64,000 nucleotides of DNA from an uncultured Lachnospiraceae bacterium (lineage in GTDB: Bacteria; Bacillota; Clostridia; Lachnospirales; Lachnospiraceae), in the NCBI GenBank assembly GCA_947648875.1, contig CANSPM010000005.1, forward strand, positions 1 through 64,000, read 5' to 3'. Within the stretch, counting starts at the first letter, position 1. Each line of letters begins with the position of its first letter. Positions 1 through 64,000 of the stretch are shown piece after piece. The notes under the pieces are model-generated. The model did not search any database. It was not told the DNA's origin and saw only the letters and a list, made by a program, of their open reading frames with translations. The translations under genes were made by a program, and so were the position numbers.

Positions 1-138
1 TTCCAGCCTCTCCACATAGGCATCCTTCGGCTTCTTCCCTGCCACATAATCAAGGTAATTACATCCGCTATCTGTAACTCTATTAATGTAGATACCATAG
101 CTACTATCCCTTTCTGAATTCCTTTCTCCTCCACACCC
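1..138 (-). pseudogene. Edge fragment of an unidentified protein-coding sequence
   Basis: The minus strand is open from an in-frame stop near 139 to the window edge, and its translation looks protein-like (it contains YGIYINRVTDSGCNYLDYVA). No in-frame ATG with a ribosome binding site lies at its left end, although a GGAGGAGAAAGG stretch is present. It is either the beheaded 3' part of a gene or a mobile-element remnant. I do not recognise the family. An ATG in another frame downstream of the purine stretch gives a less protein-like reading. Bases 139-270 show nothing I can assign. Confidence 0.25.
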
Positions 139-270
139 TTATTTAAATTACACAATAAGTCAACTCCCTTTTCGGAAGATTGCTTCCACGTTGAAAGTTT
201 GAGTATATTGCATATCCTTACCTTTGATTACTGTATTGGCACTCACCTGACAATTCTTTAAACGGGAAAT

Positions 271-762
271 CTATAATAAATCTCTACATTTATCCCAATG
301 CATACCAGAACAATTATCTTCACGAGCTATGACACTATCTACCTCATGCATTTTATACCATTTAATGTCATCCACTTCAACAGAGTTTGAAAATTGGGAT
401 TTCTTTACATAAGCAATAAATCCAATCATAATAAGCTGCTTGGGAGCAAAATAATAGCTGGATATATATTTACAGTTTATAACATTCTGCCCGGTTTCTT
501 CCTTTACTTCACGTGTAACAGCATCCTCAATCGTTTCCCCGTTTTTCATATAGCCAGATACGACTGTCCATTTAGTTTTCGATATGTAATTCTGCTTTAA
601 AAGAAGTATTTCATTAAACTCATTGACTACCAACACCTCTACAACGGGCAAGGGAGCATCGCCATATAATTTCTTGCACAAGGGACAAATCTTACAATCA
701 TCATCACCACATTTAATATCCTCTAATTTATGACCGCATCCCGCACAATACTTAAAAATCAT
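271..762 (-). CDS. Nudix hydrolase with N-terminal zinc ribbon
   Basis: This 163-residue protein opens with a zinc ribbon (CAGCGHKL, then CKICPLCKKLYG) and continues with a Nudix domain. The Nudix box is clear near residues 70-95: GYMKNGETIEDAVTREVKEE followed by TG, matching G-x5-E-x7-RE-x2-EE-x-G. Nudix enzymes cleave nucleoside diphosphates linked to another moiety, using divalent metal bound by the glutamates. The ribbon-plus-Nudix order recalls NADH pyrophosphatase (NudC), but the protein is much shorter and the NudC signature after the box is not evident, so the substrate is open. The start is supported by GGGAGGATGTAATAA-ATG. It is probably a cytosolic monocistronic gene; it lies just downstream of the pcp-like gene on the same strand. 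Confidence 0.85.
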   Translation of the reverse strand: MIFKYCAGCGHKLEDIKCGDDDCKICPLCKKLYGDAPLPVVEVLVVNEFNEILLLKQNYISKTKWTVVSGYMKNGETIEDAVTREVKEETGQNVINCKYISSYYFAPKQLIMIGFIAYVKKSQFSNSVEVDDIKWYKMHEVDSVIAREDNCSGMHWDKCRDLL

Positions 763-804
763 TTATTACATCCTCCCTAAATCCGCATTTATACAATACA
801 CTGC

Positions 805-1293
805 CTAACAGCAATTCTCAATCCCTTTCCATATTCTTTCACAAAAATCCTCAGGCGCCGTCATATTCATACAGAATGGAACATGCAGAAAGAGCATTTT
901 TGTTTCTAATATCTTATCGCAAATATATTCCAACACATTCCGGTATAAAGTATTACAAAAAGATGTCCCGACATTATCCGAAATCCGAACCGATATTTTT
1001 TCCACTTCAAGTGCCTCCTGCAATTTATCGTATGCAAAATCCGTATAGAAGCCCCTGCTCCCGTTTCTTGCAGTAGTTTCAATATATACCTTATCTTTGA
1101 TATTAGGCTTCTGTCCAAAACTGAAAATATACCTATAATCATGCCGACCTAACTGTACCAAAAGAATCTGAGAATCCAATACTTTATCATTGGGAAGCAC
1201 CGGGGACTTACATGCTGCCTTATTTACGATCAATTCGGATGATGTACCACAAAATCCCGTCAAAAGAATCTCCTTCATAAATTTTGCTCCCAT
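805..1293 (-). CDS. Pyroglutamyl-peptidase I-like protein (peptidase C15 family), short form
   Basis: This 162-residue protein resembles pyrrolidone-carboxylate peptidase, which removes N-terminal pyroglutamate from peptides. The N-terminus ILLTGFCG matches the family's TGFxxF start. The segment VGTSFCNTLYRNVL holds the expected nucleophile cysteine, and LFLHVPF holds the expected histidine. The usual glutamate region around residue 80 is hard to place, and the protein is about 50 residues shorter than the classical enzyme of about 215, so activity is not certain. There are two possible starts: the first ATG follows AGGAGG closely, while the sixth-codon ATG has better spacing to GGGAG and gives the family-like start MKEILLTGF. 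Confidence 0.7.
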   Translation of the reverse strand: MGAKFMKEILLTGFCGTSSELIVNKAACKSPVLPNDKVLDSQILLVQLGRHDYRYIFSFGQKPNIKDKVYIETTARNGSRGFYTDFAYDKLQEALEVEKISVRISDNVGTSFCNTLYRNVLEYICDKILETKMLFLHVPFCMNMTAPEDFCERIWKGIENCC

Positions 1294-1325
1294 TCTGCCT
1301 CCTGCAACTGTCTATCCTTCCGCCC

Positions 1326-1805
1326 TTACTTGTGATATGGTTCTCCGTGAATAATCCGATACGAACGATAAATCTGTTCACACAGAATTACACGCATCAG
1401 CTGATGCGGAAAAGTCATATCGGAGAAACTGATGGCCAGATCGCTGCGGGTCAGTATTTTTTCGTGAAGTCCCAGGGAGCCGCCAATCACAAAGACTATA
1501 TGACTCTGGCCTTCCAGCGCCGCCCGCCGGATAACCTCCGCAAAACCCTCGGAAGTATAACGCTTGCCCTGGATCGCCAGGGCGCAGACAAAAGCCCTCT
1601 CTTCCAGGCGGGACAGCAGTCGCTGGGCCTCCCGCTCCCGGATCTGTTCTTCCGTGGCGGCAGAAGCCTTATCTGGAGTTTTTTCGTCTGCCACCTCCGC
1701 AATCTCCAGCCTACAATATTTGCCAAGCCGCTTGATATACTCACCGATGGCTTCCCGATAAAAACGCTCCTTGATTTTCCCCACGCAAAGTATTGTAATT
1801 CTCAA
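1326..1805 (-). CDS. rlmH: 23S rRNA (pseudouridine(1915)-N(3))-methyltransferase RlmH
   Basis: RlmH is a SPOUT methyltransferase that methylates N3 of pseudouridine 1915 in helix 69 of 23S rRNA on assembled 70S ribosomes. The sequence shows the family start RITILCVGKIKERF, the SAM-binding knot with FVIGGSLGLHEKIL, and the conserved C-terminus SDMTFPHQLMRVILCEQIYR ending in GEPYHK. I place the start at a TTG (1805) rather than the ORF-track start at 1871. This gives 159 residues, the normal length for the family, and the TTG follows a GAGGGAAG ribosome binding site. The 22 extra residues of the longer ORF have no family counterpart. Confidence 0.95.
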   Translation of the reverse strand: MRITILCVGKIKERFYREAIGEYIKRLGKYCRLEIAEVADEKTPDKASAATEEQIREREAQRLLSRLEERAFVCALAIQGKRYTSEGFAEVIRRAALEGQSHIVFVIGGSLGLHEKILTRSDLAISFSDMTFPHQLMRVILCEQIYRSYRIIHGEPYHK

Positions 1806-1886
1806 TGCTTCCCTCTTCCCCCATAACGCTGACCAACGCCCGTAATACTTCCCGTCCGGTATAAGGAACATTTTTATGGATTTTCC

Positions 1887-2795
1887 CTATCCCTCGGGGA
1901 AAATGGTATCATACATGTCATCTACAAAATGATCCAGAAAATCCTGATCCAAATTCACAAACTGGCGGTTTAGCAGGACCTTGAGCAGGGCTACCCGGCG
2001 GAAATACCATTCTTCCTCGGGCACAGCAGACAGCTGTAGGCTGGCATCCACTTTGGCTCCATCCAAATTCTCTCTGCACCACTTTTCCATGGTGCCCTTA
2101 AGGGAGTTTTCAGAGTCGGCCTCTTTGGCATACTGCCTGGAATTTTTCAGAGAGACAAAACCCATAACAATAAAAATCACAAACAGAACTCCCATGATAC
2201 CGCCGATCATGAAACGGTTACTTCCCTGCAACCGCAGGGGCAACACACCGACAAGCAGCAGTGTCAGCGCCACCAGTCCCACCCCCCCCACAATCAACAG
2301 CGTCCAGGCGGAAGACCTGTTCTCCGCCGCCTGCTCTGCCTTATTCTGGTAACCGTGCGAGGACCTGCGCCCAGGCGCAGCACCCGCCTGGGCTTTTTTC
2401 TGTTCATCGGATTCCCCGGTATCCATACCGAACCATTGAGGCTGGGGTTTCTCCGCCTCCCGGCGCGCCTGCTCCTCCTGCATCCTGGCAGCCTCCTGGG
2501 CCTGTCGCGCCTGTTCCTGCTGCATGTACACGGCTCCCAGCTTAATCGCCTTCTGCTTATCCTTTTCATTGATCAGAAGCTCATATACCGCCTCCTTCTC
2601 GTCAAAGGCAATCTCCAACTCCTTAAGACCATTGTATTCCAGGTAATCCTTCAGTCGGGTCAACTCTTCCTCGGTCCCAAAGATCAGTGAAATCCTGTTA
2701 ATGATCTCTTTCTCTGAAACCAGTTTGCAGCCGCAATCCGCACATTCCGTTATTCCGTCTCTGTACTCATTTCTGCATTTGGGACAAATAAGCAT
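1887..2795 (-). CDS. Zinc-ribbon membrane protein of unknown function
   Basis: This 302-residue protein begins with a two-knuckle zinc ribbon (CPKCRNEY, CADCGCKL). A DUF2007-like small domain follows (about residues 32-90), then a Gln/Glu/Arg-rich, probably helical stretch (QQEQARQAQEAARMQEEQAR). Two transmembrane segments lie near 165-190 and 195-215, before a soluble C-terminal region of about 80 residues. I do not recognise a characterised homologue. It sits between rlmH and nfnB on the same strand with short gaps. The gene at 5476 is also a zinc-ribbon plus transmembrane protein but has different outer domains. Confidence 0.75.
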   Translation of the reverse strand: MLICPKCRNEYRDGITECADCGCKLVSEKEIINRISLIFGTEEELTRLKDYLEYNGLKELEIAFDEKEAVYELLINEKDKQKAIKLGAVYMQQEQARQAQEAARMQEEQARREAEKPQPQWFGMDTGESDEQKKAQAGAAPGRRSSHGYQNKAEQAAENRSSAWTLLIVGGVGLVALTLLLVGVLPLRLQGSNRFMIGGIMGVLFVIFIVMGFVSLKNSRQYAKEADSENSLKGTMEKWCRENLDGAKVDASLQLSAVPEEEWYFRRVALLKVLLNRQFVNLDQDFLDHFVDDMYDTIFPEG

Positions 2796-2935
2796 ACTCT
2801 AACCCCTTTCCCGCATAGCATAGTCTGCGTTCTCGCACCCATTGCCCTGCCCTAATCCTTTGATTCCTGCCTGTCATTTCCTCAGTCAAACTTTTTTCCG
2901 TGTTTACCCGAAAAACGTGCTGCTCCGCATTCTTC

Positions 2936-4330
2936 TCAATCCATGTGGGACAAATATTCGTCAATCCCTTTGGCCGCCGCTTTTCCGGCTCCCATTGCCA
3001 AGATTACCGTCGCCGCGCCCGTCACGGCATCGCCTCCGGCATATACTCCTTCTTTGGTGGTTCTGCCGTTCTCTTCCTCCGCCACAATGCATTTCCACCT
3101 GTTGATCTCCAGCCCCTCTGTGGTGGAAGAGATCAGTGGATTCGGAGAAGTTCCCAGAGACATGATCACCGTATCCACTTGCAGCACGAACTCGGAATCC
3201 GGCACCTCCACCGGCCTTCTCCTGCCGGACTCGTCAGGCTCCCCAAGTTCCATTCTGATACATTTCATGCCGACTACCCAGCCTCTTTCATCCGCCAGAA
3301 TCTCTGTGGGATTGGTCAGCAGGTCAAAGATAATACCTTCCTCCTTCGCGTGATGTACTTCTTCCACACGGGCAGGCAATTCCTCCTCGCTGCGCCGGTA
3401 CACGATATGAACCTCCGCTCCCAGCCGCAGGGCGGTGCGGGCCGCATCCATAGCCACATTGCCTCCCCCCACCACAGCTACTTTTTTCCCTCTCATAATG
3501 GGTGTGTTGCTGTTTTCATCAAAAGCCTTCATCAGATTGCTTCTGGTCAGATACTCATTGGCGGAAAATACGCCGTTACTGTTCTCGCCGGGGATACCCA
3601 TAAACTTGGGGAGTCCCGCTCCGGAACCGATAAACACGGCGGAAAATCCCTCTTCTGACAGCAACTGGTTGATGGTCACAGACTTGCCAACCACTACATT
3701 GGTCTCAATCTTTACGCCCAGAGATTTCACATTTTCAATCTCTTTGGCGACTACAGCCTCCTTGGGCAGACGGAACTCCGGAATACCGTATACCAACACG
3801 CCGCCGGGCTCGTGCAGCGCCTCGAAAATCGTCACCTCGTACCCCAGTCGGGCCAGATCGCCGGCACAGGTAAGTCCTGCGGGGCCAGAGCCGATCACCG
3901 CTACCTTTTTATCCTTCTTTTCCTTCGCCCCGTCGGGTTTTATACCCTGCTCCCGGGCATAGTCCGCCACAAAGCGTTCCAGCTTGCCGATGGAAACCGG
4001 CTCGCCTTTGATGCCTCGGATACATTTGCCTTCGCACTGACTCTCCTGGGGGCATACGCGCCCACACACAGCAGGCAGCGCGCTGGACTGGCTGATCGTC
4101 TGATAAGCCCCTTCCACATCCCCGTTTTTCACCTGCTCAATAAAGCCCGGAATATTGATTGCCACCGGACAGCCCTTAATACATTGCGCATTCTTACAGT
4201 TGATGCAGCGGCTGGCCTCCTCCATGGCCTCCTCCATATTATATCCCAGACACACCTCTTCAAAATTTCCAGCCCGCTCCTGTGCGTCCTGTTCTCTGAC
4301 AGGCACCTTCTTTAACACATCCATCTCCAT
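2936..4330 (-). CDS. nfnB: NADPH-binding subunit of NfnAB-type transhydrogenase (NfnB / GltA-like)
   Basis: This 464-residue protein has the glutamate-synthase small-subunit fold. An N-terminal domain carries two cysteine clusters for [4Fe-4S] centres (CINCKNAQCIKGCP and CGRVCPQESQCEGKC). A FAD site follows (VIGSGPAGLTCAGDLARLG, near 145), then an NADPH site (VAVVGGGNVAMDAARTALRLG, near 285). NfnAB couples NADH and reduced ferredoxin to NADP+ by flavin-based electron bifurcation. The NfnA-like partner lies directly upstream, and no large glutamate synthase subunit is in the window, so I favour NfnB over GltD. An ATG two codons inside the ORF has better spacing to GAGGAG. Confidence 0.85.
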   Translation of the reverse strand: MEMDVLKKVPVREQDAQERAGNFEEVCLGYNMEEAMEEASRCINCKNAQCIKGCPVAINIPGFIEQVKNGDVEGAYQTISQSSALPAVCGRVCPQESQCEGKCIRGIKGEPVSIGKLERFVADYAREQGIKPDGAKEKKDKKVAVIGSGPAGLTCAGDLARLGYEVTIFEALHEPGGVLVYGIPEFRLPKEAVVAKEIENVKSLGVKIETNVVVGKSVTINQLLSEEGFSAVFIGSGAGLPKFMGIPGENSNGVFSANEYLTRSNLMKAFDENSNTPIMRGKKVAVVGGGNVAMDAARTALRLGAEVHIVYRRSEEELPARVEEVHHAKEEGIIFDLLTNPTEILADERGWVVGMKCIRMELGEPDESGRRRPVEVPDSEFVLQVDTVIMSLGTSPNPLISSTTEGLEINRWKCIVAEEENGRTTKEGVYAGGDAVTGAATVILAMGAGKAAAKGIDEYLSHMD

Positions 4331-4450
4331 TCTCCTCTATTTCAAGTTCCCCGTAATCCCTTCGAACACCTCCATACGATTCCTGTCCATGCTGCGGACC
4401 GCAATCACTTTAGCTGCGCTGTACGGGCTTACATGTTTCAAGTTTTCTCT

Positions 4451-4491
4451 TATAGTAAACCACATTAAAAATTGCAATGCTGTTTACTGTA
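4451..4491. repeat. Near-perfect inverted repeat between nfnA and nfnB
   Basis: TATAGTAAACcaCATT and AATGctGTTTACTGTA form a 16-bp stem with two adjacent mismatches and one wobble around the loop AAAAATTGC. No U-run follows on either strand, so it is not a standard terminator. It could be an operator, a processing hairpin that sets the nfnA:nfnB ratio, or a mobile palindrome. It does not match the Rex consensus. The element lies inside the 173-bp nfnA-nfnB gap. Confidence 0.5.
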
Positions 4492-4503
4492 AATGATCTG
4501 CCT

Positions 4504-5385
4504 TCAGCTGTCACAATTGCCGCAACCGCCATGATGAGTTGTCCCCTCTTTGGCTTTCAGGAAGGCTCTGCCCTCCTCCGTCTTATAAATCTGCTGACGG
4601 CTCATAGCCTCGTCAAAATTCACCTGGTGTCCGTCGAACTCCGGCCCGTCCACACATGCGAACTTCACCTTACCGCCCACAGTCACACGGCAGGCGCCGC
4701 ACATTCCCGTGCCGTCCACCATAATAGGATTGAGACTGACAATCGTGGGAATCTGCAATTCCTTTGTCAGCAGACATACGAATTTCATCATGATCATGGG
4801 GCCGATGGCTACGCACCGGTCATACTGCTTTCCCTCTGCCACCAGATCCTTGATGGTCTGGGTAACCATGCCGCTTCTGCCATAGGAACCGTCGTCCGTG
4901 GTCACATACAGATTGCCTGCCACAGCCTCCATCTCTTTCTCCAAAATCAGCAGATCCCTGGTCTTGCTGCCCACGATTACATCTACGGAGATGCCATGCT
5001 CATGGAGCCATTTCACCTGGGGATACACCGGCGCGGCACCCACACCCCCGGCCACAAACAGGATTCTTTTACTTTTCAGGCTCTCCGGGTCCTCTTCCAC
5101 AAACTCGGAGGCACAGCCCAAAGGTCCCACAAAATCATGAAAGCTGTCCCCTTCTTTCAAAACGGACATCATCTGGGTAGCCGCGCCCACAATCTGAAAC
5201 ACAATGGTTACCGTTCCCTTTTCTCTGTCATAGTCACAGATCGTCAGGGGAATCCGCTCTCCTGCCTCATCTGTCCGAACAATTACGAACTGTCCGGGCT
5301 GGCAGTACTTCGCCACTCTCTCCGCCTCCACCTCCATCAGATAAATGTTGGTGGTAAGTTCCTCTGCTCTCACAATTCTGTACAT
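4504..5385 (-). CDS. nfnA: FAD/NAD-binding subunit of NfnAB-type transhydrogenase (NfnA)
   Basis: This 293-residue protein belongs to the sulfide/dihydroorotate-dehydrogenase electron-transfer subunit family. It has an N-terminal FAD-binding barrel (about 1-95, with CQPGQFVIVRTDEAGERIPLT). An NAD-binding region follows (ILFVAGGVGAAPVYP, then CVAIGPMIMMKFV). The C-terminal [2Fe-2S] site is DGTGMCGACRVTVGGKVKFAC. In the known NfnAB complex this subunit receives NADH electrons and passes them to NfnB. The start is set by AGGAGGATTGT-ATG. The gene precedes nfnB on the same strand, so the two are probably co-transcribed. A small C-terminal Gly/Cys tail (GGCGNCDS) is present. Confidence 0.87.
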   Translation of the reverse strand: MYRIVRAEELTTNIYLMEVEAERVAKYCQPGQFVIVRTDEAGERIPLTICDYDREKGTVTIVFQIVGAATQMMSVLKEGDSFHDFVGPLGCASEFVEEDPESLKSKRILFVAGGVGAAPVYPQVKWLHEHGISVDVIVGSKTRDLLILEKEMEAVAGNLYVTTDDGSYGRSGMVTQTIKDLVAEGKQYDRCVAIGPMIMMKFVCLLTKELQIPTIVSLNPIMVDGTGMCGACRVTVGGKVKFACVDGPEFDGHQVNFDEAMSRQQIYKTEEGRAFLKAKEGTTHHGGCGNCDS

Positions 5386-5475
5386 ACAATCCTCCTAAAT
5401 AAAATCGCCACACAGTCGCAACGCGACAACTCTAACGGGTAAAGCGCCTTCACAACTTTACCAATCCTCTTAAAA

Positions 5476-6891
5476 TTAAAAAATCTCAGCTATGCTGTAA
5501 TTTCCCGTCTCATCTACCAGTAGCTTATAACAAATGCCGTTATACGCATGTACCGCATAATAACTGCCCGTCCGAATGCTGCCTCCCCCTTCGTCCACAT
5601 GCAATTCGGCAAATATATAGAAATCCTCTCCACCGACTGTCAGCGGATATTGAAACTGATACTGATATATACCGTTTTCTCCGGCATATCCCTCATAGTT
5701 TACAATTCTGCCCGTCCGCAGCATTTCATTATACACGGTTATTGTGGCGAGGTCCACAGTGATCTCCGTGTTTAACCGCAGACTGTACGAGCGCTGGGCC
5801 ACTTCCCCCACAATACCGTCCTCCTCTATAATCGCAAAGCAGTATACAGAATCACCCAGAGGCATGGGGATAGGTCCCGTGTATCTGGTGGAATTATCCG
5901 TGGGAGTCGTGCCGTCCGTGGTATAGTAAATCATGTCCTCTTCTTCACAATTTATTTTGATCATGGTGGGACTGCTGTATTCGCCACTGGCCGTCGTCAC
6001 ATCGGGCGCTACAGGGATCTGTATTTCAATCTGATAACGCTTGGTAACCACATCGCTGACCAGACCATATTGGTTCACAAACACAGCCTTGATGGTATGC
6101 TCTCCGTTGTCCAGAAAAATAGGCGCCGTATAAACCAGACTATTCTCATCCGGTTCCGAGCCGTCCATGGTGTAGTAAATGGTTCCCGCCGTGTTGGAAC
6201 TGAGCTTTAAGGGCAGAATCTCCTGATAATAGCCCTCCTCAAAACCGAACTCCGGCGCCCGGGCCTGGAGATTCTGATAAGTACTTCTGATAACATCATT
6301 ATCACAGCTATTGAGCAGGCTGTCAATCGTCTGGTAATCATTTCTCCCCCGATATGACTGGATCAGCTGGGAATAGGCTCTTTCCAGCTGCTTCTGATCC
6401 AGCAGCCCGCCATCAATCATACTGAGCAGCTGGCTCTCGTAACCGCCCACATTGTCCATGGCATAATAACAGTCCGCCAGGGCAAAACCCAGTTCCTGAT
6501 CCGTACTGCCCAGTTCCAGAGCGCGCAGATAGTAATCCACCGCCCGCTGATAATCCTGTTTCGCGGCACATTCCGCCGCACGGGCCATCTGATATTCCAC
6601 AGAATGTTCCATATGATACAGCGCGCCAATGATCACGCCTGCCAGGATAATGATAACCAGAAAAAAAGCACCGATCAACCATCCCATATAACCCTTTTTC
6701 CTCTGTGGTTTTTTCTCCGGCGTATCAGCCTTTGGAGAGTCCTGCAATTCTTCCGCAATATGCTCCAATGTGTCCTGCATGCTCTGTTCCACTTCGGATT
6801 CAAAATCGGGCACAATATGAATATCTTCCCCACAGGCCGTACAGTAGAGCGAACCCTCTTCTATTTTTGTTCCGCATTTCGGACAATTCAT
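5476..6891 (-). CDS. Zinc-ribbon / transmembrane / TPR / chitobiase-type repeat protein
   Basis: This 471-residue protein starts with a zinc ribbon (CPKCGTKIEEGSLYCTACG). One transmembrane helix follows near residues 70-95 (GWLIGAFFLVIIILAGVIIG). A helical TPR-like region covers about 100-210 (MARAAECAAKQDYQRAVDYY). Two chitobiase/beta-hexosaminidase C-terminal type repeats come next (GTIYYTMDGSEPDENS and MIYYTTDGTTPTDNST). The predicted topology puts the ribbon in the cytosol and the repeats outside. No enzymatic motif is visible. A role in sensing or binding the envelope is only inference. Upstream lies folD, transcribed the same way after a 106-bp gap. Confidence 0.75.
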   Translation of the reverse strand: MNCPKCGTKIEEGSLYCTACGEDIHIVPDFESEVEQSMQDTLEHIAEELQDSPKADTPEKKPQRKKGYMGWLIGAFFLVIIILAGVIIGALYHMEHSVEYQMARAAECAAKQDYQRAVDYYLRALELGSTDQELGFALADCYYAMDNVGGYESQLLSMIDGGLLDQKQLERAYSQLIQSYRGRNDYQTIDSLLNSCDNDVIRSTYQNLQARAPEFGFEEGYYQEILPLKLSSNTAGTIYYTMDGSEPDENSLVYTAPIFLDNGEHTIKAVFVNQYGLVSDVVTKRYQIEIQIPVAPDVTTASGEYSSPTMIKINCEEEDMIYYTTDGTTPTDNSTRYTGPIPMPLGDSVYCFAIIEEDGIVGEVAQRSYSLRLNTEITVDLATITVYNEMLRTGRIVNYEGYAGENGIYQYQFQYPLTVGGEDFYIFAELHVDEGGGSIRTGSYYAVHAYNGICYKLLVDETGNYSIAEIF

Positions 6892-6997
6892 AAGAATTAC
6901 TCTGCCCTTTCAAAATAAGACTCACGAGTCATTTGCCTTTTCCTTCCGCACAGTTCCCAATGTCCAACAATCGCTTTTCGCGCTGTGCGTTTCCATA

Positions 6998-7846
6998 TCA
7001 GATTTCCTGTAGCAGTATACTTTCCACACAGTTTTTCATCAACATAGCTATGGTCATAGGGCCTACGCCGCCGGGAACGGGGGTGATGGCACTGCAATGG
7101 GGAGCTACAGAAACATAGTCCACATCTCCGCATAGTTTATTATTTTCATCCCTGTGGATACCCACGTCAACAACCACGGCCCCTTCCTTGACATAGTCCG
7201 CTGTGATCATCAGGGGCTTACCCACCGCCACCACCAAAATATCCGCCCGACGCGTAACTTCCCTTAAATCTGCCGTCCTACTGTGAGCCACCGTCACAGT
7301 ACCGTTTTCCCGCAGAAGCAACAACGCCATAGGCTTACCCACTATATTGCTACGGCCCACCACCACGCACTCTTTTCCGCTTATAGAGATACCGGAGCGC
7401 TTAAGCAGCTGAATCACCCCGGCGGGCGTGCAGGACACAAATCCCTTTTTTCCAATGCACAGCGCCCCCACGTTCATGGGATGAAAACCGTCCACATCCT
7501 TAAGCGGGCTGATGGCGTTTAATACCTTCTCCTCATTGATCTGCTTGGGCAGAGGAAGCTGTACCAGAATCCCGTTTACATCTGCTCTGCCATTCAATTC
7601 CTCCACCAGTGACAGAAGCTCTGTCTCCGTGGTTTCGCCGGGCAGTTCGTAGGACAGAGATTTGATGCCGATATATTCACATGCTTTCTTTTTGTTCCGC
7701 ACATACACACAGGAAGCCGGGTCCTGCCCCACCTGTATCACGGCAAGACAGATCTCCCTGCCCCGGGCCTTGTAAGCCTCCACCTGCTCCTTCAGCTCAT
7801 CCTTAATCTCCGCACTGATTTTCTTACCGTCAATAATTTGTGTCAT
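6998..7846 (-). CDS. folD: Bifunctional methylene-THF dehydrogenase / methenyl-THF cyclohydrolase
   Basis: FolD interconverts 5,10-methylene-THF, 5,10-methenyl-THF and 10-formyl-THF with NADP(H). At 282 residues it has the usual length. The signatures are VYVRNKKKACEYIGI, with the catalytic lysine region near residue 55; QLPLPKQINEEKVLNAISPLKDVDGFHP; and the dinucleotide-binding GRSNIVGKPMALLLL near 165. The C-terminus carries TPVPGGVGPMTIAMLM. It lies immediately downstream of fhs on the same strand, a common arrangement that groups the one-carbon enzymes supplying purine and formyl-Met-tRNA synthesis. Confidence 0.97.
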   Translation of the reverse strand: MTQIIDGKKISAEIKDELKEQVEAYKARGREICLAVIQVGQDPASCVYVRNKKKACEYIGIKSLSYELPGETTETELLSLVEELNGRADVNGILVQLPLPKQINEEKVLNAISPLKDVDGFHPMNVGALCIGKKGFVSCTPAGVIQLLKRSGISISGKECVVVGRSNIVGKPMALLLLRENGTVTVAHSRTADLREVTRRADILVVAVGKPLMITADYVKEGAVVVDVGIHRDENNKLCGDVDYVSVAPHCSAITPVPGGVGPMTIAMLMKNCVESILLQEI

Positions 7847-7897
7847 ACATTCTCCTTATTAAATCGCTGCGCGATGGATCCTAAAGGGGAAAATCCC

Positions 7898-9568
7898 TTA
7901 AAATAATCCGGTGATCATTCCTTCTTCGTTTACATCTATACCATAGGCGGCAGGTTTTTTGGACAGTCCCGGCATGGTAACCACCGCTCCAGTCAACACC
8001 ACCACAAAACCGGCGCCCGCGGACACATAGACCTCCCGGATATTCATCTCAAAGTTCTCCGGCCTGCCCAGAAGGGTCGGGTCATCTGACAGGGAATACT
8101 GATTCTTGGCCATGCAGACAGGCATTTCCCCGAAGCCCAATTCTTCGAGACGCCCCAGTTGTTTCAGAGCCGCCGGGGCAAAATGTACCTTTCCCGCCCC
8201 ATAAATCTCTTTGGCCACTTTGACAATCTTTTCTCTCAGAGACAGACTATCCTCATAGAGCAATGTAAAATGACTCTCTTTCTGTTCCAGAGTACGCAGA
8301 ACCTTCTCTGCCAGTTCTATGCCGCCTTTGCCACCCTGCTCCCACACTCTCGCCAGAGCAAATTCACAGCCCCTCGCCTCACAAAAACGCTTTACATAGG
8401 CAGTCTCCGCCTCCGTATCCGCCGTGAAGGCATTCAATGCCACCACCACGGGCACACCGTACTTCTGTAGATTCTCAATATGCTTCTCCAGATTGACAAT
8501 CCCCTTTTCCAGAGCCGCCAGATTCTCCGTGGAAAGGTCTGCCTTGGGGACACCGCCATTATATTTTAAAGCTCTTATGGTCGCCACCAGCACCACTGCG
8601 TCCGGTGCAAACCCGGCCTTGCGGCATTTAATGTCGAAAAACTTTTCCGCACCCAGATCCGCGCCGAATCCCGCCTCGGTAATACAGTAATCAGCCATCT
8701 TCAATGCTGCTCTCGTGGCAATAACAGAGTTACAGCCGTGGGCAATATTTGCGAACGGCCCGCCATGCACCAGGGCCGGCGTGTGTTCCAGAGTCTGGAT
8801 CAGATTGGGTTTCAGGGCATCTTTAAGCAGTGCGGCCATGGCTCCCACGGCCTGTAGCTGCCCTGCCGTCACAGGCTCTCCGTCATAGTTATAAGCCACC
8901 ACAATTCTGGACAATCTTTCCTTCAAATCCCTCATATCTACAGCCAGACATAGAATAGCCATGATCTCGGAGGCCACCGTGATCACAAAATGATCTTCCC
9001 TGACCACACCGTCCGCCTTGCTTCCCATTCCCACCACGATATTGCGCAACACACGGTCATTCATATCCAGACAGCGCTTCCACACCACCTGACGGGTGTC
9101 AATCCGCAACTCGTTGCCCTGCTGTATATGATTATCCAGCAATGCCGCAAGCAGATTGTTTGCGCTGGTGATCGCATGAAAATCCCCCGTGAAATGCAGG
9201 TTCAGATCCTCCATGGGCACCACCTGGGCATATCCGCCTCCTGCCGCTCCGCCCTTGACTCCAAAACAGGGACCCAGAGAAGGCTCCCGCAGGGCAATCA
9301 CTGCCTTTTTCCCCAGCTGCCCAAAAGCCTCTCCCAGCCCCACGGTAACCGTGGTCTTTCCTTCCCCGGCCGGAGTGGGATTGATGGCCGTCACCAAAAT
9401 CAACTTTCCGTCCGGGCGGCCCTGAATCTCTCTTAAATAGATATCGGAAATTTTTGCCTTGTACCTGCCATACAGTTCCAGTTCCTCCTGGGGAATCCCT
9501 GCCTGCTCCGCCACCTCAGTCACAGGCAGGAGCGCTGCCTCCTGCGCAATCTGAATGTCTGTTTTCAT
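7898..9568 (-). CDS. fhs: Formate-tetrahydrofolate ligase
   Basis: Fhs (formyl-THF synthetase) joins formate to tetrahydrofolate using ATP. The P-loop [18 protein letters not shown] and the family segments [22 protein letters not shown] and [13 protein letters not shown] are present. I choose the internal ATG at 9568, preceded by GAGGTAATC. This gives 556 residues, the normal length; the ORF-track extension of 22 residues has no counterpart. With folD it forms the formate-to-methylene-THF branch. I looked for a THF riboswitch upstream and did not see one. Confidence 0.96.
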
Positions 9569-9627
9569 GATTACCTCTTTCTGCTTATATAGAGTTCGCA
9601 TATTTCCCGCTATCCCACATCCCTGGC

Positions 9628-9667
9628 GAATCATAGCAGACCGCTTTGCAGCGTCCTGACATGATTC
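9628..9667. repeat. Hairpin between ftsK and fhs
   Basis: On the minus strand GAATCAT and ATGATTC close a long interrupted stem (inner CAG/CTG and CGCT/AGCG pairs, loop near GCAA). It lies 60 bp downstream of the ftsK stop and has no U-run. It may weakly terminate or stabilise the ftsK mRNA. It does not resemble the THF riboswitch. Confidence 0.4.
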
Positions 9668-9726
9668 AGTGCGTTTTCCGGGGGTATGCTGTTTTCAGAG
9701 TTCTACCCGTTCCACAATCTCATTAC

Positions 9727-12654
9727 CTAAATCTCTTCCAGCAACTGTTCAAATTCTTCGGTACTCATCAAAATCTTGCGGGGTTTGGTTCCCTCTTCCT
9801 CGCCCACCACGCCATAGTCGTGAAGCTGCTCCATAATTCTCGCCGCACGGTTAAAGCCGATTTTAAAGGCTCGCTGCAACATGCCGATGGAGGCTTTGTC
9901 CTTGTCTATAATAAAGCGCCCGGCCTCCTCGAAATATTCGTCTCTCTCGTCCCCGCCTCCGGGACCTCCGGAACTGCCAATACTCTTTAACTGCTCCTCC
10001 ACATCGGTGGCATATGTATTGCCCAGCACCTGATTTTTCAGAAAATCTACTACATCGGACACTTCCTTGTCCGACACAAAGGCACCCTGCACCCGGGCCG
10101 GTTTGGAATACCCCTGGGGATAGAACAGCATATCGCCCTTTCCCAGCAATTTCTCAGCCCCGTTCATGTCCAGAATGGTACGGGAATCCACGCCGCTGGA
10201 TACGGAAAAAGCTACACGGCTGGGCATATTTGCCTTAATCAGTCCGGTTATGACATCCACACTGGGTCGCTGGGTCGCGATGATCAGATGGATACCCGCC
10301 GCTCTGGCCAGCTGGGCCAGACGACAGATGGACTCCTCCACCTCTCCGGGCGCTACCATCATCAGATCCGCCAACTCGTCCACGATAATAACAATCTGCG
10401 GCAACTTGGCCGGAGCCTCGGGATCACTCTCCCGCATGGCCTCCACCTTCTTGTTGTACCCCTTCATATCACGCACATTGAAATCCGCAAATTTCTTGTA
10501 TCGGTCTGTCATCTCCGCCACTCCCCAGTGCAGGGCGGCAGATGCCTTCTTGGGGTCTGTCACCACCGGAATCAACAGATGAGGAATCCCGTTATACACG
10601 CTGAGTTCCACTACCTTGGGATCCACCATAATCAGCTTTACATCATCCGGGTGAGCCTTGTACAGAATGCTCATTATCAATGTGTTAATACACACGGACT
10701 TACCTGAACCGGTGGCGCCGGCAATCAGCATATGCGGCATTTTGGCAATATCCGACACCACCGTCTGTCCCCCGATATCCTTGCCCACGGCAAAAGCCAG
10801 ATTGGAGGGAAATTCTTTGAACTCTCTGCTTTCCAGCAACTCCCGCAGAGCCACCATCATGTTTTCCTTGTTGGGCACCTCGATGCCAATCGCCGCTTTA
10901 CCCGGTATGGGCGCCTCGATTCGGATATCCGTGGCCGCCAGATTCAGCTTGATATCGTCAGTCAGACTCACAATCTTACTGACCTTGACTCCCTGTTCCG
11001 GTTGCAATTCATACCGGGTAACGCTGGGCCCCTGGCTGATGTCGGTGATGGTAACTCTGACGCCAAAGTTCTCCAGTGTCTGCTGTAAACGCATGGCCGT
11101 AGCTTTCAGTTCCTGCGTGGTATCCTTGCCGCCGCCCTTCCCCTTCTGTAGCAGAGTGACAGGCGGAAACATGTACGGTTTGGGCGATACGACCGCCTGG
11201 CCTTCCCCCGTAACCCGAGCATCCTTATTGACCTGTTCAGTCACCGCATCATGATTTGAAGCCGACTCATCGAGGCGCGCCACAGGTTTGGCATGCTGGG
11301 CGGGCGGCTCCACACGATCTTCCCGATGGATTCGGATATCCTGTCCCGCCTCCCGTATATCCCCAAAGTTTCCGCATTCCCCCATATCACTCTCCGCCTG
11401 ATTTTCAGGCAGGGACGCGAAGGGAGGATTGACTGCTTCGGACAAGGCACTGCGCGGAGAATTTTCCGGCATGGGGGATTCCATATCCGGCGTGGAATAA
11501 ACGGGGTCCGGCCCTTCCTCCTCCGCCTCGTCTATCGTAAGCTGGTGCACGCTGCGTATCCGTATATTATCAAAATCAAATATACTTCCGGAAGTTCCAT
11601 TGTCTGTAGGCTCCGACTGCTCCATCCCACCGATCTCTTCTTCCTGGACACCATATTCCTCCATGTTCTCATTCCACATGATCTCATGGATATCATCACG
11701 TCTGCGCTCCTCGTTTTCCCGGGTAATGGCCGTGTCCAGGATTACGCCGGACACCTTTCTGTCCATGCGCAGAATCCGCTCCGTCTCCTTCTCTTCCCGG
11801 CGCTGCTGCCTGCCGCTTCCCCTCTCCGCTGTCTTTAGACGACGTTCCTCCTCCCGCCTGACTCTGGCCTGTTCCTGCTCCTCCCTCCGAAGTCTGTCCG
11901 CCTCCTGGCGCTGTTCTCTCCGAAGCCTGTCCGCCTCCTCACGCGCTTCCCGCCGGCTGAGATACTCCTCCTCCTGCTCTTCCCGGCGCTGTCTGGCATA
12001 CTCTTTCCGCCTCTGAGAATCCTCCCGGGTTCGTTGAAGCATCCGAGTTCCCCCGCTCTTCACTCCGCTGATCAGGGAACGCTCCGTCATCAGGATAAAG
12101 CTGATGGCTCCACAGAGAAGAACCACCAGCACCGTACCTATGGTCCCCAGATAATGATGCAGCAGATAAGCCAGGCTGCCTCCCAGTACACCGCCGCCGG
12201 TTCTCTCCGTCCTGGCCGTCTCAAAGATCTGTCCGATATCATATTTCTCCAGAGCGAGACTGCTTCCCACAAACAGTTCACACACCACGCCAATCATCAA
12301 AAACAGCACGCCTCCGGAAATCAGCTTGCGCAGCGCGTTGGGATTGCCGGAGTTGGCATACCAGAAAGACACCGCCACAAATAAAAGCACCGGCACCGCA
12401 TAGGATGTCAGGCCAAAAAGTCCAAACAGGATACCGCTGATCCCGTTGCCTACCGGACCTATTATTCCGAAATTGCACAAAAACAAGATCACCATAAGGA
12501 TGAAAAAAATTATCAAACCGATCTCGTGAAACAATTCGCTTTCTTTTTCATAGTCATATGTAGGGGCACTGCCCTTCCTGCCGGAGCCGGACGGCTTCCT
12601 GCCGCCGCGCTTGCCCGCCGAGGCGGATGCCCTTTTGCCTGATGAATTTGCCAT
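9727..12654 (-). CDS. ftsK: DNA translocase FtsK/SpoIIIE
   Basis: This 975-residue membrane-anchored ATPase pumps chromosomal DNA through closing septa, including the forespore septum in spore formers. A basic N-terminus is followed by about four transmembrane segments (residues 40-190). A long charged Arg/Glu coiled linker (about 200-330) precedes a low-complexity acidic linker to about 500. The RecA-like motor has Walker A AGATGSGKSVCINT and Walker B IVIIVDELADLMM. The C-terminal gamma winged helix (DKASIGMLQRAFKIGFNRAARIM) reads KOPS/SRS polarity sequences. The gene lies downstream of the tepA-like gene, the same neighbours as in Bacillus. The spoIIIE name is equally possible. Confidence 0.95.
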   Translation of the reverse strand: MANSSGKRASASAGKRGGRKPSGSGRKGSAPTYDYEKESELFHEIGLIIFFILMVILFLCNFGIIGPVGNGISGILFGLFGLTSYAVPVLLFVAVSFWYANSGNPNALRKLISGGVLFLMIGVVCELFVGSSLALEKYDIGQIFETARTERTGGGVLGGSLAYLLHHYLGTIGTVLVVLLCGAISFILMTERSLISGVKSGGTRMLQRTREDSQRRKEYARQRREEQEEEYLSRREAREEADRLRREQRQEADRLRREEQEQARVRREEERRLKTAERGSGRQQRREEKETERILRMDRKVSGVILDTAITRENEERRRDDIHEIMWNENMEEYGVQEEEIGGMEQSEPTDNGTSGSIFDFDNIRIRSVHQLTIDEAEEEGPDPVYSTPDMESPMPENSPRSALSEAVNPPFASLPENQAESDMGECGNFGDIREAGQDIRIHREDRVEPPAQHAKPVARLDESASNHDAVTEQVNKDARVTGEGQAVVSPKPYMFPPVTLLQKGKGGGKDTTQELKATAMRLQQTLENFGVRVTITDISQGPSVTRYELQPEQGVKVSKIVSLTDDIKLNLAATDIRIEAPIPGKAAIGIEVPNKENMMVALRELLESREFKEFPSNLAFAVGKDIGGQTVVSDIAKMPHMLIAGATGSGKSVCINTLIMSILYKAHPDDVKLIMVDPKVVELSVYNGIPHLLIPVVTDPKKASAALHWGVAEMTDRYKKFADFNVRDMKGYNKKVEAMRESDPEAPAKLPQIVIIVDELADLMMVAPGEVEESICRLAQLARAAGIHLIIATQRPSVDVITGLIKANMPSRVAFSVSSGVDSRTILDMNGAEKLLGKGDMLFYPQGYSKPARVQGAFVSDKEVSDVVDFLKNQVLGNTYATDVEEQLKSIGSSGGPGGGDERDEYFEEAGRFIIDKDKASIGMLQRAFKIGFNRAARIMEQLHDYGVVGEEEGTKPRKILMSTEEFEQLLEEI

Positions 12655-12729
12655 CTCATCATACTCCTATTGTGTTTTACTTCTCAGGAGTCCAGAACCT
12701 TTATGAATTATTCTGAACAAACAAATACT

Positions 12730-12758
12730 ATTATAGCATTTCCTTTGCCTCTTGTCAT
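12730..12758 (-). promoter_or_regulatory. Promoter for ftsK
   Basis: On the minus strand ATGACA is followed after 17 bp by TATAAT, about 75 bp upstream of the ftsK start. It fits a SigA promoter with a perfect -10 and good spacing. The call rests on sequence alone. Confidence 0.55.
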
Positions 12759-12789
12759 CCTCAAATTTGCCACAGACTGCCCATGCTAT

Positions 12790-13491
12790 TCAGCTGCCGC
12801 TTTCCCGCATCAGTTCATGAAGTTTGCTTACGGCTCTGTCTATGCCGCCCACTTCGTTGATAATCCCCATTTTAACTGCCTCCTGCCCCACCAGTATAGT
12901 GCCCACATCCTTGGTGAGCATTCCTGTCTCCATCATCAGATTCTCCAGACGCTCCTGTCCGATGCTGCAATGGCTACAGACAAATCCCGTGATCCGGTCC
13001 TGTATCTGTTTAAAGTAATCGAAGGTCTGGGGCACACCGATAACGGTGCCGCTCATACGCACGGGATGAATCACCATCGTTCCCGTCGGTACTATAAAGG
13101 AATACCGGGTACTGACGGCAATGGGCACGCCGATGGAATGGCTGCCCCCCAGCACCAGGGATACCGTGGGCTTGCTCAGGGAGGCCAGCATCTCCGCTAT
13201 GGCCAGCCCCGCTTCCACGTCTCCACCCATGGTATTTAAGATTACCAGCACGCCGTCTATCTCCCGACTGTCCTCTATGGCCGCCAGCTGAGGCAGAATA
13301 TGTTCGTATTTTGTAGTCTTTGAATTGCCTGACAGATTGTCATGTCCCTCAATCTCACCGATAATCGAAAGCAAATGGATATTTTTGTGTTCCGCGTTCT
13401 GGTTCAGGGTCACCTGCCCGATCTTCTCGATGCGCTCATCCTGATGCTCTTCTTCCTCAATGCGTTTGCTTTTATCGCCTCTGTCACTCAT
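12790..13491 (-). CDS. tepA: ClpP-fold serine protease, TepA-like
   Basis: This 233-residue protein belongs to the ClpP/crotonase superfamily and is closest in arrangement to Bacillus TepA (YmfB). The N-terminal 40 residues are charged. The ClpP-like core contains LVILNTMGGDVEAGLAIAEM (oxyanion region), SLVLGGSHSIGVPIAVS with the candidate nucleophile serine, and GTMVIHPVRMSGTVIG with the candidate histidine. TepA is reported to affect protein export and spore properties; the substrate is unknown. It immediately precedes ftsK, matching the tepA-spoIIIE synteny of Bacillus. GGGGGATCAAT-ATG supports the start. Confidence 0.85.
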   Translation of the reverse strand: MSDRGDKSKRIEEEEHQDERIEKIGQVTLNQNAEHKNIHLLSIIGEIEGHDNLSGNSKTTKYEHILPQLAAIEDSREIDGVLVILNTMGGDVEAGLAIAEMLASLSKPTVSLVLGGSHSIGVPIAVSTRYSFIVPTGTMVIHPVRMSGTVIGVPQTFDYFKQIQDRITGFVCSHCSIGQERLENLMMETGMLTKDVGTILVGQEAVKMGIINEVGGIDRAVSKLHELMRESGS

Positions 13492-13803
13492 ATTGATCCC
13501 CCAATCTCTGGAAAACTGCAGTCAGATGCCTACAGTATTTTATAGTAAAACCGACCATAGCCCCGTCTGAAAACGGTCGGATGACCAATAAGCCATTCGC
13601 CATAATTCTGACAAAGGATGACCAATGGTCAGCTATGACATAAGAAAAGAACCTGTACGGTTCTTCTCTTATAGTAACCAGATATACTGTTTTCATTCTT
13701 CCGGGGGGATGTCTGTCAAACGTTAAAATATTCCAGTTCCCACACTGTATGGATCGCGTAATCGAAAGCCCCTGCCATACCGAAAAACCTCAACCCTCGC
13801 TGA
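13492..13803. repeat. Structured intergenic region with several palindromes (possible mobile repeat)
   Basis: This 312-bp gap holds CCGACC...GGTCGG (13551-13580) and AAGAAAAGAACC...GGTTCTTCTCTT (about 13641-13670). It also holds a TGACCAATGGTCA palindrome, two direct GGATGACCAAT copies (13579 and 13617) and two direct TATAGTAA copies (13541 and 13671). The minus ORF over it (13484-13696) is probably fortuitous because it runs through the hairpins and the tepA start. The density of repeats suggests a small palindromic mobile repeat or a structured RNA. 13700-13803 shows nothing else. Confidence 0.4.
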
Positions 13804-15339
13804 TTAAAAGTCAAAATTATCGCTGGGGTCCACCTCGATGTCATAATGCATCTGGGACGCGTCGGGCGTAATGGGATAATCCATCACCTTTTTCACATGC
13901 TTTTTGGGCAGAGGCAGAGGATTTTCAATCAACTGCACCTGCTTGGTTTCATCCTGCTTCTTCTCAGTCATACCTTTCTTTTCCTCCGCTGTAAGTACCG
14001 AAGATCCCACCGTACCGTTCTCTGCTTTGTCCTCCCGGGGCCTGGGCTCTTCCGACGCCGCATCTTCCTGTTTGTTTAACTCCTCTGCCGCCGTCTCCCC
14101 GGCGTCCACACTCTCCCGGACTGCACCGCCATCCCTGACAAACAATTCACAAAACGCAACTCCAGCCAGCCCCGTCATGGCAAAAAACATCTGAAAACTG
14201 CCGTTCATATTGGGTGTCACCACCCCCAGCACCCGCATCAGGGCGATGGACAACACCATCATCACCCAGGAAGAAAATTTCTCCTCATTCTTCCTGCGCA
14301 TAAAGGTAAAAATCCCCAGCGCCATCATCAGCAGCAACAGAATGGTCTCATAGCCGCCCTCCTGAAAAAAGAAGCTGTAATCTGCCCCTTTAGGCCCGTA
14401 TGTGACTCCCCAGGCCCCCAGCACCCGTTCAAAGGTACTGCCGCTCATGGAACTGTCAAGCAGCACCAACGCGCAGAACATACCTGCCATAGCCAACATG
14501 GAAAGCGCGAACTGTGCCATCCACAGCAGTGTATCCCGCCGCTCCCGTTTCAATACCAGCAGGCCAAGCAGCGGAATTGCCAGCGTGAAACCCACAATAT
14601 CCATATACCCCGCAAAGGCAATGAGCGCGCCGCACACCGGAGACAGCATCCAGGTAAGGGCTTTGCCTTCGGGTCTGTCGCTTTGCCTCAGATACAGAGC
14701 AATAGCCAGCAGGATCAGCACATATATACAGAAATACAGCATTTTGGGGGAATATGTTATCCCTTCTTTGACGGAGCCCGGCGCCAATGTGAGAAAAGAC
14801 AGGGACACCAGTGCCGGCCCTCTGCCAGTCAGACATCTCACAGCAAAATAGGCGGTCACGATCCCCAGCGTCTGTAATATGATCTGTAGCACAATACCTG
14901 CGGTCCACTTGTTGCCCACCAGATGAAAAAGCAGATTCAGCAGGCAGAGATAATAGTATACGCTGCCCTGTACCAGCCGGACGCGCATTCCCCCTTCCGT
15001 GACCTTGGCAACCTCATAATAGGCTGCCTCCTCCCCGGCTCCCTTCATCATAGCCAGGCGCAGAACCATTCCCACCGCCAGAAATGCGGCCACCGCAATT
15101 CCTTCTGTCAAAACGGCCCTGCCAGAGACCGACTTACCAAGCCGCGAACCGCATTTTTTAATCAGGTAATACACCAGAAAAAGCGCTCCGGCGGCAAGCA
15201 ACAGAATCGTGAGTGCCGTATAGGGAATGCCCTCATTCTGATGCCCCACCACCATACCCATAAAAGAAAACACAATGCCCATGCTCATCAGATACAGTGC
15301 CCATATTCCATAGCTTACGGCATTCTTCCTATAACTCAT
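13804..15339 (-). CDS. Polytopic membrane protein, GT-C glycosyltransferase-like
   Basis: This 511-residue protein has roughly ten or more hydrophobic segments over residues 10-400, then a charged, disordered tail of about 110 residues (KEEEK-type, ending DPSDNFDF). The spacing of helices resembles GT-C/PMT-like integral membrane glycosyltransferases that use polyprenyl-phosphate sugars, but no diagnostic motif settles this. It overlaps the 3' end of the upstream GT2 gene by 11 bp, so translational coupling is likely. The pair fits a GtrB-like donor synthase with a membrane transferase that modifies wall polymers or proteins. That function is inference. Confidence 0.7.
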   Translation of the reverse strand: MSYRKNAVSYGIWALYLMSMGIVFSFMGMVVGHQNEGIPYTALTILLLAAGALFLVYYLIKKCGSRLGKSVSGRAVLTEGIAVAAFLAVGMVLRLAMMKGAGEEAAYYEVAKVTEGGMRVRLVQGSVYYYLCLLNLLFHLVGNKWTAGIVLQIILQTLGIVTAYFAVRCLTGRGPALVSLSFLTLAPGSVKEGITYSPKMLYFCIYVLILLAIALYLRQSDRPEGKALTWMLSPVCGALIAFAGYMDIVGFTLAIPLLGLLVLKRERRDTLLWMAQFALSMLAMAGMFCALVLLDSSMSGSTFERVLGAWGVTYGPKGADYSFFFQEGGYETILLLLMMALGIFTFMRRKNEEKFSSWVMMVLSIALMRVLGVVTPNMNGSFQMFFAMTGLAGVAFCELFVRDGGAVRESVDAGETAAEELNKQEDAASEEPRPREDKAENGTVGSSVLTAEEKKGMTEKKQDETKQVQLIENPLPLPKKHVKKVMDYPITPDASQMHYDIEVDPSDNFDF

Positions 15340-16315
15340 CCTGTGTTTCCTGCTCTTTCACCAGGCTGTCACACTCCAGTATCTTCTCGATATTATATCT
15401 GGGGCGCTGCTTTACCTCCATGTAGATCTTTCCAATATACTGGCCCACCATGCCTATAGCCATGAGCTGTAGTCCTCCCAGAAACCAGATGGACAGAATC
15501 AGAGAAGTCCAGCCCGGCACTACACTGCCTGTAAAATAGGAAATGAGCGCGTATATCGCCGCCAGCATGGAGCAGATAATTATAAACAGTCCCATCCCCA
15601 GAATCATGCTGATCGGCTTTACACTGAAAGAAGAAATGCCGTTGAAAGCCAGCGCCAACATCTTTTTCAGCGGGTACTTGGACTCTCCTGCAACCCGCTC
15701 CTTTCTATCATAATAGACGCTGTCCGTCTGATAACCAATCAATGGCATCATGCCGCGCAGAAAAAGATTGGTCTCCTTGAACCTGGAAAAATGTTCCACC
15801 GCCCGCTTTGACATCAGCCGGAAATCGGCATGGTTATACACCGTTCTGACACCCATCAGCGCCATCAGTTTATAGAATGCCTGTGCCGTTGTCCGCTTGA
15901 AGAAAGTGTCGCTCTTTCTCTCCTTGCGAACACCGTAAACAATATCGCTGCCCTGATGAAATTTGTCAATCATCTCCTCGATCACAGCCACATCGTCCTG
16001 CAAATCCGCATCTATGGAAACCGTCACATCACTGCGCTCCATGGCTGTCAAAAGTCCCGCCGTCAAAGCGAGCTGATGCCCTACATTACCAGCCAGCTTC
16101 ACACCGCGTACCTGCTCCGGATACAATCTGTGTTCTTCCTCGATCAGCTCCCAGGTTCTGTCCCTGCTGCCGTCATTGACAAACAGAATAAAGCTGTCCG
16201 GGGCAATTTTGTTCTTGGCCGCAAGATCACAGAGCACCTCCCGCAGAGCCTTGGAGGCAATCTTCAGCACCTCCTCCTCATTATAGCAGGGAACTACAAT
16301 TGCCAGTCTGTCCAT
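15329..16315 (-). CDS. Membrane GT2 glycosyltransferase (DPM1/GtrB-like)
   Basis: This 328-residue protein is a family 2 glycosyltransferase. It opens with LAIVVPCYNEEEVL. The nucleotide-sugar site includes FVNDGSRDRTW, and VSIDADLQDD carries the metal-binding DxD-like segment near residue 100. Two C-terminal transmembrane helices (about 235-260 and 270-295) anchor it. Family members move a sugar from UDP- or GDP-sugar to polyprenyl phosphate on the cytosolic face. The overlapping downstream membrane protein would be the user of that lipid-linked sugar. Confidence 0.88.
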   Translation of the reverse strand: MDRLAIVVPCYNEEEVLKIASKALREVLCDLAAKNKIAPDSFILFVNDGSRDRTWELIEEEHRLYPEQVRGVKLAGNVGHQLALTAGLLTAMERSDVTVSIDADLQDDVAVIEEMIDKFHQGSDIVYGVRKERKSDTFFKRTTAQAFYKLMALMGVRTVYNHADFRLMSKRAVEHFSRFKETNLFLRGMMPLIGYQTDSVYYDRKERVAGESKYPLKKMLALAFNGISSFSVKPISMILGMGLFIIICSMLAAIYALISYFTGSVVPGWTSLILSIWFLGGLQLMAIGMVGQYIGKIYMEVKQRPRYNIEKILECDSLVKEQETQDEL

Positions 16316-16360
16316 TGCTCATTCCTCCGAATTAGAGTTCCGCATAAAATGTCGCCTGTG

Positions 16361-16398
16361 ATCCATGACCGGACGCATGCGTTCATACGGTCATGGAT
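16361..16398. repeat. Intergenic hairpin after yebC
   Basis: ATCCATGACCG and CGGTCATGGAT form a perfect 11-bp stem with a 16-base loop, located between yebC and the GT2 gene. No U-run follows on the minus strand. It resembles in form the other intergenic palindromes of this window. Confidence 0.5.
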
Positions 16399-16438
16399 TC
16401 GTGTGCTTCCTGGAAACATGCCGTTTCAGAACCCGGCC

Positions 16439-17167
16439 TCACTCGTCCCAATTGTGATATACATTCTGTACATCATCATCGTCCTCCAGAATATCCAAAA
16501 TCCGGGTAAGATTCTTGATGGCCGTCTCGTCCGTCAATGTCACATAATTCTGGGGCAGCATGGTAACTTCCGCGCTGACCATGGGTACTCCTGCCTCTTC
16601 CAGTCCCTTCCGTACCGTCTCCAGGGCGTCCGGGGCGGTGAGTACCTCAAAGCTGTCTTCCTCCTCCGATATATCATCCGCGCCCGCGTCAAGCGCAGTC
16701 ATCATCAGATCGTCATACTCCATGTCACACTCTTCCCGATCAATGATGATCTGGCCCTTTTTGTCAAACATAAAGGACACACAGCCGGGAGTTCCGACAT
16801 TTCCCTGTCCTTTGGTGAACGCGCTTCTCACATTGGCGGCAGTGCGGTTTTTATTGTCCGTAAGGGTATCCACTATAATTGCCGTTCCGCCCGGCCCATA
16901 GCCCTCATAGGTGATATACTCGTAATTCACATTGCCCACATCCCCGGCCGCCTTCTTGATTCCCCGCTCAATCGTATCGTTAGGCATATTGTTGGCCTTG
17001 GCCTTGGCGATCACCGTCGCCAGCTTGAAGTTGTTATTCGGGTCCGGCCCGCCCTCTTTTACCGCCACGGCAATCTCACGCCCAAGTATGGTAAATATCT
17101 TACCCTTTGCCGCGTCGTTCTTCTCCTTTTTATGTTTTATATTCGCAAATTTAGAATGTCCTGACAT
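16439..17167 (-). CDS. yebC: YebC/PmpR family DNA-binding / translation factor
   Basis: This 242-residue protein matches the YebC family throughout. It starts MSGHSKFANIKHKKEKNDAA, contains NNMPNDTIERGIKKAAGD and YEGYGPGGTAIIVDTLTDN, and ends in an acidic tail. Members were first described as transcriptional regulators, and later work links YebC-type proteins to translation of difficult proline-containing sequences. Either role is cytosolic. The gene is probably independent, separated from both neighbours by short gaps and followed by a hairpin. Confidence 0.95.
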   Translation of the reverse strand: MSGHSKFANIKHKKEKNDAAKGKIFTILGREIAVAVKEGGPDPNNNFKLATVIAKAKANNMPNDTIERGIKKAAGDVGNVNYEYITYEGYGPGGTAIIVDTLTDNKNRTAANVRSAFTKGQGNVGTPGCVSFMFDKKGQIIIDREECDMEYDDLMMTALDAGADDISEEEDSFEVLTAPDALETVRKGLEEAGVPMVSAEVTMLPQNYVTLTDETAIKNLTRILDILEDDDDVQNVYHNWDE

Positions 17168-17203
17168 CTTTCTTCTCCTTTTTAGATCATCGTTATATTC
17201 CGT

Positions 17204-18619
17204 TTATAACTGCGCCGCTCCCTCTGGGACCTTCCCTGTCAAAAGTGCCGAATCCCCCTGTTCTTCGGTGGTATTTTCCGGCATTTTCGTCACCAGCACA
17301 CTGTGAATCATTTTGTTTTCCACGGACAGGACTTTAAAATGATAGCTGTCCACAGAGATTTCAAACTCTTCGTCCTCGTCGGGAATCTTGTCCATCCTGG
17401 AGATCAGAAAGCCGTTGAGCGTCTCGAAATCCTCCTCGTGAAACGATATATGAAACCGCTCTTCCAAATCCTCCAGGGGCGTTTTCCCTTCTATGACATA
17501 TTCATCATTCCCTTTTTCCTCGATGAATTCCTCTTCCTCATCATATTCATCCAGGATATTGCCCACAATTTCCTCCAGAATATCCTCCATAGTCACCAGC
17601 CCCGCCGTCTGCCCGTATTCGTCCACTACTATCACCATCTGTAGTTTGCCCGACTGCATCTGACGGAACAGCTCGTCTATATTCCTGGTCTGGGGGATAT
17701 ACACCGGCTCCCGCAGCAGATCATCCAACTGTCCGATGCTGCAATACTGCTTGTCCTGGGTGTGATGATACCGCAGAGCATCTTTCAGATAAAGGATACC
17801 CACAATATGGTCCATGTTTTCCTCATATACCGGATAACGGCTGTTCTTTCCCTCCGCCAGGAAGTCCAGCGCATCCTGCAAAGGCATGGAACCGTCCAGC
17901 GCCACGATATTGTTCCGATGGGTCATGATGTCCTGGGCTTCCTTGTCTCCGAACTCAAATATATTGGAAATCATCTCCGCCTCACTGGCCTGTATGATGC
18001 CCTGCTCATGTCCCTCATTGACCATGTTGATGATCTCTTCCTCTGTGACATCAGCCCCGTCGCCCACATTTTTTGCGCCGAAAATCCGCAGGATCAGATT
18101 GGCGGACAACGTCACCAGCCCGGTGAACGGAGTCAGCAGCTTCATCACCACATATACGATGCCTATGCTGGCGTAGGCCCATTTCTCCGGCAGACGCCTA
18201 GCGATTTTTTTGGGAAGAAGCACGCCGAAAGTGAGCAATATGTACAGCAGAAAGACCATAGTGACGAACGCGGAAAACGCGGTGATAAGCACCAGTGGAA
18301 TCGCAACCGTCTCCTCCAAATTGCGCTTGGCGAATCCTTCCAGAAAACTTTGCACCCTCTGTAGCCAGATTCCCAGGTACACACCGCCTATGAGCACATT
18401 GTTCAGGGTGATAATAAGCTGCATGGAATTAACATACCGGGTAGGGTCCTGCAATATTTTCAAAAGCCTCTGTGAGCGGCGATCCTTCTCCTCCACAGCT
18501 CTTTTCTCCACATCCTTGATCCCCAGCTGTTCTACCGCCTCGCCAAAACCATGGAAAAACATATCAATCAATACAAGAACCACAAAAAATATACTGGCAG
18601 TGGGCCCACTGTCGTCCAT
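17204..18619 (-). CDS. CNNM/CBS-domain membrane protein (hemolysin C / CorC family)
   Basis: This 471-residue protein has an N-terminal DUF21/CNNM transmembrane domain (about 1-195, three or four helices). A tandem CBS pair follows (about 205-340; IMTHRNNIVALDGS, VVDEYGQTAGLVTMEDILEE). The C-terminal CorC_HlyC domain spans about 370-455. Members are linked to magnesium or cobalt efflux and adenosine-nucleotide sensing, and the name hemolysin is historical. TVHLV-like toxin features are absent. It lies just downstream of mazF on the same strand. Confidence 0.88.
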   Translation of the reverse strand: MDDSGPTASIFFVVLVLIDMFFHGFGEAVEQLGIKDVEKRAVEEKDRRSQRLLKILQDPTRYVNSMQLIITLNNVLIGGVYLGIWLQRVQSFLEGFAKRNLEETVAIPLVLITAFSAFVTMVFLLYILLTFGVLLPKKIARRLPEKWAYASIGIVYVVMKLLTPFTGLVTLSANLILRIFGAKNVGDGADVTEEEIINMVNEGHEQGIIQASEAEMISNIFEFGDKEAQDIMTHRNNIVALDGSMPLQDALDFLAEGKNSRYPVYEENMDHIVGILYLKDALRYHHTQDKQYCSIGQLDDLLREPVYIPQTRNIDELFRQMQSGKLQMVIVVDEYGQTAGLVTMEDILEEIVGNILDEYDEEEEFIEEKGNDEYVIEGKTPLEDLEERFHISFHEEDFETLNGFLISRMDKIPDEDEEFEISVDSYHFKVLSVENKMIHSVLVTKMPENTTEEQGDSALLTGKVPEGAAQL

Positions 18620-18708
18620 TTCCCAATCACTCCTTTATTATATAATTGCATATCAGATGCTGTTAATCATACCATTATTCACTCTATTCGTCAAGGAACA
18701 GTCGCTTT

Positions 18709-19050
18709 TTATGTATCCAGTTCCAGACTGATCATCAGCGCCCTGTTGACTTTCCGCATGATATCCCCCTCCAGGTGGCAGACTTTTGTCTTGAGACGCT
18801 TCTTGTCTATGGTGCGCAGCTGCTCCAACAGAATCACGGAATCTTTATCCATATCAAAGTCCTGCGCGCTCAGTTCAATATGGGTGGGAAGCTTTGCCTT
18901 GTTCATCTTGGAGGTGATGGCCGCGCAGATCACGGTGGGACTGTGCCGATTGCCCACGTCGTTCTGTATGATCAGCACCGGTCTGATCCCCCCCTGTTCA
19001 GAACCTATCACAGGCCGCAGATCCGCATAAAAAATATCTCCTCTTTTCAT
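18709..19050 (-). CDS. mazF: MazF/PemK-type endoribonuclease toxin (EndoA-like), without adjacent antitoxin
   Basis: The protein matches Bacillus EndoA/NdoA closely in pattern: [44 protein letters not shown] and [15 protein letters not shown]. MazF cuts mRNA at short sequences such as UACAU. I choose the internal ATG at 19050 (GAGAGG ribosome binding site, 113 residues). The ORF-track start at 19095 adds 15 residues and has a poorly spaced site. In Bacillus the order is alr-mazE-mazF. Here the 124-bp space between alr and mazF holds no antitoxin gene. Confidence 0.9.
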
Positions 19051-19140
19051 TTCCTGATACCTCTCGAATTTTTCATTTATTTTGAGTATTTCCATTTCTT
19101 CTCAAGGTATACAGACGCGGCAAAAACTTTGCCGGACTTG

Positions 19141-19177
19141 TGACCATGCATTCCGCCTCGCGAGGAATTTATGGTCA
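19141..19177. repeat. Intergenic palindrome overlapping the alr stop codon
   Basis: TGACCAT and ATGGTCA close an imperfect stem with an inner ATTCC/GGAAT arm around a GC-rich loop. The outer arm includes the alr stop codon. It is followed on the plus strand by TGAACG, similar to the flank of the palindromes near 41959 and 61003. Confidence 0.45.
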
Positions 19178-20353
19178 TGAACGCGTATGTTTCAGAAGCT
19201 GCCCCTCCCTCAGATAGACCCGGGGAACGCGGGGACTCAAATCGCACATGAGTTCATAATTGAAACGCCCTGACAGGGTTCCCAGTTCCTGCGCAGTGAT
19301 CTCTTCCTCACCGTCCCGGCCCAGCAACACCACGGGATCTCCTTCTGTCGCCTCCGGCAGAGCTGAGAGATCCACCATCAGCTGATCCATGCAAACCCTG
19401 CCCAAAATGGCAGCTCGCCTTCCCCGAATCAATACACTGCCTTTTCCCGAGAGACTTCGGGGATAGCCGTCCCCATATCCAACGGGTACGGTGCCCACCC
19501 GCATCCGCTCCTTTGTGATGAAAGTGCCGCCGTAGCTGATGCTCTGCCCCGGCTCCACCTCCTTCACATAGACCAGGTGACTGTGCAACGACAGGGCAGG
19601 CCGCAGCCATTGCGCTTCCCCGGCCATCTCCTCCGAAGGATAAAGACCGTAAAGAATGATCCCCGCCCGAACCAGATCCAGATGGGCCTCCTGTATCCGG
19701 ACGATACCCGCGCTGTTGGCGGCATGACGGCAGGGAATACGCCTTTTCAGCCGGGCCTCCGCCATAGTCACAAACTGCCCGAAGCGCTCCATCTGCTCCA
19801 GGGTATATCTCATATCCCTCTCATCCGCCTTGGCAAAATGGGTAAAGATCCCTTCCAGTTCCAGATAATCGGAGCTTGCGATCCGCCGCAGAAAAGCCAG
19901 GTTCTCTTCTTTGGGCTGAATACCCACTCTTCCCATTCCCGTATCCACCTTCACATGGACAAAGGCTTTTTCCCCGACGTGCTTTGCCGCTCTCTCCAGC
20001 TGCTCCAGGGTATCCTCCCGAAACACCGTCATACGCACATCCCGGCGAATCAGTTCTTCATAGGCATAGGGAAAAGTATAACCCAGAATAAGTATGGGCT
20101 TTCGAATGCCCGCCTGGCGCAGTTCTATGGCCTCCTCCGCCGTGGCGGTGGCATATCCTCCCACCGTCTCCATATTCTCTATGGCTCTGGCAATAGGCAC
20201 ACTGCCGTGGCCATAGCCATCACACTTCACCACTGCCAGAACTTTTGCCCCAGGCCCTGTCCGCAGACCAATCTGCTCCAGATTGGCTGTAACGGCGTCC
20301 AGGTCGACCTGCGCATACACTCTGCTGTATTCCCACTCTCTGCTATCCATCAT
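19175..20353 (-). CDS. alr: Alanine racemase
   Basis: Alr interconverts L- and D-alanine with PLP and supplies D-Ala for peptidoglycan. At 392 residues it has the standard length. The PLP lysine lies in VLAVVKCDGYGHGS near residue 43. The catalytic tyrosine region is QSISYGGTF (about 275), followed by GTVPVGYGDGYPRSLSG. GRVCMDQLMVDLS and the beta domain close the protein. GAGGTAGAA-ATG supports the start. It probably shares a transcript with nnr upstream and mazF downstream. Confidence 0.97.
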   Translation of the reverse strand: MMDSREWEYSRVYAQVDLDAVTANLEQIGLRTGPGAKVLAVVKCDGYGHGSVPIARAIENMETVGGYATATAEEAIELRQAGIRKPILILGYTFPYAYEELIRRDVRMTVFREDTLEQLERAAKHVGEKAFVHVKVDTGMGRVGIQPKEENLAFLRRIASSDYLELEGIFTHFAKADERDMRYTLEQMERFGQFVTMAEARLKRRIPCRHAANSAGIVRIQEAHLDLVRAGIILYGLYPSEEMAGEAQWLRPALSLHSHLVYVKEVEPGQSISYGGTFITKERMRVGTVPVGYGDGYPRSLSGKGSVLIRGRRAAILGRVCMDQLMVDLSALPEATEGDPVVLLGRDGEEEITAQELGTLSGRFNYELMCDLSPRVPRVYLREGQLLKHTRS

Positions 20354-20404
20354 TTCTACCTCTTCACGAATTTAGAGTTCCGCGTCTTTCAGGAAACATG
20401 CTGT

Positions 20405-21934
20405 CTAAAGCTCCCCATATGCAGCTCCCCCGGCAATAACCTCCCCTGCGGCATCCGCCAGTTCTCCTGCGGTCAGACCATAGCTGCTATAACGCCGCGC
20501 CGCCCTCTCCCCCGCCAGACCGTGCAGATATACGCCCACGCTGGCCGCAGAGAAAGCATCCGCCCCCTGCGCCAACAGGGCCGCTATGATGCCAGTGAGC
20601 ACGTCGCCGCTGCCGGCAGTCCCCATGCCGCTGTCCCCGGTCAGATTCACACAGTTCTCCCCCTGCTCTCTGCACACCAACGTTCTCGCCCCCTTGCAGA
20701 CCAGAACACAATGGAGATCTCTGGAAAGTATCCTGGCCGCGTGTTCCCTGTCCTCCGTTACCTGTTCCAGTGCCTTGCCGCTAAGTCTGGACAGTTCTCC
20801 CTCATGGGGTGTGAGCACCAATGCTCTCCCCGCCTTTCCCTGATCGGCAGTCAGAATCTGTAAACGCATGTCGCCGGCAATCAGATTGAGTGCGTCTGCG
20901 TCCAATACTATCGGAAGATTGCTCTCCGTCAACACTCCCGTCAAAATCTCCTTTACCCGGCTATTTTTTCCCAGCCCTGGCCCAATGGCAATCACATCGG
21001 CCCACTCGCAGCCCGCCCGCCAGTCCTGGGGCGCTGTCCAGAGGACTTCCGGTGCTGCCATCTGCAAGATACCTCTGTTTTCATCCGGGCACACCGCCTT
21101 CACCATGCCGGCCCCGGCGCGGTACGCCGCCCTGGCCGAGAGCACCGCCGCCCCCGGCATCTGATCAAACCCGGCGATCAGTAGCACTTTGCCAAAAGTC
21201 CCCTTGTGCCCGTCGGCACGTCTGGGCGGCAGAAGTTTTCCTAATGGCTCATCATAGTAAAACATGCCCGGCGTTTCCTTCGCCGCCTCAAAGCAGACTC
21301 TGTCAATACCGATCTCTCTGACAGCCAACCGTCCGGTATACTCCGCGCCCGGATAAAAGAGCAGCCCCTTTTTGGCCCAGCCAAATGTCACAGTCAGGTC
21401 CGCCCTTACGGCCTCCCCCATAACCCTGCCCGTAGACGCATGTATGCCACTGGGCACATCCACGGACAGCTTAAAACCCTTCCTGCGGTTCATCTCCTTA
21501 ATAATATCCGCGTATTCACCCTGTACCGGCCGAGACAAACCTATGCCGAAAAGAGCATCCACCATTACAGTATATTCTTCATGGGGCCAGTTACTGACCA
21601 TCCGCACTGGATAATATCCCATAATTTTATGCTGTCTTTCCCATTCCCGGGTGCAGTGTCCGGCAGCGCCGGCCTGATAGACAGTCACATACCATCCCTC
21701 AGAAGCCAGTATCCTGGCTATGGCCAGGCCATCCGCTCCATTGTTACCACTTCCGGCCACCACCAGAAGACGCTTTTCCTCCGCACGAAGCAACTTTGTC
21801 CCGGCATAGGCACGAATCTCCGCAGCAACAGCCAAAGCCGCTCTCTCCATCAGTACCAGGGACGGCATCCCCATCGTTTCTATAGCGGTCTCCTCAAAAA
21901 GTTTCATCTCCCTGGCATCTACCACATATTTCAC
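20405..21934 (-). CDS. nnr: Bifunctional NAD(P)H-hydrate epimerase / ADP-dependent dehydratase
   Basis: This enzyme repairs hydrated NADH and NADPH. The N-terminal YjeF_N epimerase domain (about 1-210) carries VVAGSGNNGADGLAIARIL. The C-terminal ribokinase-like dehydratase domain (about 225-500) carries AIGPGLGKNS and LTGDSGMGTAGSGDVLTGI. I place the start at a GTG (21934) following GGAAAGGA, because VKYVVDAREMKLFE aligns with the usual family N-terminus; this gives 509 residues. The ORF-track start adds 21 residues without support. Confidence 0.93.
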   Translation of the reverse strand: MKYVVDAREMKLFEETAIETMGMPSLVLMERAALAVAAEIRAYAGTKLLRAEEKRLLVVAGSGNNGADGLAIARILASEGWYVTVYQAGAAGHCTREWERQHKIMGYYPVRMVSNWPHEEYTVMVDALFGIGLSRPVQGEYADIIKEMNRRKGFKLSVDVPSGIHASTGRVMGEAVRADLTVTFGWAKKGLLFYPGAEYTGRLAVREIGIDRVCFEAAKETPGMFYYDEPLGKLLPPRRADGHKGTFGKVLLIAGFDQMPGAAVLSARAAYRAGAGMVKAVCPDENRGILQMAAPEVLWTAPQDWRAGCEWADVIAIGPGLGKNSRVKEILTGVLTESNLPIVLDADALNLIAGDMRLQILTADQGKAGRALVLTPHEGELSRLSGKALEQVTEDREHAARILSRDLHCVLVCKGARTLVCREQGENCVNLTGDSGMGTAGSGDVLTGIIAALLAQGADAFSAASVGVYLHGLAGERAARRYSSYGLTAGELADAAGEVIAGGAAYGEL

Positions 21935-22041
21935 AGTTTTTGTATTCCTTTCCAATATACAGATATACATTAAGTTATAAAAGCGTTTTGCTTCCAACTT
22001 TTGTCATACCTCCCGTGACGGTACGGCAATCCCATATACTT

Positions 22042-22082
22042 AGAACTTCTGAGCCGTCATTCTTTGACCGCCCAGAAGTTCT
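22042..22082 (+). repeat. Long hairpin between the coiled-coil gene and nnr, terminator-like on the plus strand
   Basis: AGAACTTCTG and CAGAAGTTCT form a perfect 10-bp stem that extends through GC/GC and GTCA/TGAC with two mismatches to a loop of about five bases. On the plus strand it is followed by TTTT, on the minus strand only by AAGTAT. The neighbouring genes both run on the minus strand, so it may act as a roadblock, a processing site or a blocker of antisense transcription. Confidence 0.5.
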
Positions 22083-22185
22083 TTTGCGCTTTCCCCGCCC
22101 CCTCACAGGTTCGGGTTTTCCCTCTAAAACGAACAGGGAGGACCGTCACGGCGCGACAGTTCCTCCCCGATGGCTCTCCCAGCCC

Positions 22186-22842
22186 CTATTTCTTCCCTGC
22201 CCCGGCTCCGTTTTCTGCCTTCCCCTGCCCGGCTGTCAGAGGATCGTACTGCATGTCAAACAGGTCGATAACCTCCGCCCCAAACAGGTCGTGCATATAG
22301 GAATAAATCTGCCGGTTCTGGTATTCCATCTCCTGTTTGCGGACCAGATTCTTCTTAAGTTCAACCCGGATATATTTTACCCACTGCGCAATCTCCACAA
22401 TCTGCTGTGTGTTCTCCTGCATACTCTCATAGCAATATTTCATAGTGGACAACATAAGGGCGTGGTTGGCTTTCTCTATCTGCTGGGGCAGTTCCAGCAG
22501 TTCATCCTGATATTCCTTCAGCTTTTCATTGCACTCTTCAATAAGCCGTTTGTTTTCATCCAGCTTTTTTTCCAGCGGCTTACTGTACTTCTGTTCCAGT
22601 TCGTTCGCCATGGGTACAATCTCATCCATCAGCTTCTTTTTCAGCTTCCTGACGTTCTTGGCATCCACATTAAGCTGTCCCTGACGCTGCACCAATTCAT
22701 TAAGCTTCTTCTCCTGTGCCTGGATCTTAGGCAGCTCGGCCAGATCCGTAAACAGCTTATACCATTTGTTATCCAGCGTCAACACCGGCACTTTCTTCCC
22801 TGCCAGAGCCTGCTCATATACCTCTGACTTGTCTCCCACCAC
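22186..22842 (-). CDS. Coiled-coil protein of unknown function
   Basis: This 218-residue protein is strongly charged and almost wholly helical from about residue 35 to 190 (KKLNELVQRQGQLNVDAKN, ELEQKYSKPLEKKLDENKRL), with no membrane segment or signal peptide. The start is a GTG preceded by AAGGGA. I do not recognise a named family. It lies between rex and nnr on the same strand. The short hydrophilic tail (GKAENGAGAGKK) is probably disordered. Confidence 0.7.
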   Translation of the reverse strand: MVGDKSEVYEQALAGKKVPVLTLDNKWYKLFTDLAELPKIQAQEKKLNELVQRQGQLNVDAKNVRKLKKKLMDEIVPMANELEQKYSKPLEKKLDENKRLIEECNEKLKEYQDELLELPQQIEKANHALMLSTMKYCYESMQENTQQIVEIAQWVKYIRVELKKNLVRKQEMEYQNRQIYSYMHDLFGAEVIDLFDMQYDPLTAGQGKAENGAGAGKK

Positions 22843-22862
22843 GCATCCATCCCTTCTTAAAC

Positions 22863-22891
22863 ATGGAATCCACGCTCTGCCAGGATTCCAT
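22863..22891. repeat. Palindrome with CTCTGYCAG loop, copy 1
   Basis: ATGGAATCC and GGATTCCAT form a perfect 9-bp stem around ACGCTCTGCCA. The same arm and loop pattern recurs at 40612-40648 and 41959-41991. Here it lies just downstream of rex and just upstream of the coiled-coil gene, where it may act as a rex terminator despite lacking a U-run. Confidence 0.6.
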
Positions 22892-22915
22892 TATTATAAT
22901 AAAATTACACAGATT

Positions 22916-23560
22916 TTAACGCCCGTTTTCCTGAAGATATCTGTTTATATTGTAGGACAGTTTCATCAGACTGTCGGACAAATGTACATTCTCCACCTGT
23001 ATCCCCTCCGGCACGTTCAGATCCACATGGGCAAAATTCCAGATGGCCTTGATGCCATTCTGTACCAGACGCTCCGCCACCTCCACGGCACTGGCCTTGG
23101 GGATCGCAAGCACCGCTATATCCACATCATTATCCCGAATAAACTGCTCCATCTCCTCCATGGGTTGCACACAGATTCCACGCACCAGCTTTCCGGTAAG
23201 TTCCGGATTCTTGTCAAATATCCCGCTAAAAAGAAACCCCCTGCGCTCGAAGTTCAGATAGCCCCCCAGCGCCTGTCCCAGATTGCCCGCGCCGATAATG
23301 ATAAACCGATGCGTCCGGTCCAGCCCCAGTATCCTGCTGATCTCCTGATACAGGTAATCCACATTGTATCCGTAGCCCTGCTGCCCAAAGCCGCCAAAGT
23401 TGTTTAAGTCCTGCCGGATCTGCGAGGCCGTCACCTTCATTCTCTCACTGAGTTCCTGGGAAGAAACCCTCTCCATCCCCTCATCCCTCAGGTCCCCAAG
23501 GTATCGCAGATACCTTGGCAGCCGTCCGATCACCGCCTGGGAAATCTCTTTTTCTTCCAT
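22916..23560 (-). CDS. rex: Redox-sensing transcriptional repressor Rex
   Basis: Rex senses the NADH/NAD+ ratio and represses fermentation and electron-transfer genes when NADH is low. It has an N-terminal winged helix (about 5-80; VIGRLPRYLRYLGDL, RMKVTASQIRQDLNNFGGFG) and a Rossmann domain (IIIGAGNLGQALGGYL near 90). The domain-swapped C-terminal helix is retained. I choose the ATG at 23560 behind TTTGGAGGATACG, giving 214 residues; the ORF-track start is a TTG with no separate support. Candidate targets in the window are nfnAB and the hydrogenase, but I saw no clear TTGTTAA-type operator there. Confidence 0.95.
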   Translation of the reverse strand: MEEKEISQAVIGRLPRYLRYLGDLRDEGMERVSSQELSERMKVTASQIRQDLNNFGGFGQQGYGYNVDYLYQEISRILGLDRTHRFIIIGAGNLGQALGGYLNFERRGFLFSGIFDKNPELTGKLVRGICVQPMEEMEQFIRDNDVDIAVLAIPKASAVEVAERLVQNGIKAIWNFAHVDLNVPEGIQVENVHLSDSLMKLSYNINRYLQENGR

Positions 23561-23593
23561 CGTATCCTCCAAAATATCAAACTAACTGTACTT

Positions 23594-23622
23594 ATTATAT
23601 CTAACTGTTAAAAATATGTCAA
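23594..23622 (-). promoter_or_regulatory. Strong SigA promoter for rex
   Basis: TTGACA and TATAAT are perfect and 17 bp apart on the minus strand, about 30-60 bp upstream of the rex start. The spacer contains TTTTTAACAGTTA, which resembles half of a Rex operator, so autoregulation is possible but unproven. Confidence 0.75.
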
Positions 23623-23650
23623 TGAAATGGAGGAAATCGGGACACAAAAC

Positions 23651-24859
23651 TCACAGCAGCCCATCCAGCGTCTCCCGGATTGCCTTGATGAAGTCCAGGC
23701 TGTTTAATACCACCGGGTTCTCGCAGGTAGAAATGGAGGCCAGGGACCTGGTCATCCTACCGCTCTCTACCGTCTTGACACAGGCCTGCTCCAGCTTCTC
23801 GCCAAAAGCTGTCAGTTCCGGAATGTTGTCCAGTTCGCCTCTCTTTTTCAGGGCGCCTGTCCAGGCAAAAATAGTGGCGATGCCGTTGGTGGAAGTCTCC
23901 TCCCCTTTCAGGTGTTTGTAGTAATGCCTCTGCACTGTGCCGTGAGCCGCCTCGTACTCATAGACGCCGTCGGGAGACACCAGTACTGAGGTCATCATGG
24001 ACAGATCGCCGTAAGCCGTGGCCACCATGTCCGACATGACATCCCCATCGTAATTCTTACAGGCCCAGATAAAACCGCCCTCCGAGCGAATTACCCTGGC
24101 CACCGCATCATCAATCAACGTATAAAAGTAATCGATTCCCAGTTCCTTAAATTTCTCCACATACTCCCGATCATAGATCTCCTGAAAAATATCTTTAAAA
24201 GTATGATCATACTTTTTAGAGATGGTATCCTTGGTGGCAAACCACAGGTCCTGCCTGGTATCCAGAGCATAGTTAAAGCAGGAACGGGCGAAACTGGAGA
24301 TGGATTTTTCCGTATTGTGAATGCCCTGTAGGATGCCTGCTCCGGTAAAGTTGTGAATGGTTTCCCGGATCTGGGTGCCGTCTTCCCCGGTGAATACCAA
24401 CTCCGCCTTACCGGGACCAGGCACCCGGATTTCCGTATTTTTGTACACATCCCCGTAAGCATGTCTGGCAATGGTGATGGGCTTACTCCACTTGCTCACA
24501 TAGGGTACAATGCCTTTGATCAGAATCGGCGCCCGGAACACTGTGCCGTCCAAAATAGCACGAATGGTTCCGTTGGGACTTTTCCACATCTCCTTCAAGT
24601 TATATTCTGTCATTCTGGCCGCATTGGGCGTAATAGTGGCACATTTCACCGCCACGCCGTACTTCAGAGTGGCGTTGGCGGAATCTACTGTCACCTGATC
24701 GTCCGTCTCATTGCGGTGCTCCAGGCCCAGATCGTAGTATTCCGTCTTCAGGTCCACATAGGGCAGAAGCAGTTCGTCTTTGATCATCTGCCACAGAATG
24801 CGGGTCATCTCATCTCCATCCATCTCCACCAACGGGGTTGTCATTCTGATTTTTTCCAT
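23651..24859 (-). CDS. icd: NADP-dependent isocitrate dehydrogenase (eukaryotic-type, homodimeric)
   Basis: This 402-residue enzyme oxidises isocitrate to 2-oxoglutarate. It shows [19 protein letters not shown] at the start, the substrate and metal segments [20 protein letters not shown] and [20 protein letters not shown], and [20 protein letters not shown]. These features belong to the type II NADP-IDH subfamily rather than the E. coli type. In anaerobes without a full TCA cycle it supplies 2-oxoglutarate for glutamate. The citrate-synthase-like gene two positions upstream supports that use; aconitase is not in the window. Confidence 0.95.
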
Positions 24860-24944
24860 ATTGCAACATCTCCTTCATACTTTTTCCATACTCTCCTTTT
24901 CCGCGTCACTGCCCGGCGGAAAAAACCGTTTCGCTTATTCCAAC

Positions 24945-24969
24945 ATATCGCAGGCACTGCCTGCGATAT
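24945..24969. repeat. Perfect 11-bp hairpin ahead of icd
   Basis: ATATCGCAGGC and GCCTGCGATAT flank a three-base loop. A related arm pair (TATCGCAGGCG/CGCCTGCGATA) occurs at 30872-30904. No U-run follows, so termination is doubtful. It lies between the GntR-type gene and icd. Confidence 0.55.
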
Positions 24970-25008
24970 TTGTAACCATGACAAACACTTTCGCCGTCCC
25001 GGGACCAG

Positions 25009-25710
25009 TCATCCCTGCTCTCTGTCGTGGTATGCCTCTCGCAGACCATTCTTCACCATATTGTTATAGGCATTGATCATATGTCGATTGGCCAGCTGCT
25101 CTGCCCTGTCCCCATCCCCGGCTTTAATAGCCTGTAGGATTTCCTCATGTTCTTCATTGGACTTGGGACCGCGGTTCTTGTTTGCAAGCGTTTTCTTCCG
25201 AACCCGCAGCACATACTGGTGAAAATCTTTCAATTGATGCTCCAGCATCTTGCTGTTGCATGCCTCATACATGATATCGTGAAAACGGTTGTCCAACTCC
25301 GCCAGCTGCTCCAGATGCCCCTTCTGGGCGTGGAACTTGGACAGATAGACATTTTCCTCCATCTCCTCCATCTGCTCCCGGGTAATATGTTCCGTGGCCC
25401 AGCGGGCACACAGACCCTCCAGCAGGGAACGAATCATATAAATATCCTTCACATCCTTCTCGGTAATGCCTGTCACATAGGCTCCCTTATTGGGAATAAT
25501 CTGAATCAGCCCCTCCAGTTCCAGCTGCCGAAACGCCTCCCGGACCGGCGTGCGGCTGACCCCCAACTCCTCGCCAATGGCCACCTCCTTCAATTCCTCA
25601 TTTTCCTCATATTTTCCACTCAGAATATCGTCCCTGAGTTTATGGAATACTCTGCCCCGCAGGGAATACTTGTCCGTAACCTCCTGCTTTACATCATATT
25701 TACCGCTCAT
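25009..25710 (-). CDS. GntR-family regulator with FCD ligand domain
   Basis: This protein of about 233 residues has an N-terminal winged helix-turn-helix (LKEVAIGEELGVSRTPVREA, about 45-70) and a helical FCD domain (about 90-220) with the metal-binding pattern DNRFHDIMYEAC and EEHEEILQAI. FCD regulators respond to carboxylic acids. I choose the ATG at 25710 preceded by GGAGGCGGAG, which overlaps the upstream stop by 11 bp. The gene is therefore translationally coupled to the citrate-synthase-like gene and probably regulates this cluster. Confidence 0.9.
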   Translation of the reverse strand: MSGKYDVKQEVTDKYSLRGRVFHKLRDDILSGKYEENEELKEVAIGEELGVSRTPVREAFRQLELEGLIQIIPNKGAYVTGITEKDVKDIYMIRSLLEGLCARWATEHITREQMEEMEENVYLSKFHAQKGHLEQLAELDNRFHDIMYEACNSKMLEHQLKDFHQYVLRVRKKTLANKNRGPKSNEEHEEILQAIKAGDGDRAEQLANRHMINAYNNMVKNGLREAYHDREQG

Positions 25711-27124
25711 CTCCGCCTCCAATGGTATAACCTTTTTCTGCACAGATCCGCTTAATGGCCTCCACTATCTCCTCGTCCGTCAGCACTGTCACACGGCCCT
25801 GCGCATATTCCCCATCCACCCAGACTTTGATATCCTTCACCAGCGGGGAAGTCTTCTCCACCTGCGCGTCTGCTTTTAGCTTATAATATGTATTGATCCA
25901 GTGGGCAATGCCCGCCAGACCGGAAGTGTTGGAGATGGCACACAGCACTGGACGGTTTAAAAATTTTTCCGTATCAAAAATATTGTAAATCTCCTCGTTT
26001 TTAAGCAGACCATCCGCATGAATGCCCGCTCTGGTTACATTGAAATTTTTACCTACAAAGGGTGTTCTGGGAGGAATCTGGTAACCAATCTCCTTCTCAT
26101 AGTACTCTGCCAGTTCCGTGATCACTGTGGTGTCCATTCCGTTTAAATCACCCTTTAGCTGCGCATATTCAAACACCATGGCCTCAAGGGGCGTATTACC
26201 TGTTCTCTCACCGATTCCAAACAGGGAGGTGTTGATGCCGGAACAGCCGTAAAGCCATGCCGTGGTAGAATTGGACACCGCTTTGTAGAAATCATTATGC
26301 CCATGCCACTCGATCAGTTCATGGGGCACACCCGCATGAGTATGTATGGCATAGATAATTCCCTGCACGCTTCGGGGAATTACAGCTCCGGGATAATTGA
26401 CGCCATAACCCATGGTGTCACAGGCTCTCACTTTAATGGGAATCTGATATTCCCGCATAAGTTTCATGAGTTCCAGGCAAAAGGGCACCACATAGCCATA
26501 GATATCCGCTCTGGTAATGTCCTCCAGATGACATCTGGGACTGATTCCCTCCTCCAGACAGTCCCGGATCACGCTCAGATAGTGCTCCATGGCCTGCCGT
26601 CTGGTCATCTTCAATTTCAAAAAAATATGATAATCCGAACAGGACACCAGTATGCCCGTCTCCTTCATGCCGATCTCCTTCACCAGCTTGAAATCCTCCT
26701 TGCTGGCCCGAATCCAGCTGGTGACCTCCGGAAACTGATAGCCTCTCTCCATACATTTATAGACTGCGTCTCTGTCCTTCTTGCTGTACAGAAAGAACTC
26801 GCTGGCACGGATCAAGCCATTAGGTCCGCCCAGCTTGTGCAGATAATCGTAGATTGTCACGATCTGCTCCGTGGTATAAGGAGCTCTGGACTGCTGTCCG
26901 TCCCGGAAAGTGGTGTCTGTGATCCAGATTTCTCTGGGCATATTATGTGGCACGATTCTGTCGTTAAATGGTATCTTGGGTATCTCCGAATAAGGAAACA
27001 TATTGCGAAATACATTGGGCTTCTCCACATCGTCCAATATATACATATGCTCCTCGATCTCCAGCAGATTGTTGTGCTGGTTCATGGTCACCGGTCGATT
27101 CTGGAAGGCTTCATTATCTCTCAT
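25700..27124 (-). CDS. Re-citrate synthase-like enzyme (isopropylmalate/homocitrate synthase family)
   Basis: This 474-residue DRE-TIM metallolyase has the signature ITDTTFRDGQQSRAPYT near residue 65, the metal histidines in EWHGHNDFYKA (about 275) and LFGIGERTGNTPLEAM. Family enzymes condense acetyl-CoA with an oxo-acid. The typical LeuA C-terminal allosteric domain is not evident. In Clostridium kluyveri a homologue of this superfamily is Re-citrate synthase. The adjacent icd and absence of leu genes favour citrate synthesis over leucine synthesis; the product is still an inference. I choose the ATG at 27124 behind AGGAGGAGAG instead of the ORF-track start. Confidence 0.75.
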   Translation of the reverse strand: MRDNEAFQNRPVTMNQHNNLLEIEEHMYILDDVEKPNVFRNMFPYSEIPKIPFNDRIVPHNMPREIWITDTTFRDGQQSRAPYTTEQIVTIYDYLHKLGGPNGLIRASEFFLYSKKDRDAVYKCMERGYQFPEVTSWIRASKEDFKLVKEIGMKETGILVSCSDYHIFLKLKMTRRQAMEHYLSVIRDCLEEGISPRCHLEDITRADIYGYVVPFCLELMKLMREYQIPIKVRACDTMGYGVNYPGAVIPRSVQGIIYAIHTHAGVPHELIEWHGHNDFYKAVSNSTTAWLYGCSGINTSLFGIGERTGNTPLEAMVFEYAQLKGDLNGMDTTVITELAEYYEKEIGYQIPPRTPFVGKNFNVTRAGIHADGLLKNEEIYNIFDTEKFLNRPVLCAISNTSGLAGIAHWINTYYKLKADAQVEKTSPLVKDIKVWVDGEYAQGRVTVLTDEEIVEAIKRICAEKGYTIGGGDER

Positions 27125-27176
27125 GCTCTCTCCTCCTGATTTAAAGTTCCGCCTATTCCCTGGGGGTGCCCAGAAC

Positions 27177-27213
27177 CATTGAACCACGCAGGTTATCCCT
27201 GTGTGGTTCAATG
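27177..27213. repeat. Near-perfect hairpin in the 5' leader of the Re-citrate-synthase-like gene
   Basis: CATTGAACCAC and GTGGTTCAATG form 11 bp that continue through one mismatch into CAGG/CCTG around a five-base loop. It lies between the proposed promoter and the start codon. No U-run follows on the minus strand, so it is more likely an mRNA 5' stabilising element or a repeat than an attenuator. Confidence 0.5.
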
Positions 27214-27252
27214 CCCTGTCCGGGAATGGTAACTTTCAATTACTCTATCTGT

Positions 27253-27270
27253 ATAAGTGTATACAATTAT
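27253..27270. promoter_or_regulatory. Palindromic operator candidate (GntR/FCD type)
   Basis: ATAAGTGTATACAATTAT is an 18-bp palindrome with a single mismatched pair, centred on TGTATACA. FCD-type GntR proteins commonly bind short palindromes of TTGTATACAA character. It covers the proposed -10 of the promoter, a position suited to repression by the GntR-type protein encoded in the same operon. Confidence 0.55.
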
Positions 27271-27284
27271 ACCGACCATGTCAA
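27256..27284 (-). promoter_or_regulatory. Promoter for the Re-citrate-synthase-like operon
   Basis: TTGACA is followed after 17 bp by TACACT on the minus strand, about 130 bp upstream of the start codon. The operator candidate overlaps the -10. Confidence 0.5.
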
Positions 27285-27317
27285 TGCTTTTTTTCCGATC
27301 TCCTGCCCTTTACCGGA

Positions 27318-28232
27318 TTATCTCAGCAAACCACCCAGGTTCACCATTCCCCAGCCCTGTTGATTCCATGGAGCGCCCAGATCCCTCGCGGAGTAAATCA
27401 GCCGTTCTCGAACCTGGTCATTTGTCAGATAAGGTTCTCTCTGCAACAGTATGGCCGCACAACCTGTCACTATGGGAGTCGCCATGGAGGTTCCGCTTTT
27501 GACCACATAATATTCCGGACGCCTCCCCCTTTTCCAAAAGGCATTGCAGGACATGATATCCGTGCCCGGCGCTACAAGATCCGGCTTGCGGACACGGCTC
27601 CCCTCCTGTCCCCTGCCAGAGTACAGACTACAACTGCCGGGATCTCCCCTGCGATAGCTGCCGTCATGGCATCCCACCATAATCACCTTCTCCCCGGTGC
27701 CTATGGCAGAAATTGTATTCTCTCCCGGTCCCTTATTGCCTGCCGCGCAGACCACCACCAGTCCCAACTTCCACAACCGCTGTACGGCCTCCGCCAAAGC
27801 CGAAACTTTCTCCCGGTCTCTGAGCTGCCCGATTCCCACAGAGATATTGACTGCCCTTATATCATATCGCTTATAATTCCTCTCCACAAAAAGCAGACCT
27901 TCCAGCATATGTTCCATGCTACCGTCACCCTGATGATCCAGCACCTTACAAATCACAAGACGACTGTCAGGCGCAATGCCCCTGTACCTACCGTCAGACA
28001 TCCTGCCATTGCCGCACAGAATGCCGCACACATGTGTTCCATGACCATTGTCATCATAGCAGGCTGTCTCCCGGCCCTTCCCTCGCACGAAATCAAAAAA
28101 GGCTACCTGACGTTCCTCCAAATCCGGATGCACGGATATGCCTGTATCCAGAACCGCTACCGTAATACCATTTCTTTGCCAGGAATTTAACTCTATTCTT
28201 TCCGCCCCTATCTCCTTTCTGACCCGCTGCAT
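27318..28232 (-). CDS. Subtilisin-like serine protease (S8), probably intracellular
   Basis: This 304-residue S8 peptidase retains the catalytic triad: Asp in VAVLDTGISVHPDL (about residue 31), His in NGHGTHVCGI (about 64) and Ser in SGTSMATPIVTG (about 250). It has no signal peptide and only a very short N-terminal extension, so it probably acts in the cytosol like the intracellular subtilisins, or leaves by an unusual route. It lies just downstream of the surface-protein island on the same strand, behind a strong terminator, so it is probably a separate unit. Confidence 0.9.
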   Translation of the reverse strand: MQRVRKEIGAERIELNSWQRNGITVAVLDTGISVHPDLEERQVAFFDFVRGKGRETACYDDNGHGTHVCGILCGNGRMSDGRYRGIAPDSRLVICKVLDHQGDGSMEHMLEGLLFVERNYKRYDIRAVNISVGIGQLRDREKVSALAEAVQRLWKLGLVVVCAAGNKGPGENTISAIGTGEKVIMVGCHDGSYRRGDPGSCSLYSGRGQEGSRVRKPDLVAPGTDIMSCNAFWKRGRRPEYYVVKSGTSMATPIVTGCAAILLQREPYLTNDQVRERLIYSARDLGAPWNQQGWGMVNLGGLLR

Positions 28233-28385
28233 TTCTGCCCTTCCCCCGATCCCGTCTCTCTGCCGGGCAAATGCATGTTAACTGTATGCTTTTGCCCATC
28301 CATATAAGATATGCCGACAGAGGGCAAGTTGCGATATCTGAGAGAGAACCCTCCGCATTGTCAGCGAAATATGGATTTGCTGTGC

Positions 28386-28430
28386 GCAAAAACAGGAAGA
28401 AATCTGCCGACAAAAAGATTTCTTCCTGTT
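28386..28430 (-). terminator. Intrinsic terminator of the 809-residue LRR gene
   Basis: AACAGGAAGAAATC and GATTTCTTCCTGTT form a perfect 14-bp stem, followed on the minus strand by TTTTTG, directly after the stop codon at 28439. The rest of the 28233-28385 gap shows no gene. Confidence 0.85.
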
Positions 28431-28438
28431 TTCTCCGG

Positions 28439-30856
28439 TTATAATGAGGACATTCCTCTCTTTTTACGCTGAAACAATAGAATCGCCAGACCAGAAGCCA
28501 AAAGCCCTGTGCCAAGTACCCACTTGGGATGAATATAGTCACCGGTATCCGGAGAATCATCCCTTCTTCCATAACCGGTGATTACAACCTGACCGTCAAC
28601 TATATTCCCCTGAGCAAACAGAGTACCACTCCCGTAGATTCCATACACAGACAAATAGTCTGTAGAAAACTGAATTTGTTGTCCGTCATTTACAAAATCC
28701 AGAAATTCCAGCTGCCCATTGCGGTCCAGCGTCACCAATCGCAGATCCTGATTTTGGAACTGTTGCGGCAGAGGCATAGTTACTTCCATCGCCTGTCTGC
28801 CCAGGCGTACAATGCTCCCACCGCTCTCTCCCTCATAGAGTCTAAGGGTAAAACAAAGTGTATCCATGGGCATATCCTGCTGATAAACTCTCCTGTAAGC
28901 ATCGCCCAGTTCCGGTGCTTCCCCTATGCCAGCCAGCATCTGCGCCTGCAATAGATCGCCCTCACTCTGAGGAGATACCTGGGCCTGTAACATATCTATA
29001 TCCCCAGTCACTGTCAGACCCTCTCCCTGAGAAACCTGCCACTTGGGAATCAGATAATTCATCTGCCCCAATCCCTGCACAGTGTAACTTTGTCCGTCTA
29101 TCCGCACTGATTCTCTCCAGGATCTGCCCTGCACATCCGCCACCGTCAGGTAAGTGGCATCTGCCAGAAGAGTATTCGACTCCAGATGCCCCATGATCCC
29201 CCTGTACACGGTCTGCCTGCTGTCCAGCACCGTATTTTCCATCTCCTGACCGCTTAATTTATTATATGCGATCAAAAACTCCACTCCGTCAAAAGCGTTC
29301 ACTCGGTATCCCTCATTTGAACGCCTGCCTGCGGATAGTTCCTGCCCTCTTTTAGGGATCTGTCCCTGTAGCAGTACCACGCCGCCCACATTCTTCCGTG
29401 CAAAGGCTCCCAGGCCCACACTTTCCACCGTATCCGGCAATACTACCCACTCCAGGGGACAATGATAAAAAGCCCTGTCCCGAATAATACGCACTCGGGA
29501 CATACCCGATAACTGAACTAAATGATCACAACCCTCAAAAGCGCCTTCCCCGATTATCTCCAGAGAATCAGGTAAAGATACGGATGTAATCTCCGTATGT
29601 CCCATAAAAACCTCCGGGCCAATCTGTCGTATTCCCTCGGGAACCTGAACCTGCGCACCGTTTCCCCTGTAGGCAATCAGAATGCCATCTCCCGCCACCA
29701 GAAAGTCACCCGTTCCCTGCTCATAAAACTGCTCTACCCATCCTGTATGATCAAAAGCCTTGGGGGCAATATGTGTAACAGTGGCCGGCAGCTGCACCTG
29801 AGTAAGCCTGTCACAGTGATAAAACGCGCCATACCCGATACTGCGCACCCCCTCAGGAATAACAATCCCCTGTAAACTGCTTCTGGCGAAAGCAAACTCT
29901 CCTATTTCCTCCACGCCCTCCGGCAGACTGAGACTTTCCAGATTCTGGGCACCATAATAAGCCCTGTCCGCCAACAGTTTCCCTTCAATCAACGTGTATT
30001 TTACGGTTCCCTTACCCTTTTCCGTAGTATACTCCTGCATGGACCGTGTTGCCAAAGCCTCCTGACCGCCGGGAGAACTATTATCCTTTCCGTCCGCTAC
30101 ATTCGGTTGGGTATTGTCCATAAATACCACCGCCATATTGCCCACCACAGTGGTGGAACCTAATTGTTTGCCGGGAATATTTGACTCGTATACCTGAAAA
30201 TCCGGCTGTGGCGTGGGAACAGAACTCTCCTGAGGAATCGGAGTGGGTGTTGCCATTGTCTCTCCGTACTCGTCTATATCCTCGTACTCAGGCATTTCCT
30301 TCCTTTTTTCCGCGAAATAAAGAGCAAACCGCTCTCCTTCCGTACTCGGCTCATAATCTATCACCAGCCGATAACAGCCGTCAAAGGCCGTATCATGCAC
30401 CGAGCGCACAGTATTGGGTATTTTAACATTGCTGAGTGAAACACAGTCTGCAAAAGCCATAATTCCAATACGGGTAATGTTGTCAGGAAAAGAAACCATC
30501 TTTAGTTCCGGACAATTGGCAAACGCATAGTCACCCACCTCATACAGCCCGCCTCCCAGACTTACCTGCTCCAAATGATCGCAGCCCCAGAAAGCATATG
30601 GCCCTATCCCCTCCACACTCTCTGGGATGGTAACCTTGGTGATCGTTGTATTGTTCTGAAAAGCACCCTCACCAATTGTTTTTACAGTAGACGGAACAGA
30701 CACGTCAGATGCCGTGCCTGTATAGCCGATCAGCGTATTTCCGTCCATTTTAAAATCGGAAGCGGATAATGCATCCGCCTCCGGTACAGGAATCTGCATA
30801 ATCAGGACCGCTGTAATAATGAGCACTATCCCTATCACATTCCACTTAATTTTCAT
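28439..30856 (-). CDS. BspA-type leucine-rich-repeat surface protein with sortase signal
   Basis: This protein of about 805 residues has a signal peptide (KIKWNVIGIVLIITAVLIMQ). Several BspA/TpLRR-type leucine-rich repeats follow, for example KTIGEGAFQNNTTITKVTIP and ITRIGIMAFADCVSLSNVKI. A Pro/Thr-rich linker and a second LRR block come next, then a mixed beta region. The C-terminus is a cell-wall sorting signal: SPDTGDYIHPKW, a hydrophobic helix, and FQRKKRG. SPxTG-type motifs are used by class B sortases of Clostridia, and such a gene lies 6 kb upstream. I choose the ATG at 30856 behind GGGGATTATT. A role in adhesion is plausible, not shown. Confidence 0.88.
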   Translation of the reverse strand: MKIKWNVIGIVLIITAVLIMQIPVPEADALSASDFKMDGNTLIGYTGTASDVSVPSTVKTIGEGAFQNNTTITKVTIPESVEGIGPYAFWGCDHLEQVSLGGGLYEVGDYAFANCPELKMVSFPDNITRIGIMAFADCVSLSNVKIPNTVRSVHDTAFDGCYRLVIDYEPSTEGERFALYFAEKRKEMPEYEDIDEYGETMATPTPIPQESSVPTPQPDFQVYESNIPGKQLGSTTVVGNMAVVFMDNTQPNVADGKDNSSPGGQEALATRSMQEYTTEKGKGTVKYTLIEGKLLADRAYYGAQNLESLSLPEGVEEIGEFAFARSSLQGIVIPEGVRSIGYGAFYHCDRLTQVQLPATVTHIAPKAFDHTGWVEQFYEQGTGDFLVAGDGILIAYRGNGAQVQVPEGIRQIGPEVFMGHTEITSVSLPDSLEIIGEGAFEGCDHLVQLSGMSRVRIIRDRAFYHCPLEWVVLPDTVESVGLGAFARKNVGGVVLLQGQIPKRGQELSAGRRSNEGYRVNAFDGVEFLIAYNKLSGQEMENTVLDSRQTVYRGIMGHLESNTLLADATYLTVADVQGRSWRESVRIDGQSYTVQGLGQMNYLIPKWQVSQGEGLTVTGDIDMLQAQVSPQSEGDLLQAQMLAGIGEAPELGDAYRRVYQQDMPMDTLCFTLRLYEGESGGSIVRLGRQAMEVTMPLPQQFQNQDLRLVTLDRNGQLEFLDFVNDGQQIQFSTDYLSVYGIYGSGTLFAQGNIVDGQVVITGYGRRDDSPDTGDYIHPKWVLGTGLLASGLAILLFQRKKRGMSSL

Positions 30857-30871
30857 AATAATCCCCATATA

Positions 30872-30904
30872 TATCGCAGGCGCCGATTAACCACGCCTGC
30901 GATA
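30872..30904. repeat. Hairpin between the two LRR genes
   Basis: TATCGCAGGCG and CGCCTGCGATA form an 11-bp stem with an 11-base loop. It shares its arm sequence with the hairpin at 24945-24969. It may terminate or attenuate transcription between the two surface-protein genes, though no U-run follows. Confidence 0.5.
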
Positions 30905-30924
30905 ATATCCAAATAAAATGCTTT

Positions 30925-33900
30925 TTATCTTGCCGCTGCAGCTTTTACCGGCACAACCCTTTTATCCTTCTTTATGAAAAGTATAAAGGAAATGCAGGCC
31001 AAGCCCATAGCCAGGAACCACTTGGGATGTATTCCGTCACCTGTCTTAGGCGTGCTATCCTGAATCGTTCCTGCGGACAGATCCGTTGTATCCACATAGA
31101 TCACATAGGGTGAAAAATGTGTAGCCGTAAAGCTAATGCAGGGTACTCCGTTTATTGTGGTAAATCTGGGTGTCAGTTTATCCAATCTGTTGTTTATCAC
31201 ACCGGCAACCTTGTTATTACCCGCATAAGGAATCAAAGAGTCCGGAATGGGCAAGGTAATATCCACTGCCAGGCCGGTGGTATCCGTTATCTTGGTTGTC
31301 CCGGTGGAATCATAGAGACTGATATCCATGGGGAAATAGGAGACCTTTGTCAGATCACCGTATTCATTCATAAGAGCCTGTAACGCGGCTTCTGTCGCAT
31401 TGGCGTCCTCCGAAATCTTCACCACAAAATTATCCGAAGATCCGTTGACCGTCACAGAGGCCTGCCCTGTGTTGGACAACCCGTTCTTGGTGATCACAAG
31501 TGTCGTACTGCCGTTGTTTGTGGAAGTCCCTGTACTATTATTATTGTTGTTATTGCTGCCCCCCGTGCTACCGCCAGGCCGCGTTACAGTACTACTGTTG
31601 GTCTTCGACCTGTAATTCGCAGTCATGACGACATTGGATGCCGGCATAATCAGCACGGTTCCCATCGCGTCCTTGCTGGCCACCAGCGCCGTGGCAGGTT
31701 CCACCGTCCACCCGCTGAACTCCGAATTGTTGCTGGGGTTATCCGCAATTACTATAACCTGTGCACCTTCTATATAGCTACCGGAACCGGAACCGTTCCT
31801 TACTGTCAGTGTAAAGATTCCCGGTGCAGGGCTGGGAGAGGGTGTCGGTGAGGCGGCCGGAGGCTGATTAGGTCCCGGCGTAGCCGTAGGTCCCGGTGTC
31901 GCTGTAGGTCCCGGTGTCGCAGTGGGGCCAGGTGTTGCCGTAGGTACGGGGGTCTGATTCGGATCCGGTGTCCTGTTCGGATCAGGTGTCTGGTTCGGAT
32001 TAGGTGTCTGGTTCGGATCCGGTGTTGCATTAGGATCAGGCGTAGGAGTAGGCAGTAATCCCGTATACTCATACTGCGCATAAGTATCCATATCCCTGTC
32101 AATCACCGAGATATCCGGCAGCCAACCTGTAAAAGTGTAGCCAGGTCGTTCAGGTATCTTAATATCCGGAATCATATCACCAGGCGCCACACGAACCGAG
32201 TAAAACAGATTATCGTTCTTGCCGGTCTCTTCGTTCCAGGCATAGAAATTGATCGTAAATTTACCCTCGTCAGAATCAATTTTCTCATATTTCGCATATA
32301 CAGTTATGTCACTCTGAATATTTGTAATAGGAGGAGCCCATCCTATGAATCGATAACCTTCTTTGGAAGGCGTCAATCCCTTTGCATCCTCTCCGGGAAA
32401 AACACGTTCCGTACCCAATACAGTCAGGCCGTCATCATCCATAAAAGTAACCGTAAACTTGGATTCCTCCAAATCGTCCGCTTTGTACCGGGCTTCAATG
32501 ATAGTGTCCTTACCAATATCCTCATAGCTGGGATACCAACCCTGGAATGTATAGCCTTCGAATACCGGCAGCTTATCATCAGGCGGAACCGCATCTTCTC
32601 CGGCAACTACCTTCTGAATATCCAGCGTGTCATAATCTCCCACCAGATCTGCGGGATTCTTAGGTGCGACAAAAGTAACCTCAAATTCAATTACCAGCGG
32701 CTTATCAATGGGATTAATATTTTCGTTGCTGGGGCTGGTGGCATACATATATGCAGTGCTGGGATTTTCACAGGAAAATTCAATAGTGTGATAATTATCC
32801 CTGTAAATCCCGTCATGCTCTTTGCTCGTGTCATTCGGAGGCGTAGTGTCGTCCGCTACATCTTTAGGACTGTTGCCTGTTGTATTGAATGCCTCTGGAT
32901 CAATATAGGAGACGCTGGCCGGAATATCTACCATACTGATCTTACTGTTTTTAAATGCGTTTACCTTTATCTGCTGACAGGTTTTCGGCAGATATACGGC
33001 AAACAGATTGTTTGTCGCAGGACTGTTCTTATCAACACTGTCCCCGGCAAAAGCATATTCGGGCACCTCTGTGATGGAGGACTGGCTCAGATCCACTATA
33101 CCTACATTTGTATTGTAGAATGCCTCTCTGGCAATTCCTGTAACCCCTGCCATCTCATCGGCTTTAATATAGGTGGAACCATTGCTCTTTCCTCTGGCTT
33201 CCAGACATTCCACCACCGTACTCTTCTGGTCACCGTTCATGCCATAAATGATTGAGTCTATGCAGGCGAAATTGGGACCGCCCTGGAAACTCACATCCTT
33301 TACATAGGTACAACCGGCAAAAGGTCTCACACCCATGGCGTTCACATTGGAGGAAATCTCAACCGTCTCCAGTTTTTCACAGCCCATAAAAGCATGATCT
33401 CCTATAGACGAAGTCTCTCCCAATATATATACGCTCTTTAAACTCTTGCAATCCTTGAAGGTCTCTGCCGGAATCTCAGCTATACCTCTGGTAGTAATGG
33501 ACTTATCCGGTTCACTTTTACCTACTTCTTTCTTTGCAAACAAACCATTTTGTACCGCCTCAATTCCTTGGGGCAGTTCAATGCTGAGGGCCGCGTTTAT
33601 AATTGCCCTTTCATTTTCCGTCATGGGACTGGTATCAGTACCCTCATACTTTCCTATTGCCTTTTTCGCCGCCTCCTCATATTCCTGCGTTATATAAGGA
33701 TAGTTCGCCGCTGTAAATACTGGTGTGGTAGCCTTTAAATCAGCAAATGTAGGGTAATTCGTCAACTCATTCTTATCCGTGTCAGGATTATACTGCACCG
33801 TCAGATTGGTGGGCCAGCCACTATAATAGGTGATATATGTGCGCTCCTGACTTCCCACATTGATATTGTTAGCCGGATTCATAGCGTAATCAAAGGGACC

Positions 33901-36069
33901 GCTGGCATAAGATATATCTCCTGTAAATGTCAGTTTTACATCGCTTCCTATCGCCTGATCCGGACATGTACTTTGATGAAGCGTCACATCCTGTGTCTTA
34001 AACGCGTTAGCGCCTATCTTACATTGCACCGGGCTCTCAAAAATCACATGTTCCAGGTGATGACATCCCTTAAATGCTTCATCCGCAATCGTCAATACGG
34101 AGGAAGGAATTGTGATCTTTTTCAATGCACAGTTATTCCTGAAACTGCTTGAATTGATGGCCGTGATCCGGTAAGGTCCAATGGTAGAAGGCATTACTAC
34201 AGTGGACATTCCGTCATCCAGATGACAGTATATTAATTCGTTTTTGGAGTTAACCCTGTAAATCGCCTGTTTTTGGCCTGTAGGATCATCAGGGTCTTTT
34301 ATCACGATCTCATAGACATCCTCCTTTAAATATTTAAAAGCAATACTGTTGTCATTGGCTGTCTTATGAAGTCCGCCTGACGGCTTATCACCTGTCAGCG
34401 CCCTGTTCACTCCCTCAAAATAGAACGTCGAGGGCACCATCTTCTTAAAATCTTCAAAAGTAAAATCCTTGCTGCTGTCATCCGGAACTTTACCTGGTAC
34501 AAAATTGGCATTTTCATTGATTACTGTTAGGGACTGTAGCGAAGTACAGCCATATACCATGCTGAGTTCCAGCTGGTCGCTGGATACATTGCTGGGAATT
34601 GTCAGGCTGGTAAGGCTTCTACAGTTCATAAAGACATGGTCACCGATTGTGTTCAGTGCTTTTATCTCATCTTCACTGTGCAGACCAATCTCCGCCAGAG
34701 CATAACAATTCTCAAACGCACCATCCCCTATTTTTGCCACTGACACAGGCATATTAAAAGAACGCAGACTCTGACAATTATAGAAAGCATGGTCCCCAAT
34801 CCCGGCAAGGTTGCTGTGTAAATCCGTATTAATCTCTTTAATATTTATACAGCCATCAAAAGCATGGTTCCCGATTGCCCGCAGACCATTGCCCAACGTA
34901 ATGCTCTGTAAGGAACTACAATCAGCAAAAGCATAGTTGCCAATACCAATCAGATTATTTCCAACCTTCAAGTTGACTACGTTTCCACTTTTTCCTTGGA
35001 AAACGCCCTTGATACTGGAAGTGTTTTCAGGTGTGATCCAATCGCTGATCGTTGTCTTATTATCTGCGCTGATGGATACCGACTGGCTGGCTATATGCGC
35101 CACCGCAACATTTATGATCCACTGCTTACTGGAATCATCACCCACTTGTTCAAACTGTTGGGAATCCTTACTGTCATAACTCTTATAACTGTCCGTATTA
35201 ATTGTACCGTCAGGATTATGGGCCGCCTTAAGTGTATAAAAATCTTTCAGTTCATACTTGCCCCAGCCCTTTTCGGTTTTATCACTATAATAACAGGGCA
35301 GATACTCCGATGTGACTATGGGCTTTGTGAGATCATCCGTCTTAATCGTAACATCTCTCTCAACCGTTTCCCACACAGGATTTCCGTCTTTATCTACCTT
35401 CTGCTGTTCCTTCGGCGTGCCATCATCATTATACACCGGCTTTCCATCAGCGCCAAGTACCGCCTCCATCTGAGGTTTCCTGTCGCCCATGGCGGAACTC
35501 CATTTGTCCACTTCAACCTCTTTGTTATCTTTCAATACATAAAACAAATGCTTTTCCGTAACTTCCTGCTGCTCATAGGTAGGCTCACCTGTCACCGGAT
35601 CCAACACCGGTGTATCCTTCCTCCAAAACAGGAAATTACCTGCTCTTCCCACGGCTACATATCCTCTGCCGCCGGACCCCAGATTGGATGTAAACAAATC
35701 GTACACTTCCACCTCATTGGGAATTTCCAGTGTATTGCCCTCCAGGCTGTTGGGAGGATTATATCCCACGATCACTGCGTTTCTTGTGCCTGCATGAGGA
35801 TTGCTGCTGTCATTTGACACATACGCAAACTGGAAGACACCGTCACCCGTGGCATATACTTTCTCATCCGCCCTTAATTTGGGAATACCGCTTTCCGCCT
35901 CGCTCACAGTCACCTTCAGATCAGCCGTTGCCTCTCCCGATGCCTGCAAACCGTCTACCGGAATTGCCGCTACCGCAATGGCAGACGCCAGGAACAGAGC
36001 TCCCAAAGTCTTCCTTACTCTCTTTCTTAATCTTCTGCTTTTCATAGTCTTCGCCATCTTAACAACCAT
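30925..36069 (-). CDS. Giant BspA-type LRR cell-wall protein with InlB-type repeats and Pro-rich stalk
   Basis: This 1714-residue protein has a basic signal peptide (RRLRKRVRKTLGALFLASAI). An N-terminal beta region of unknown type spans about 50-330. Many BspA leucine-rich repeats occupy about 340-1080 in two blocks. Three Listeria-Bacteroides (InlB B) repeats follow, for example EGYRFIGWAPPITNIQSDIT. A TPDPNQTPNPNQ/PTATPGPTATPGP stalk comes near 1385-1440, then a second Gly/Asn-rich stalk and a small domain. The C-terminus carries TPKTGDGIHPKW, a hydrophobic helix and a basic tail. It is probably anchored by the sortase encoded just upstream and displays a long adhesive or scaffold rod. Confidence 0.9.
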   Translation of the reverse strand: MVVKMAKTMKSRRLRKRVRKTLGALFLASAIAVAAIPVDGLQASGEATADLKVTVSEAESGIPKLRADEKVYATGDGVFQFAYVSNDSSNPHAGTRNAVIVGYNPPNSLEGNTLEIPNEVEVYDLFTSNLGSGGRGYVAVGRAGNFLFWRKDTPVLDPVTGEPTYEQQEVTEKHLFYVLKDNKEVEVDKWSSAMGDRKPQMEAVLGADGKPVYNDDGTPKEQQKVDKDGNPVWETVERDVTIKTDDLTKPIVTSEYLPCYYSDKTEKGWGKYELKDFYTLKAAHNPDGTINTDSYKSYDSKDSQQFEQVGDDSSKQWIINVAVAHIASQSVSISADNKTTISDWITPENTSSIKGVFQGKSGNVVNLKVGNNLIGIGNYAFADCSSLQSITLGNGLRAIGNHAFDGCINIKEINTDLHSNLAGIGDHAFYNCQSLRSFNMPVSVAKIGDGAFENCYALAEIGLHSEDEIKALNTIGDHVFMNCRSLTSLTIPSNVSSDQLELSMVYGCTSLQSLTVINENANFVPGKVPDDSSKDFTFEDFKKMVPSTFYFEGVNRALTGDKPSGGLHKTANDNSIAFKYLKEDVYEIVIKDPDDPTGQKQAIYRVNSKNELIYCHLDDGMSTVVMPSTIGPYRITAINSSSFRNNCALKKITIPSSVLTIADEAFKGCHHLEHVIFESPVQCKIGANAFKTQDVTLHQSTCPDQAIGSDVKLTFTGDISYASGPFDYAMNPANNINVGSQERTYITYYSGWPTNLTVQYNPDTDKNELTNYPTFADLKATTPVFTAANYPYITQEYEEAAKKAIGKYEGTDTSPMTENERAIINAALSIELPQGIEAVQNGLFAKKEVGKSEPDKSITTRGIAEIPAETFKDCKSLKSVYILGETSSIGDHAFMGCEKLETVEISSNVNAMGVRPFAGCTYVKDVSFQGGPNFACIDSIIYGMNGDQKSTVVECLEARGKSNGSTYIKADEMAGVTGIAREAFYNTNVGIVDLSQSSITEVPEYAFAGDSVDKNSPATNNLFAVYLPKTCQQIKVNAFKNSKISMVDIPASVSYIDPEAFNTTGNSPKDVADDTTPPNDTSKEHDGIYRDNYHTIEFSCENPSTAYMYATSPSNENINPIDKPLVIEFEVTFVAPKNPADLVGDYDTLDIQKVVAGEDAVPPDDKLPVFEGYTFQGWYPSYEDIGKDTIIEARYKADDLEESKFTVTFMDDDGLTVLGTERVFPGEDAKGLTPSKEGYRFIGWAPPITNIQSDITVYAKYEKIDSDEGKFTINFYAWNEETGKNDNLFYSVRVAPGDMIPDIKIPERPGYTFTGWLPDISVIDRDMDTYAQYEYTGLLPTPTPDPNATPDPNQTPNPNQTPDPNRTPDPNQTPVPTATPGPTATPGPTATPGPTATPGPNQPPAASPTPSPSPAPGIFTLTVRNGSGSGSYIEGAQVIVIADNPSNNSEFSGWTVEPATALVASKDAMGTVLIMPASNVVMTANYRSKTNSSTVTRPGGSTGGSNNNNNNSTGTSTNNGSTTLVITKNGLSNTGQASVTVNGSSDNFVVKISEDANATEAALQALMNEYGDLTKVSYFPMDISLYDSTGTTKITDTTGLAVDITLPIPDSLIPYAGNNKVAGVINNRLDKLTPRFTTINGVPCISFTATHFSPYVIYVDTTDLSAGTIQDSTPKTGDGIHPKWFLAMGLACISFILFIKKDKRVVPVKAAAAR
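31840..32045 (-). repeat. Low-complexity Pro/Thr repeat tract in the giant LRR gene
   Basis: The DNA repeats short units coding for PDPNQT and PTATPG. Such tracts form extended stalks that carry domains away from the wall, and they can change length by slippage. The boundaries are approximate. Confidence 0.8.
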
Positions 36070-36142
36070 TTCCTTTCCAATGACTGTCCAGTCAAATCTT
36101 TATATTGTCTGCCCTATAGGCGCTACACATTGTCTGTTTCAG

Positions 36143-37330
36143 TCAGCTTTCCACCCGTTTGGCTACCACCACGAATCTCCCGTCACTCACATAGTAGTCG
36201 CAGGTGGACAGGGTCAGCAGATGATCTCCATAGCTGGCCGTCACCCCTGTGTCATACAGAGACATGGCCGCCATCTCCTGCATATTGGAGTCGAACTCCT
36301 GCTGGCTCCCGGCGTCTATAAACTGGTAATACTTGAAAATCACGTCCTCTTCACTGTAAATCTTCGAGCGAAACACATACATGACTTCATATGTACCCTT
36401 CTCATAGATTGAGTCAAACTGAATCACCGGATGTTCTTTATAATATTCTTCAGAACTGTATTTGTCCAGCGTACCGAACATATTGCCGCTCTTCATATGG
36501 TGCCCGTAAATAATCAGGTTGGTACTGGGCTCCAGCACATCACAGTCCTTGTCAAGAAAAAGCGCCCCGTTTCTGTCTGTCTGCTGGTCAAAATTGTGAT
36601 TCAGATAGTACTCATTGTTCGTTGTCTGCATAACAGGGTAATCTATCTTTGTATCGTCAATTTTCAGCCATCCGATTAGCCTTTTGTTGCTATTATATAA
36701 ATTTTTATATTCGTCTAGGATTTCCGGGATCACCCGCTCCCCCTCTTCCGTGTAATGAATCAGGGGACCACCGGTCACTTCCTGAATGGGCAGATCCTGT
36801 GCCCTCTCCCGAAAAGCCGCCAGGCGGGCAAATTCCCGCTCCGTTCTGGACGCCTCATAGGTATATATGCCAAAATATCCCAGACATCCCACCGCAACCA
36901 CGCTACACAGAAGAGCCAGTCTTTTTCGGATTTTCTCCCTGCGCTGAAGTTCCTCCTGCACAAACCTTTCCATCTGAGCGTCCTGTCCCGGTTTTTCCGG
37001 CGGCGACTGCGCCGCTTTCCTTTTGCCCGGAGACTGCCCTGAAGACTTCTTTGCCGCCTGCCTTCCCTTCCGCTTACCTGCGGCAGACGACGAATTTGTG
37101 AGCTGCTGCAATGCCTCCTCCGCTTCCTCCATGAAATCCTGTCCAAGCAAAGTGAGGAAAGGATATTTTTTCTGTTGTAAAGCCTTGACCAGCTGGGAAA
37201 GCTGACTGCGGTTCTGAAAGTCTATCTGCTCCCGCAGCTGGTCGATCACCTTTTTGTCTCGGAGAGCTCTTCGGTAATCCGCCTCTGTGCGAAACTGTCT
37301 CCCCTCCACAATATAAACCTTCTGTGCCAT
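36143..37330 (-). CDS. srtB: Class B sortase with long N-terminal cytoplasmic extension
   Basis: This 395-residue transpeptidase attaches surface proteins to peptidoglycan. The catalytic residues are His in LIIYGHHMKSGNMFG (about 265), Cys in TLSTCDYYVSDG (about 370) and Arg in GRFVVVAKR. A single transmembrane segment (LALLCSVVAVGCLGYFGIYT) lies near residues 140-160. About 135 charged residues precede it, including a Lys/Ser/Pro-rich stretch, which is unusual because class B sortases usually start near the membrane helix. The two downstream LRR proteins with PxTGD tails are the likely substrates. Confidence 0.92.
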   Translation of the reverse strand: MAQKVYIVEGRQFRTEADYRRALRDKKVIDQLREQIDFQNRSQLSQLVKALQQKKYPFLTLLGQDFMEEAEEALQQLTNSSSAAGKRKGRQAAKKSSGQSPGKRKAAQSPPEKPGQDAQMERFVQEELQRREKIRKRLALLCSVVAVGCLGYFGIYTYEASRTEREFARLAAFRERAQDLPIQEVTGGPLIHYTEEGERVIPEILDEYKNLYNSNKRLIGWLKIDDTKIDYPVMQTTNNEYYLNHNFDQQTDRNGALFLDKDCDVLEPSTNLIIYGHHMKSGNMFGTLDKYSSEEYYKEHPVIQFDSIYEKGTYEVMYVFRSKIYSEEDVIFKYYQFIDAGSQQEFDSNMQEMAAMSLYDTGVTASYGDHLLTLSTCDYYVSDGRFVVVAKRVES

Positions 37331-37476
37331 AATCTGCCTGCTCTGCTCCTGTCCCTGTCAGAAACATATGTATCCACATTTATTTCATATCACTTCTATT
37401 TTACTATATGTTCAGATTTATGCAAGTGTTTTTCGCAATATCTTGTTAATAATTGCAGATGGCCTTCCATATATAG

Positions 37477-37504
37477 GAAAATCACGAGACATTCGCCTCG
37501 TGAC
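37477..37504 (-). terminator. Intrinsic terminator after yajC
   Basis: TCACGAG and CTCGTGA pair around an eight-base loop and are followed by TTTTCC on the minus strand, directly downstream of the yajC stop. 37331-37476 shows no gene. Confidence 0.75.
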
Positions 37505-37520
37505 CCTCTTTCCGCCCGGC

Positions 37521-37850
37521 TTATTCCGTTGCTTTCTCCACACGGCTGATTGCCGACTTCTCCATAGGGATACGACAATTCTTGTTGCTGCCAAACTCCA
37601 CGATCACAGTGTCGTCATCAATGTCAATTACCACTCCATAGAACCCTGCCGTGGTCAGCACGCTGTCTCCGATCTCCAGCGCCGCCAGCATTGCCTGAAC
37701 TTTCTTTTGCTCCTTCTTCTGCGGCCTGAACATAAAGAACCAGATGGCCAGAAAAAACAGGCCATACACGACCACCATAGCCAGTATACTTCCCGTACCG
37801 CCGCCAGCAGGCATGGCCTCCGCGCCCTCACCTGTCAATAAAATACCCAT
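37521..37850 (-). CDS. yajC: Preprotein translocase subunit YajC
   Basis: This 109-residue protein has one N-terminal transmembrane helix (SILAMVVVYGLFFLAIWFFMF) followed by the YajC core RPQKKEQKKVQAMLAALEIGDSVLTTAGFYGVV. YajC binds SecDF and assists export. It lies downstream of tgt, the usual tgt-yajC order. AGGAGGAAAACGGAT-ATG supports the start. The Gly/Ala-rich N-terminal stretch before the helix is typical of clostridial homologues. Confidence 0.93.
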   Translation of the reverse strand: MGILLTGEGAEAMPAGGGTGSILAMVVVYGLFFLAIWFFMFRPQKKEQKKVQAMLAALEIGDSVLTTAGFYGVVIDIDDDTVIVEFGSNKNCRIPMEKSAISRVEKATE

Positions 37851-38059
37851 ATCCGTTTTCCTCCTGATTTAGAGTTCCGCATATCTTGTCTTTGCACTCA
37901 TTGTATTACTATACACAATAATCTGTTCCGGGACAAGTGCTTTGATAAAAAATTAAGAAAAAGTTTATGATACCCACAAACAGGCAGATGCCGTCCCTGC
38001 CCGGCGTATTTGCCCGATTACGCCACATGTCCCGGGTGGAAATTGCATGACTGAAACAT

Positions 38060-39205
38060 TCATCCTGAGATCTCCGACTCTGGCACAGCCATCCCCGCCA
38101 GCTTCTCCCGCTTGTAGGCAGCAAACCGTCCCTGGTCCAGTGCGTCCCTGATCTCCGCCATCATTGTATTGTAAAAATACAGATTGTGCAGCACGCAAAG
38201 ACGCATACCCAGCATCTCCTTTGCCTTCAACAGATGCCGAATATATGCCCGGGAGTACCGCCTACAGGCCGGACAGCCACAGCCCTCCTCAATAGGCCGC
38301 CCGTCCAGTTCATATTTGGCATTGAACAGATTGATCTTCCCATGTCCCGTATACAGATGCCCATGTCTGCCGTTCCTGCTGGGGTACACACAGTCAAAAA
38401 AATCCACGCCCCGTTCCACGCTCTCCAGTATATTGGCCGGAGTTCCTACTCCCATGAGATAGGTTGGTTTATCCGTTGGCAAATACGGCACCACTTCCTC
38501 CAGAATATGATACATCTCCTGATGCGTTTCCCCGACGGCCAGTCCTCCTACGGCATAGCCGTCCAGTTCCATCTCCCGGATGCGCCTGGCATGCTCGATG
38601 CGAATGTCATCATAGACGGCCCCCTGATTGATTCCAAAGAGCAGCTGCTCCCGATTGATGGTGTCCTCCAGCTCGTTCAGCCGCCGCATCTCCCGCTTGC
38701 AGCGCTCCAGCCAACGGGTGGTGCGTTCTACAGACGCCTGGACATAGGACTTCTCCGCCTTGCTGGGAGCACACTCGTCAAAGGCCATGGCAATCGTGGA
38801 AGCCAGGTTAGACTGAATCCGCATGCTCTCCTCCGGTCCCATAAAAATCCTGCGCCCATCTATATGGGAGTTAAAATACACCCCCTCCTCCTTAATCTTG
38901 CGCAGTCCCGCCAGAGAAAAAACCTGGAAACCACCTGAATCCGTGAGTATAGGCTTATTCCAAGACATAAAACGATGCAGACCTCCCATCTGCTTTACCA
39001 CGATATCCCCCGGTCGCACATGCAGATGATATGTATTGGACAATTCCACCTGCGTCCCTATCTCCTCCAAATCCTCCGTGGATACAGCTCCCTTGATGGC
39101 GGCCACCGTTCCCACATTCATAAATACCGGAGTCTCAACATTCCCGTGCACAGTGGACAGACGCCCCCTCTTGGCCCTGCCCTCCATTTTTAAAATCTGA
39201 TACAT
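38060..39205 (-). CDS. tgt: tRNA-guanine transglycosylase
   Basis: Tgt exchanges guanine 34 of GUN-anticodon tRNAs for preQ1 on the way to queuosine. The 381-residue sequence holds the substrate-binding DSGGFQVFSL, the nucleophile region FFDCVYPSRNGRHG, and the zinc site CGCPACRRYSRAYIRHLL with its later histidine. I choose the ATG at 39205; the ORF-track start is a TTG too close to the GGAGGAT ribosome binding site. The 209-bp gap to yajC shows nothing clear beyond AT-rich sequence. Confidence 0.96.
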   Translation of the reverse strand: MYQILKMEGRAKRGRLSTVHGNVETPVFMNVGTVAAIKGAVSTEDLEEIGTQVELSNTYHLHVRPGDIVVKQMGGLHRFMSWNKPILTDSGGFQVFSLAGLRKIKEEGVYFNSHIDGRRIFMGPEESMRIQSNLASTIAMAFDECAPSKAEKSYVQASVERTTRWLERCKREMRRLNELEDTINREQLLFGINQGAVYDDIRIEHARRIREMELDGYAVGGLAVGETHQEMYHILEEVVPYLPTDKPTYLMGVGTPANILESVERGVDFFDCVYPSRNGRHGHLYTGHGKINLFNAKYELDGRPIEEGCGCPACRRYSRAYIRHLLKAKEMLGMRLCVLHNLYFYNTMMAEIRDALDQGRFAAYKREKLAGMAVPESEISG

Positions 39206-39300
39206 ATATCTCAAATCCTCCGCAAACTCTCCCCTTTCGGGGAACCGTGTGTTTATCTTAACACAGCTATTTCAAATCCGCATCCTTTTTTTACGAAAAG

Positions 39301-39329
39301 TTGCTATTTTTTTTTAAATTCGCTATAAT
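39301..39329 (+). promoter_or_regulatory. Promoter for aroC
   Basis: TTGCTA is followed after 17 bp by TATAAT on the plus strand. The spacer is a T-rich tract. The aroC start is 150 bp further on; the leader contains no obvious terminator, T-box or riboswitch. Confidence 0.65.
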
Positions 39330-39478
39330 CTATAGGAAAATATGGATATGTTAAAACAGATGCCTCGCCGCCATCGCTTGCAACAATAAAAACAGACTTA
39401 GCCTGTTTCCCACATGGCTATTATTCCGTAAGTCTTGCGGGGCAGCGGACATAAAGACTCAGATAAGGAGAAAACATC

Positions 39479-40579
39479 ATGGCTGGATCAACTTTTGGCA
39501 ATTTATTCCGTATTACCACCTGGGGAGAATCCCATGGGGCCGCTCTGGGAGTGGTCATTGACGGCTGTCCCGCAGGACTGGCTTTGACGGAGGCGGATAT
39601 CCAACGCTATCTGGACCGACGCAAACCCGGTCAAAGTAAAATCACCACCTCCCGAAACGAGGCGGATCAGGTGGAAATCCTCTCCGGCGTGTTTGATGGC
39701 CGCGCCACAGGCACTCCCATCTCCCTGCTGGTGCGCAACACCTCTCAGATTTCCAGAGATTACAGTGAGATCGCCTCCTGCTATCGTCCCGGCCATGCGG
39801 ATTACACTTTTGACCGTAAATATGGTTTCCGGGATTACCGGGGAGGCGGACGTTCCTCTGGCAGAGAGACCCTCGGCAGAGTAGCGGCAGGAGCCATTGC
39901 ATGCAAAGTCTTGAAACAGCTGGGTATAGAGGTCTGTGCCTACACCCGCTCAATCGGCCCTGTATCCATAGACCCTGCACGTTTTGAAGCCGATGCCATC
40001 TCTTCAACCCGCACCGCCATGCCTGACCGCGCGGCGGATGCCCGGGCAGTGGCTTACCTGGAGGAAGCCATAAAACGTCTGGATTCCGTAGGCGGTGTCA
40101 TGGAGTGCCGCGTGTCAGGAGTTCCCGCCGGAATCGGTGATCCCGTATTCCGCAAACTGGATGCCCTTCTGGCCCAGGCCGTCATGTCCATAGGCGCGGT
40201 AAAAGCAGTGGAGATTGGCGATGGTGTTGCTGTGTCCACCCGCTACGGCAGCGAGAACAACGACGCCTTCCGCATGGAACAGAACAGAGTGACAAAGGCC
40301 ACCAATCACGCGGGCGGCATTCTGGGAGGTATCAGCGACGGCAGCGACATACTGATCCGCGCCCATGTGAAACCCACCCCCTCCATCTATGCCCCCCAAC
40401 AGACTGTGGACAACTCCGGTCAGGAAATTGACATACAGATCAAAGGCCGTCACGATCCCATTATCGTCCCAAGAGCCATAGTCGTGCTGGAATGCATGAC
40501 TGCAATTACCCTCCTGGACGCCATGATGGCCAATCTGTGCTGCCGCATGGACAGCCTGGAGTCTTTCTACAGACACTAA
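39479..40579 (+). CDS. aroC: Chorismate synthase
   Basis: AroC converts EPSP to chorismate with reduced FMN, the last step of the shikimate pathway. The 366-residue protein shows the family signatures [38 protein letters not shown] and [13 protein letters not shown]. It is complete, and AAGGAGAAAACATC-ATG sets the start. It is one of very few plus-strand genes here and stands alone, with no other aro gene in the window. Confidence 0.97.
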
Positions 40580-40611
40580 AATTGATGTTCTGCGTGTGTT
40601 TTGTCGTTATT

Positions 40612-40648
40612 AACCATAGAATCCACACTCTGTCAGGATTCTATGGTT
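40612..40648 (+). repeat. Palindrome with CTCTGYCAG loop, copy 2, at the aroC 3' end
   Basis: AACCATAGAATCC and GGATTCTATGGTT form a perfect 13-bp stem around ACACTCTGTCA. The arms and loop match copies at 22863 and 41959. It may serve as the aroC terminator although no U-run follows. Confidence 0.6.
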
Positions 40649-40737
40649 ATGCATAACTGACTTCACACCCTGAGAGCATTCATTTCATGTAAAATAGACT
40701 TCACGCTCAGACAGGGGGTTATTGTCATGTACACAAA

Positions 40738-40784
40738 ACGGCCTTGCCATGACGCCGGGAGGCGGTCTGATATGGCTAGGCCGT
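40738..40784 (-). terminator. Terminator of the lactonase gene
   Basis: On the minus strand ACGGCC...GGCCGT closes a long interrupted stem with inner GCCAT/ATGGC and CCGCC/GGCG arms, followed by TTTTG. It lies about 50 bp after the lactonase stop. Confidence 0.6.
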
Positions 40785-40833
40785 ATATATCTTAATACTT
40801 TGAACCCGGATGGCCAGGACAGCTCCTGTTCTC

Positions 40834-41886
40834 TTACACCAGCTTATGGAAAATAATAGAGTTGGGAGCTGCCAGCTTCATCGGTGCGCCGTTCATTGTC
40901 ATCGTCCCGTTTTTTACATCAATTTTAAAGAAGGTCAATGTTCCCGACTCATGGTTCAAAGAAACAATAAACTTGTTGTTGGGGAAAATATCCGCGTCCT
41001 TAGGGAACTCTCCACTGATAGGCAGACAGAAATTCTTGGTCAGCAGACCATCCTCTTTGTTCACATTATATAAAATCACGGAATTATCTCCCGCATTGGA
41101 ACTGAGCAGATAATTGTAATCCATGGAAAAACTCAGCGCGCTGGCCGCGCTTCCCTGCGTTGCATCCTCATTCACCGTAGGAATGCTCTGAACCTTGCTA
41201 AAATACGGAACGCCCTCCCTGTCCTCGTAGGAATACACATCCACACAACACTTCCACTCGTGCACAATATAGACAAAACGACCGTCCTGAGAAATTTTAA
41301 TATGCCGGGGCGCCGCCTCCATCTCACTGCGGATCACGTCGGCAATCCGCAAGGTACCGCCGCGGGGATTAAAAGCATATACATTCACGTGGTCCATACC
41401 CTGGTCTGCCACCAGCAGGTACTTGTTATCATGTGTCATCCGGGCACAGTTGATATGAGGACGGAAATTCCGCTCCGACAGACTCCCCATACCCTTGTGA
41501 TATATTTCATCGGTGATGGAACCCACAGATCCGTCTTCCTCCACTCGCAGCACAGTCAGTTTGCCGTCATGATATCCTGCCACAAAAAGATACTTGTCCG
41601 TATAGTCCGTGGACAGGTAACATCCCCTCATCCCATTGATCGGAGCAAAATTAAGCAATTCCAGACTGCCGTCCTTCATAATCGTATATGCCTCCACTCC
41701 AAAATCCGTTATAGAATACAGGCATTTGCCGTTGTGGGAGATCGTCACATAGGATGAATTAGTGATCTCTACCTTGTCCTTTTCTGTGAAACGTCCCTTC
41801 TCCATATCTACATCATACACTCTGATACCATGGCTGTCCCCCATTGTATAGGTAGATACATACGCAACATATTTCTCTTTCGCCAT
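40834..41886 (-). CDS. Seven-bladed beta-propeller lactonase family protein (YkgB/Pgl-like)
   Basis: This protein of about 350 residues belongs to the 6-phosphogluconolactonase-type propeller family. Repeated blade motifs are visible, such as SYVTISHNGKCLYSITDFGVEAY, RHIKISQDGRFVYIVHEW and SFSMDYNYLLSSNAGDNSVI. Family members hydrolyse 6-phosphogluconolactone or other sugar lactones, though the substrate of this clade is uncertain. No signal peptide is present. I choose the ATG at 41886, which has the best spacing to GGAGGAGG; the ORF-track extension of 29 residues is not supported. Confidence 0.85.
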   Translation of the reverse strand: MAKEKYVAYVSTYTMGDSHGIRVYDVDMEKGRFTEKDKVEITNSSYVTISHNGKCLYSITDFGVEAYTIMKDGSLELLNFAPINGMRGCYLSTDYTDKYLFVAGYHDGKLTVLRVEEDGSVGSITDEIYHKGMGSLSERNFRPHINCARMTHDNKYLLVADQGMDHVNVYAFNPRGGTLRIADVIRSEMEAAPRHIKISQDGRFVYIVHEWKCCVDVYSYEDREGVPYFSKVQSIPTVNEDATQGSAASALSFSMDYNYLLSSNAGDNSVILYNVNKEDGLLTKNFCLPISGEFPKDADIFPNNKFIVSLNHESGTLTFFKIDVKNGTMTMNGAPMKLAAPNSIIFHKLV

Positions 41887-41932
41887 AGTCATATACCTCC
41901 TCCAAGTCGTTTCTTTACCGCGTTTCATCCGA

Positions 41933-41961
41933 ATTATAGCACAAACCCTCCGAAAAAACAA
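41933..41961 (-). promoter_or_regulatory. Promoter for the lactonase gene
   Basis: TTGTTT is followed after 17 bp by TATAAT on the minus strand. The -35 overlaps the palindrome at 41959-41991, so that element may affect this promoter. Confidence 0.55.
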
Positions 41962-41991
41962 TAGAATACACACTCTGCCAGAAGTCTATTG
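41959..41991. repeat. Palindrome with CTCTGYCAG loop, copy 3
   Basis: CAATAGA and TCTATTG form the outer stem; the interior reads ATACACACTCTGCCAGAAG, matching the loop of copies at 22863 and 40612. The inner arm is less well paired than in the other two copies. Confidence 0.55.
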
Positions 41992-42002
41992 TCATGAACA
42001 AC

Positions 42003-42032
42003 ACAAAAGCCCAACCGGTCAAGGCGGGCTTT
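42003..42032 (-). terminator. Terminator of the Cys/His-rich gene
   Basis: AAAGCCC and GGGCTTT pair around a loop that includes CCGG, followed on the minus strand by TTTTGTG, about 50 bp after the 42084 stop. Confidence 0.6.
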
Positions 42033-42083
42033 CGCTGGAACAACAAAGTCTATTTCTCGTCAGTATAACATGTTTCCGGAATG

Positions 42084-42404
42084 CTAATCCGCATCACAAC
42101 CGCAGGTCTCACCGCTGGAAATGCTGGGGAAATTGTTCCACGCGGAGGGTCCGCCCTGCCTACAGTCATGGTCGTGATCATCATGGTGGTCATGATGATC
42201 ATGATGGTCATGGCAGTCGTGGTCATCATGCATGGCCGGACATCTCACAGGACCACGATTTTCCCTCATACAGGGGCAATCGTTGTCACAATGCCGATCT
42301 CTCCGGCAGCAATTATTGCAGCTTCCACCGCATCCACAGCTACCTCCCCAACTGTTTTGGCAGCCGCCGCAGGTCAGCAGCAAAAGGATAATCAGACAAT
42401 TCAT
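42084..42404 (-). CDS. Small Cys- and His/Asp-rich protein, putative metal binder
   Basis: This 106-residue protein starts with a short hydrophobic segment (MNCLIILLLLTCGGC). A cysteine-rich region follows (GGSCGCGGSCNNCCRRDRHC), then an alternating His/Asp run (HDCHDHHDHHDHHDDHDHDC) and a short tail ending GETCGCDAD. I recognise no named family. The composition suggests binding of soft metals by cysteines and Zn, Cu or Ni by histidines. The N-terminus could be a signal or lipoprotein-like anchor. Spore-coat or exosporium proteins of Clostridia can be similarly biased, which is another possibility. Confidence 0.65.
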   Translation of the reverse strand: MNCLIILLLLTCGGCQNSWGGSCGCGGSCNNCCRRDRHCDNDCPCMRENRGPVRCPAMHDDHDCHDHHDHHDHHDDHDHDCRQGGPSAWNNFPSISSGETCGCDAD

Positions 42405-42455
42405 ATGCTATGCTTCCTATCCGTCTTTGTTACTTTATCCTATGCCACAAATACA

Positions 42456-44567
42456 TTAATGTTCCTGATCCGCCTGTCTGTTTCCGCTATAATAAACAGT
42501 AATACTCCTGGGACCGGTCCGCAGTACCTGCCCTTCCGCAGTCGCCTGCCCCTTCTCCTGATCTGCCTGCGTCTTTGCCGCATCCGCTCTACCTGCCTGT
42601 CCTGCCTCTGTGCAAAGCACCTTTCTCCATATTTGTCCTCTGGGAAGCCTGGGCAACGCAAAATCGTGGCTTTCCCAATGCATGTTTACCGCGATATACC
42701 AGCAACCCTCATCCTTTTCCTTGCCATAAACGCCATTCAGCAGAATGCCGATGTGACGGTTATAGGCATCCCAGACAGGTCTCCAGGCCTCCGAGCCATG
42801 ATAGGACAGATCCGGACTCCCACAGGAGATGTAATCCATCAGGCGACACTCCCGCTCCAAATGAAAAATACTGTGCTGTCTGCGCAGACAGATCAACTCC
42901 CGCACAAAAGCATACAGATCGCCATGCCTCTCCCGTTCATTCCAATTTACCCAAGTCACTGCGTTATCCTGACAGTAAGGATTATTATTGCCCCTCTGGG
43001 TCCGCCCAAACTCATCCCCCATGAAAAAATAGGGAGTCCCCTGAGATAACATAAGCAGGGTGAACGCATTGCGCAGCTGCTTCATCCGCAGGATCTGTAT
43101 CTGTTTTTTGCGGGAAGCCCCTTCCGCGCCGCAATTCCAGCTGTAATTGGAGTCGCTGCCATCCCTGTTGTTCTCTCCATTGTCCTCATTGTGTTTCCTG
43201 TCATAAGAAACCATATCCATCATGGTAAAGCCTGCATAATCCGCAAAATAGTTAATCACGCCCTTTTGGCGGGGATTGCACCGCATTCTCTGCATAGCCG
43301 CATACAGCATACCCTCATCCCCCTTCAAAAAGCGTCTCATCTCCTGCTGGAAACCCTCATTATAGACAGCCAGATTTCGATACCTTGGTGTTTTTTCATA
43401 GCCATAAATCTGCTCTGTAGGGAAATCATAATACCAAATCTTTCTGTCACAGAGAGCCGGGTCCGACGCTATCGCATGACTCTGTAACGCTCCCCCCATC
43501 AGATGAAAACCATCCACATGGTAAGTCCAACTCCAGTAGCGCAGTATGTTCAGGATTTCATCCGTGGGGATATGATCCGGAAAATAGAACTGTAAAATAA
43601 TCTCCATCCCTCTGGCATGCAACGCCTTCACCAAATCCTTAAGTTCCGTGGCAACATCATCTGTAGCGGCATAACCTCGTTTGGGCGCGTAATAGTACCC
43701 CTCCTGGTATCCCCAGTAGTTCAGCCTGGCCTGGCCACAGGCCTCCTGTTTCTCCTTGTGGGGACGTTTTCTGCCTCCCACAGCCTGTCCATCTTCTCCC
43801 TGGGATTCGGACTGACTACGAGATTGGATTTGTCCCTGTGCTCTGACTCGGTCCTGTGAACCAAATTGCCCCTGTGCGTCAATTTGCTCCTTGGGTTCGA
43901 ACCGTTCCTGCGATTTGGCAGGCTCCGGCATTCCGGTCTGCATCTGCGCCTCACATGCCACATGTTTCATCCACGGCGCATCAGCGATCCCCGTCTCCAG
44001 CCGCTCCGATTCTATCTGTTCATAGATGGGTTGCAATTCTATTGTGGTAATTCCAAGCTGTTGTAGGTAATTCAATTTTTCTCCGATTCCCGCAAAAGTC
44101 CCTCTGTTCTTTACACCTGATGAACTATGCATGGTAAAACCCCTGACATGCATGCCATAGCAGATCACATCTTCGTAGGAGATTCTGGGACAGGCATCCC
44201 CCTCCCAGTCATAGGGGGTATCGTTAATTACCGCCCGATAATCTCTGGGACTGTGAGGCGCGCCATATTTCCCCTTGATTTCAAAAGCACGGGCCCAACG
44301 GTCAGGAAACACCTTGTTTCCACTATAAAACAGATAACTGATCCGCTCCGCAGGAACTCCCGTGAGTACACCATACCGAACATTACCCAGTCTGTCCTGA
44401 GGCCTAAATGCATACTTTTTAAGTAGTCTGCCGCTCTCTCTCTGGTAGACCAACACGCCGCAGTCTTCCTCCTTGGAGGGAAAAGAAACCCTGATGCCGT
44501 TCATTTCCCGCCCAAATGAATACGCCCCGTAAGGGAATGGAAAATTCAAATATGTCATTTCGCCCAT
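42456..44567 (-). CDS. GH13-fold protein lacking catalytic residues (debranching-enzyme-like pseudoenzyme)
   Basis: This protein of about 703 residues resembles glycogen debranching enzymes: an N-terminal CBM48-like domain, a barrel (YGMHVRGFTMHSSSGV, NYLQQLGITTIELQP), and a C-terminal beta domain. The barrel ends MVSYDRKHNEDNGENNRDGS and YFFMGDEFGRTQRGNNNPYC are typical. The catalytic positions are not: region I reads EIILQFYF instead of a D-x4-NH pattern, region II DGFHLMGG instead of DGFRxD, and region IV NYFADYAGF instead of the HD pair. A Gln/Ser-rich insertion lies near residues 215-280. It may bind but probably does not cleave glucan. The start is the ATG at 44567 behind AGGAGAGG. Confidence 0.8.
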   Translation of the reverse strand: MGEMTYLNFPFPYGAYSFGREMNGIRVSFPSKEEDCGVLVYQRESGRLLKKYAFRPQDRLGNVRYGVLTGVPAERISYLFYSGNKVFPDRWARAFEIKGKYGAPHSPRDYRAVINDTPYDWEGDACPRISYEDVICYGMHVRGFTMHSSSGVKNRGTFAGIGEKLNYLQQLGITTIELQPIYEQIESERLETGIADAPWMKHVACEAQMQTGMPEPAKSQERFEPKEQIDAQGQFGSQDRVRAQGQIQSRSQSESQGEDGQAVGGRKRPHKEKQEACGQARLNYWGYQEGYYYAPKRGYAATDDVATELKDLVKALHARGMEIILQFYFPDHIPTDEILNILRYWSWTYHVDGFHLMGGALQSHAIASDPALCDRKIWYYDFPTEQIYGYEKTPRYRNLAVYNEGFQQEMRRFLKGDEGMLYAAMQRMRCNPRQKGVINYFADYAGFTMMDMVSYDRKHNEDNGENNRDGSDSNYSWNCGAEGASRKKQIQILRMKQLRNAFTLLMLSQGTPYFFMGDEFGRTQRGNNNPYCQDNAVTWVNWNERERHGDLYAFVRELICLRRQHSIFHLERECRLMDYISCGSPDLSYHGSEAWRPVWDAYNRHIGILLNGVYGKEKDEGCWYIAVNMHWESHDFALPRLPRGQIWRKVLCTEAGQAGRADAAKTQADQEKGQATAEGQVLRTGPRSITVYYSGNRQADQEH

Positions 44568-44653
44568 GTTTTCCTCTCCTGTTTTTCGTCCCACAGATTG
44601 CCCTACTGCGCTTTTGCCTCGGAATCTGCTGAATTTCATTCTTATATATACTG

Positions 44654-44682
44654 ATTATAGCCTATTTCTTGTAATATGTAAA
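44654..44682 (-). promoter_or_regulatory. Promoter for the GH13-fold gene
   Basis: TTTACA is followed after 17 bp by TATAAT on the minus strand, about 85 bp upstream of the start codon. It is back to back with the plus-strand promoter at 44688. Confidence 0.65.
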
Positions 44683-44687
44683 TCTTG

Positions 44688-44716
44688 TTGCAATAAAAAA
44701 AACAATATTGTACAAT
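44688..44716 (+). promoter_or_regulatory. Promoter for the DUF1292 gene
   Basis: TTGCAA is followed after 17 bp by TACAAT on the plus strand, about 45 bp upstream of the start codon. Only 5 bp separate it from the divergent -35 element. Confidence 0.7.
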
Positions 44717-44762
44717 AAACCTATAACCTGCTATATGTCATTACAGAAAGAGAGGATATTAT

Positions 44763-45083
44763 ATGGCAAAAAACGAAGAACCCCTTGAGGAAATGACTGT
44801 GGAGCTGTCTCTGGATAATGGTCAGGATGTAACCTGCGCCGTCATCACAATCCTGGAAGTGGAGGGACAAGATTATATCGTCCTGCTGCCCCTGGATGAA
44901 AAGGGAGAGAACCAGGATGGTGAGGTGTGGTTCTACCGCTATAGCGAAAATCCTGACGATCCCAATGAGGAGCCGGAGTTGGACTATATCGACAGCGACG
45001 ATGAGTATGAGAAAGTTGCCGATGCCTTTGACGAATTTCTGGACAATCAGGAGTTTGACGAGATCCTGCCGGATGAGGAGTAA
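44763..45083 (+). CDS. DUF1292 domain protein (YrzB-like)
   Basis: This small, very acidic protein of 106 residues matches the DUF1292 pattern: TVELSLDNGQDVTCAVITI, DYIVLLPLDE, and a Glu/Asp-rich tail with EVWFYRY. The family is widespread in Firmicutes with no established function. GAGAGGATATT-ATG supports the start. The 3' end overlaps the convergent uvrD-type gene by 37 bp, so the two transcripts are antisense at their ends. Confidence 0.88.
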   Translation: MAKNEEPLEEMTVELSLDNGQDVTCAVITILEVEGQDYIVLLPLDEKGENQDGEVWFYRYSENPDDPNEEPELDYIDSDDEYEKVADAFDEFLDNQEFDEILPDEE

Positions 45084-47167
45084 TCTTTTCCTTTCTGGCC
45101 GTCCATCAGGGCGTGCAGAAAGGTCGAGGGCAGCCTGGGGCGTTCCTTCGTCCCGGTCTGGTACAGAAGTTCCAGGCTGTCCCTTGCGCGAGTCATCCCT
45201 ACATAGAACAGCCTTCTCTCCTCTTCCAGGAGCGTCTCTGTAACAGCTTCCCCTGTTCTGAACTTTGGTATATTTCCCTCGTTGACGTCCATTATAAATA
45301 CCCGGTCATATTCCAGGCCCTTAGCGGCATGCATTGTCAATATATGTAGACCTTCTCTTTTCGCAGCCGCATGGTTTTGGATGTTTTTACTGTTTTGCGC
45401 ATTTCCAGAATTATCTGCCCCCGTGAACCGGGCGGTTGCCTGTTCCTGACTCTGTTCCCAGTTTTTGAAGTTATCATACCCCCTACAGTCTTCCTCCAGC
45501 CAGTCCAACACCTCCAGCCAGTTTTCCAACAGTTCTCTGTTACCCCCTGCTCTCTGGCGCAAATAGTCCTCATATCCAAACCCCCTGCGTATGAAGGTAA
45601 TACCCAGTTCCAGGGAAAAGCGCCCCAGTTGTTCCAGCTTTCTCTCAAACTGTTCCACATCTCTTACAGCCGCCGGATTCTCGTATGGCGCTCCACTGTA
45701 AAACTGTATGATTCGAGCGAAATCCACAACCGGACTACCCATCGCTTCCCTGCCAACCCGAAGCCTGGGACGATTCCAGATTCTCAAAAAGAGCTGTCTC
45801 TCCCTGCATCCGTATGCCGCCCGGAAGTAATCTGTCACATCCCTTGCCACAAAGTGTTCATATACACTGCTGATCTTCTCCCTGGTCACATAGGGGATTC
45901 CTGCCTGCGTAAGCTGCGCCGCAAAAACTCCCATCAGACTGTTGGTACGAAACAGCACAGCGAAACGATCCAATTCCCGGGACGTCTTGCCCTCACATTG
46001 CTCCAGCACGTAAAGCCGCTCCTCCCTGCTCCCCTGAAATCCCTTCACCAGCACGCTGCCGCCCCTCTCCCTTCCTGATGTCAACTTTTTATCCACTCGT
46101 TGTTGATTGCAGGAAATCACTTTGGCCGAGGCATCCACAATCTCCGGGGCACAGCGATAGTTCCTGCCCAGTATCACCTGGGACAGGGCACAGATGGAAA
46201 AATCCGTATTGGCATGGTTTTCTCCCATTTCTCTGCCTTTACCCTCTTTGTCCCCCCATGAGCAGGCATCGGTGCTAATGGAAGCTGTATACTCTTCCCG
46301 AAAGCGCCGCATAATATCTGGATCTGCTCCCCGGAAGCCATAGATGGCCTGGTCATCATCCCCCACCACAAACAGATTTCCTTTGGAAGTACAGAGCTTC
46401 TTTAGAATCTCATACTGCATCGGATTGCAGTCCTGAAATTCATCCACCATAATATAACTATACCGCCTGCGCCAATACCGCAAAAGTTCCGTATCATGCC
46501 CAAGTTCCCAATCTGTCAGTGTTAGCAGATCATCCAGATCCATCTGCCTGCGCTGTTCTTTCTGCCGTTCATAGCCTTGGCGAATCTCCTCATAATACTC
46601 TCTCCAAAGTTCTGGCAGCCGCTCCCTGCTCTCATAGGGCCGCCCCGTATTTTTTCCATAACTGATAACCGCCAGTATGCGGCTGATTTCCTCCCGACTC
46701 ACCGGATCAAAATATTGGCTGATCTCTTGCCGCCTTATCTTAATCTCCCGGAGCAGCGGATAGAGGATTCTTTGTTTGTCAGTCTCTCCTATTATGCGAT
46801 AATGGGTATACCTCTCAGAACTTCTGAGAATTTGATAAAAGAAAGAATGAAAAGTCCCGAAACTCACCTGCCCGGCCCGAACATGCACGTCTGCATCTGC
46901 ACAGGCAGGGCATTTCTCTGCCATTTCCATATATCTAATCTGCATGGATCTGGCAGCCTCTCTAGTAAAAGTGATGACCAGAATCTGGTCAGGAGATATC
47001 TGCCGATTCTGTATCAGATGCAGGATGCGGCTGGTCAACACATGCGTTTTGCCGGAGCCGGGGCCTGCTGTCACCAGCATGGGTCCCTCTCCGTGCATCA
47101 CCGCCGTGCGCTGTCTATCACTGAGGCGATTGTACAAATTCGCATCTCCATTCTCCTGATTATGCAT
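45047..47167 (-). CDS. UvrD/PcrA-type superfamily I DNA helicase
   Basis: This 706-residue helicase shows Q-motif and Walker A (LSDRQRTAVMHGEGP, TAGPGSGKTHVLTSR), motif Ia (VITFTREAARSM), Walker B (IMVDEFQDCNPMQYEIL), motif III (VVGDDDQAIYGFRGAD), motif IV (ILGRNYRC), motif V (TMHAAKGLEYDRVFI) and motif VI (RRLFYVGMTRARDSLEL). It is somewhat shorter than PcrA and lacks the usual C-terminal RNA-polymerase-binding region, so it may be a paralogue. It overlaps the gltX stop upstream by 8 bp and is probably co-transcribed with it. Confidence 0.92.
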   Translation of the reverse strand: MHNQENGDANLYNRLSDRQRTAVMHGEGPMLVTAGPGSGKTHVLTSRILHLIQNRQISPDQILVITFTREAARSMQIRYMEMAEKCPACADADVHVRAGQVSFGTFHSFFYQILRSSERYTHYRIIGETDKQRILYPLLREIKIRRQEISQYFDPVSREEISRILAVISYGKNTGRPYESRERLPELWREYYEEIRQGYERQKEQRRQMDLDDLLTLTDWELGHDTELLRYWRRRYSYIMVDEFQDCNPMQYEILKKLCTSKGNLFVVGDDDQAIYGFRGADPDIMRRFREEYTASISTDACSWGDKEGKGREMGENHANTDFSICALSQVILGRNYRCAPEIVDASAKVISCNQQRVDKKLTSGRERGGSVLVKGFQGSREERLYVLEQCEGKTSRELDRFAVLFRTNSLMGVFAAQLTQAGIPYVTREKISSVYEHFVARDVTDYFRAAYGCRERQLFLRIWNRPRLRVGREAMGSPVVDFARIIQFYSGAPYENPAAVRDVEQFERKLEQLGRFSLELGITFIRRGFGYEDYLRQRAGGNRELLENWLEVLDWLEEDCRGYDNFKNWEQSQEQATARFTGADNSGNAQNSKNIQNHAAAKREGLHILTMHAAKGLEYDRVFIMDVNEGNIPKFRTGEAVTETLLEEERRLFYVGMTRARDSLELLYQTGTKERPRLPSTFLHALMDGQKGKDYSSSGRISSNS

Positions 47168-48617
47168 TCTGTAGCATTTCTATGCCCTTGCGGATGCGCC
47201 GCAGGGACTCCTCCTTGCCCAGAATCTCCATGATTTCAGTGGCCCCGGCGGGAGTCATCTGCTTGCCGGACACAGCGGTACGAACCGGCCACATCACAAA
47301 GCCATTCTTGCAGCCCTTCCGCTCCACATACCCGCTCAACACCTGGTACAGAGCGTCATTGCTGTAATTCTCCTGGACCTCCAGGATAGGCAACACCTCC
47401 CTGAGAACCTCCAGCGAAGAAACCGTATCCGTCTTCATCTTTTTATGGTTGTACATGGCCACGTCATACACGGGCATCTCCCTGAAAAAGTCCACCATAT
47501 CAGCAATGTCCGTAAATACTTCCACACGGGTCTTGACCATGGCGGCAATCTTTTTCAGGTCAAAATTCCCGGGCAGCGCCAACCGCAGATAGGGCTCTGC
47601 CATCTCATAGAACACATCAAAATCCATGGCCTTGATATACTCACCGTTCATCCAGCGGAGCTTTACGATATCAAATACAGCAGGAGACTTACTGATGCGA
47701 CGGTAATCAAAATTCTCAATCAGCTCCCGCAAACTGAAAATTTCCCTGTTGTCCTCCGGACTCCACCCCAGGAGCGCAATATAGTTTATAATGGCTTCCG
47801 TCACGAACCCCTGCTCCAAGAGATCCTCAAAAGAAGCATGACCACTTCTCTTAGCTAGCTTCTTATGATTTTCATCGGTGATCAAGGGCAGGTGGATGTA
47901 TACAGGCACCTGCCATCCAAAGGCTTCATACAGACGCACATATTTGGGGGAGGAAGACAGATACTCGTTGCCCCGCACCACATGGGTGATATTCATTGTG
48001 TGATCGTCCACCACATTGGCAAAATTATAAGTGGGGAAGCCATCGGACTTGATCAGAATCATATCATCCAGCTCACTGTTCTCCACCGTGATATCGCCGT
48101 AGAGTTCGTCATGGAAAGTGGTGCTTCCCTCATTGGGAATATTTTGGCGAATCACAAAGGGCCTGCCCGCATTCAGATAATCTTGCACCTCTTCTATGGA
48201 AAGCCCCAGGCAGTGCTTGTCATAAATACGGATCTCCTTGCCTTCCACTACCTCTGTCTTCAGGGAAGCCAGCCTCTCCCTGTCGCAGAAACAGTAATAG
48301 GCCTCTCCCTTGTCGATGAGTTCCTTGGCATATTTCATATAGATGCCTGTTTTCATGCGCTCGCTCTGCACATAAGGACCATATCCGCCGTCCTTATCCG
48401 GCCCTTCGTCATGAACCAGCCCTGTCTTAGCCATGGTGCGGTAGATAATCTCTATGGCTCCGTCCACAAAACGCTCCTGGTCTGTGTCCTCAATGCGAAG
48501 CATAAAATCCCCTCCCGCATGCTTCGCGATCAAAAACTCATATAATGCCGACCGCAGGTTTCCCACATGCATTTTTCCCGTGGGACTGGGGGCATATCTT
48601 GTCCTTATCTTCTCCAT
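47160..48617 (-). CDS. gltX: Glutamyl-tRNA synthetase
   Basis: GltX charges tRNA-Glu, and in organisms that use GatCAB also tRNA-Gln. The 485-residue class I enzyme has the HIGH-equivalent in RYAPSPTGKMHVGNLRSALY and the KMSKS-equivalent in HKKLAKRSGHASF. The C-terminal anticodon-binding domain is complete. The 170-bp upstream region shows no T-box. It starts 8 bp into the uvrD-type overlap, implying a shared transcript. Confidence 0.96.
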   Translation of the reverse strand: MEKIRTRYAPSPTGKMHVGNLRSALYEFLIAKHAGGDFMLRIEDTDQERFVDGAIEIIYRTMAKTGLVHDEGPDKDGGYGPYVQSERMKTGIYMKYAKELIDKGEAYYCFCDRERLASLKTEVVEGKEIRIYDKHCLGLSIEEVQDYLNAGRPFVIRQNIPNEGSTTFHDELYGDITVENSELDDMILIKSDGFPTYNFANVVDDHTMNITHVVRGNEYLSSSPKYVRLYEAFGWQVPVYIHLPLITDENHKKLAKRSGHASFEDLLEQGFVTEAIINYIALLGWSPEDNREIFSLRELIENFDYRRISKSPAVFDIVKLRWMNGEYIKAMDFDVFYEMAEPYLRLALPGNFDLKKIAAMVKTRVEVFTDIADMVDFFREMPVYDVAMYNHKKMKTDTVSSLEVLREVLPILEVQENYSNDALYQVLSGYVERKGCKNGFVMWPVRTAVSGKQMTPAGATEIMEILGKEESLRRIRKGIEMLQNA

Positions 48618-48787
48618 CTCTCTTTTTCCTTTCTATTATCTATATATGGCGATTAAATCTAACTTACAGACCCTATAAACAGCCATGCTCCTCCATTTCA
48701 GGCCGTTCTTAATTTTTCACGGGAAAGCACACTGTCTGAACCATACTGTTTGATATTTCCTCCTGCTTCTTCGCTGACTATTGAGGA

Positions 48788-50311
48788 TTATTTGATCTCT
48801 GGCTCTGCCTCATCTCTCTTTTGCGGAGGAACCTTATAACGGGCGGATTCTTTAAATTTATTAAGTTCTTTTGCGGCCTGATTCAGCGCAATGTTCGTTC
48901 CAGCTCCCGCAATACAACCGCCCGGACAGGCCATACCCTCTATCAGACATCCGTTTTTCTTGCCTGCCTTGGCCAGCAGCAACACTTTTCGGCACTCCGT
49001 AAGACTCTCGGCGTGCTCTATGTGTACCGCAGTTCCGGGATAGTAGGTTTTGATACACTCCTCAATGGCAGACGACACACCGCCCGCCACTCCATATCCC
49101 CGCCCTGCGGCAGTGGCGTCCTCCATGCGGTCCATGGCCCGGATCTCCTTTACCAAAATGCCCCTGGCCTCGAACATGCCTGCCAATTCCTCAAATGTAA
49201 TGACAAAGTCCACATCGGACCGAACCGAAGCACGCATGGCCTCCAATTTCTTGGACGCACAGGGCCCAATAAACACCACCAGGGCGTCTGCATGCTCCTC
49301 CTTAATCCTTCTGGCTGTGGCCACCATGGGAGTCAGTTCCGGGCTGATTTTGTCGATAGTCTCCGGAAAAAGGCGTTCCGCCATCATAATCCAGGAAGGG
49401 CAGCAGGAAGTCAGGCTGAAAGCCTGTTTACCTGTGGCAACTTCCTGTACATAGTGCTCTGCCTCAGCCATACAGCCCGCATCCGCACCAATGGCTGTCT
49501 CATACACATCCGCAAAGCCCAATTCCTTTAAAGCCGTTTTAAACATATCCGGCGTCACCTCTGATCCAAACTGTCCCACAAAGGCAGGGGCCACCTGGGC
49601 AATCACGCTCCTTCCGGACTGCATGGCCCGAATCAGCTGAAAAATCTGAGATTTGTCCGCCACGGCGCCAAAAGGACAGCTGACCATGCACTGGCCACAG
49701 GATACACACATATCATTGTCAATTACCGCCCTGCCGCGTGCATCGCTCTTGATGGCACCCAGGCCGCATGCCGCCTTACAGGGACGTTCTCTGTGCGTGA
49801 TGGCATCATAAGGGCAAATCTCTTTACATTTACCGCACTTAATGCACTTGTCCTGCTCTATAACAGACTTTCCCTTTACAAAATGAATAGCGCCCTTGGG
49901 GCATACCAACTGACAGGGATGCGCTACACAGCCCATGCAGGTATTGGTGACTTCATACATATTTTCCGGACAGGCGTTACAGGCCGACGGAATCACCTGC
50001 ATCAAAGGAGGCTCGTAGTATTTTTCGGCCACATTGCTCTCCTCCATGCCCTCGGTCAGATGGCCGGGACGTCCTCTGTTCTCCGGTCTCAGGCTCATCC
50101 CCATGGCCAAGCGGATTCTTTCCCGGATAATTGCCCGATCTCTGTATACACTTTCCCAGTATTCAGATTCTTCGTAATCCACCAGCTTGTAGGGCAGGGC
50201 TTCCATATCGTCTTTCAGATTTATGGAGGTATAGGCTAGATTTGCCACCTCCCGAAACACCATGCGCCTGCGCTGCCGAATAGGTGTATCAATTCCTCTC
50301 ATGCTGCTCAT
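48788..50311 (-). CDS. [FeFe] hydrogenase, group B-like monomer
   Basis: This protein of about 507 residues carries an N-terminal cysteine-rich region (SACNACPENMYEVT, CMGCVAHPCQLVCPKGAI). Two [4Fe-4S] ferredoxin clusters follow (CIKCGKCKEICP, CVSCGQCMVSCP). The H-cluster motifs are P1 TSCCPSWIMM, P2 FIGPCASKKLEA and P3 EGMACPGGCIAGAG. The extra cysteine pattern and the IGPC form of P2 fit group B enzymes, whose physiological role is unclear, rather than the standard prototypical enzyme with MPC. It may oxidise or evolve H2 with ferredoxin. I choose the ATG at 50311 behind GGGAG. No maturase genes are in the window. Confidence 0.88.
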   Translation of the reverse strand: MSSMRGIDTPIRQRRRMVFREVANLAYTSINLKDDMEALPYKLVDYEESEYWESVYRDRAIIRERIRLAMGMSLRPENRGRPGHLTEGMEESNVAEKYYEPPLMQVIPSACNACPENMYEVTNTCMGCVAHPCQLVCPKGAIHFVKGKSVIEQDKCIKCGKCKEICPYDAITHRERPCKAACGLGAIKSDARGRAVIDNDMCVSCGQCMVSCPFGAVADKSQIFQLIRAMQSGRSVIAQVAPAFVGQFGSEVTPDMFKTALKELGFADVYETAIGADAGCMAEAEHYVQEVATGKQAFSLTSCCPSWIMMAERLFPETIDKISPELTPMVATARRIKEEHADALVVFIGPCASKKLEAMRASVRSDVDFVITFEELAGMFEARGILVKEIRAMDRMEDATAAGRGYGVAGGVSSAIEECIKTYYPGTAVHIEHAESLTECRKVLLLAKAGKKNGCLIEGMACPGGCIAGAGTNIALNQAAKELNKFKESARYKVPPQKRDEAEPEIK

Positions 50312-50346
50312 AAACAATTCTCCCGCTTCAAAAGATTATCCGGAAA

Positions 50347-50991
50347 CTATGCGATCTGCCCAAGCTGCTCTTTAATGGTACGCAGTTCCGTCTCCAGAAT
50401 ACTGACACGTATTGCTATCATTTCCTTTTCATCATCTGTCTTTGTCGCTTCCCGCAGCCTCCGATATAAATCCTGATGGCCCTCCGCAACGCGCATTATA
50501 CTCGAACGGATCTCATTTTCCAGAGTCAACTTGACAGCTGTAACATCACATTCCAGCTGGTCCTGTTTTTCTTTGAGTTCACCAATTTCATTTTCCAGCC
50601 CTTCAAGCTTTTCCTTAAACCCTCTGAATTCGCTCTCCAGCCTGTCAAGCCTTTCCTTAAATTCTCTGAACTCGCTCTCCAGCCTGTCAAGTCTTTCCTT
50701 AAATTCTCTGAATTCGCTCTCCAACCTGTCAAGTCTTTCCTTAAATTCTCTGAACTCACTCCCCAGCCTGTCAAGCCTTTCCTTAAATTCTCTGAACTCG
50801 CTCTCCAGCCTGTCAAGTCTTCCATTAAATTCCACAAACATGCTCTCCAGCCTGTCAAGTCTTCCATTAAATTCCACAAACATGCTCTCCAGCCTGTCAA
50901 GTCTTCCATTAAATTCCACAAACATACTCTCCAGCTTGTCGATCTTGTCCAGTTTGGCAAGAATCAAATCCAGTTTTTCACTTTCTGTCAT
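50347..50991 (-). CDS. Tandem 14-residue coiled-coil repeat protein
   Basis: This protein of about 214 residues consists mainly of ten successive 14-residue units such as RLDRLESEFREFKE and RLDRLESMFVEFNG, with hydrophobic residues at 3-4 spacing, a long parallel coiled coil. The short N-terminus (MTESEKLDLILAKLDKI) and the helical C-terminus (about 145-214) are not repeated. No signal or membrane segment is present. I choose the ATG at 50991 behind GGAGGGTATGTT. I know no function; scaffold or multimerisation is a guess. Confidence 0.75.
   Translation of the reverse strand: MTESEKLDLILAKLDKIDKLESMFVEFNGRLDRLESMFVEFNGRLDRLESMFVEFNGRLDRLESEFREFKERLDRLGSEFREFKERLDRLESEFREFKERLDRLESEFREFKERLDRLESEFRGFKEKLEGLENEIGELKEKQDQLECDVTAVKLTLENEIRSSIMRVAEGHQDLYRRLREATKTDDEKEMIAIRVSILETELRTIKEQLGQIA
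50600..50945 (-). repeat. 42-bp tandem repeat array coding for the coiled coil
   Basis: The DNA repeats a 42-bp unit, with three units near 50815-50940 nearly identical at DNA level (ATTAAATTCCACAAACATGC shared). Others form a second subtype (TTAAATTCTCTGAACTCGC). Recent duplication and likely copy-number variation follow from this. The boundaries are approximate. Confidence 0.85.
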
Positions 50992-51283
50992 AACATACCC
51001 TCCATACCTTGTCTGTTGTACAGGAAAAATTCCAGTATTATCCGCATTCCAGATATCTGTCCTGAAAATCTCCTGCCTGTATTCAGTTGCGTTCGGTTTG
51101 AATTTCAAGCATAGATTTCCTGATCTTCTGAAATGAGAAAAGTCCTAGTGAAAAAGAATATATGCTTTGAAAGTATAGTAGCATATGCAAACTGGAATTG
51201 CAAGCGAAATTTTCTCTCCTTAAAGCAATTTCTGCCAGATATTCTGCTTATGGACTTGAAAAATCGCTTTGCAACCCCAATTT
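50992..51283. other. Intergenic region between feoB and the coiled-coil gene
   Basis: This 292-bp AT-rich gap follows the feoB stop on the minus strand and leads into the coiled-coil gene. It contains no convincing ORF. A possible -10 TATACT lies near 51175, without a good -35. No Fur box was recognised. Confidence 0.4.
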
Positions 51284-53299
51284 TCATGGCAACAGGCTTC
51301 CGATCTGGTATACCAGTGTAGTTACACCCCAAGCCAACGCCAGTTCAAAGGCAATCATTTTCAGGGTAAATATCCAGGAACCGCTCTCTTTTTTTACGGT
51401 GGCCACCGTAGCCACACAGGGCACATACAACAGACAGAACAGCATCAAGCAGTAGGCGTTCAAAGGTCCGAAGCCGGGATAAGCCGCCTGCACATTAGCG
51501 ATAATGGTCTCCATGCCCGCCGCTGAATTGGCATTGGATACACCAAAGAGCACCGCAAAACTGGACACCACCACTTCCTTGGCGGAAATTCCGGACAAGA
51601 GTGCCACACCGATCTGCCACATGCCCAGTCCCGCCGGAGATAACACCGGCGCCAAAAATCGCCCGATCACCGCGCCAAAGCTGTCTGCGGGATTGTCCAC
51701 CATGCCTTCCATGCCAAAGTTCAGCACAAACCAGATTACTATAGAAGCCAGGAAAATAGTGGTTCCTGCCTTTGAGAGATAATCCCTCACCTTGTTGAAC
51801 ACATAAATTCGGATCGTACGGGCGTTTGGTCTCTTATACTCCGGCAGCTCAATCAACAGGGAGTCATTGGTCTTCCCCTTCTCCAGTCGGTTAATCACCC
51901 TGGCGGATAAAATGGCGATTACCATGCCCACCACATACAGAGAGAATGCCACGATCCCTGCGCATTTCGGGAAAAACATACCGGAAAATAACACATAGAT
52001 AGGCAGTCTGGCCGAACAGGACATAAAGGGCGTCACCAACATGGTCTTACGCCGGTCGCGCTCCGTCTCCAGCGCCCTGGTGGCCATGATGGCGGGCACG
52101 GTACAGCCAAACCCCAGGATCATGGGCAGGAATGCCTTTCCCGACAGGCCCACCTTCCCCATGACAGAATCCATCACATAGGCAACTCTGGACATATAGC
52201 CGCTGTCCTCCAGCACTGCCAGAGCCAGAAAAAGGATAAAGATATTGGGCAGAAAAGTCAGGATTCCCCCCACTCCGGCGATAATGCCGTCCACCACCAG
52301 AGACTGGAGCCAGCCCGCCACATGCATGGCCGCAAACAGTCCGTTCACGGAATGAGAAAAAAGTTCCAGCCCCTGTTCGAACACTCCTTTTAGCAGATCT
52401 CCCACGGTAAAAGTCAAAAAGAACACCAGACACATAATCAGCAAAAATATGGGTACCCCCAACACCGGATGGGTCAGCAGCCGGTCCGCCCTGTCCGTGG
52501 TGGCCGCCTTTTTATCCCTGTGGAACAGAGTATCCGCCACCACATGCTCAATGTAGGCATATTTGCACTGTATAATATCTTTTTCATAGCTTCGGTCCAC
52601 CACGTTGACGGTCTGGATGGGATGCTCTTTCCTTACCTCCTCGTCATCCTCCAGCAGCTTGATAGCATGCCATCTGACGGAAGAATGGGTGGGATAATGC
52701 GCCTGCATCATCACGGACAGCTTGGCAATCCTGTCCTCAATCTCTTGAGGATAGTCCAATATGTATTCCTCCGCACCCTCTTCATAATGATGAATCACAG
52801 CATGGAGCAGGATATCCAGCCCCGTGCGTCTGGCGGCGGATACCGGCACCACCGGGATACCGCCCAAAAGTTCCGGCAGACGGTGCAGATCAATCTCCAT
52901 CCCCCTCTCTTTTACAATGTCCATCATATTCAGAGCCAATACCACCGGTTTCCCCAGTTCCAGCAGCTGTAGTGTCAGATAGAGATTGCGCTCCAGAGCG
53001 GAGGCGTCCACAATATTGACAATCACGTCAATATCGTCATCCATAACACAACTACGGGTTACTTTCTCTTCTATAGTATAGCAGGTCAGGGAATAGATGC
53101 CCGGCGTGTCCACCAGTTTGATTCCCATGCCCTCATACGCCGTCTCTCCCTCCACTTTTTCCACCGTAACCCCGGGCCAGTTGGCCACCTTCAGCCGGGA
53201 GCCTGTAAGGGCATTGAACAGGGTGGTCTTGCCACAGTTGGGATTGCCCACGCAGGCCACATGAATGTATTTTTTGTCAGGTGTATTTTGTTTCTCCAT
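51284..53299 (-). CDS. feoB: Ferrous iron transporter FeoB
   Basis: FeoB imports Fe(II) across the membrane. The N-terminal G domain shows G1 VGNPNCGKTTLFNALTG, G3 DTPGIYSL and G4 LNMMD. A helical insert follows (about 160-270), and then the membrane domain with two Gate regions and about eight transmembrane segments (GGILTFLPNIFILFLAL, CSARLPIYVL, GLGMWQIGVALLSGISAKE). I choose the ATG at 53299 behind AAGAGGATATA, giving 671 residues. It lies in a feoA-lipoprotein-feoB order on the same strand. Confidence 0.96.
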   Translation of the reverse strand: MEKQNTPDKKYIHVACVGNPNCGKTTLFNALTGSRLKVANWPGVTVEKVEGETAYEGMGIKLVDTPGIYSLTCYTIEEKVTRSCVMDDDIDVIVNIVDASALERNLYLTLQLLELGKPVVLALNMMDIVKERGMEIDLHRLPELLGGIPVVPVSAARRTGLDILLHAVIHHYEEGAEEYILDYPQEIEDRIAKLSVMMQAHYPTHSSVRWHAIKLLEDDEEVRKEHPIQTVNVVDRSYEKDIIQCKYAYIEHVVADTLFHRDKKAATTDRADRLLTHPVLGVPIFLLIMCLVFFLTFTVGDLLKGVFEQGLELFSHSVNGLFAAMHVAGWLQSLVVDGIIAGVGGILTFLPNIFILFLALAVLEDSGYMSRVAYVMDSVMGKVGLSGKAFLPMILGFGCTVPAIMATRALETERDRRKTMLVTPFMSCSARLPIYVLFSGMFFPKCAGIVAFSLYVVGMVIAILSARVINRLEKGKTNDSLLIELPEYKRPNARTIRIYVFNKVRDYLSKAGTTIFLASIVIWFVLNFGMEGMVDNPADSFGAVIGRFLAPVLSPAGLGMWQIGVALLSGISAKEVVVSSFAVLFGVSNANSAAGMETIIANVQAAYPGFGPLNAYCLMLFCLLYVPCVATVATVKKESGSWIFTLKMIAFELALAWGVTTLVYQIGSLLP

Positions 53300-53366
53300 T
53301 ATATCCTCTTTTCGTCGTATCAGATGCTTTTTCAGGGTCTGGCACAAGCCGGTTTTCATCTATCCA

Positions 53367-54194
53367 TCATGGAAATGTGTCGGTGGAATGAACTCCCGGA
53401 ACATCCGTGTCATATTCCTCGTAACCGATCATTTCAAAGTCTCCATTCCGGTATTTATATTCGTAAGTTGCGGACGAACTTACGCTGTCGACCGCCCAGC
53501 CACGGATCACCTGTTCCTCCTCATCAGCCGCATAGTTGGGAATCTTTTCAAATCCCGACTTATAGTGATAGAAACCATTTTCATACACATAGACGCCGTA
53601 TATATAATCCCCCCTGCTTCCATTCTGTCCCAGACTGATAACCAGATCTTCCCTGCCATCAAAAGTAACGTCCTCAAAATACGCCTCAAAGTCGCAGGCA
53701 TCCCATACATAACGGTCTTTTGAATGGTTCTCCCAATCCTTGGATGGATAATCCACATGCAGCACCCGGATGTCCTCTCCCTCCAGGAAGAAAAACCAGT
53801 CCTCTTTATGCCGGTAATTGTCTGGCGGATATTCCCTGTACTGTACCCGTACCCGCAGACAGCTTTTCATTTCGTTCACCCACTCAAAAGCTTCTATCTC
53901 CGTGTCATCGCATGAAATCATGTTTTCTTTTATATTATCCGTTACGCTTTCAACCAGCTTGACCCCCTGCTCATTTTCCCCTATGCCCGGAGGTATCTGA
54001 TCTCGCAGGCCTGCAATATCTGCCGGAGGCCCTTTTTCCGCATGGGCAGAAGACGTCATGGCATCCACAGGCTCTTGTCCGCCGCAAGCTGTCATGGACA
54101 TGAATATCTGCCACGCCATAATCATACCGAACAGTCTGTAACACACTGGCTTTCCCCGTCTTGCGACAGTATTTCTGCGCAGTTTCCACCACAT
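53367..54194 (-). CDS. Putative lipoprotein within the feo locus
   Basis: This protein of about 275 residues begins with a basic stretch and a hydrophobic segment ending in a lipobox-like MSMTACGG. The cysteine would be lipidated and the rest exported. The C-terminal half (about 150-275) has acidic beta-type sequence with DVTFDGREDLVISLGQNG, reminiscent of FG-GAP or XAC2610-like beta-propeller proteins. I choose the ATG at 54194 behind GGAAGG. Its place between feoA and feoB suggests a link with iron uptake, but no known Feo component matches it. Confidence 0.7.
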   Translation of the reverse strand: MWWKLRRNTVARRGKPVCYRLFGMIMAWQIFMSMTACGGQEPVDAMTSSAHAEKGPPADIAGLRDQIPPGIGENEQGVKLVESVTDNIKENMISCDDTEIEAFEWVNEMKSCLRVRVQYREYPPDNYRHKEDWFFFLEGEDIRVLHVDYPSKDWENHSKDRYVWDACDFEAYFEDVTFDGREDLVISLGQNGSRGDYIYGVYVYENGFYHYKSGFEKIPNYAADEEEQVIRGWAVDSVSSSATYEYKYRNGDFEMIGYEEYDTDVPGVHSTDTFP

Positions 54195-54199
54195 ATAAA

Positions 54200-54433
54200 T
54201 CAGCCTTCCGCCAGACATTCTCTGACTTCTATGTTGGCAGACAAATGCCTGCCCAGAGCCAGCCGCGTCCCTCTTACCTGGATGATCAGCGCCCCCTGTT
54301 TTTTTCGATTGAGCACCCTGATCCTGGTGCCGTCATTGAGTCCCAGAGCCTGTAGCCGCCGAGTCACGGCCTCCTCCACATACAGGCCCTCCACCAGATA
54401 TTCCTGTTCTTTCCTCGCTTCGTACAATGTCAT
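54200..54433 (-). CDS. feoA: FeoA-type SH3-like protein
   Basis: FeoA is a small cytosolic partner of FeoB. The 77-residue sequence has the SH3-like pattern RRLQALGLNDGTRIRVLNRKK and LALGRHLSANIEV. The ORF-track start is a TTG; I choose the ATG at 54433 behind GGGGATGG, which gives the normal length. It precedes the lipoprotein gene by only 5 bp. Confidence 0.9.
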   Translation of the reverse strand: MTLYEARKEQEYLVEGLYVEEAVTRRLQALGLNDGTRIRVLNRKKQGALIIQVRGTRLALGRHLSANIEVRECLAEG

Positions 54434-54561
54434 ACTTTCCATCCCCATACTACAGGCCAATCCAGCCAGACTATGCCGCCACTATTCATGCACTGCCTTT
54501 TAACATACTAATTATAGTCCTCCGCAGCTAACTCGTCAATAAGAAAGCATTTCTCAGACAA

Positions 54562-54600
54562 TAAAACAGGCTTTCCCTTCTGTTACACCGGAAAGCCTGT
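54562..54600 (-). terminator. Intrinsic terminator of ppa
   Basis: ACAGGCTTTCC and GGGAAAGCCTGT pair with a loop of about 12 bases and are followed by TTTATTG on the minus strand, about 10 bp after the ppa stop. Confidence 0.85.
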
Positions 54601-54609
54601 CCCCACTTT

Positions 54610-55170
54610 TTACCAACCCTTTACAAAGGTATCAATATAATTGTTCAGGCATTTCTCAATGACCTGTATAGCCTCTTCCCGATTCCCTTTCTCGTTTACG
54701 GCTGTAGTCTTGTTTTCCAGTGCCTTGTACACTGTAAAGAAATGTTCCATCTCCTGCACCAGATGGGGCGGCAATTCGGAAATATCGTGGTAAATATTAT
54801 AATTGGGATCATTAAATGGCACAGCAATGATCTTCTCATCGTTCTTGCCATTATCCAACATGGAGATCACACCGATGGGATAAGCACGAACCAGCGTCAG
54901 GGGCTGCACTGGCTCCGAACACAGAAGAAGCACATCCAGAGGATCGCCGTCATCGCCGTAAGTACGGGGAATAAAACCGTAATTGGCCGGATAGTGAGTG
55001 GACGTATGCAGTATCCTGTCGAGAATCAAAAAGCCTGTCTCCTTGTCCAACTCGTATTTATTCTTGCTGCCCTTGGAAATCTCAATCACGCAGATAAAGT
55101 CCGTGGGCTTGATCCGGCTGGTGCTGATACTGTGCCAGATACTGCCGTTCACCTGTTTTGTCTCACTCAT
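54610..55170 (-). CDS. ppa: Family I inorganic pyrophosphatase
   Basis: Ppa hydrolyses pyrophosphate to drive biosynthesis. The 186-residue protein contains EISKGSKNKYELDKETG, NYGFIPRTYGDDGDPLDVLLL with the metal-binding aspartates, and a matching C-terminal helix. I choose the ATG at 55170 behind AGGAGGATGCAAAA; the ORF-track start adds 46 residues with no family match. Family I enzymes are less common than family II in Clostridia, a minor point of note. Confidence 0.93.
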   Translation of the reverse strand: MSETKQVNGSIWHSISTSRIKPTDFICVIEISKGSKNKYELDKETGFLILDRILHTSTHYPANYGFIPRTYGDDGDPLDVLLLCSEPVQPLTLVRAYPIGVISMLDNGKNDEKIIAVPFNDPNYNIYHDISELPPHLVQEMEHFFTVYKALENKTTAVNEKGNREEAIQVIEKCLNNYIDTFVKGW

Positions 55171-55305
55171 TTTTGCATCCTCCTCGTATATGGAACATAT
55201 CAAACAATTCTCTTCGATTTTGAACCTAATTATATACTTCCCGATTGTTACGGTCAATAGCTTTGCGCCACTTTTCAAAAGCATTTCACAAATACTTCTC
55301 TTCAT

Positions 55306-55313
55306 CATACTAT
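55306..55313 (+). promoter_or_regulatory. Possible sporulation-type -10 element for cotJABC
   Basis: CATACTAT fits the -10 consensus of SigE (CATANANT), 38 bp before the cotJA start. The cotJ operon is SigE-controlled in Bacillus. I could not place a convincing -35 at the right distance, so this is weak. Confidence 0.35.
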
Positions 55314-55350
55314 AATACTAACTAATCCCGCAAATTATGAAAGGAGCAGC

Positions 55351-55524
55351 ATGAAAGACTTCGGTTTTGACGGCAACTGTGATAAATTTCCAGTGGGCAT
55401 GGCCTATGTGCCCTGGCAGCAGTTTGACAAAATCTGTGATAATCTGGAAGAAGGCTTCCGCATCGGAACCATCTTTCCTGAACTAAATAAACCCTTTACA
55501 GGAAGGAGATGCGTGAAATGTTAA
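55351..55524 (+). CDS. cotJA: Spore coat-associated protein CotJA
   Basis: This 57-residue ORF is below the ORF-track cut-off. It begins MKDFGFDGNCDKFPVGMAYV and continues PWQQFDKICDNLEEGFRIGT, the CotJA pattern (PVGMAYVPWQ...G..FPEL). The strong AAGGAGCAGC site precedes it. Its stop overlaps the cotJB start by 7 bp. CotJA is a small component of the spore coat, and the operon context supports the call. Confidence 0.93.
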   Translation: MKDFGFDGNCDKFPVGMAYVPWQQFDKICDNLEEGFRIGTIFPELNKPFTGRRCVKC

Positions 55525-55775
55525 GTCAGGAAGGAATGCGTATGCTGAATGATATCAGCATTGTGGACTTTGTGCTGGTGGATTTGTCCCTGTATCTGGA
55601 CACCCACCCGTTTGATCAGGAAGCCATGGAATACTTTAACCACTATGTGAGAATCAAAAACAAGATGAGCCGTGATTTCTCCATGCGGTTTTTCCCCCTC
55701 ACAACGGACCAGGCAGAATCTAAAAAAGAATGGAGATGGGGCGCCGCTCCTCTTCCATGGGAAGGAGAGTGTTAA
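55518..55775 (+). CDS. cotJB: Spore coat protein CotJB
   Basis: This 85-residue protein matches CotJB: SIVDFVLVDLSLYLDTHPFD followed by NHYVRIKNKM and the ending WRWGAAPLPWEGEC. I choose the ATG at 55518, nine bases after GGAAGGAG; the ATG at 55509 abuts that site. The start overlaps the cotJA stop, so the two are translationally coupled. Confidence 0.93.
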   Translation: MLSQEGMRMLNDISIVDFVLVDLSLYLDTHPFDQEAMEYFNHYVRIKNKMSRDFSMRFFPLTTDQAESKKEWRWGAAPLPWEGEC

Positions 55776-55778
55776 TCT

Positions 55779-56447
55779 ATGTGGAGTTATGAACGCAGAC
55801 TGCAATTTCCCGTTAACATCAAAGAGCCCAACGCCCAGCTGGCTCAGGTCATCATCTCCCAGTTCGGCGGACCCGACGGCGAACTGGCCGCCAGCATGCG
55901 TTACCTGTCCCAGAAATTCGCCACTCCTTATAAAGAAGTGGCCGGGCTGCTCAACGACATCGGCACGGAGGAGTTGGGACATCTGGAGATTATCGGCGCC
56001 ATCGTCTTTCAGCTCACCCGCAACCTTTGCATGGAAGAAATCGAAAAGAGCGGCTTCGATAAGTACTATGTAGATCACACGCTGGGGATCTGGCCCCAGG
56101 CGGCCGGCGGCATCCCCTTCAACGCCTGCGAATTTCAGTCCAAGGGGGATATTATCACGGACCTGTTCGAGGATATGGCTGCGGAACAGAAAGCCCGCAG
56201 CACCTATGACAATATCCTGCGTCTGGTAGATGACCCGGATGTATGCGCTCCCATCCAATTCCTGCGGGAGCGGGAAATCGTCCACTTTCAGAGATTCGGT
56301 GAAGCCCTGCGCCTCACCCAGGATAAATTGGACAGCAGAAACTTCTACGCTTTCAACCCTGGCTTTGACCGTTGCAAGGATTGTGACGACACACCTTCAC
56401 CCACGCCGGGATGTGACTGTGGATGCGACTGCGGATGTGACAACTAG
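55779..56447 (+). CDS. cotJC: Spore coat protein CotJC (manganese-catalase-like) with Cys-rich tail
   Basis: This 222-residue protein has the di-metal catalase-like fold: Glu/His pairs in EELGHLEII and EREIVHFQRF, with GGIPFNACEFQSKGDIITDL between. CotJC proteins are spore-coat manganese catalase homologues. The C-terminus adds an unusual Cys/Asp tail (CKDCDDTPSP, then GCDCGCDCGCDN), which could bind metal or form disulfides in the coat. It lies 3 bp after cotJB and completes the operon. Confidence 0.94.
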   Translation: MWSYERRLQFPVNIKEPNAQLAQVIISQFGGPDGELAASMRYLSQKFATPYKEVAGLLNDIGTEELGHLEIIGAIVFQLTRNLCMEEIEKSGFDKYYVDHTLGIWPQAAGGIPFNACEFQSKGDIITDLFEDMAAEQKARSTYDNILRLVDDPDVCAPIQFLREREIVHFQRFGEALRLTQDKLDSRNFYAFNPGFDRCKDCDDTPSPTPGCDCGCDCGCDN

Positions 56448-56468
56448 CACAGGAAGAGCTTCCGAAAA

Positions 56469-56489
56469 CGGCCCACAAAAAGTGGGCCG
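56469..56489 (+). terminator. Possible terminator of cotJABC
   Basis: CGGCCCAC and GTGGGCCG form a perfect 8-bp stem around AAAAA, 20 bp after the cotJC stop. No U-run follows, so efficiency is doubtful. Confidence 0.45.
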
Positions 56490-56524
56490 CAGGGAAGTTC
56501 CAACTTAGGATGCAATGCCGCTTC

Positions 56525-57133
56525 CTATTGTTCCGCCTCTTTTCCTTTTCTCAAAATAAATTTTTCCCCCACATAGGTGCGCACCGGGTTTCCTCTTACA
56601 ATGCGGCTATGCTCCCGCCAGGCAGCGTTTATCTGTTCCTCCTGCTGCTCCCGTTGTAACTTGGCCAGCTTCTTCCGCAATATCTCCATAGCTTTTTGCC
56701 TGTTTTGATATTGACTTCTCTCCTGGGTGGATTGGGCCGTAAGAGCGGTGGGAACATGAATGATCCGCACCCCGCTCTCCACCTTGTTCACGTTCTGCCC
56801 GCCTTTCCCGCCACAGTGAAACTTCTCAATACGATACTCCTCTTCTGCCCCGATCTCCGCCTGATCCGGAAGAACGCTCACATCCACATACCAGTTCTTT
56901 CTCTTGTGATTTTTTCGAAACGGACTTGGACAGATCCATAATACCGTTCCCTCCAGGTTGCTCAGATCCTGTTTTGTCCGAAAACGAATAGAATCAAAAC
57001 AATTCTTTTCAGCCCCTCTGGTCTCCGACAGAATCTCCAGGTCTCCGTACTCTTCCTGCAATGCCTCATACAGCTTTGCCACCGCCAGCTGACATTCGGA
57101 AGGTCCCTGCCCGGAACTGATCTGAATAATCAT
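56525..57133 (-). CDS. prfH: Peptide chain release factor homologue PrfH
   Basis: PrfH is a release-factor-like protein. The GGQ motif for peptidyl-tRNA hydrolysis lies in FHCGGKGGQNVNKVESGVRI, and the codon-recognition domain of RF1/RF2 is reduced. Published work links PrfH to release of peptides from ribosomes cut at the 16S decoding centre, with an RtcB partner religating the rRNA. rtcB lies immediately upstream on the same strand, 34 bp away. I choose the ATG at 57133 behind GGAGGAAATAT, giving 202 residues. Confidence 0.93.
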   Translation of the reverse strand: MIIQISSGQGPSECQLAVAKLYEALQEEYGDLEILSETRGAEKNCFDSIRFRTKQDLSNLEGTVLWICPSPFRKNHKRKNWYVDVSVLPDQAEIGAEEEYRIEKFHCGGKGGQNVNKVESGVRIIHVPTALTAQSTQERSQYQNRQKAMEILRKKLAKLQREQQEEQINAAWREHSRIVRGNPVRTYVGEKFILRKGKEAEQ

Positions 57134-57167
57134 ATATTTCCTCCACATTCACATTTAAATATGCCTG

Positions 57168-58277
57168 TTACAACTTGCTTCCCGCCTTAAAATTATATAC
57201 CGGCCTTAAAATATCCGTAATGGCAACCGTATCCCCGATCCGCTCCGCAATGTCCGCAAGAGAGCGGTAAGCAAAAGGGGCTTCATCCAATGTCTCCACT
57301 CCCACGCAACTGCTGTAGATACCTTTCATCTCTTTCTTGAAAGACGACACTGTATATTGTCTCTTTACGTCCTCCCGTTTAAGCCTCCTGCCGGAGCCGT
57401 GGGGAGCGCTGCAATTCCAATCCGGATTGCCCTTTCCGGTCCCCATAATAATTCCCTCTTTCATATTGACGGGAATGAGCACCCTCTCACCGCTCCCGGC
57501 AGAAATGGATCCCTTGTGCAGGATGCCAGCGTCATCCAGATAATTGTGCGCCACCGAAAACTGCTCCGCGACTTTCCATTTCATACCCTTAACGATCTCC
57601 CGCACTATAATATGCCTGTTCCACTCGGCATACTGCTGGATCAGCCGTACATCCTCCACGTAGGCCTTTCTGTCTTCTCCCTCCAGATAACTCATATAGT
57701 AGGGGACTTCCCTGCCCTGTTCCTTCAGGCGGCTGTTTGCCAGTTTCGTATAGTATTCCGCCACTTCCTCTCCAAGATGCCTGCTGCCTGTATGCACCAC
57801 AAGATACATACCGCCATCCTTGTCTCTGTCCAATTCTATAAAATGGTTGCCGCCTCCCAATGTGCCCAGGCTTCTCTGTGCCCTTTCCCTGGAGATATGC
57901 CTGATACAGTGAAGCTCCTCACAGGAAAACTCCTCCGCCAGCCAGTGAGCCCTGTCGCGTATGGCAAAACCCGACGGCACGTTCTCCCGTATGACTCTGT
58001 CCAGCTTCTGAAACTCCGCATTCCCCCTGTTCAACTTCACACAGGTCATCCCGCAGCCGATATCTACCCCCAAAAGCTGGGGAATCACCCTGTCGGTCAC
58101 CGTCATTGTAAGTCCGATGGGCCCCACCTTACCGGGATGAATATCCGGCATCACACAGATTCTGCTCCCCCGGGCCACCTCGTTGTCACATATCATCTTA
58201 ACCTGCGCCTCCGCGTAGGGCTCCACATCCTCTGTGAATATCTTCGCCTCGGCATATATCCCTTTTACTGTTTTCAT
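57168..58277 (-). CDS. rtcB: RNA 3'-phosphate/5'-OH ligase RtcB (RtcB2-type)
   Basis: RtcB joins 3'-phosphate (or 2',3'-cyclic phosphate) RNA to 5'-hydroxyl RNA using GTP and manganese. The sequence shows the metal-binding cysteine in GVDIGCGMTCVKL, LGTLGGGNHFIELDRD, VVHTGSRHLGEEV, SVAHNYLDDAG and the guanylylated histidine in NCSAPHGSGRRLKRED. At 369 residues it is shorter than the standalone enzyme and fits the prfH-linked RtcB2 type. CTGAGGAGACATAATAAT-ATG sets the start. The upstream leader looks like an attenuator (see 58300-58477). Confidence 0.95.
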   Translation of the reverse strand: MKTVKGIYAEAKIFTEDVEPYAEAQVKMICDNEVARGSRICVMPDIHPGKVGPIGLTMTVTDRVIPQLLGVDIGCGMTCVKLNRGNAEFQKLDRVIRENVPSGFAIRDRAHWLAEEFSCEELHCIRHISRERAQRSLGTLGGGNHFIELDRDKDGGMYLVVHTGSRHLGEEVAEYYTKLANSRLKEQGREVPYYMSYLEGEDRKAYVEDVRLIQQYAEWNRHIIVREIVKGMKWKVAEQFSVAHNYLDDAGILHKGSISAGSGERVLIPVNMKEGIIMGTGKGNPDWNCSAPHGSGRRLKREDVKRQYTVSSFKKEMKGIYSSCVGVETLDEAPFAYRSLADIAERIGDTVAITDILRPVYNFKAGSKL

Positions 58278-58299
58278 ATTATTATGTCTCCTCAGATTT

Positions 58300-58401
58300 T
58301 CAAAAAAGGCATAAAAAAAACACCATCAAAGGTGTTGTGAGAGTTGCCATGCCTTTGATTACCGTTCTTGCTGTTCTGTTTTTCAAACTTCCCTTACACA
58401 T
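58300..58401 (-). CDS. Putative leader peptide of the rtcB-prfH operon
   Basis: This 33-residue ORF is too short for the ORF track. It starts at an ATG with a strong site (AAGGAGGGATTGCC-ATG) and begins MCKGSLKNRTARTVIKG; it ends with a hydrophobic run FFLCLF. The ORF runs through the intrinsic terminator at 58313-58336, its last codons being the U-run. The start-codon region (TTGCCATG) can pair with CATGGCAA inside the ORF, and ATCAAAGG can pair with CCTTTGAT, which is part of the terminator stem. It stops 23 bp before the rtcB start. A leader-peptide attenuator is the simplest reading; a real micro-protein is the alternative. Confidence 0.6.
   Translation of the reverse strand: MCKGSLKNRTARTVIKGMATLTTPLMVFFLCLF
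58313..58336 (-). terminator. Intrinsic terminator/attenuator upstream of rtcB
   Basis: AACACC and GGTGTT form a 6-bp stem around TTTGAT and run straight into eight Ts on the minus strand, 36 bp before the rtcB start and downstream of the promoter. It therefore sits between promoter and gene, as an attenuator does. CCTTTGAT of the stem and loop can instead pair with ATCAAAGG at 58352-58359. Confidence 0.75.
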
Positions 58402-58406
58402 GGCAA
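58325..58406 (-). promoter_or_regulatory. Alternative RNA pairings of the rtcB leader (antiterminator candidate)
   Basis: In 5'-3' order the RNA carries segment 1 TTGCCATG (58406-58399), segment 2a ATCAAAGG (58359-58352), segment 2b CATGGCAA (58351-58344) and segment 3 CCTTTGAT (58332-58325). Pairs 1:2b and 2a:3 are perfect 8-bp helices but cross each other, so they cannot both form as simple hairpins. Pair 2a:3 also excludes the terminator stem. This allows a ribosome on segment 1 to switch the terminator off. Confidence 0.6.
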
Positions 58407-58448
58407 TCCCTCCTTTTCGTCAGTATACTCCCTTTTGTCAACGAATAA

Positions 58449-58477
58449 ATCATAACATAAATAAATAAGGTTGGCAA
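58449..58477 (-). promoter_or_regulatory. Promoter of the rtcB-prfH operon
   Basis: TTGCCA is followed after 17 bp by TATGAT on the minus strand. Transcription would start near 58442 and give a leader of about 165 nt before rtcB. No sigma-54-type (GG-N10-GC) site was seen, unlike E. coli rtcBA. Confidence 0.65.
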
Positions 58478-58507
58478 GAGGCAGGATAAATATAATTTTA
58501 CATTCTG

Positions 58508-60055
58508 TCAGGGCTTTTCATAGATCGCTTCCAGGCCATACCAGAGCGCCACATGCCCATCAATTCTTCCCGAGTCATTCTCAGGAACCTCCGTAATTTC
58601 TGTCACCCAAAGGGGGTATGCGCGCACAATATAAGGCGGTACATACACGGTCTCAAAGCTCCAGCTATTTTCTCTGTATATGTTCAGCCTTTGAAGATAC
58701 TCATGCCAGTACTGTATCCCTTCCCCCTCCACAGTCATCCGAAAAGCGCCATAGCTGACAAAAGTGGCTTTTCTGGATACTTCGTCCATTTTCAAAAAGC
58801 AGCCGAAGCCCAGCAACAACAAAGCCAGTTGTACTGCCGTCCAGTGAAAAACATTTCTTCCATGAAAGGGAATTATTTTTTCACACACCCGAACTCTGTG
58901 TGTAATCCAACCGCAAAGATAGGTTTCCAGCAACAGAAGCCCAATCATCAAAAACATTTTACAGATATTCTGATTTCTGGATATGGGCCAATAGCCAAGG
59001 GCATAAAAGCCCGGGGCAAACATGGAGGCGTACAGACAATACAGCCCTGCGGCCACCGCCAGCGGACAGCGAAACGAAAAATTTTTCACACGGCTTGTTG
59101 CCTTCAAAAGAACCGGCAACAACAAAATCAATAGAACACATACATATACATCCACCCACGACAGCATCTGAGAAAAAGAATAGGAAAAGCACTCGCCTAT
59201 TGTCCACAGAACCCCTTTTTGCACATAGTTTGCCTGCCGCACCGCATTTCCCGGTGCCAGTATATTGACCAGAAATCCCGTCTCTCCCACCAGAAAAGGA
59301 ATTGTGAACCACAGATTACGCCTGTCCTTGCGCATCCTCCACAAAACAAAGGCAACCATCTCCAGCAAGAACAAAATCTCCGCAGTCAGCAATGCCGTCG
59401 AGAAGTTGGCGCCCGCCGCCATGAAAGCGCCTCCCGCGCATGCGCACAGCGCCGAAATCCATCCCGCCCTTTTACCTTTGCGGCGGTATAATCTCTCAAA
59501 AAACAGCACAGCAAAGCCCACTGTCAGATTAAAAAAACCCTGCATGAACACATAGTGAACCGCCGCGTTATAATAATACATCCCCGATGCAGGGGTATAC
59601 ATAAACACACACTGCATCACTGTAGCCACCATGACAACGGACACGCAGGTATACATATCCAGTCCAAATAAACGACCCGCTATGGCGTACAACAGCACAG
59701 CCGTGGAAATACCGGTCATACCAATCATCATATAGGGAACCACATGGACATACTGTTCCCCGAACGCCATGGGGGAGATGGCAAAGAAAAAAACAGAGCT
59801 GTAAGTCCCCTGCCACTTCATGTAGGTATCCGCCACCGTGGAAAAAGCTGTTTTCAGCACCTCGAACAGATTATGGGTATTCAACCAGGTGCAGTGGACA
59901 TGAAAGGGAAAACGCAGATCATCCCCCAGCCCATGGTTATAGCGCCCAATGTACAGGAGAGGCGCGATGAAGAGCAAACATCCCAGTATTGTAAAACAGC
60001 AGAACGCCTTCCGGGTTAAAAACTCCCGCTCCAGTTTTCCAAGTATTTCTCTCAT
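58508..60055 (-). CDS. DUF6056/GtrII-like polytopic membrane protein
   Basis: This protein of about 515 residues has around ten to twelve hydrophobic helices and an extracytoplasmic C-terminal part of about 80 residues. The early segment YNHGLGDDLRFPFHVH with its Asp pair resembles the first loop of GT-C family enzymes that use polyprenyl-phosphate sugars, such as the DUF6056 group. I choose the ATG at 60055 behind AAGGAGAATACGGA; the longer ORF start reads through a region of unrelated sequence. The last gene of the window encodes a similar membrane protein. Wall-polymer glycosylation is an inference. Confidence 0.75.
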   Translation of the reverse strand: MREILGKLEREFLTRKAFCCFTILGCLLFIAPLLYIGRYNHGLGDDLRFPFHVHCTWLNTHNLFEVLKTAFSTVADTYMKWQGTYSSVFFFAISPMAFGEQYVHVVPYMMIGMTGISTAVLLYAIAGRLFGLDMYTCVSVVMVATVMQCVFMYTPASGMYYYNAAVHYVFMQGFFNLTVGFAVLFFERLYRRKGKRAGWISALCACAGGAFMAAGANFSTALLTAEILFLLEMVAFVLWRMRKDRRNLWFTIPFLVGETGFLVNILAPGNAVRQANYVQKGVLWTIGECFSYSFSQMLSWVDVYVCVLLILLLPVLLKATSRVKNFSFRCPLAVAAGLYCLYASMFAPGFYALGYWPISRNQNICKMFLMIGLLLLETYLCGWITHRVRVCEKIIPFHGRNVFHWTAVQLALLLLGFGCFLKMDEVSRKATFVSYGAFRMTVEGEGIQYWHEYLQRLNIYRENSWSFETVYVPPYIVRAYPLWVTEITEVPENDSGRIDGHVALWYGLEAIYEKP

Positions 60056-60194
60056 TCCGTATTCTCCTTTTGTTTCGGCAAATTCCAAATCCCACGTGGG
60101 AATCATAAGCGCTATCCGGCCTCCGGACTCCTTTGTCCCAGTCACCCACTGGAGAATGACTCTTACTGAGCCGCCCTTACATGCCATCATGTAA

Positions 60195-60266
60195 CTAGAT
60201 TATATACGGTTTTTGTCCCTTTCGGGTCTGCCGCAGGCAGACATCCCCCCTTTCTCTCTAGATTAT
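60195..60266. repeat. Nine-base direct repeat around a hairpin
   Basis: CTAGATTAT occurs at 60195-60203 and 60258-60266. Between them lies a perfect GTCTGCC-tgc-GGCAGAC hairpin. A direct repeat of this size could be a target duplication of a small inserted element, or chance. Confidence 0.3.
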
Positions 60267-60312
60267 TCAGAACTTCTGTTCCGTACCTGCCAATCGGTAT
60301 CCCCTCCTCAAA

Positions 60313-60456
60313 TTACGCGCGTATGGGAATGCCAATCAAGTAGGGGAGATTTTTTCTCCCCTCATCTACACCGCCTGAGCCTTTATTCGCACAAACCCTT
60401 TTATATGCGGCATTCACGTTGTCATTGGATAGTATCTTTTCTAACAGCTCTGACAT
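60313..60456 (-). pseudogene. Truncated group II intron reverse transcriptase (N-terminal fragment)
   Basis: The 47-codon ORF starts MSELLEKILSNDNVNAAYKR and continues with CANKGSGGVDE, the usual N-terminus of LtrA-type proteins (xxAYKRVxxNKGxxGVDG). After about 31 residues the similarity ends at a perfect GGGGAGA/TCTCCCC hairpin, and a stop follows. A complete protein would have about 420 residues, so nearly all of the reverse transcriptase, maturase and endonuclease parts are lost. Confidence 0.7.
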
Positions 60457-60958
60457 TGCTTTGGGGGCTTTCTCCTTTCCGTTCCTTCGGATTCGCCCTA
60501 AGTTGCGCAGTACCTGCTCATCTACGTTTTGCCTTTCCCGCTGTCAGGTATTCCATGAGGCATACATTTGACTACATGGTTACATTGTTCAGCCCTTCGC
60601 CAATACCTATTTCAGGGCTTTGTCTACTACGGCTTCTGCTGACTTCTCACAATTCGTCGTTACTATGGCCAATATCTCCGCCCGTGAGACCTCACGGGAT
60701 AAGCCTGCCAGTCTTTCCTCATCTACCTGCCTGATTTATGCAAATGGGTTACGGTTGCCTTTAGGACTTCGCTGTCTTGTGCCAGCTTATCCACATGTAC
60801 GCCTTATATCAGATTTCTGTTCGTCAAGCTACGATTTCACTATCCCTTCTTCTCGCCTGTACCTCACGATACAAACCTTGGGAGTCGCTCTGGGGTTCGC
60901 CGGCTACTACGCCCCTTGTAGACTTTCACCACAGACTGACGGCATGCCCGTCATACAC
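60313..60958 (-). mobile_element. Decayed group II intron (bacterial class C type), 5' part
   Basis: On the minus strand the sequence starts GTGTATGACGGGCATGCCG at 60958, immediately after the U-run of a terminator, the preferred site of class C group II introns. Structured domain-I-like sequence follows (GTCAGTCTGTGGTGAAAGTC, AAGGGGCGTAG, GTCAGCAGAAGCCG) for about 500 bp. It leads into the start of an intron reverse transcriptase (see 60313-60456). I see no domain V or VI, so the 3' part is missing and splicing is not expected. The plus-strand ORFs of the track over this region are fortuitous. Confidence 0.65.
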
Positions 60959-60990
60959 AAAAAATCCCGCAGGAAGATATGCGGGATTTT
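60958..60990 (-). terminator. Intrinsic terminator after the kinase gene
   Basis: AAAATCCCGCA and TGCGGGATTTT form a strong stem with a short loop, followed by TTTTTT on the minus strand and directly by the intron 5' end. It lies 40 bp after the kinase stop. Confidence 0.85.
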
Positions 60991-61002
60991 CGCTTGTTCA
61001 TA

Positions 61003-61037
61003 ACAATGGAATCCCAGCGGAGCATAGATTCTATTGT
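61003..61037. repeat. Palindrome overlapping the kinase stop codon
   Basis: ACAATgGAATC and GATTCTATTGT form an 11-bp stem with one mismatch around a GC-rich loop. The arms resemble those of the palindromes at 22863, 40612 and 41959, but the loop differs. Confidence 0.5.
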
Positions 61038-62527
61038 TTGTCGCTCTGAGCCCCATAGATCAGCCATGGGCTATAATATTCTTCCGTCGGAGGGTCCGGC
61101 ATGGGGCTTGACCTGTACTCGTTGGGCCGCGAGGAATAAACCTGCACGGTAAAGCGATACGCCTGATCCACCCCGCTCACCAAAAAATGAGCGTTTACCT
61201 TGATTCCGCCATATCCCTGCTCCCTGATTATCTCCTTGGACCAGGTATTGTTCATCACATAGGCGCCCGTCTGATCATAGAGCGTCACGTTAAAAGTATC
61301 CTTATCCTCATATTCATCCAGATTGCTCCACACGGCAAAATACTGCCTGGTGTCGTCAATCTCAAACTCTTTCCACATCAGGCCCACAGGTGTGGGAAGC
61401 GGCGGGGCAAATTCGCCTGTATATTCAAAGACATCCGAAATCACATAAGAACTGTCCGCATATTGAAAGCCGTCTCCAACAGCGGCTATGGAAAAGTAGT
61501 AGAAACCATTCTCTTCAAACACGGATGCTAAATTCCAACTATGCGTCTCCATTTCCCTTACGACAGGACCGCCTATTCTCACCTTTTCCTCATGATACCA
61601 GTCATCGTCCTCCGGACTGGGCGGAACGGGACTGTCTCTTCTGTACAGCCTGCACCAGAACTGTACCTCACCTCCGATACCCGACTCTGGCACATTGCCC
61701 CATGTGGCAGTGCCTGTCTCCCCGTCCCAGTGAGGATTTTCCGGAGAGGGAAGAACAGCGAGCGTACTCTCCTGCTCCCCACTGCCGGTCTGCCCTTCCT
61801 CCCATCGGACGGATAGCAGCATACCACCCATTACAGAACCAATGCAAAAAAGAATTCCCAGAACATACAATACATCCTGTTTTGTGTGAAAAAAAGCCTG
61901 CCTTACCTGCCTCACGGACTGATAGCGCCTGTCCGGGTCCAGATTCATGCATTTGCGGATAATCTTCCTATAACGCCTTTTATGAGCCTTTTCTCCCAAG
62001 ATCTGACGCAAAGTTGCTCCCAGGGCATAGATATCCGTCCTCTCATCTGTCTGGGAAAAACCGTACTGCTCCGGCGGAGCAAACCCTCTGGTGCCCAACA
62101 GCCTGGTATCCTGCTCCTGCTCCTCCTTAAGTATGCGCGCGGCGTCAAAGTCAGTCAGGTATAGCCGCCCCTCCTCCGTCAGAAGTATATTGGATGGCTT
62201 GACATCGCGGTGAATAATTCCCTTTCCATGTAAAAATATAAGCACCGAGCACAATTGCCTTACGACACTGGAAAGTTGTTTGCCGGACAATTCAGCGCTG
62301 CCACAGGTTTGCCCCTTGATATATTCCTCTAACACCGTAGTGGTATCTTCTCCCACAGTGACTTGATACAGTTTCGGCAGGCAGGGATGGGGGCTATCCT
62401 GTAACAGATGATAAATCTGATGCCTGCCCTTCAAAATCTTTCGCACGTATATACCTTCCCTGTCCCGCACCAGATGCACCGTACTTTTCTCACTTTGCTT
62501 AATCAGTTCGATCTCTTCGTACTCCAT
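61031..62527 (-). CDS. Transmembrane Ser/Thr protein kinase with extracellular domain
   Basis: This 498-residue protein has an N-terminal Hanks-type kinase domain (about 1-215). It shows the catalytic loop IIHRDVKPSNILLTEEG, LYLTDFDAAR in place of DFG-A, and GTRGFAPPEQYG in the activation segment. The Gly-rich loop is poorly conserved (KQSEKSTVHLV), while VRKIL supplies the ATP-binding lysine. One transmembrane helix (about 218-240, YVLGILFCIGSVMGGMLLSV) leads to an outer region of about 250 residues with fibronectin-like beta sequence. There are no PASTA repeats, so it is not PrkC. The ligand is unknown. Confidence 0.88.
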   Translation of the reverse strand: MEYEEIELIKQSEKSTVHLVRDREGIYVRKILKGRHQIYHLLQDSPHPCLPKLYQVTVGEDTTTVLEEYIKGQTCGSAELSGKQLSSVVRQLCSVLIFLHGKGIIHRDVKPSNILLTEEGRLYLTDFDAARILKEEQEQDTRLLGTRGFAPPEQYGFSQTDERTDIYALGATLRQILGEKAHKRRYRKIIRKCMNLDPDRRYQSVRQVRQAFFHTKQDVLYVLGILFCIGSVMGGMLLSVRWEEGQTGSGEQESTLAVLPSPENPHWDGETGTATWGNVPESGIGGEVQFWCRLYRRDSPVPPSPEDDDWYHEEKVRIGGPVVREMETHSWNLASVFEENGFYYFSIAAVGDGFQYADSSYVISDVFEYTGEFAPPLPTPVGLMWKEFEIDDTRQYFAVWSNLDEYEDKDTFNVTLYDQTGAYVMNNTWSKEIIREQGYGGIKVNAHFLVSGVDQAYRFTVQVYSSRPNEYRSSPMPDPPTEEYYSPWLIYGAQSDKQ

Positions 62528-62633
62528 AGTATATGATTTACTCCCTCGGATGTATTTACGCCAATCGGGCCTTTTCTGTCATCAGTAGTCCCTTTTATTA
62601 TGCCAGTACATCTCATCAAAGGCAATACTGCTT

Positions 62634-64000
62634 TTACTTTAACTCCACCAAAATATAATTCTCTCCTCCCCTGATTCTATGGTACATTCCATCTTTCAGA
62701 ACTGGCAGGTCCAAAGCCGTAAGGTCCAGAGCCGGGTCCCTCACCACATTTTTAAGCCCATAAAACTGATAGAATCCCGCCTGCCCCCACCACCACTGTT
62801 CCCGGAACGTGATGGGCACCAGCCGGTTTAAAATATTATAATTCTGGGGCATACCCGCCAGCACCGGGGACTGTCCGATGGTGCCTGAGATCTGGACCAC
62901 CACCGGCTCCTCCCCCAGAAATACCTCCATGTCGTTCAAATCACCGATAACCGCCTGAATCCTGAAATCGGTATACTCTTTCTGCACATACAATGCGTTG
63001 CCGTATGTCAGTGAAAAAGTGAAAAACGCCAGACTCAACGCACAGGAAGAGAGCTTAAACAGATAGTCTCCGGAGATCTCCACGGCACATAGCGCCAGCA
63101 AGGCAAGCAAAACCCCGAACCCATACATCGCTCTGGGCGCAAACAGCGCTTTGGCCAACAGAGGGTACACGCCGAAACACAAAAGCCCCATCAGCACAAG
63201 ACTCGCCGCCGCAAAGGCCGCCGCCCACCTGCCACGTCTGGAGGAACCCGCCGCCGCCCAAACATATCCCACCGCCAGCACAGACGCCAGCACAAGCCAG
63301 AAAGTCTTAAAGTCTTCTCTGATGATCAGCGTGTAATATCTCTTCATATTGAAATAAGCAATCTGTAAAAGATCTCCCAGGCCTTTTAAAGAAAAATCCA
63401 ACTGTGCGGAAACATATGTATCCACCGGAATCATAATCACAAAATAGAAAGCAGCCAGTCCCAGCACAAATCCCGCTGCCGAATGCAGGCAGAATCGCCC
63501 GGTGTTTCGCAGAGAATCCCCGCTATTCCACATTTGAAAGGCCAGCAGCACAACCATCATCGGAAAGATTCCCGTAGCGGCCTGGTAGGTGGTGCACACC
63601 GCGATTGTACCCAGTGCGGATATAAACATATAGACCGCCGGTTTCCTTTTCCTGAAAAGGAACGGCACCACAGCCACCAGAATGGACAGCGCCATATAGG
63701 GAGCGTCATATTTATAGGAGAGACACTCCAGAAAATAGGGATTAAGCCCCAAGGGCACAAGAGCCAGAATTTCCCATACCGAAAAGGATGTTCTCTCATG
63801 GACAACATAGAGTAAAAGGCTCCCTGTGAGAGCCAGCAAAGCCGCCGCGATCAGCTGCGGCAGCGGAGATACATCCGTCAGATACTGATCCATATGAATG
63901 ACACTGGACAGCGCCTCAGAGATAAACCGACTGTAATTTGCCCAGTTCTTATAGCCCTGCGCCACACGGTCCATATCGTCAATATAATTGAAATTCGCCC
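62634..64000 (-). CDS. GtrII-like polytopic glucosyltransferase-domain membrane protein, partial at the right edge
   Basis: The gene has no start in the window: the frame stays open to 64000, and ANFNYIDDMDRVAQGYKNW upstream of the ORF-track methionine fits the GtrII family's N-terminal loop with its Asp pair. About ten transmembrane helices follow, then an outer C-terminal region of about 110 residues. GtrII proteins transfer glucose from undecaprenyl-phosphate to surface polymers. The acceptor here is unknown. The ORF-track start at 63974 is therefore not the real start. Confidence 0.8.
   Translation of the reverse strand, partial: ANFNYIDDMDRVAQGYKNWANYSRFISEALSSVIHMDQYLTDVSPLPQLIAAALLALTGSLLLYVVHERTSFSVWEILALVPLGLNPYFLECLSYKYDAPYMALSILVAVVPFLFRKRKPAVYMFISALGTIAVCTTYQAATGIFPMMVVLLAFQMWNSGDSLRNTGRFCLHSAAGFVLGLAAFYFVIMIPVDTYVSAQLDFSLKGLGDLLQIAYFNMKRYYTLIIREDFKTFWLVLASVLAVGYVWAAAGSSRRGRWAAAFAAASLVLMGLLCFGVYPLLAKALFAPRAMYGFGVLLALLALCAVEISGDYLFKLSSCALSLAFFTFSLTYGNALYVQKEYTDFRIQAVIGDLNDMEVFLGEEPVVVQISGTIGQSPVLAGMPQNYNILNRLVPITFREQWWWGQAGFYQFYGLKNVVRDPALDLTALDLPVLKDGMYHRIRGGENYILVELK

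Follow-up and report, generated by a model that had tools for sequence, protein, structure and literature searches.

In plants, the isoamylase ISA1 (GH13_11) has a non-catalytic paralogue, ISA2, in which the isoamylase fold is retained and the nucleophile and most catalytic residues are lost, and which has long been kept in one large lineage (PMC12510319, PMC3787081). Why selection maintains a non-catalytic isoamylase is an open question for plants (PMC12510319). The active site of the Pseudomonas isoamylase consists of Asp-292, Val-294, His-297, Arg-373, Asp-375, Glu-435, His-509 and Asp-510 (PMC3787081). In bacteria, GH13_11 is represented by GlgX (TIGR02100). In Streptomyces venezuelae GlgX bound to acarbose, the outer sugars are contacted by Glu470, Asn534 and Tyr536, with Trp222 and Tyr224 as further glucan contacts; its c-di-GMP contacts (Glu47, Arg49, Arg56, Arg438 and Arg579) are conserved among Streptomyces GlgX and absent from other GlgX proteins tested (PMC9530166). 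That bacterial glycogen metabolism can include a non-catalytic subunit is shown by GlgD, the regulatory subunit beside GlgC; one survey gives two glgX homologues for Blautia obeum, with active and inactive forms not separated in the passage concerned (PMC10395257). GlgD differs from the protein described here in belonging to the GlgC family, not to GH13. No description of an inactive bacterial GlgX or GH13 pseudoenzyme was found in the literature searched, which covered few subscription journals. rBAT and 4F2hc are subunits of animal amino-acid transporters and belong to another GH13 branch. Their ectodomains, termed "fake or orphan alpha-glucosidases" (PMC8537225), are likewise alpha-amylase-family domains, serving another protein.

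The window analysed here (64,000 nucleotides from an uncultured Lachnospiraceae bacterium) carries a minus-strand open reading frame at 42456-44567, which was annotated as a GlgX/isoamylase-like pseudoenzyme of 703 aa based on the open frame, the ribosome-binding site, GlgX-like profile matches and a fold model. The preliminary description had reported a frame intact over 700 codons; it was found to comprise 703 codons without internal stop, from an ATG at 44567 to a stop at 42456, with the ribosome-binding site AGGAGAGG at 44573-44580 (minus strand) 5' of the ATG. A longer alternative with an in-frame start at 44639 is without comparable ribosome-binding site support.

The AlphaFold model, run with a 93-sequence alignment, is a confident barrel with N- and C-terminal beta domains (pLDDT 86.7, pTM 0.87). 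The top PDB fold match in Foldseek was rice ISA1 with a TM-score of about 0.74, and GlgX and TreX were also matched (probability 1.00 for all three). The closest solved relatives were, in this order, plant ISA1, Chlamydomonas isoamylase, Streptomyces GlgX, Sulfolobus TreX and E. coli GlgX. With GlgX the protein shares fold, domain order and the segments KHNE.NGE.NRDG, SWNCG and GDEFG.Q.GNNN.YCQDN. Unlike GlgX, it is without the triad, the conserved region II Arg, the region I and IV His and the beta3 and beta4 loops, and it matched the TIGR02100 profile (E 5.8e-88) with 295.7 bits, less than half of the curated cut-off of 640.9. The N-terminal beta domain (residues 10-105, 44253..44540, minus strand, from model strands) takes the position of CBM48 and is weakly conserved; CBM48 was matched in 7 of 27 relatives and not in the window protein. 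A Q/E-rich insert predicted to be disordered lies mid-barrel (residues 187-280, 43728-44009, minus strand; pLDDT <50 at about residues 204-277, 43737..43958). Relatives L004 and L005 carry other inserts at roughly the same place of the barrel. The C-terminal beta domain (about residues 580-696, 42480..42830, minus strand) was assigned from the model and weak isoamylase C-terminal Pfam matches. The related members L004 and L032 end in approximately 160 aa that form a complete O6-methylguanine-DNA methyltransferase (PF01035/PF02870, with the PCHR motif), fused in frame.

None of the eight active-site positions of Pseudomonas isoamylase is kept in the window protein, where Gln326, Tyr328, Asp331, His355, Met357, Tyr380, Tyr444 and Ala445 were aligned to them; Arabidopsis ISA2 keeps two. 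Alignment to solved isoamylases and GlgX bore out the loss of catalytic residues from regions I, II and IV that had been read from the sequence earlier, and region III, which had not been listed, is lost as well (KIWYYDFP versus KLIAEAWD). In the region I remnant EIILQFYFPD (residues 322-331, 43575..43604; all four remnants on the minus strand), Asp, Val and His are gone, the latter being replaced by Asp331. The region II remnant DGFHLMGG (352-359, 43491..43514) has His355 for Arg and Met357 for the nucleophile Asp, the region III remnant KIWYYDFPT (376-384, 43416..43442) has Tyr380 for the acid/base Glu, and the region IV remnant YFADYAGF (440-447, 43227..43250) has Tyr444 for His and Ala445 for the stabiliser Asp. 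The beta3 loop of active GlgX (roughly 44 aa) and the beta4 loop are missing in >80% of the triad-less family; in the model, beta3 (322-328) runs into a helix at 335. The window protein is thus an isoamylase/GlgX fold, predicted with high confidence, in which all catalytic residues are replaced and the model contains no Asp/Glu/Asp triad. Judged from these replacements, it has presumably lost catalytic activity.

An intact triad was missing in the window protein and all of its 29 best relatives, and likewise at 49 of 49 loci from a named genome collection, so the loss is neither accidental nor a lone mutation. In a tree of 116 proteins, which contains no ISA2, one branch (SH-aLRT 100) splits 84 triad-less proteins from 32 triad-intact GlgX, so that the loss noted for the single protein proved to be conserved throughout one clade. 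Nearly all of the 84 are labelled Lachnospiraceae, a few named records having other NCBI family labels. The triad-intact side covers Bacillota, Bacteroidota, Cyanobacteriota, Deinococcota, Actinomycetota, Myxococcota, Thermodesulfobacteriota and Calditrichota (eight phyla), and a single loss is therefore simplest. When 245 genomes across the class were searched with a single-sequence query, by which very divergent members could be missed, the best-matching triad-less proteins were all from Lachnospiraceae, and three matches in other families were triad-intact. Among 76 aligned triad-less members, the nucleophile Asp and the region I His were each found in none, the Glu in 12, the stabiliser Asp in 8 and the Arg in 14; no triad residue is kept in 57 members, one in 18, two in 1 and three in 0.

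Searches placed the window protein nearer to ISA1 (phmmer 3e-65, Foldseek 5e-53) than to ISA2 (1.3e-27 and 2e-39). Since ISA2 ranked well behind both ISA1 and GlgX, the loss in Lachnospiraceae was probably independent of that in ISA2. The two also differ in that ISA2 assembles with ISA1, whereas an active paralogue of the Lachnospiraceae protein is usually absent.

Among gut bacteria, Lachnospiraceae are major fermenters of starch and glycogen. Distribution was recorded in 299 genomes of the family (about one per genus). A first search with the window protein gave matches in 243 of them, triad-less and active forms were told apart by E-value using a second search with an active GlgX query, and a profile search added five split or divergent copies. 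The final counts, which are similarity-based with the triad read directly in 84 proteins of the triad-less form, were 237 genomes with the triad-less form (about 79% of sampled genera), 99 with active GlgX, 93 with both, 144 with the triad-less form only, 6 with active GlgX only and 56 with neither. Active GlgX is absent from 200 genomes, 144 of which still have the triad-less form, whose retention is thus independent of active GlgX. In the window genome, 17 GH13 matches were found and no active GlgX or isoamylase among them; two are branching enzymes, two are type I pullulanases whose nucleophile motifs are intact, and several are glucosidase-like.

The presence of other alpha-glucan genes explained little of this distribution. 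glgA and glgD are near universal and hence uninformative: they were found in 31/31 and 36/36 of the genomes tested that have only the triad-less form, and in 46/49 and 39/44 of those without it. Because both genes are almost as common without the triad-less form, finding it does not point to glycogen metabolism in particular. Type I pullulanase was a weak predictor (13/36 carriers versus 6/44 non-carriers; p 0.03, uncorrected), and a GH133 enzyme was found in 9/36 carriers, all nine of which also have a pullulanase, versus 0/20 non-carriers. As a separate observation, glgA and glgD occur in many Lachnospiraceae genomes in which neither GlgX nor a type I pullulanase nor (where tested) a GH133 debranching enzyme was recognised.

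Selection was compared in one Lachnospiraceae genus with both genes. dN/dS of the triad-less form was 0.058 in a close pair, rising to about 0.12 in more distant ones, against 0.023 and about 0.04 (range 0.023-0.044) for active GlgX in the identical species pairs, with synonymous sites near saturation in the distant pairs. A further pair of the triad-less form also gave 0.058. Compared with active GlgX, the triad-less form evolves two to three times faster, yet is clearly constrained by purifying selection. The preliminary view of a catalytically dead protein that is maintained agrees with its single clade, dN/dS of 0.06-0.12, wide retention and a model without the triad. As the catalytic residues are gone and the gene is still selected, mostly without a working GlgX, a job other than cutting is indicated.

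Residues of the outer subsites were located after the published S. venezuelae numbers had been shifted by three, as the alignment showed, to match the PDB chain. Glu470, Asn534 and Tyr536 of the Streptomyces enzyme correspond to Glu465 (76/76 members), Asn529 (76/76) and Tyr531 (74/76), and Trp222 and Tyr224 to Trp285 (76/76) and Tyr287 (Tyr in 65/76, Phe in 11/76). Glu465 lies in the conserved segment KHNEDNGENNRDG...SWNCG (residues 458-480, 43128..43196, minus strand), Asn529 and Tyr531 in GDEFGRTQRGNNNPYCQDN (517-535, 42963..43019, minus strand). The mean frequency of the top residue was 0.70 for beta7-beta8 versus 0.47 for beta4-beta6 and 0.39, the lowest value, for the N-terminal domain. 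This contrast in conservation suggests that glucan binding outlived cutting, with structural constraint as the alternative for part of it.

We therefore put at about an even chance the reading that the protein is a non-catalytic derivative of GlgX, probably an alpha-glucan-binding scaffold or sensor similar to ISA2, with no obligate GlgX partner. An ancestral GlgX-type debranching enzyme in Lachnospiraceae would have lost the catalytic nucleophile and the pocket-closing loops; sublineages would then have differed in how the remaining -1 subsite residues decayed, with the rest of the fold retained. The present-day protein would use the outer-subsite face of the barrel, which is retained, to bind alpha-glucan (glycogen or maltodextrin), taking part in glycogen handling as a binding scaffold or a sensor that does not cut. 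The glucan-binding scaffold that the preliminary description had proposed is compatible with the near-invariant outer-subsite residues, the binding itself being suggested by residue conservation. Counting against a glucan role, the conserved segments may be structural and most are also conserved in the active enzymes, the gene is located away from glycogen genes, and the domain in the place of CBM48 is the least conserved. The more general statement, that such pseudo-debranching enzymes act alone across the family as glycogen receptor or scaffold, joined in some lineages by an uncharacterised DUF5662 protein, is advanced tentatively, at slightly less than an even chance.

The gene is surrounded by housekeeping genes (uvrD-type helicase, gltX, DUF1292 and others), not by glycogen genes, which is consistent with vertical inheritance and gives little guidance on function. 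At 28 of 49 triad-less loci, a DUF5662 gene of the same orientation lies no more than about 850 bases downstream, and the two genes often overlap or almost do; this was seen at 0 of 26 active-GlgX loci (p 1e-7, kinship ignored). The strongest rival explanation draws on this arrangement: the barrel might bind another ligand or a protein outside alpha-glucan metabolism, perhaps together with the DUF5662 protein encoded downstream. The housekeeping neighbours and a presence that does not track glgA or glgD would fit such moonlighting, but the outer glucan-contact residues are almost invariant, and many carriers lack DUF5662, which was not found in the window genome either. The predicted DUF5662 fold gave no significant PDB match, the best being an HD-GYP domain at E 0.49, a mere hint. 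We regard moonlighting as unlikely, at perhaps one chance in four.

Less probable still is a role as regulatory subunit to a catalytic enzyme of alpha-glucan metabolism, after the manner of ISA2 and ISA1, with active GlgX or, elsewhere, pullulanase, GlgP or GlgB as the partner. Precedents are ISA2 (PMC3787081) and, from the same pathway, GlgD (PMC10395257), and the triad-less form is found in 93 of the 99 genomes with active GlgX versus 144 of the 200 without (p 4e-6, kinship ignored). These 144, which include the window genome, nevertheless carry it without active GlgX, and 23 of the 36 such genomes tested had neither a type I pullulanase above cut-off nor a GH133 enzyme. An obligate pair with GlgX of the ISA1-ISA2 kind was ruled out by the co-occurrence counts. 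The regulator of an active paralogue, the other role suggested initially, was accordingly not upheld: with no active GlgX in the window genome and 144 genomes having the triad-less form alone, the protein is not simply such a regulator.

That the protein is still an enzyme with changed catalytic machinery, maybe the missing debranching enzyme where no other exists, appears very improbable. Many carriers are without a recognised debranching enzyme, and activity is known for a GH13 amylase in which one triad residue is replaced (PMC5347038), but this exception retains the nucleophile and the acid/base. BmaN1-type aberrant GH13 proteins keep nucleophile and acid/base and have His for the stabiliser, whereas all three are replaced in the window protein and the nucleophile occurs in 0 of 76 relatives. 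The residues at the lost catalytic positions differ between members, so that no substitute catalytic residue stands out; their surroundings show no new conserved acidic pair, and the loops of the pocket are missing. These debranching enzymes are also lacking in genomes with neither form, and the gap is therefore not filled by the triad-less form alone. A decaying pseudogene, to which the two- to threefold faster evolution relative to active GlgX of the same species might point, has a negligible probability and is refuted by selection and distribution (frames of about 600-700 codons open family-wide, dN/dS well below 1, 237 of 299 genomes).

Like ISA2, the family-wide GlgX derivative of Lachnospiraceae is a presumably inactive member of the isoamylase fold that selection has kept, here without an obligate catalytic GlgX partner. 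It offers a bacterial test case, without a confounding active partner, for the question of selection raised by plant ISA2. Similarity-based glgX counts would take in the triad-less form, whose match to the GlgX model (E 6e-88) falls under the curated cut-off; as about half of the sampled genera have only this form, such counts would credit them with an absent debranching enzyme.

Further observations were made in the window. A small minus-strand ORF at 42084-42404 is His/Asp/Cys-rich (HDHDCHDHHDHHDHH) and possibly metal-binding; it had no Pfam matches. At 30925-36069 (minus strand), a repeat-rich surface-type protein of 1714 aa with a C-terminal PKTGD-like sorting signal is encoded, adjoined by a sortase-like gene at 36143-37330 (minus strand). 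A 42-base tandem repeat (7.7 copies, 91% matches) occupies 50594-50916 within a coiled-coil-like ORF at 50347-51108 (minus strand).
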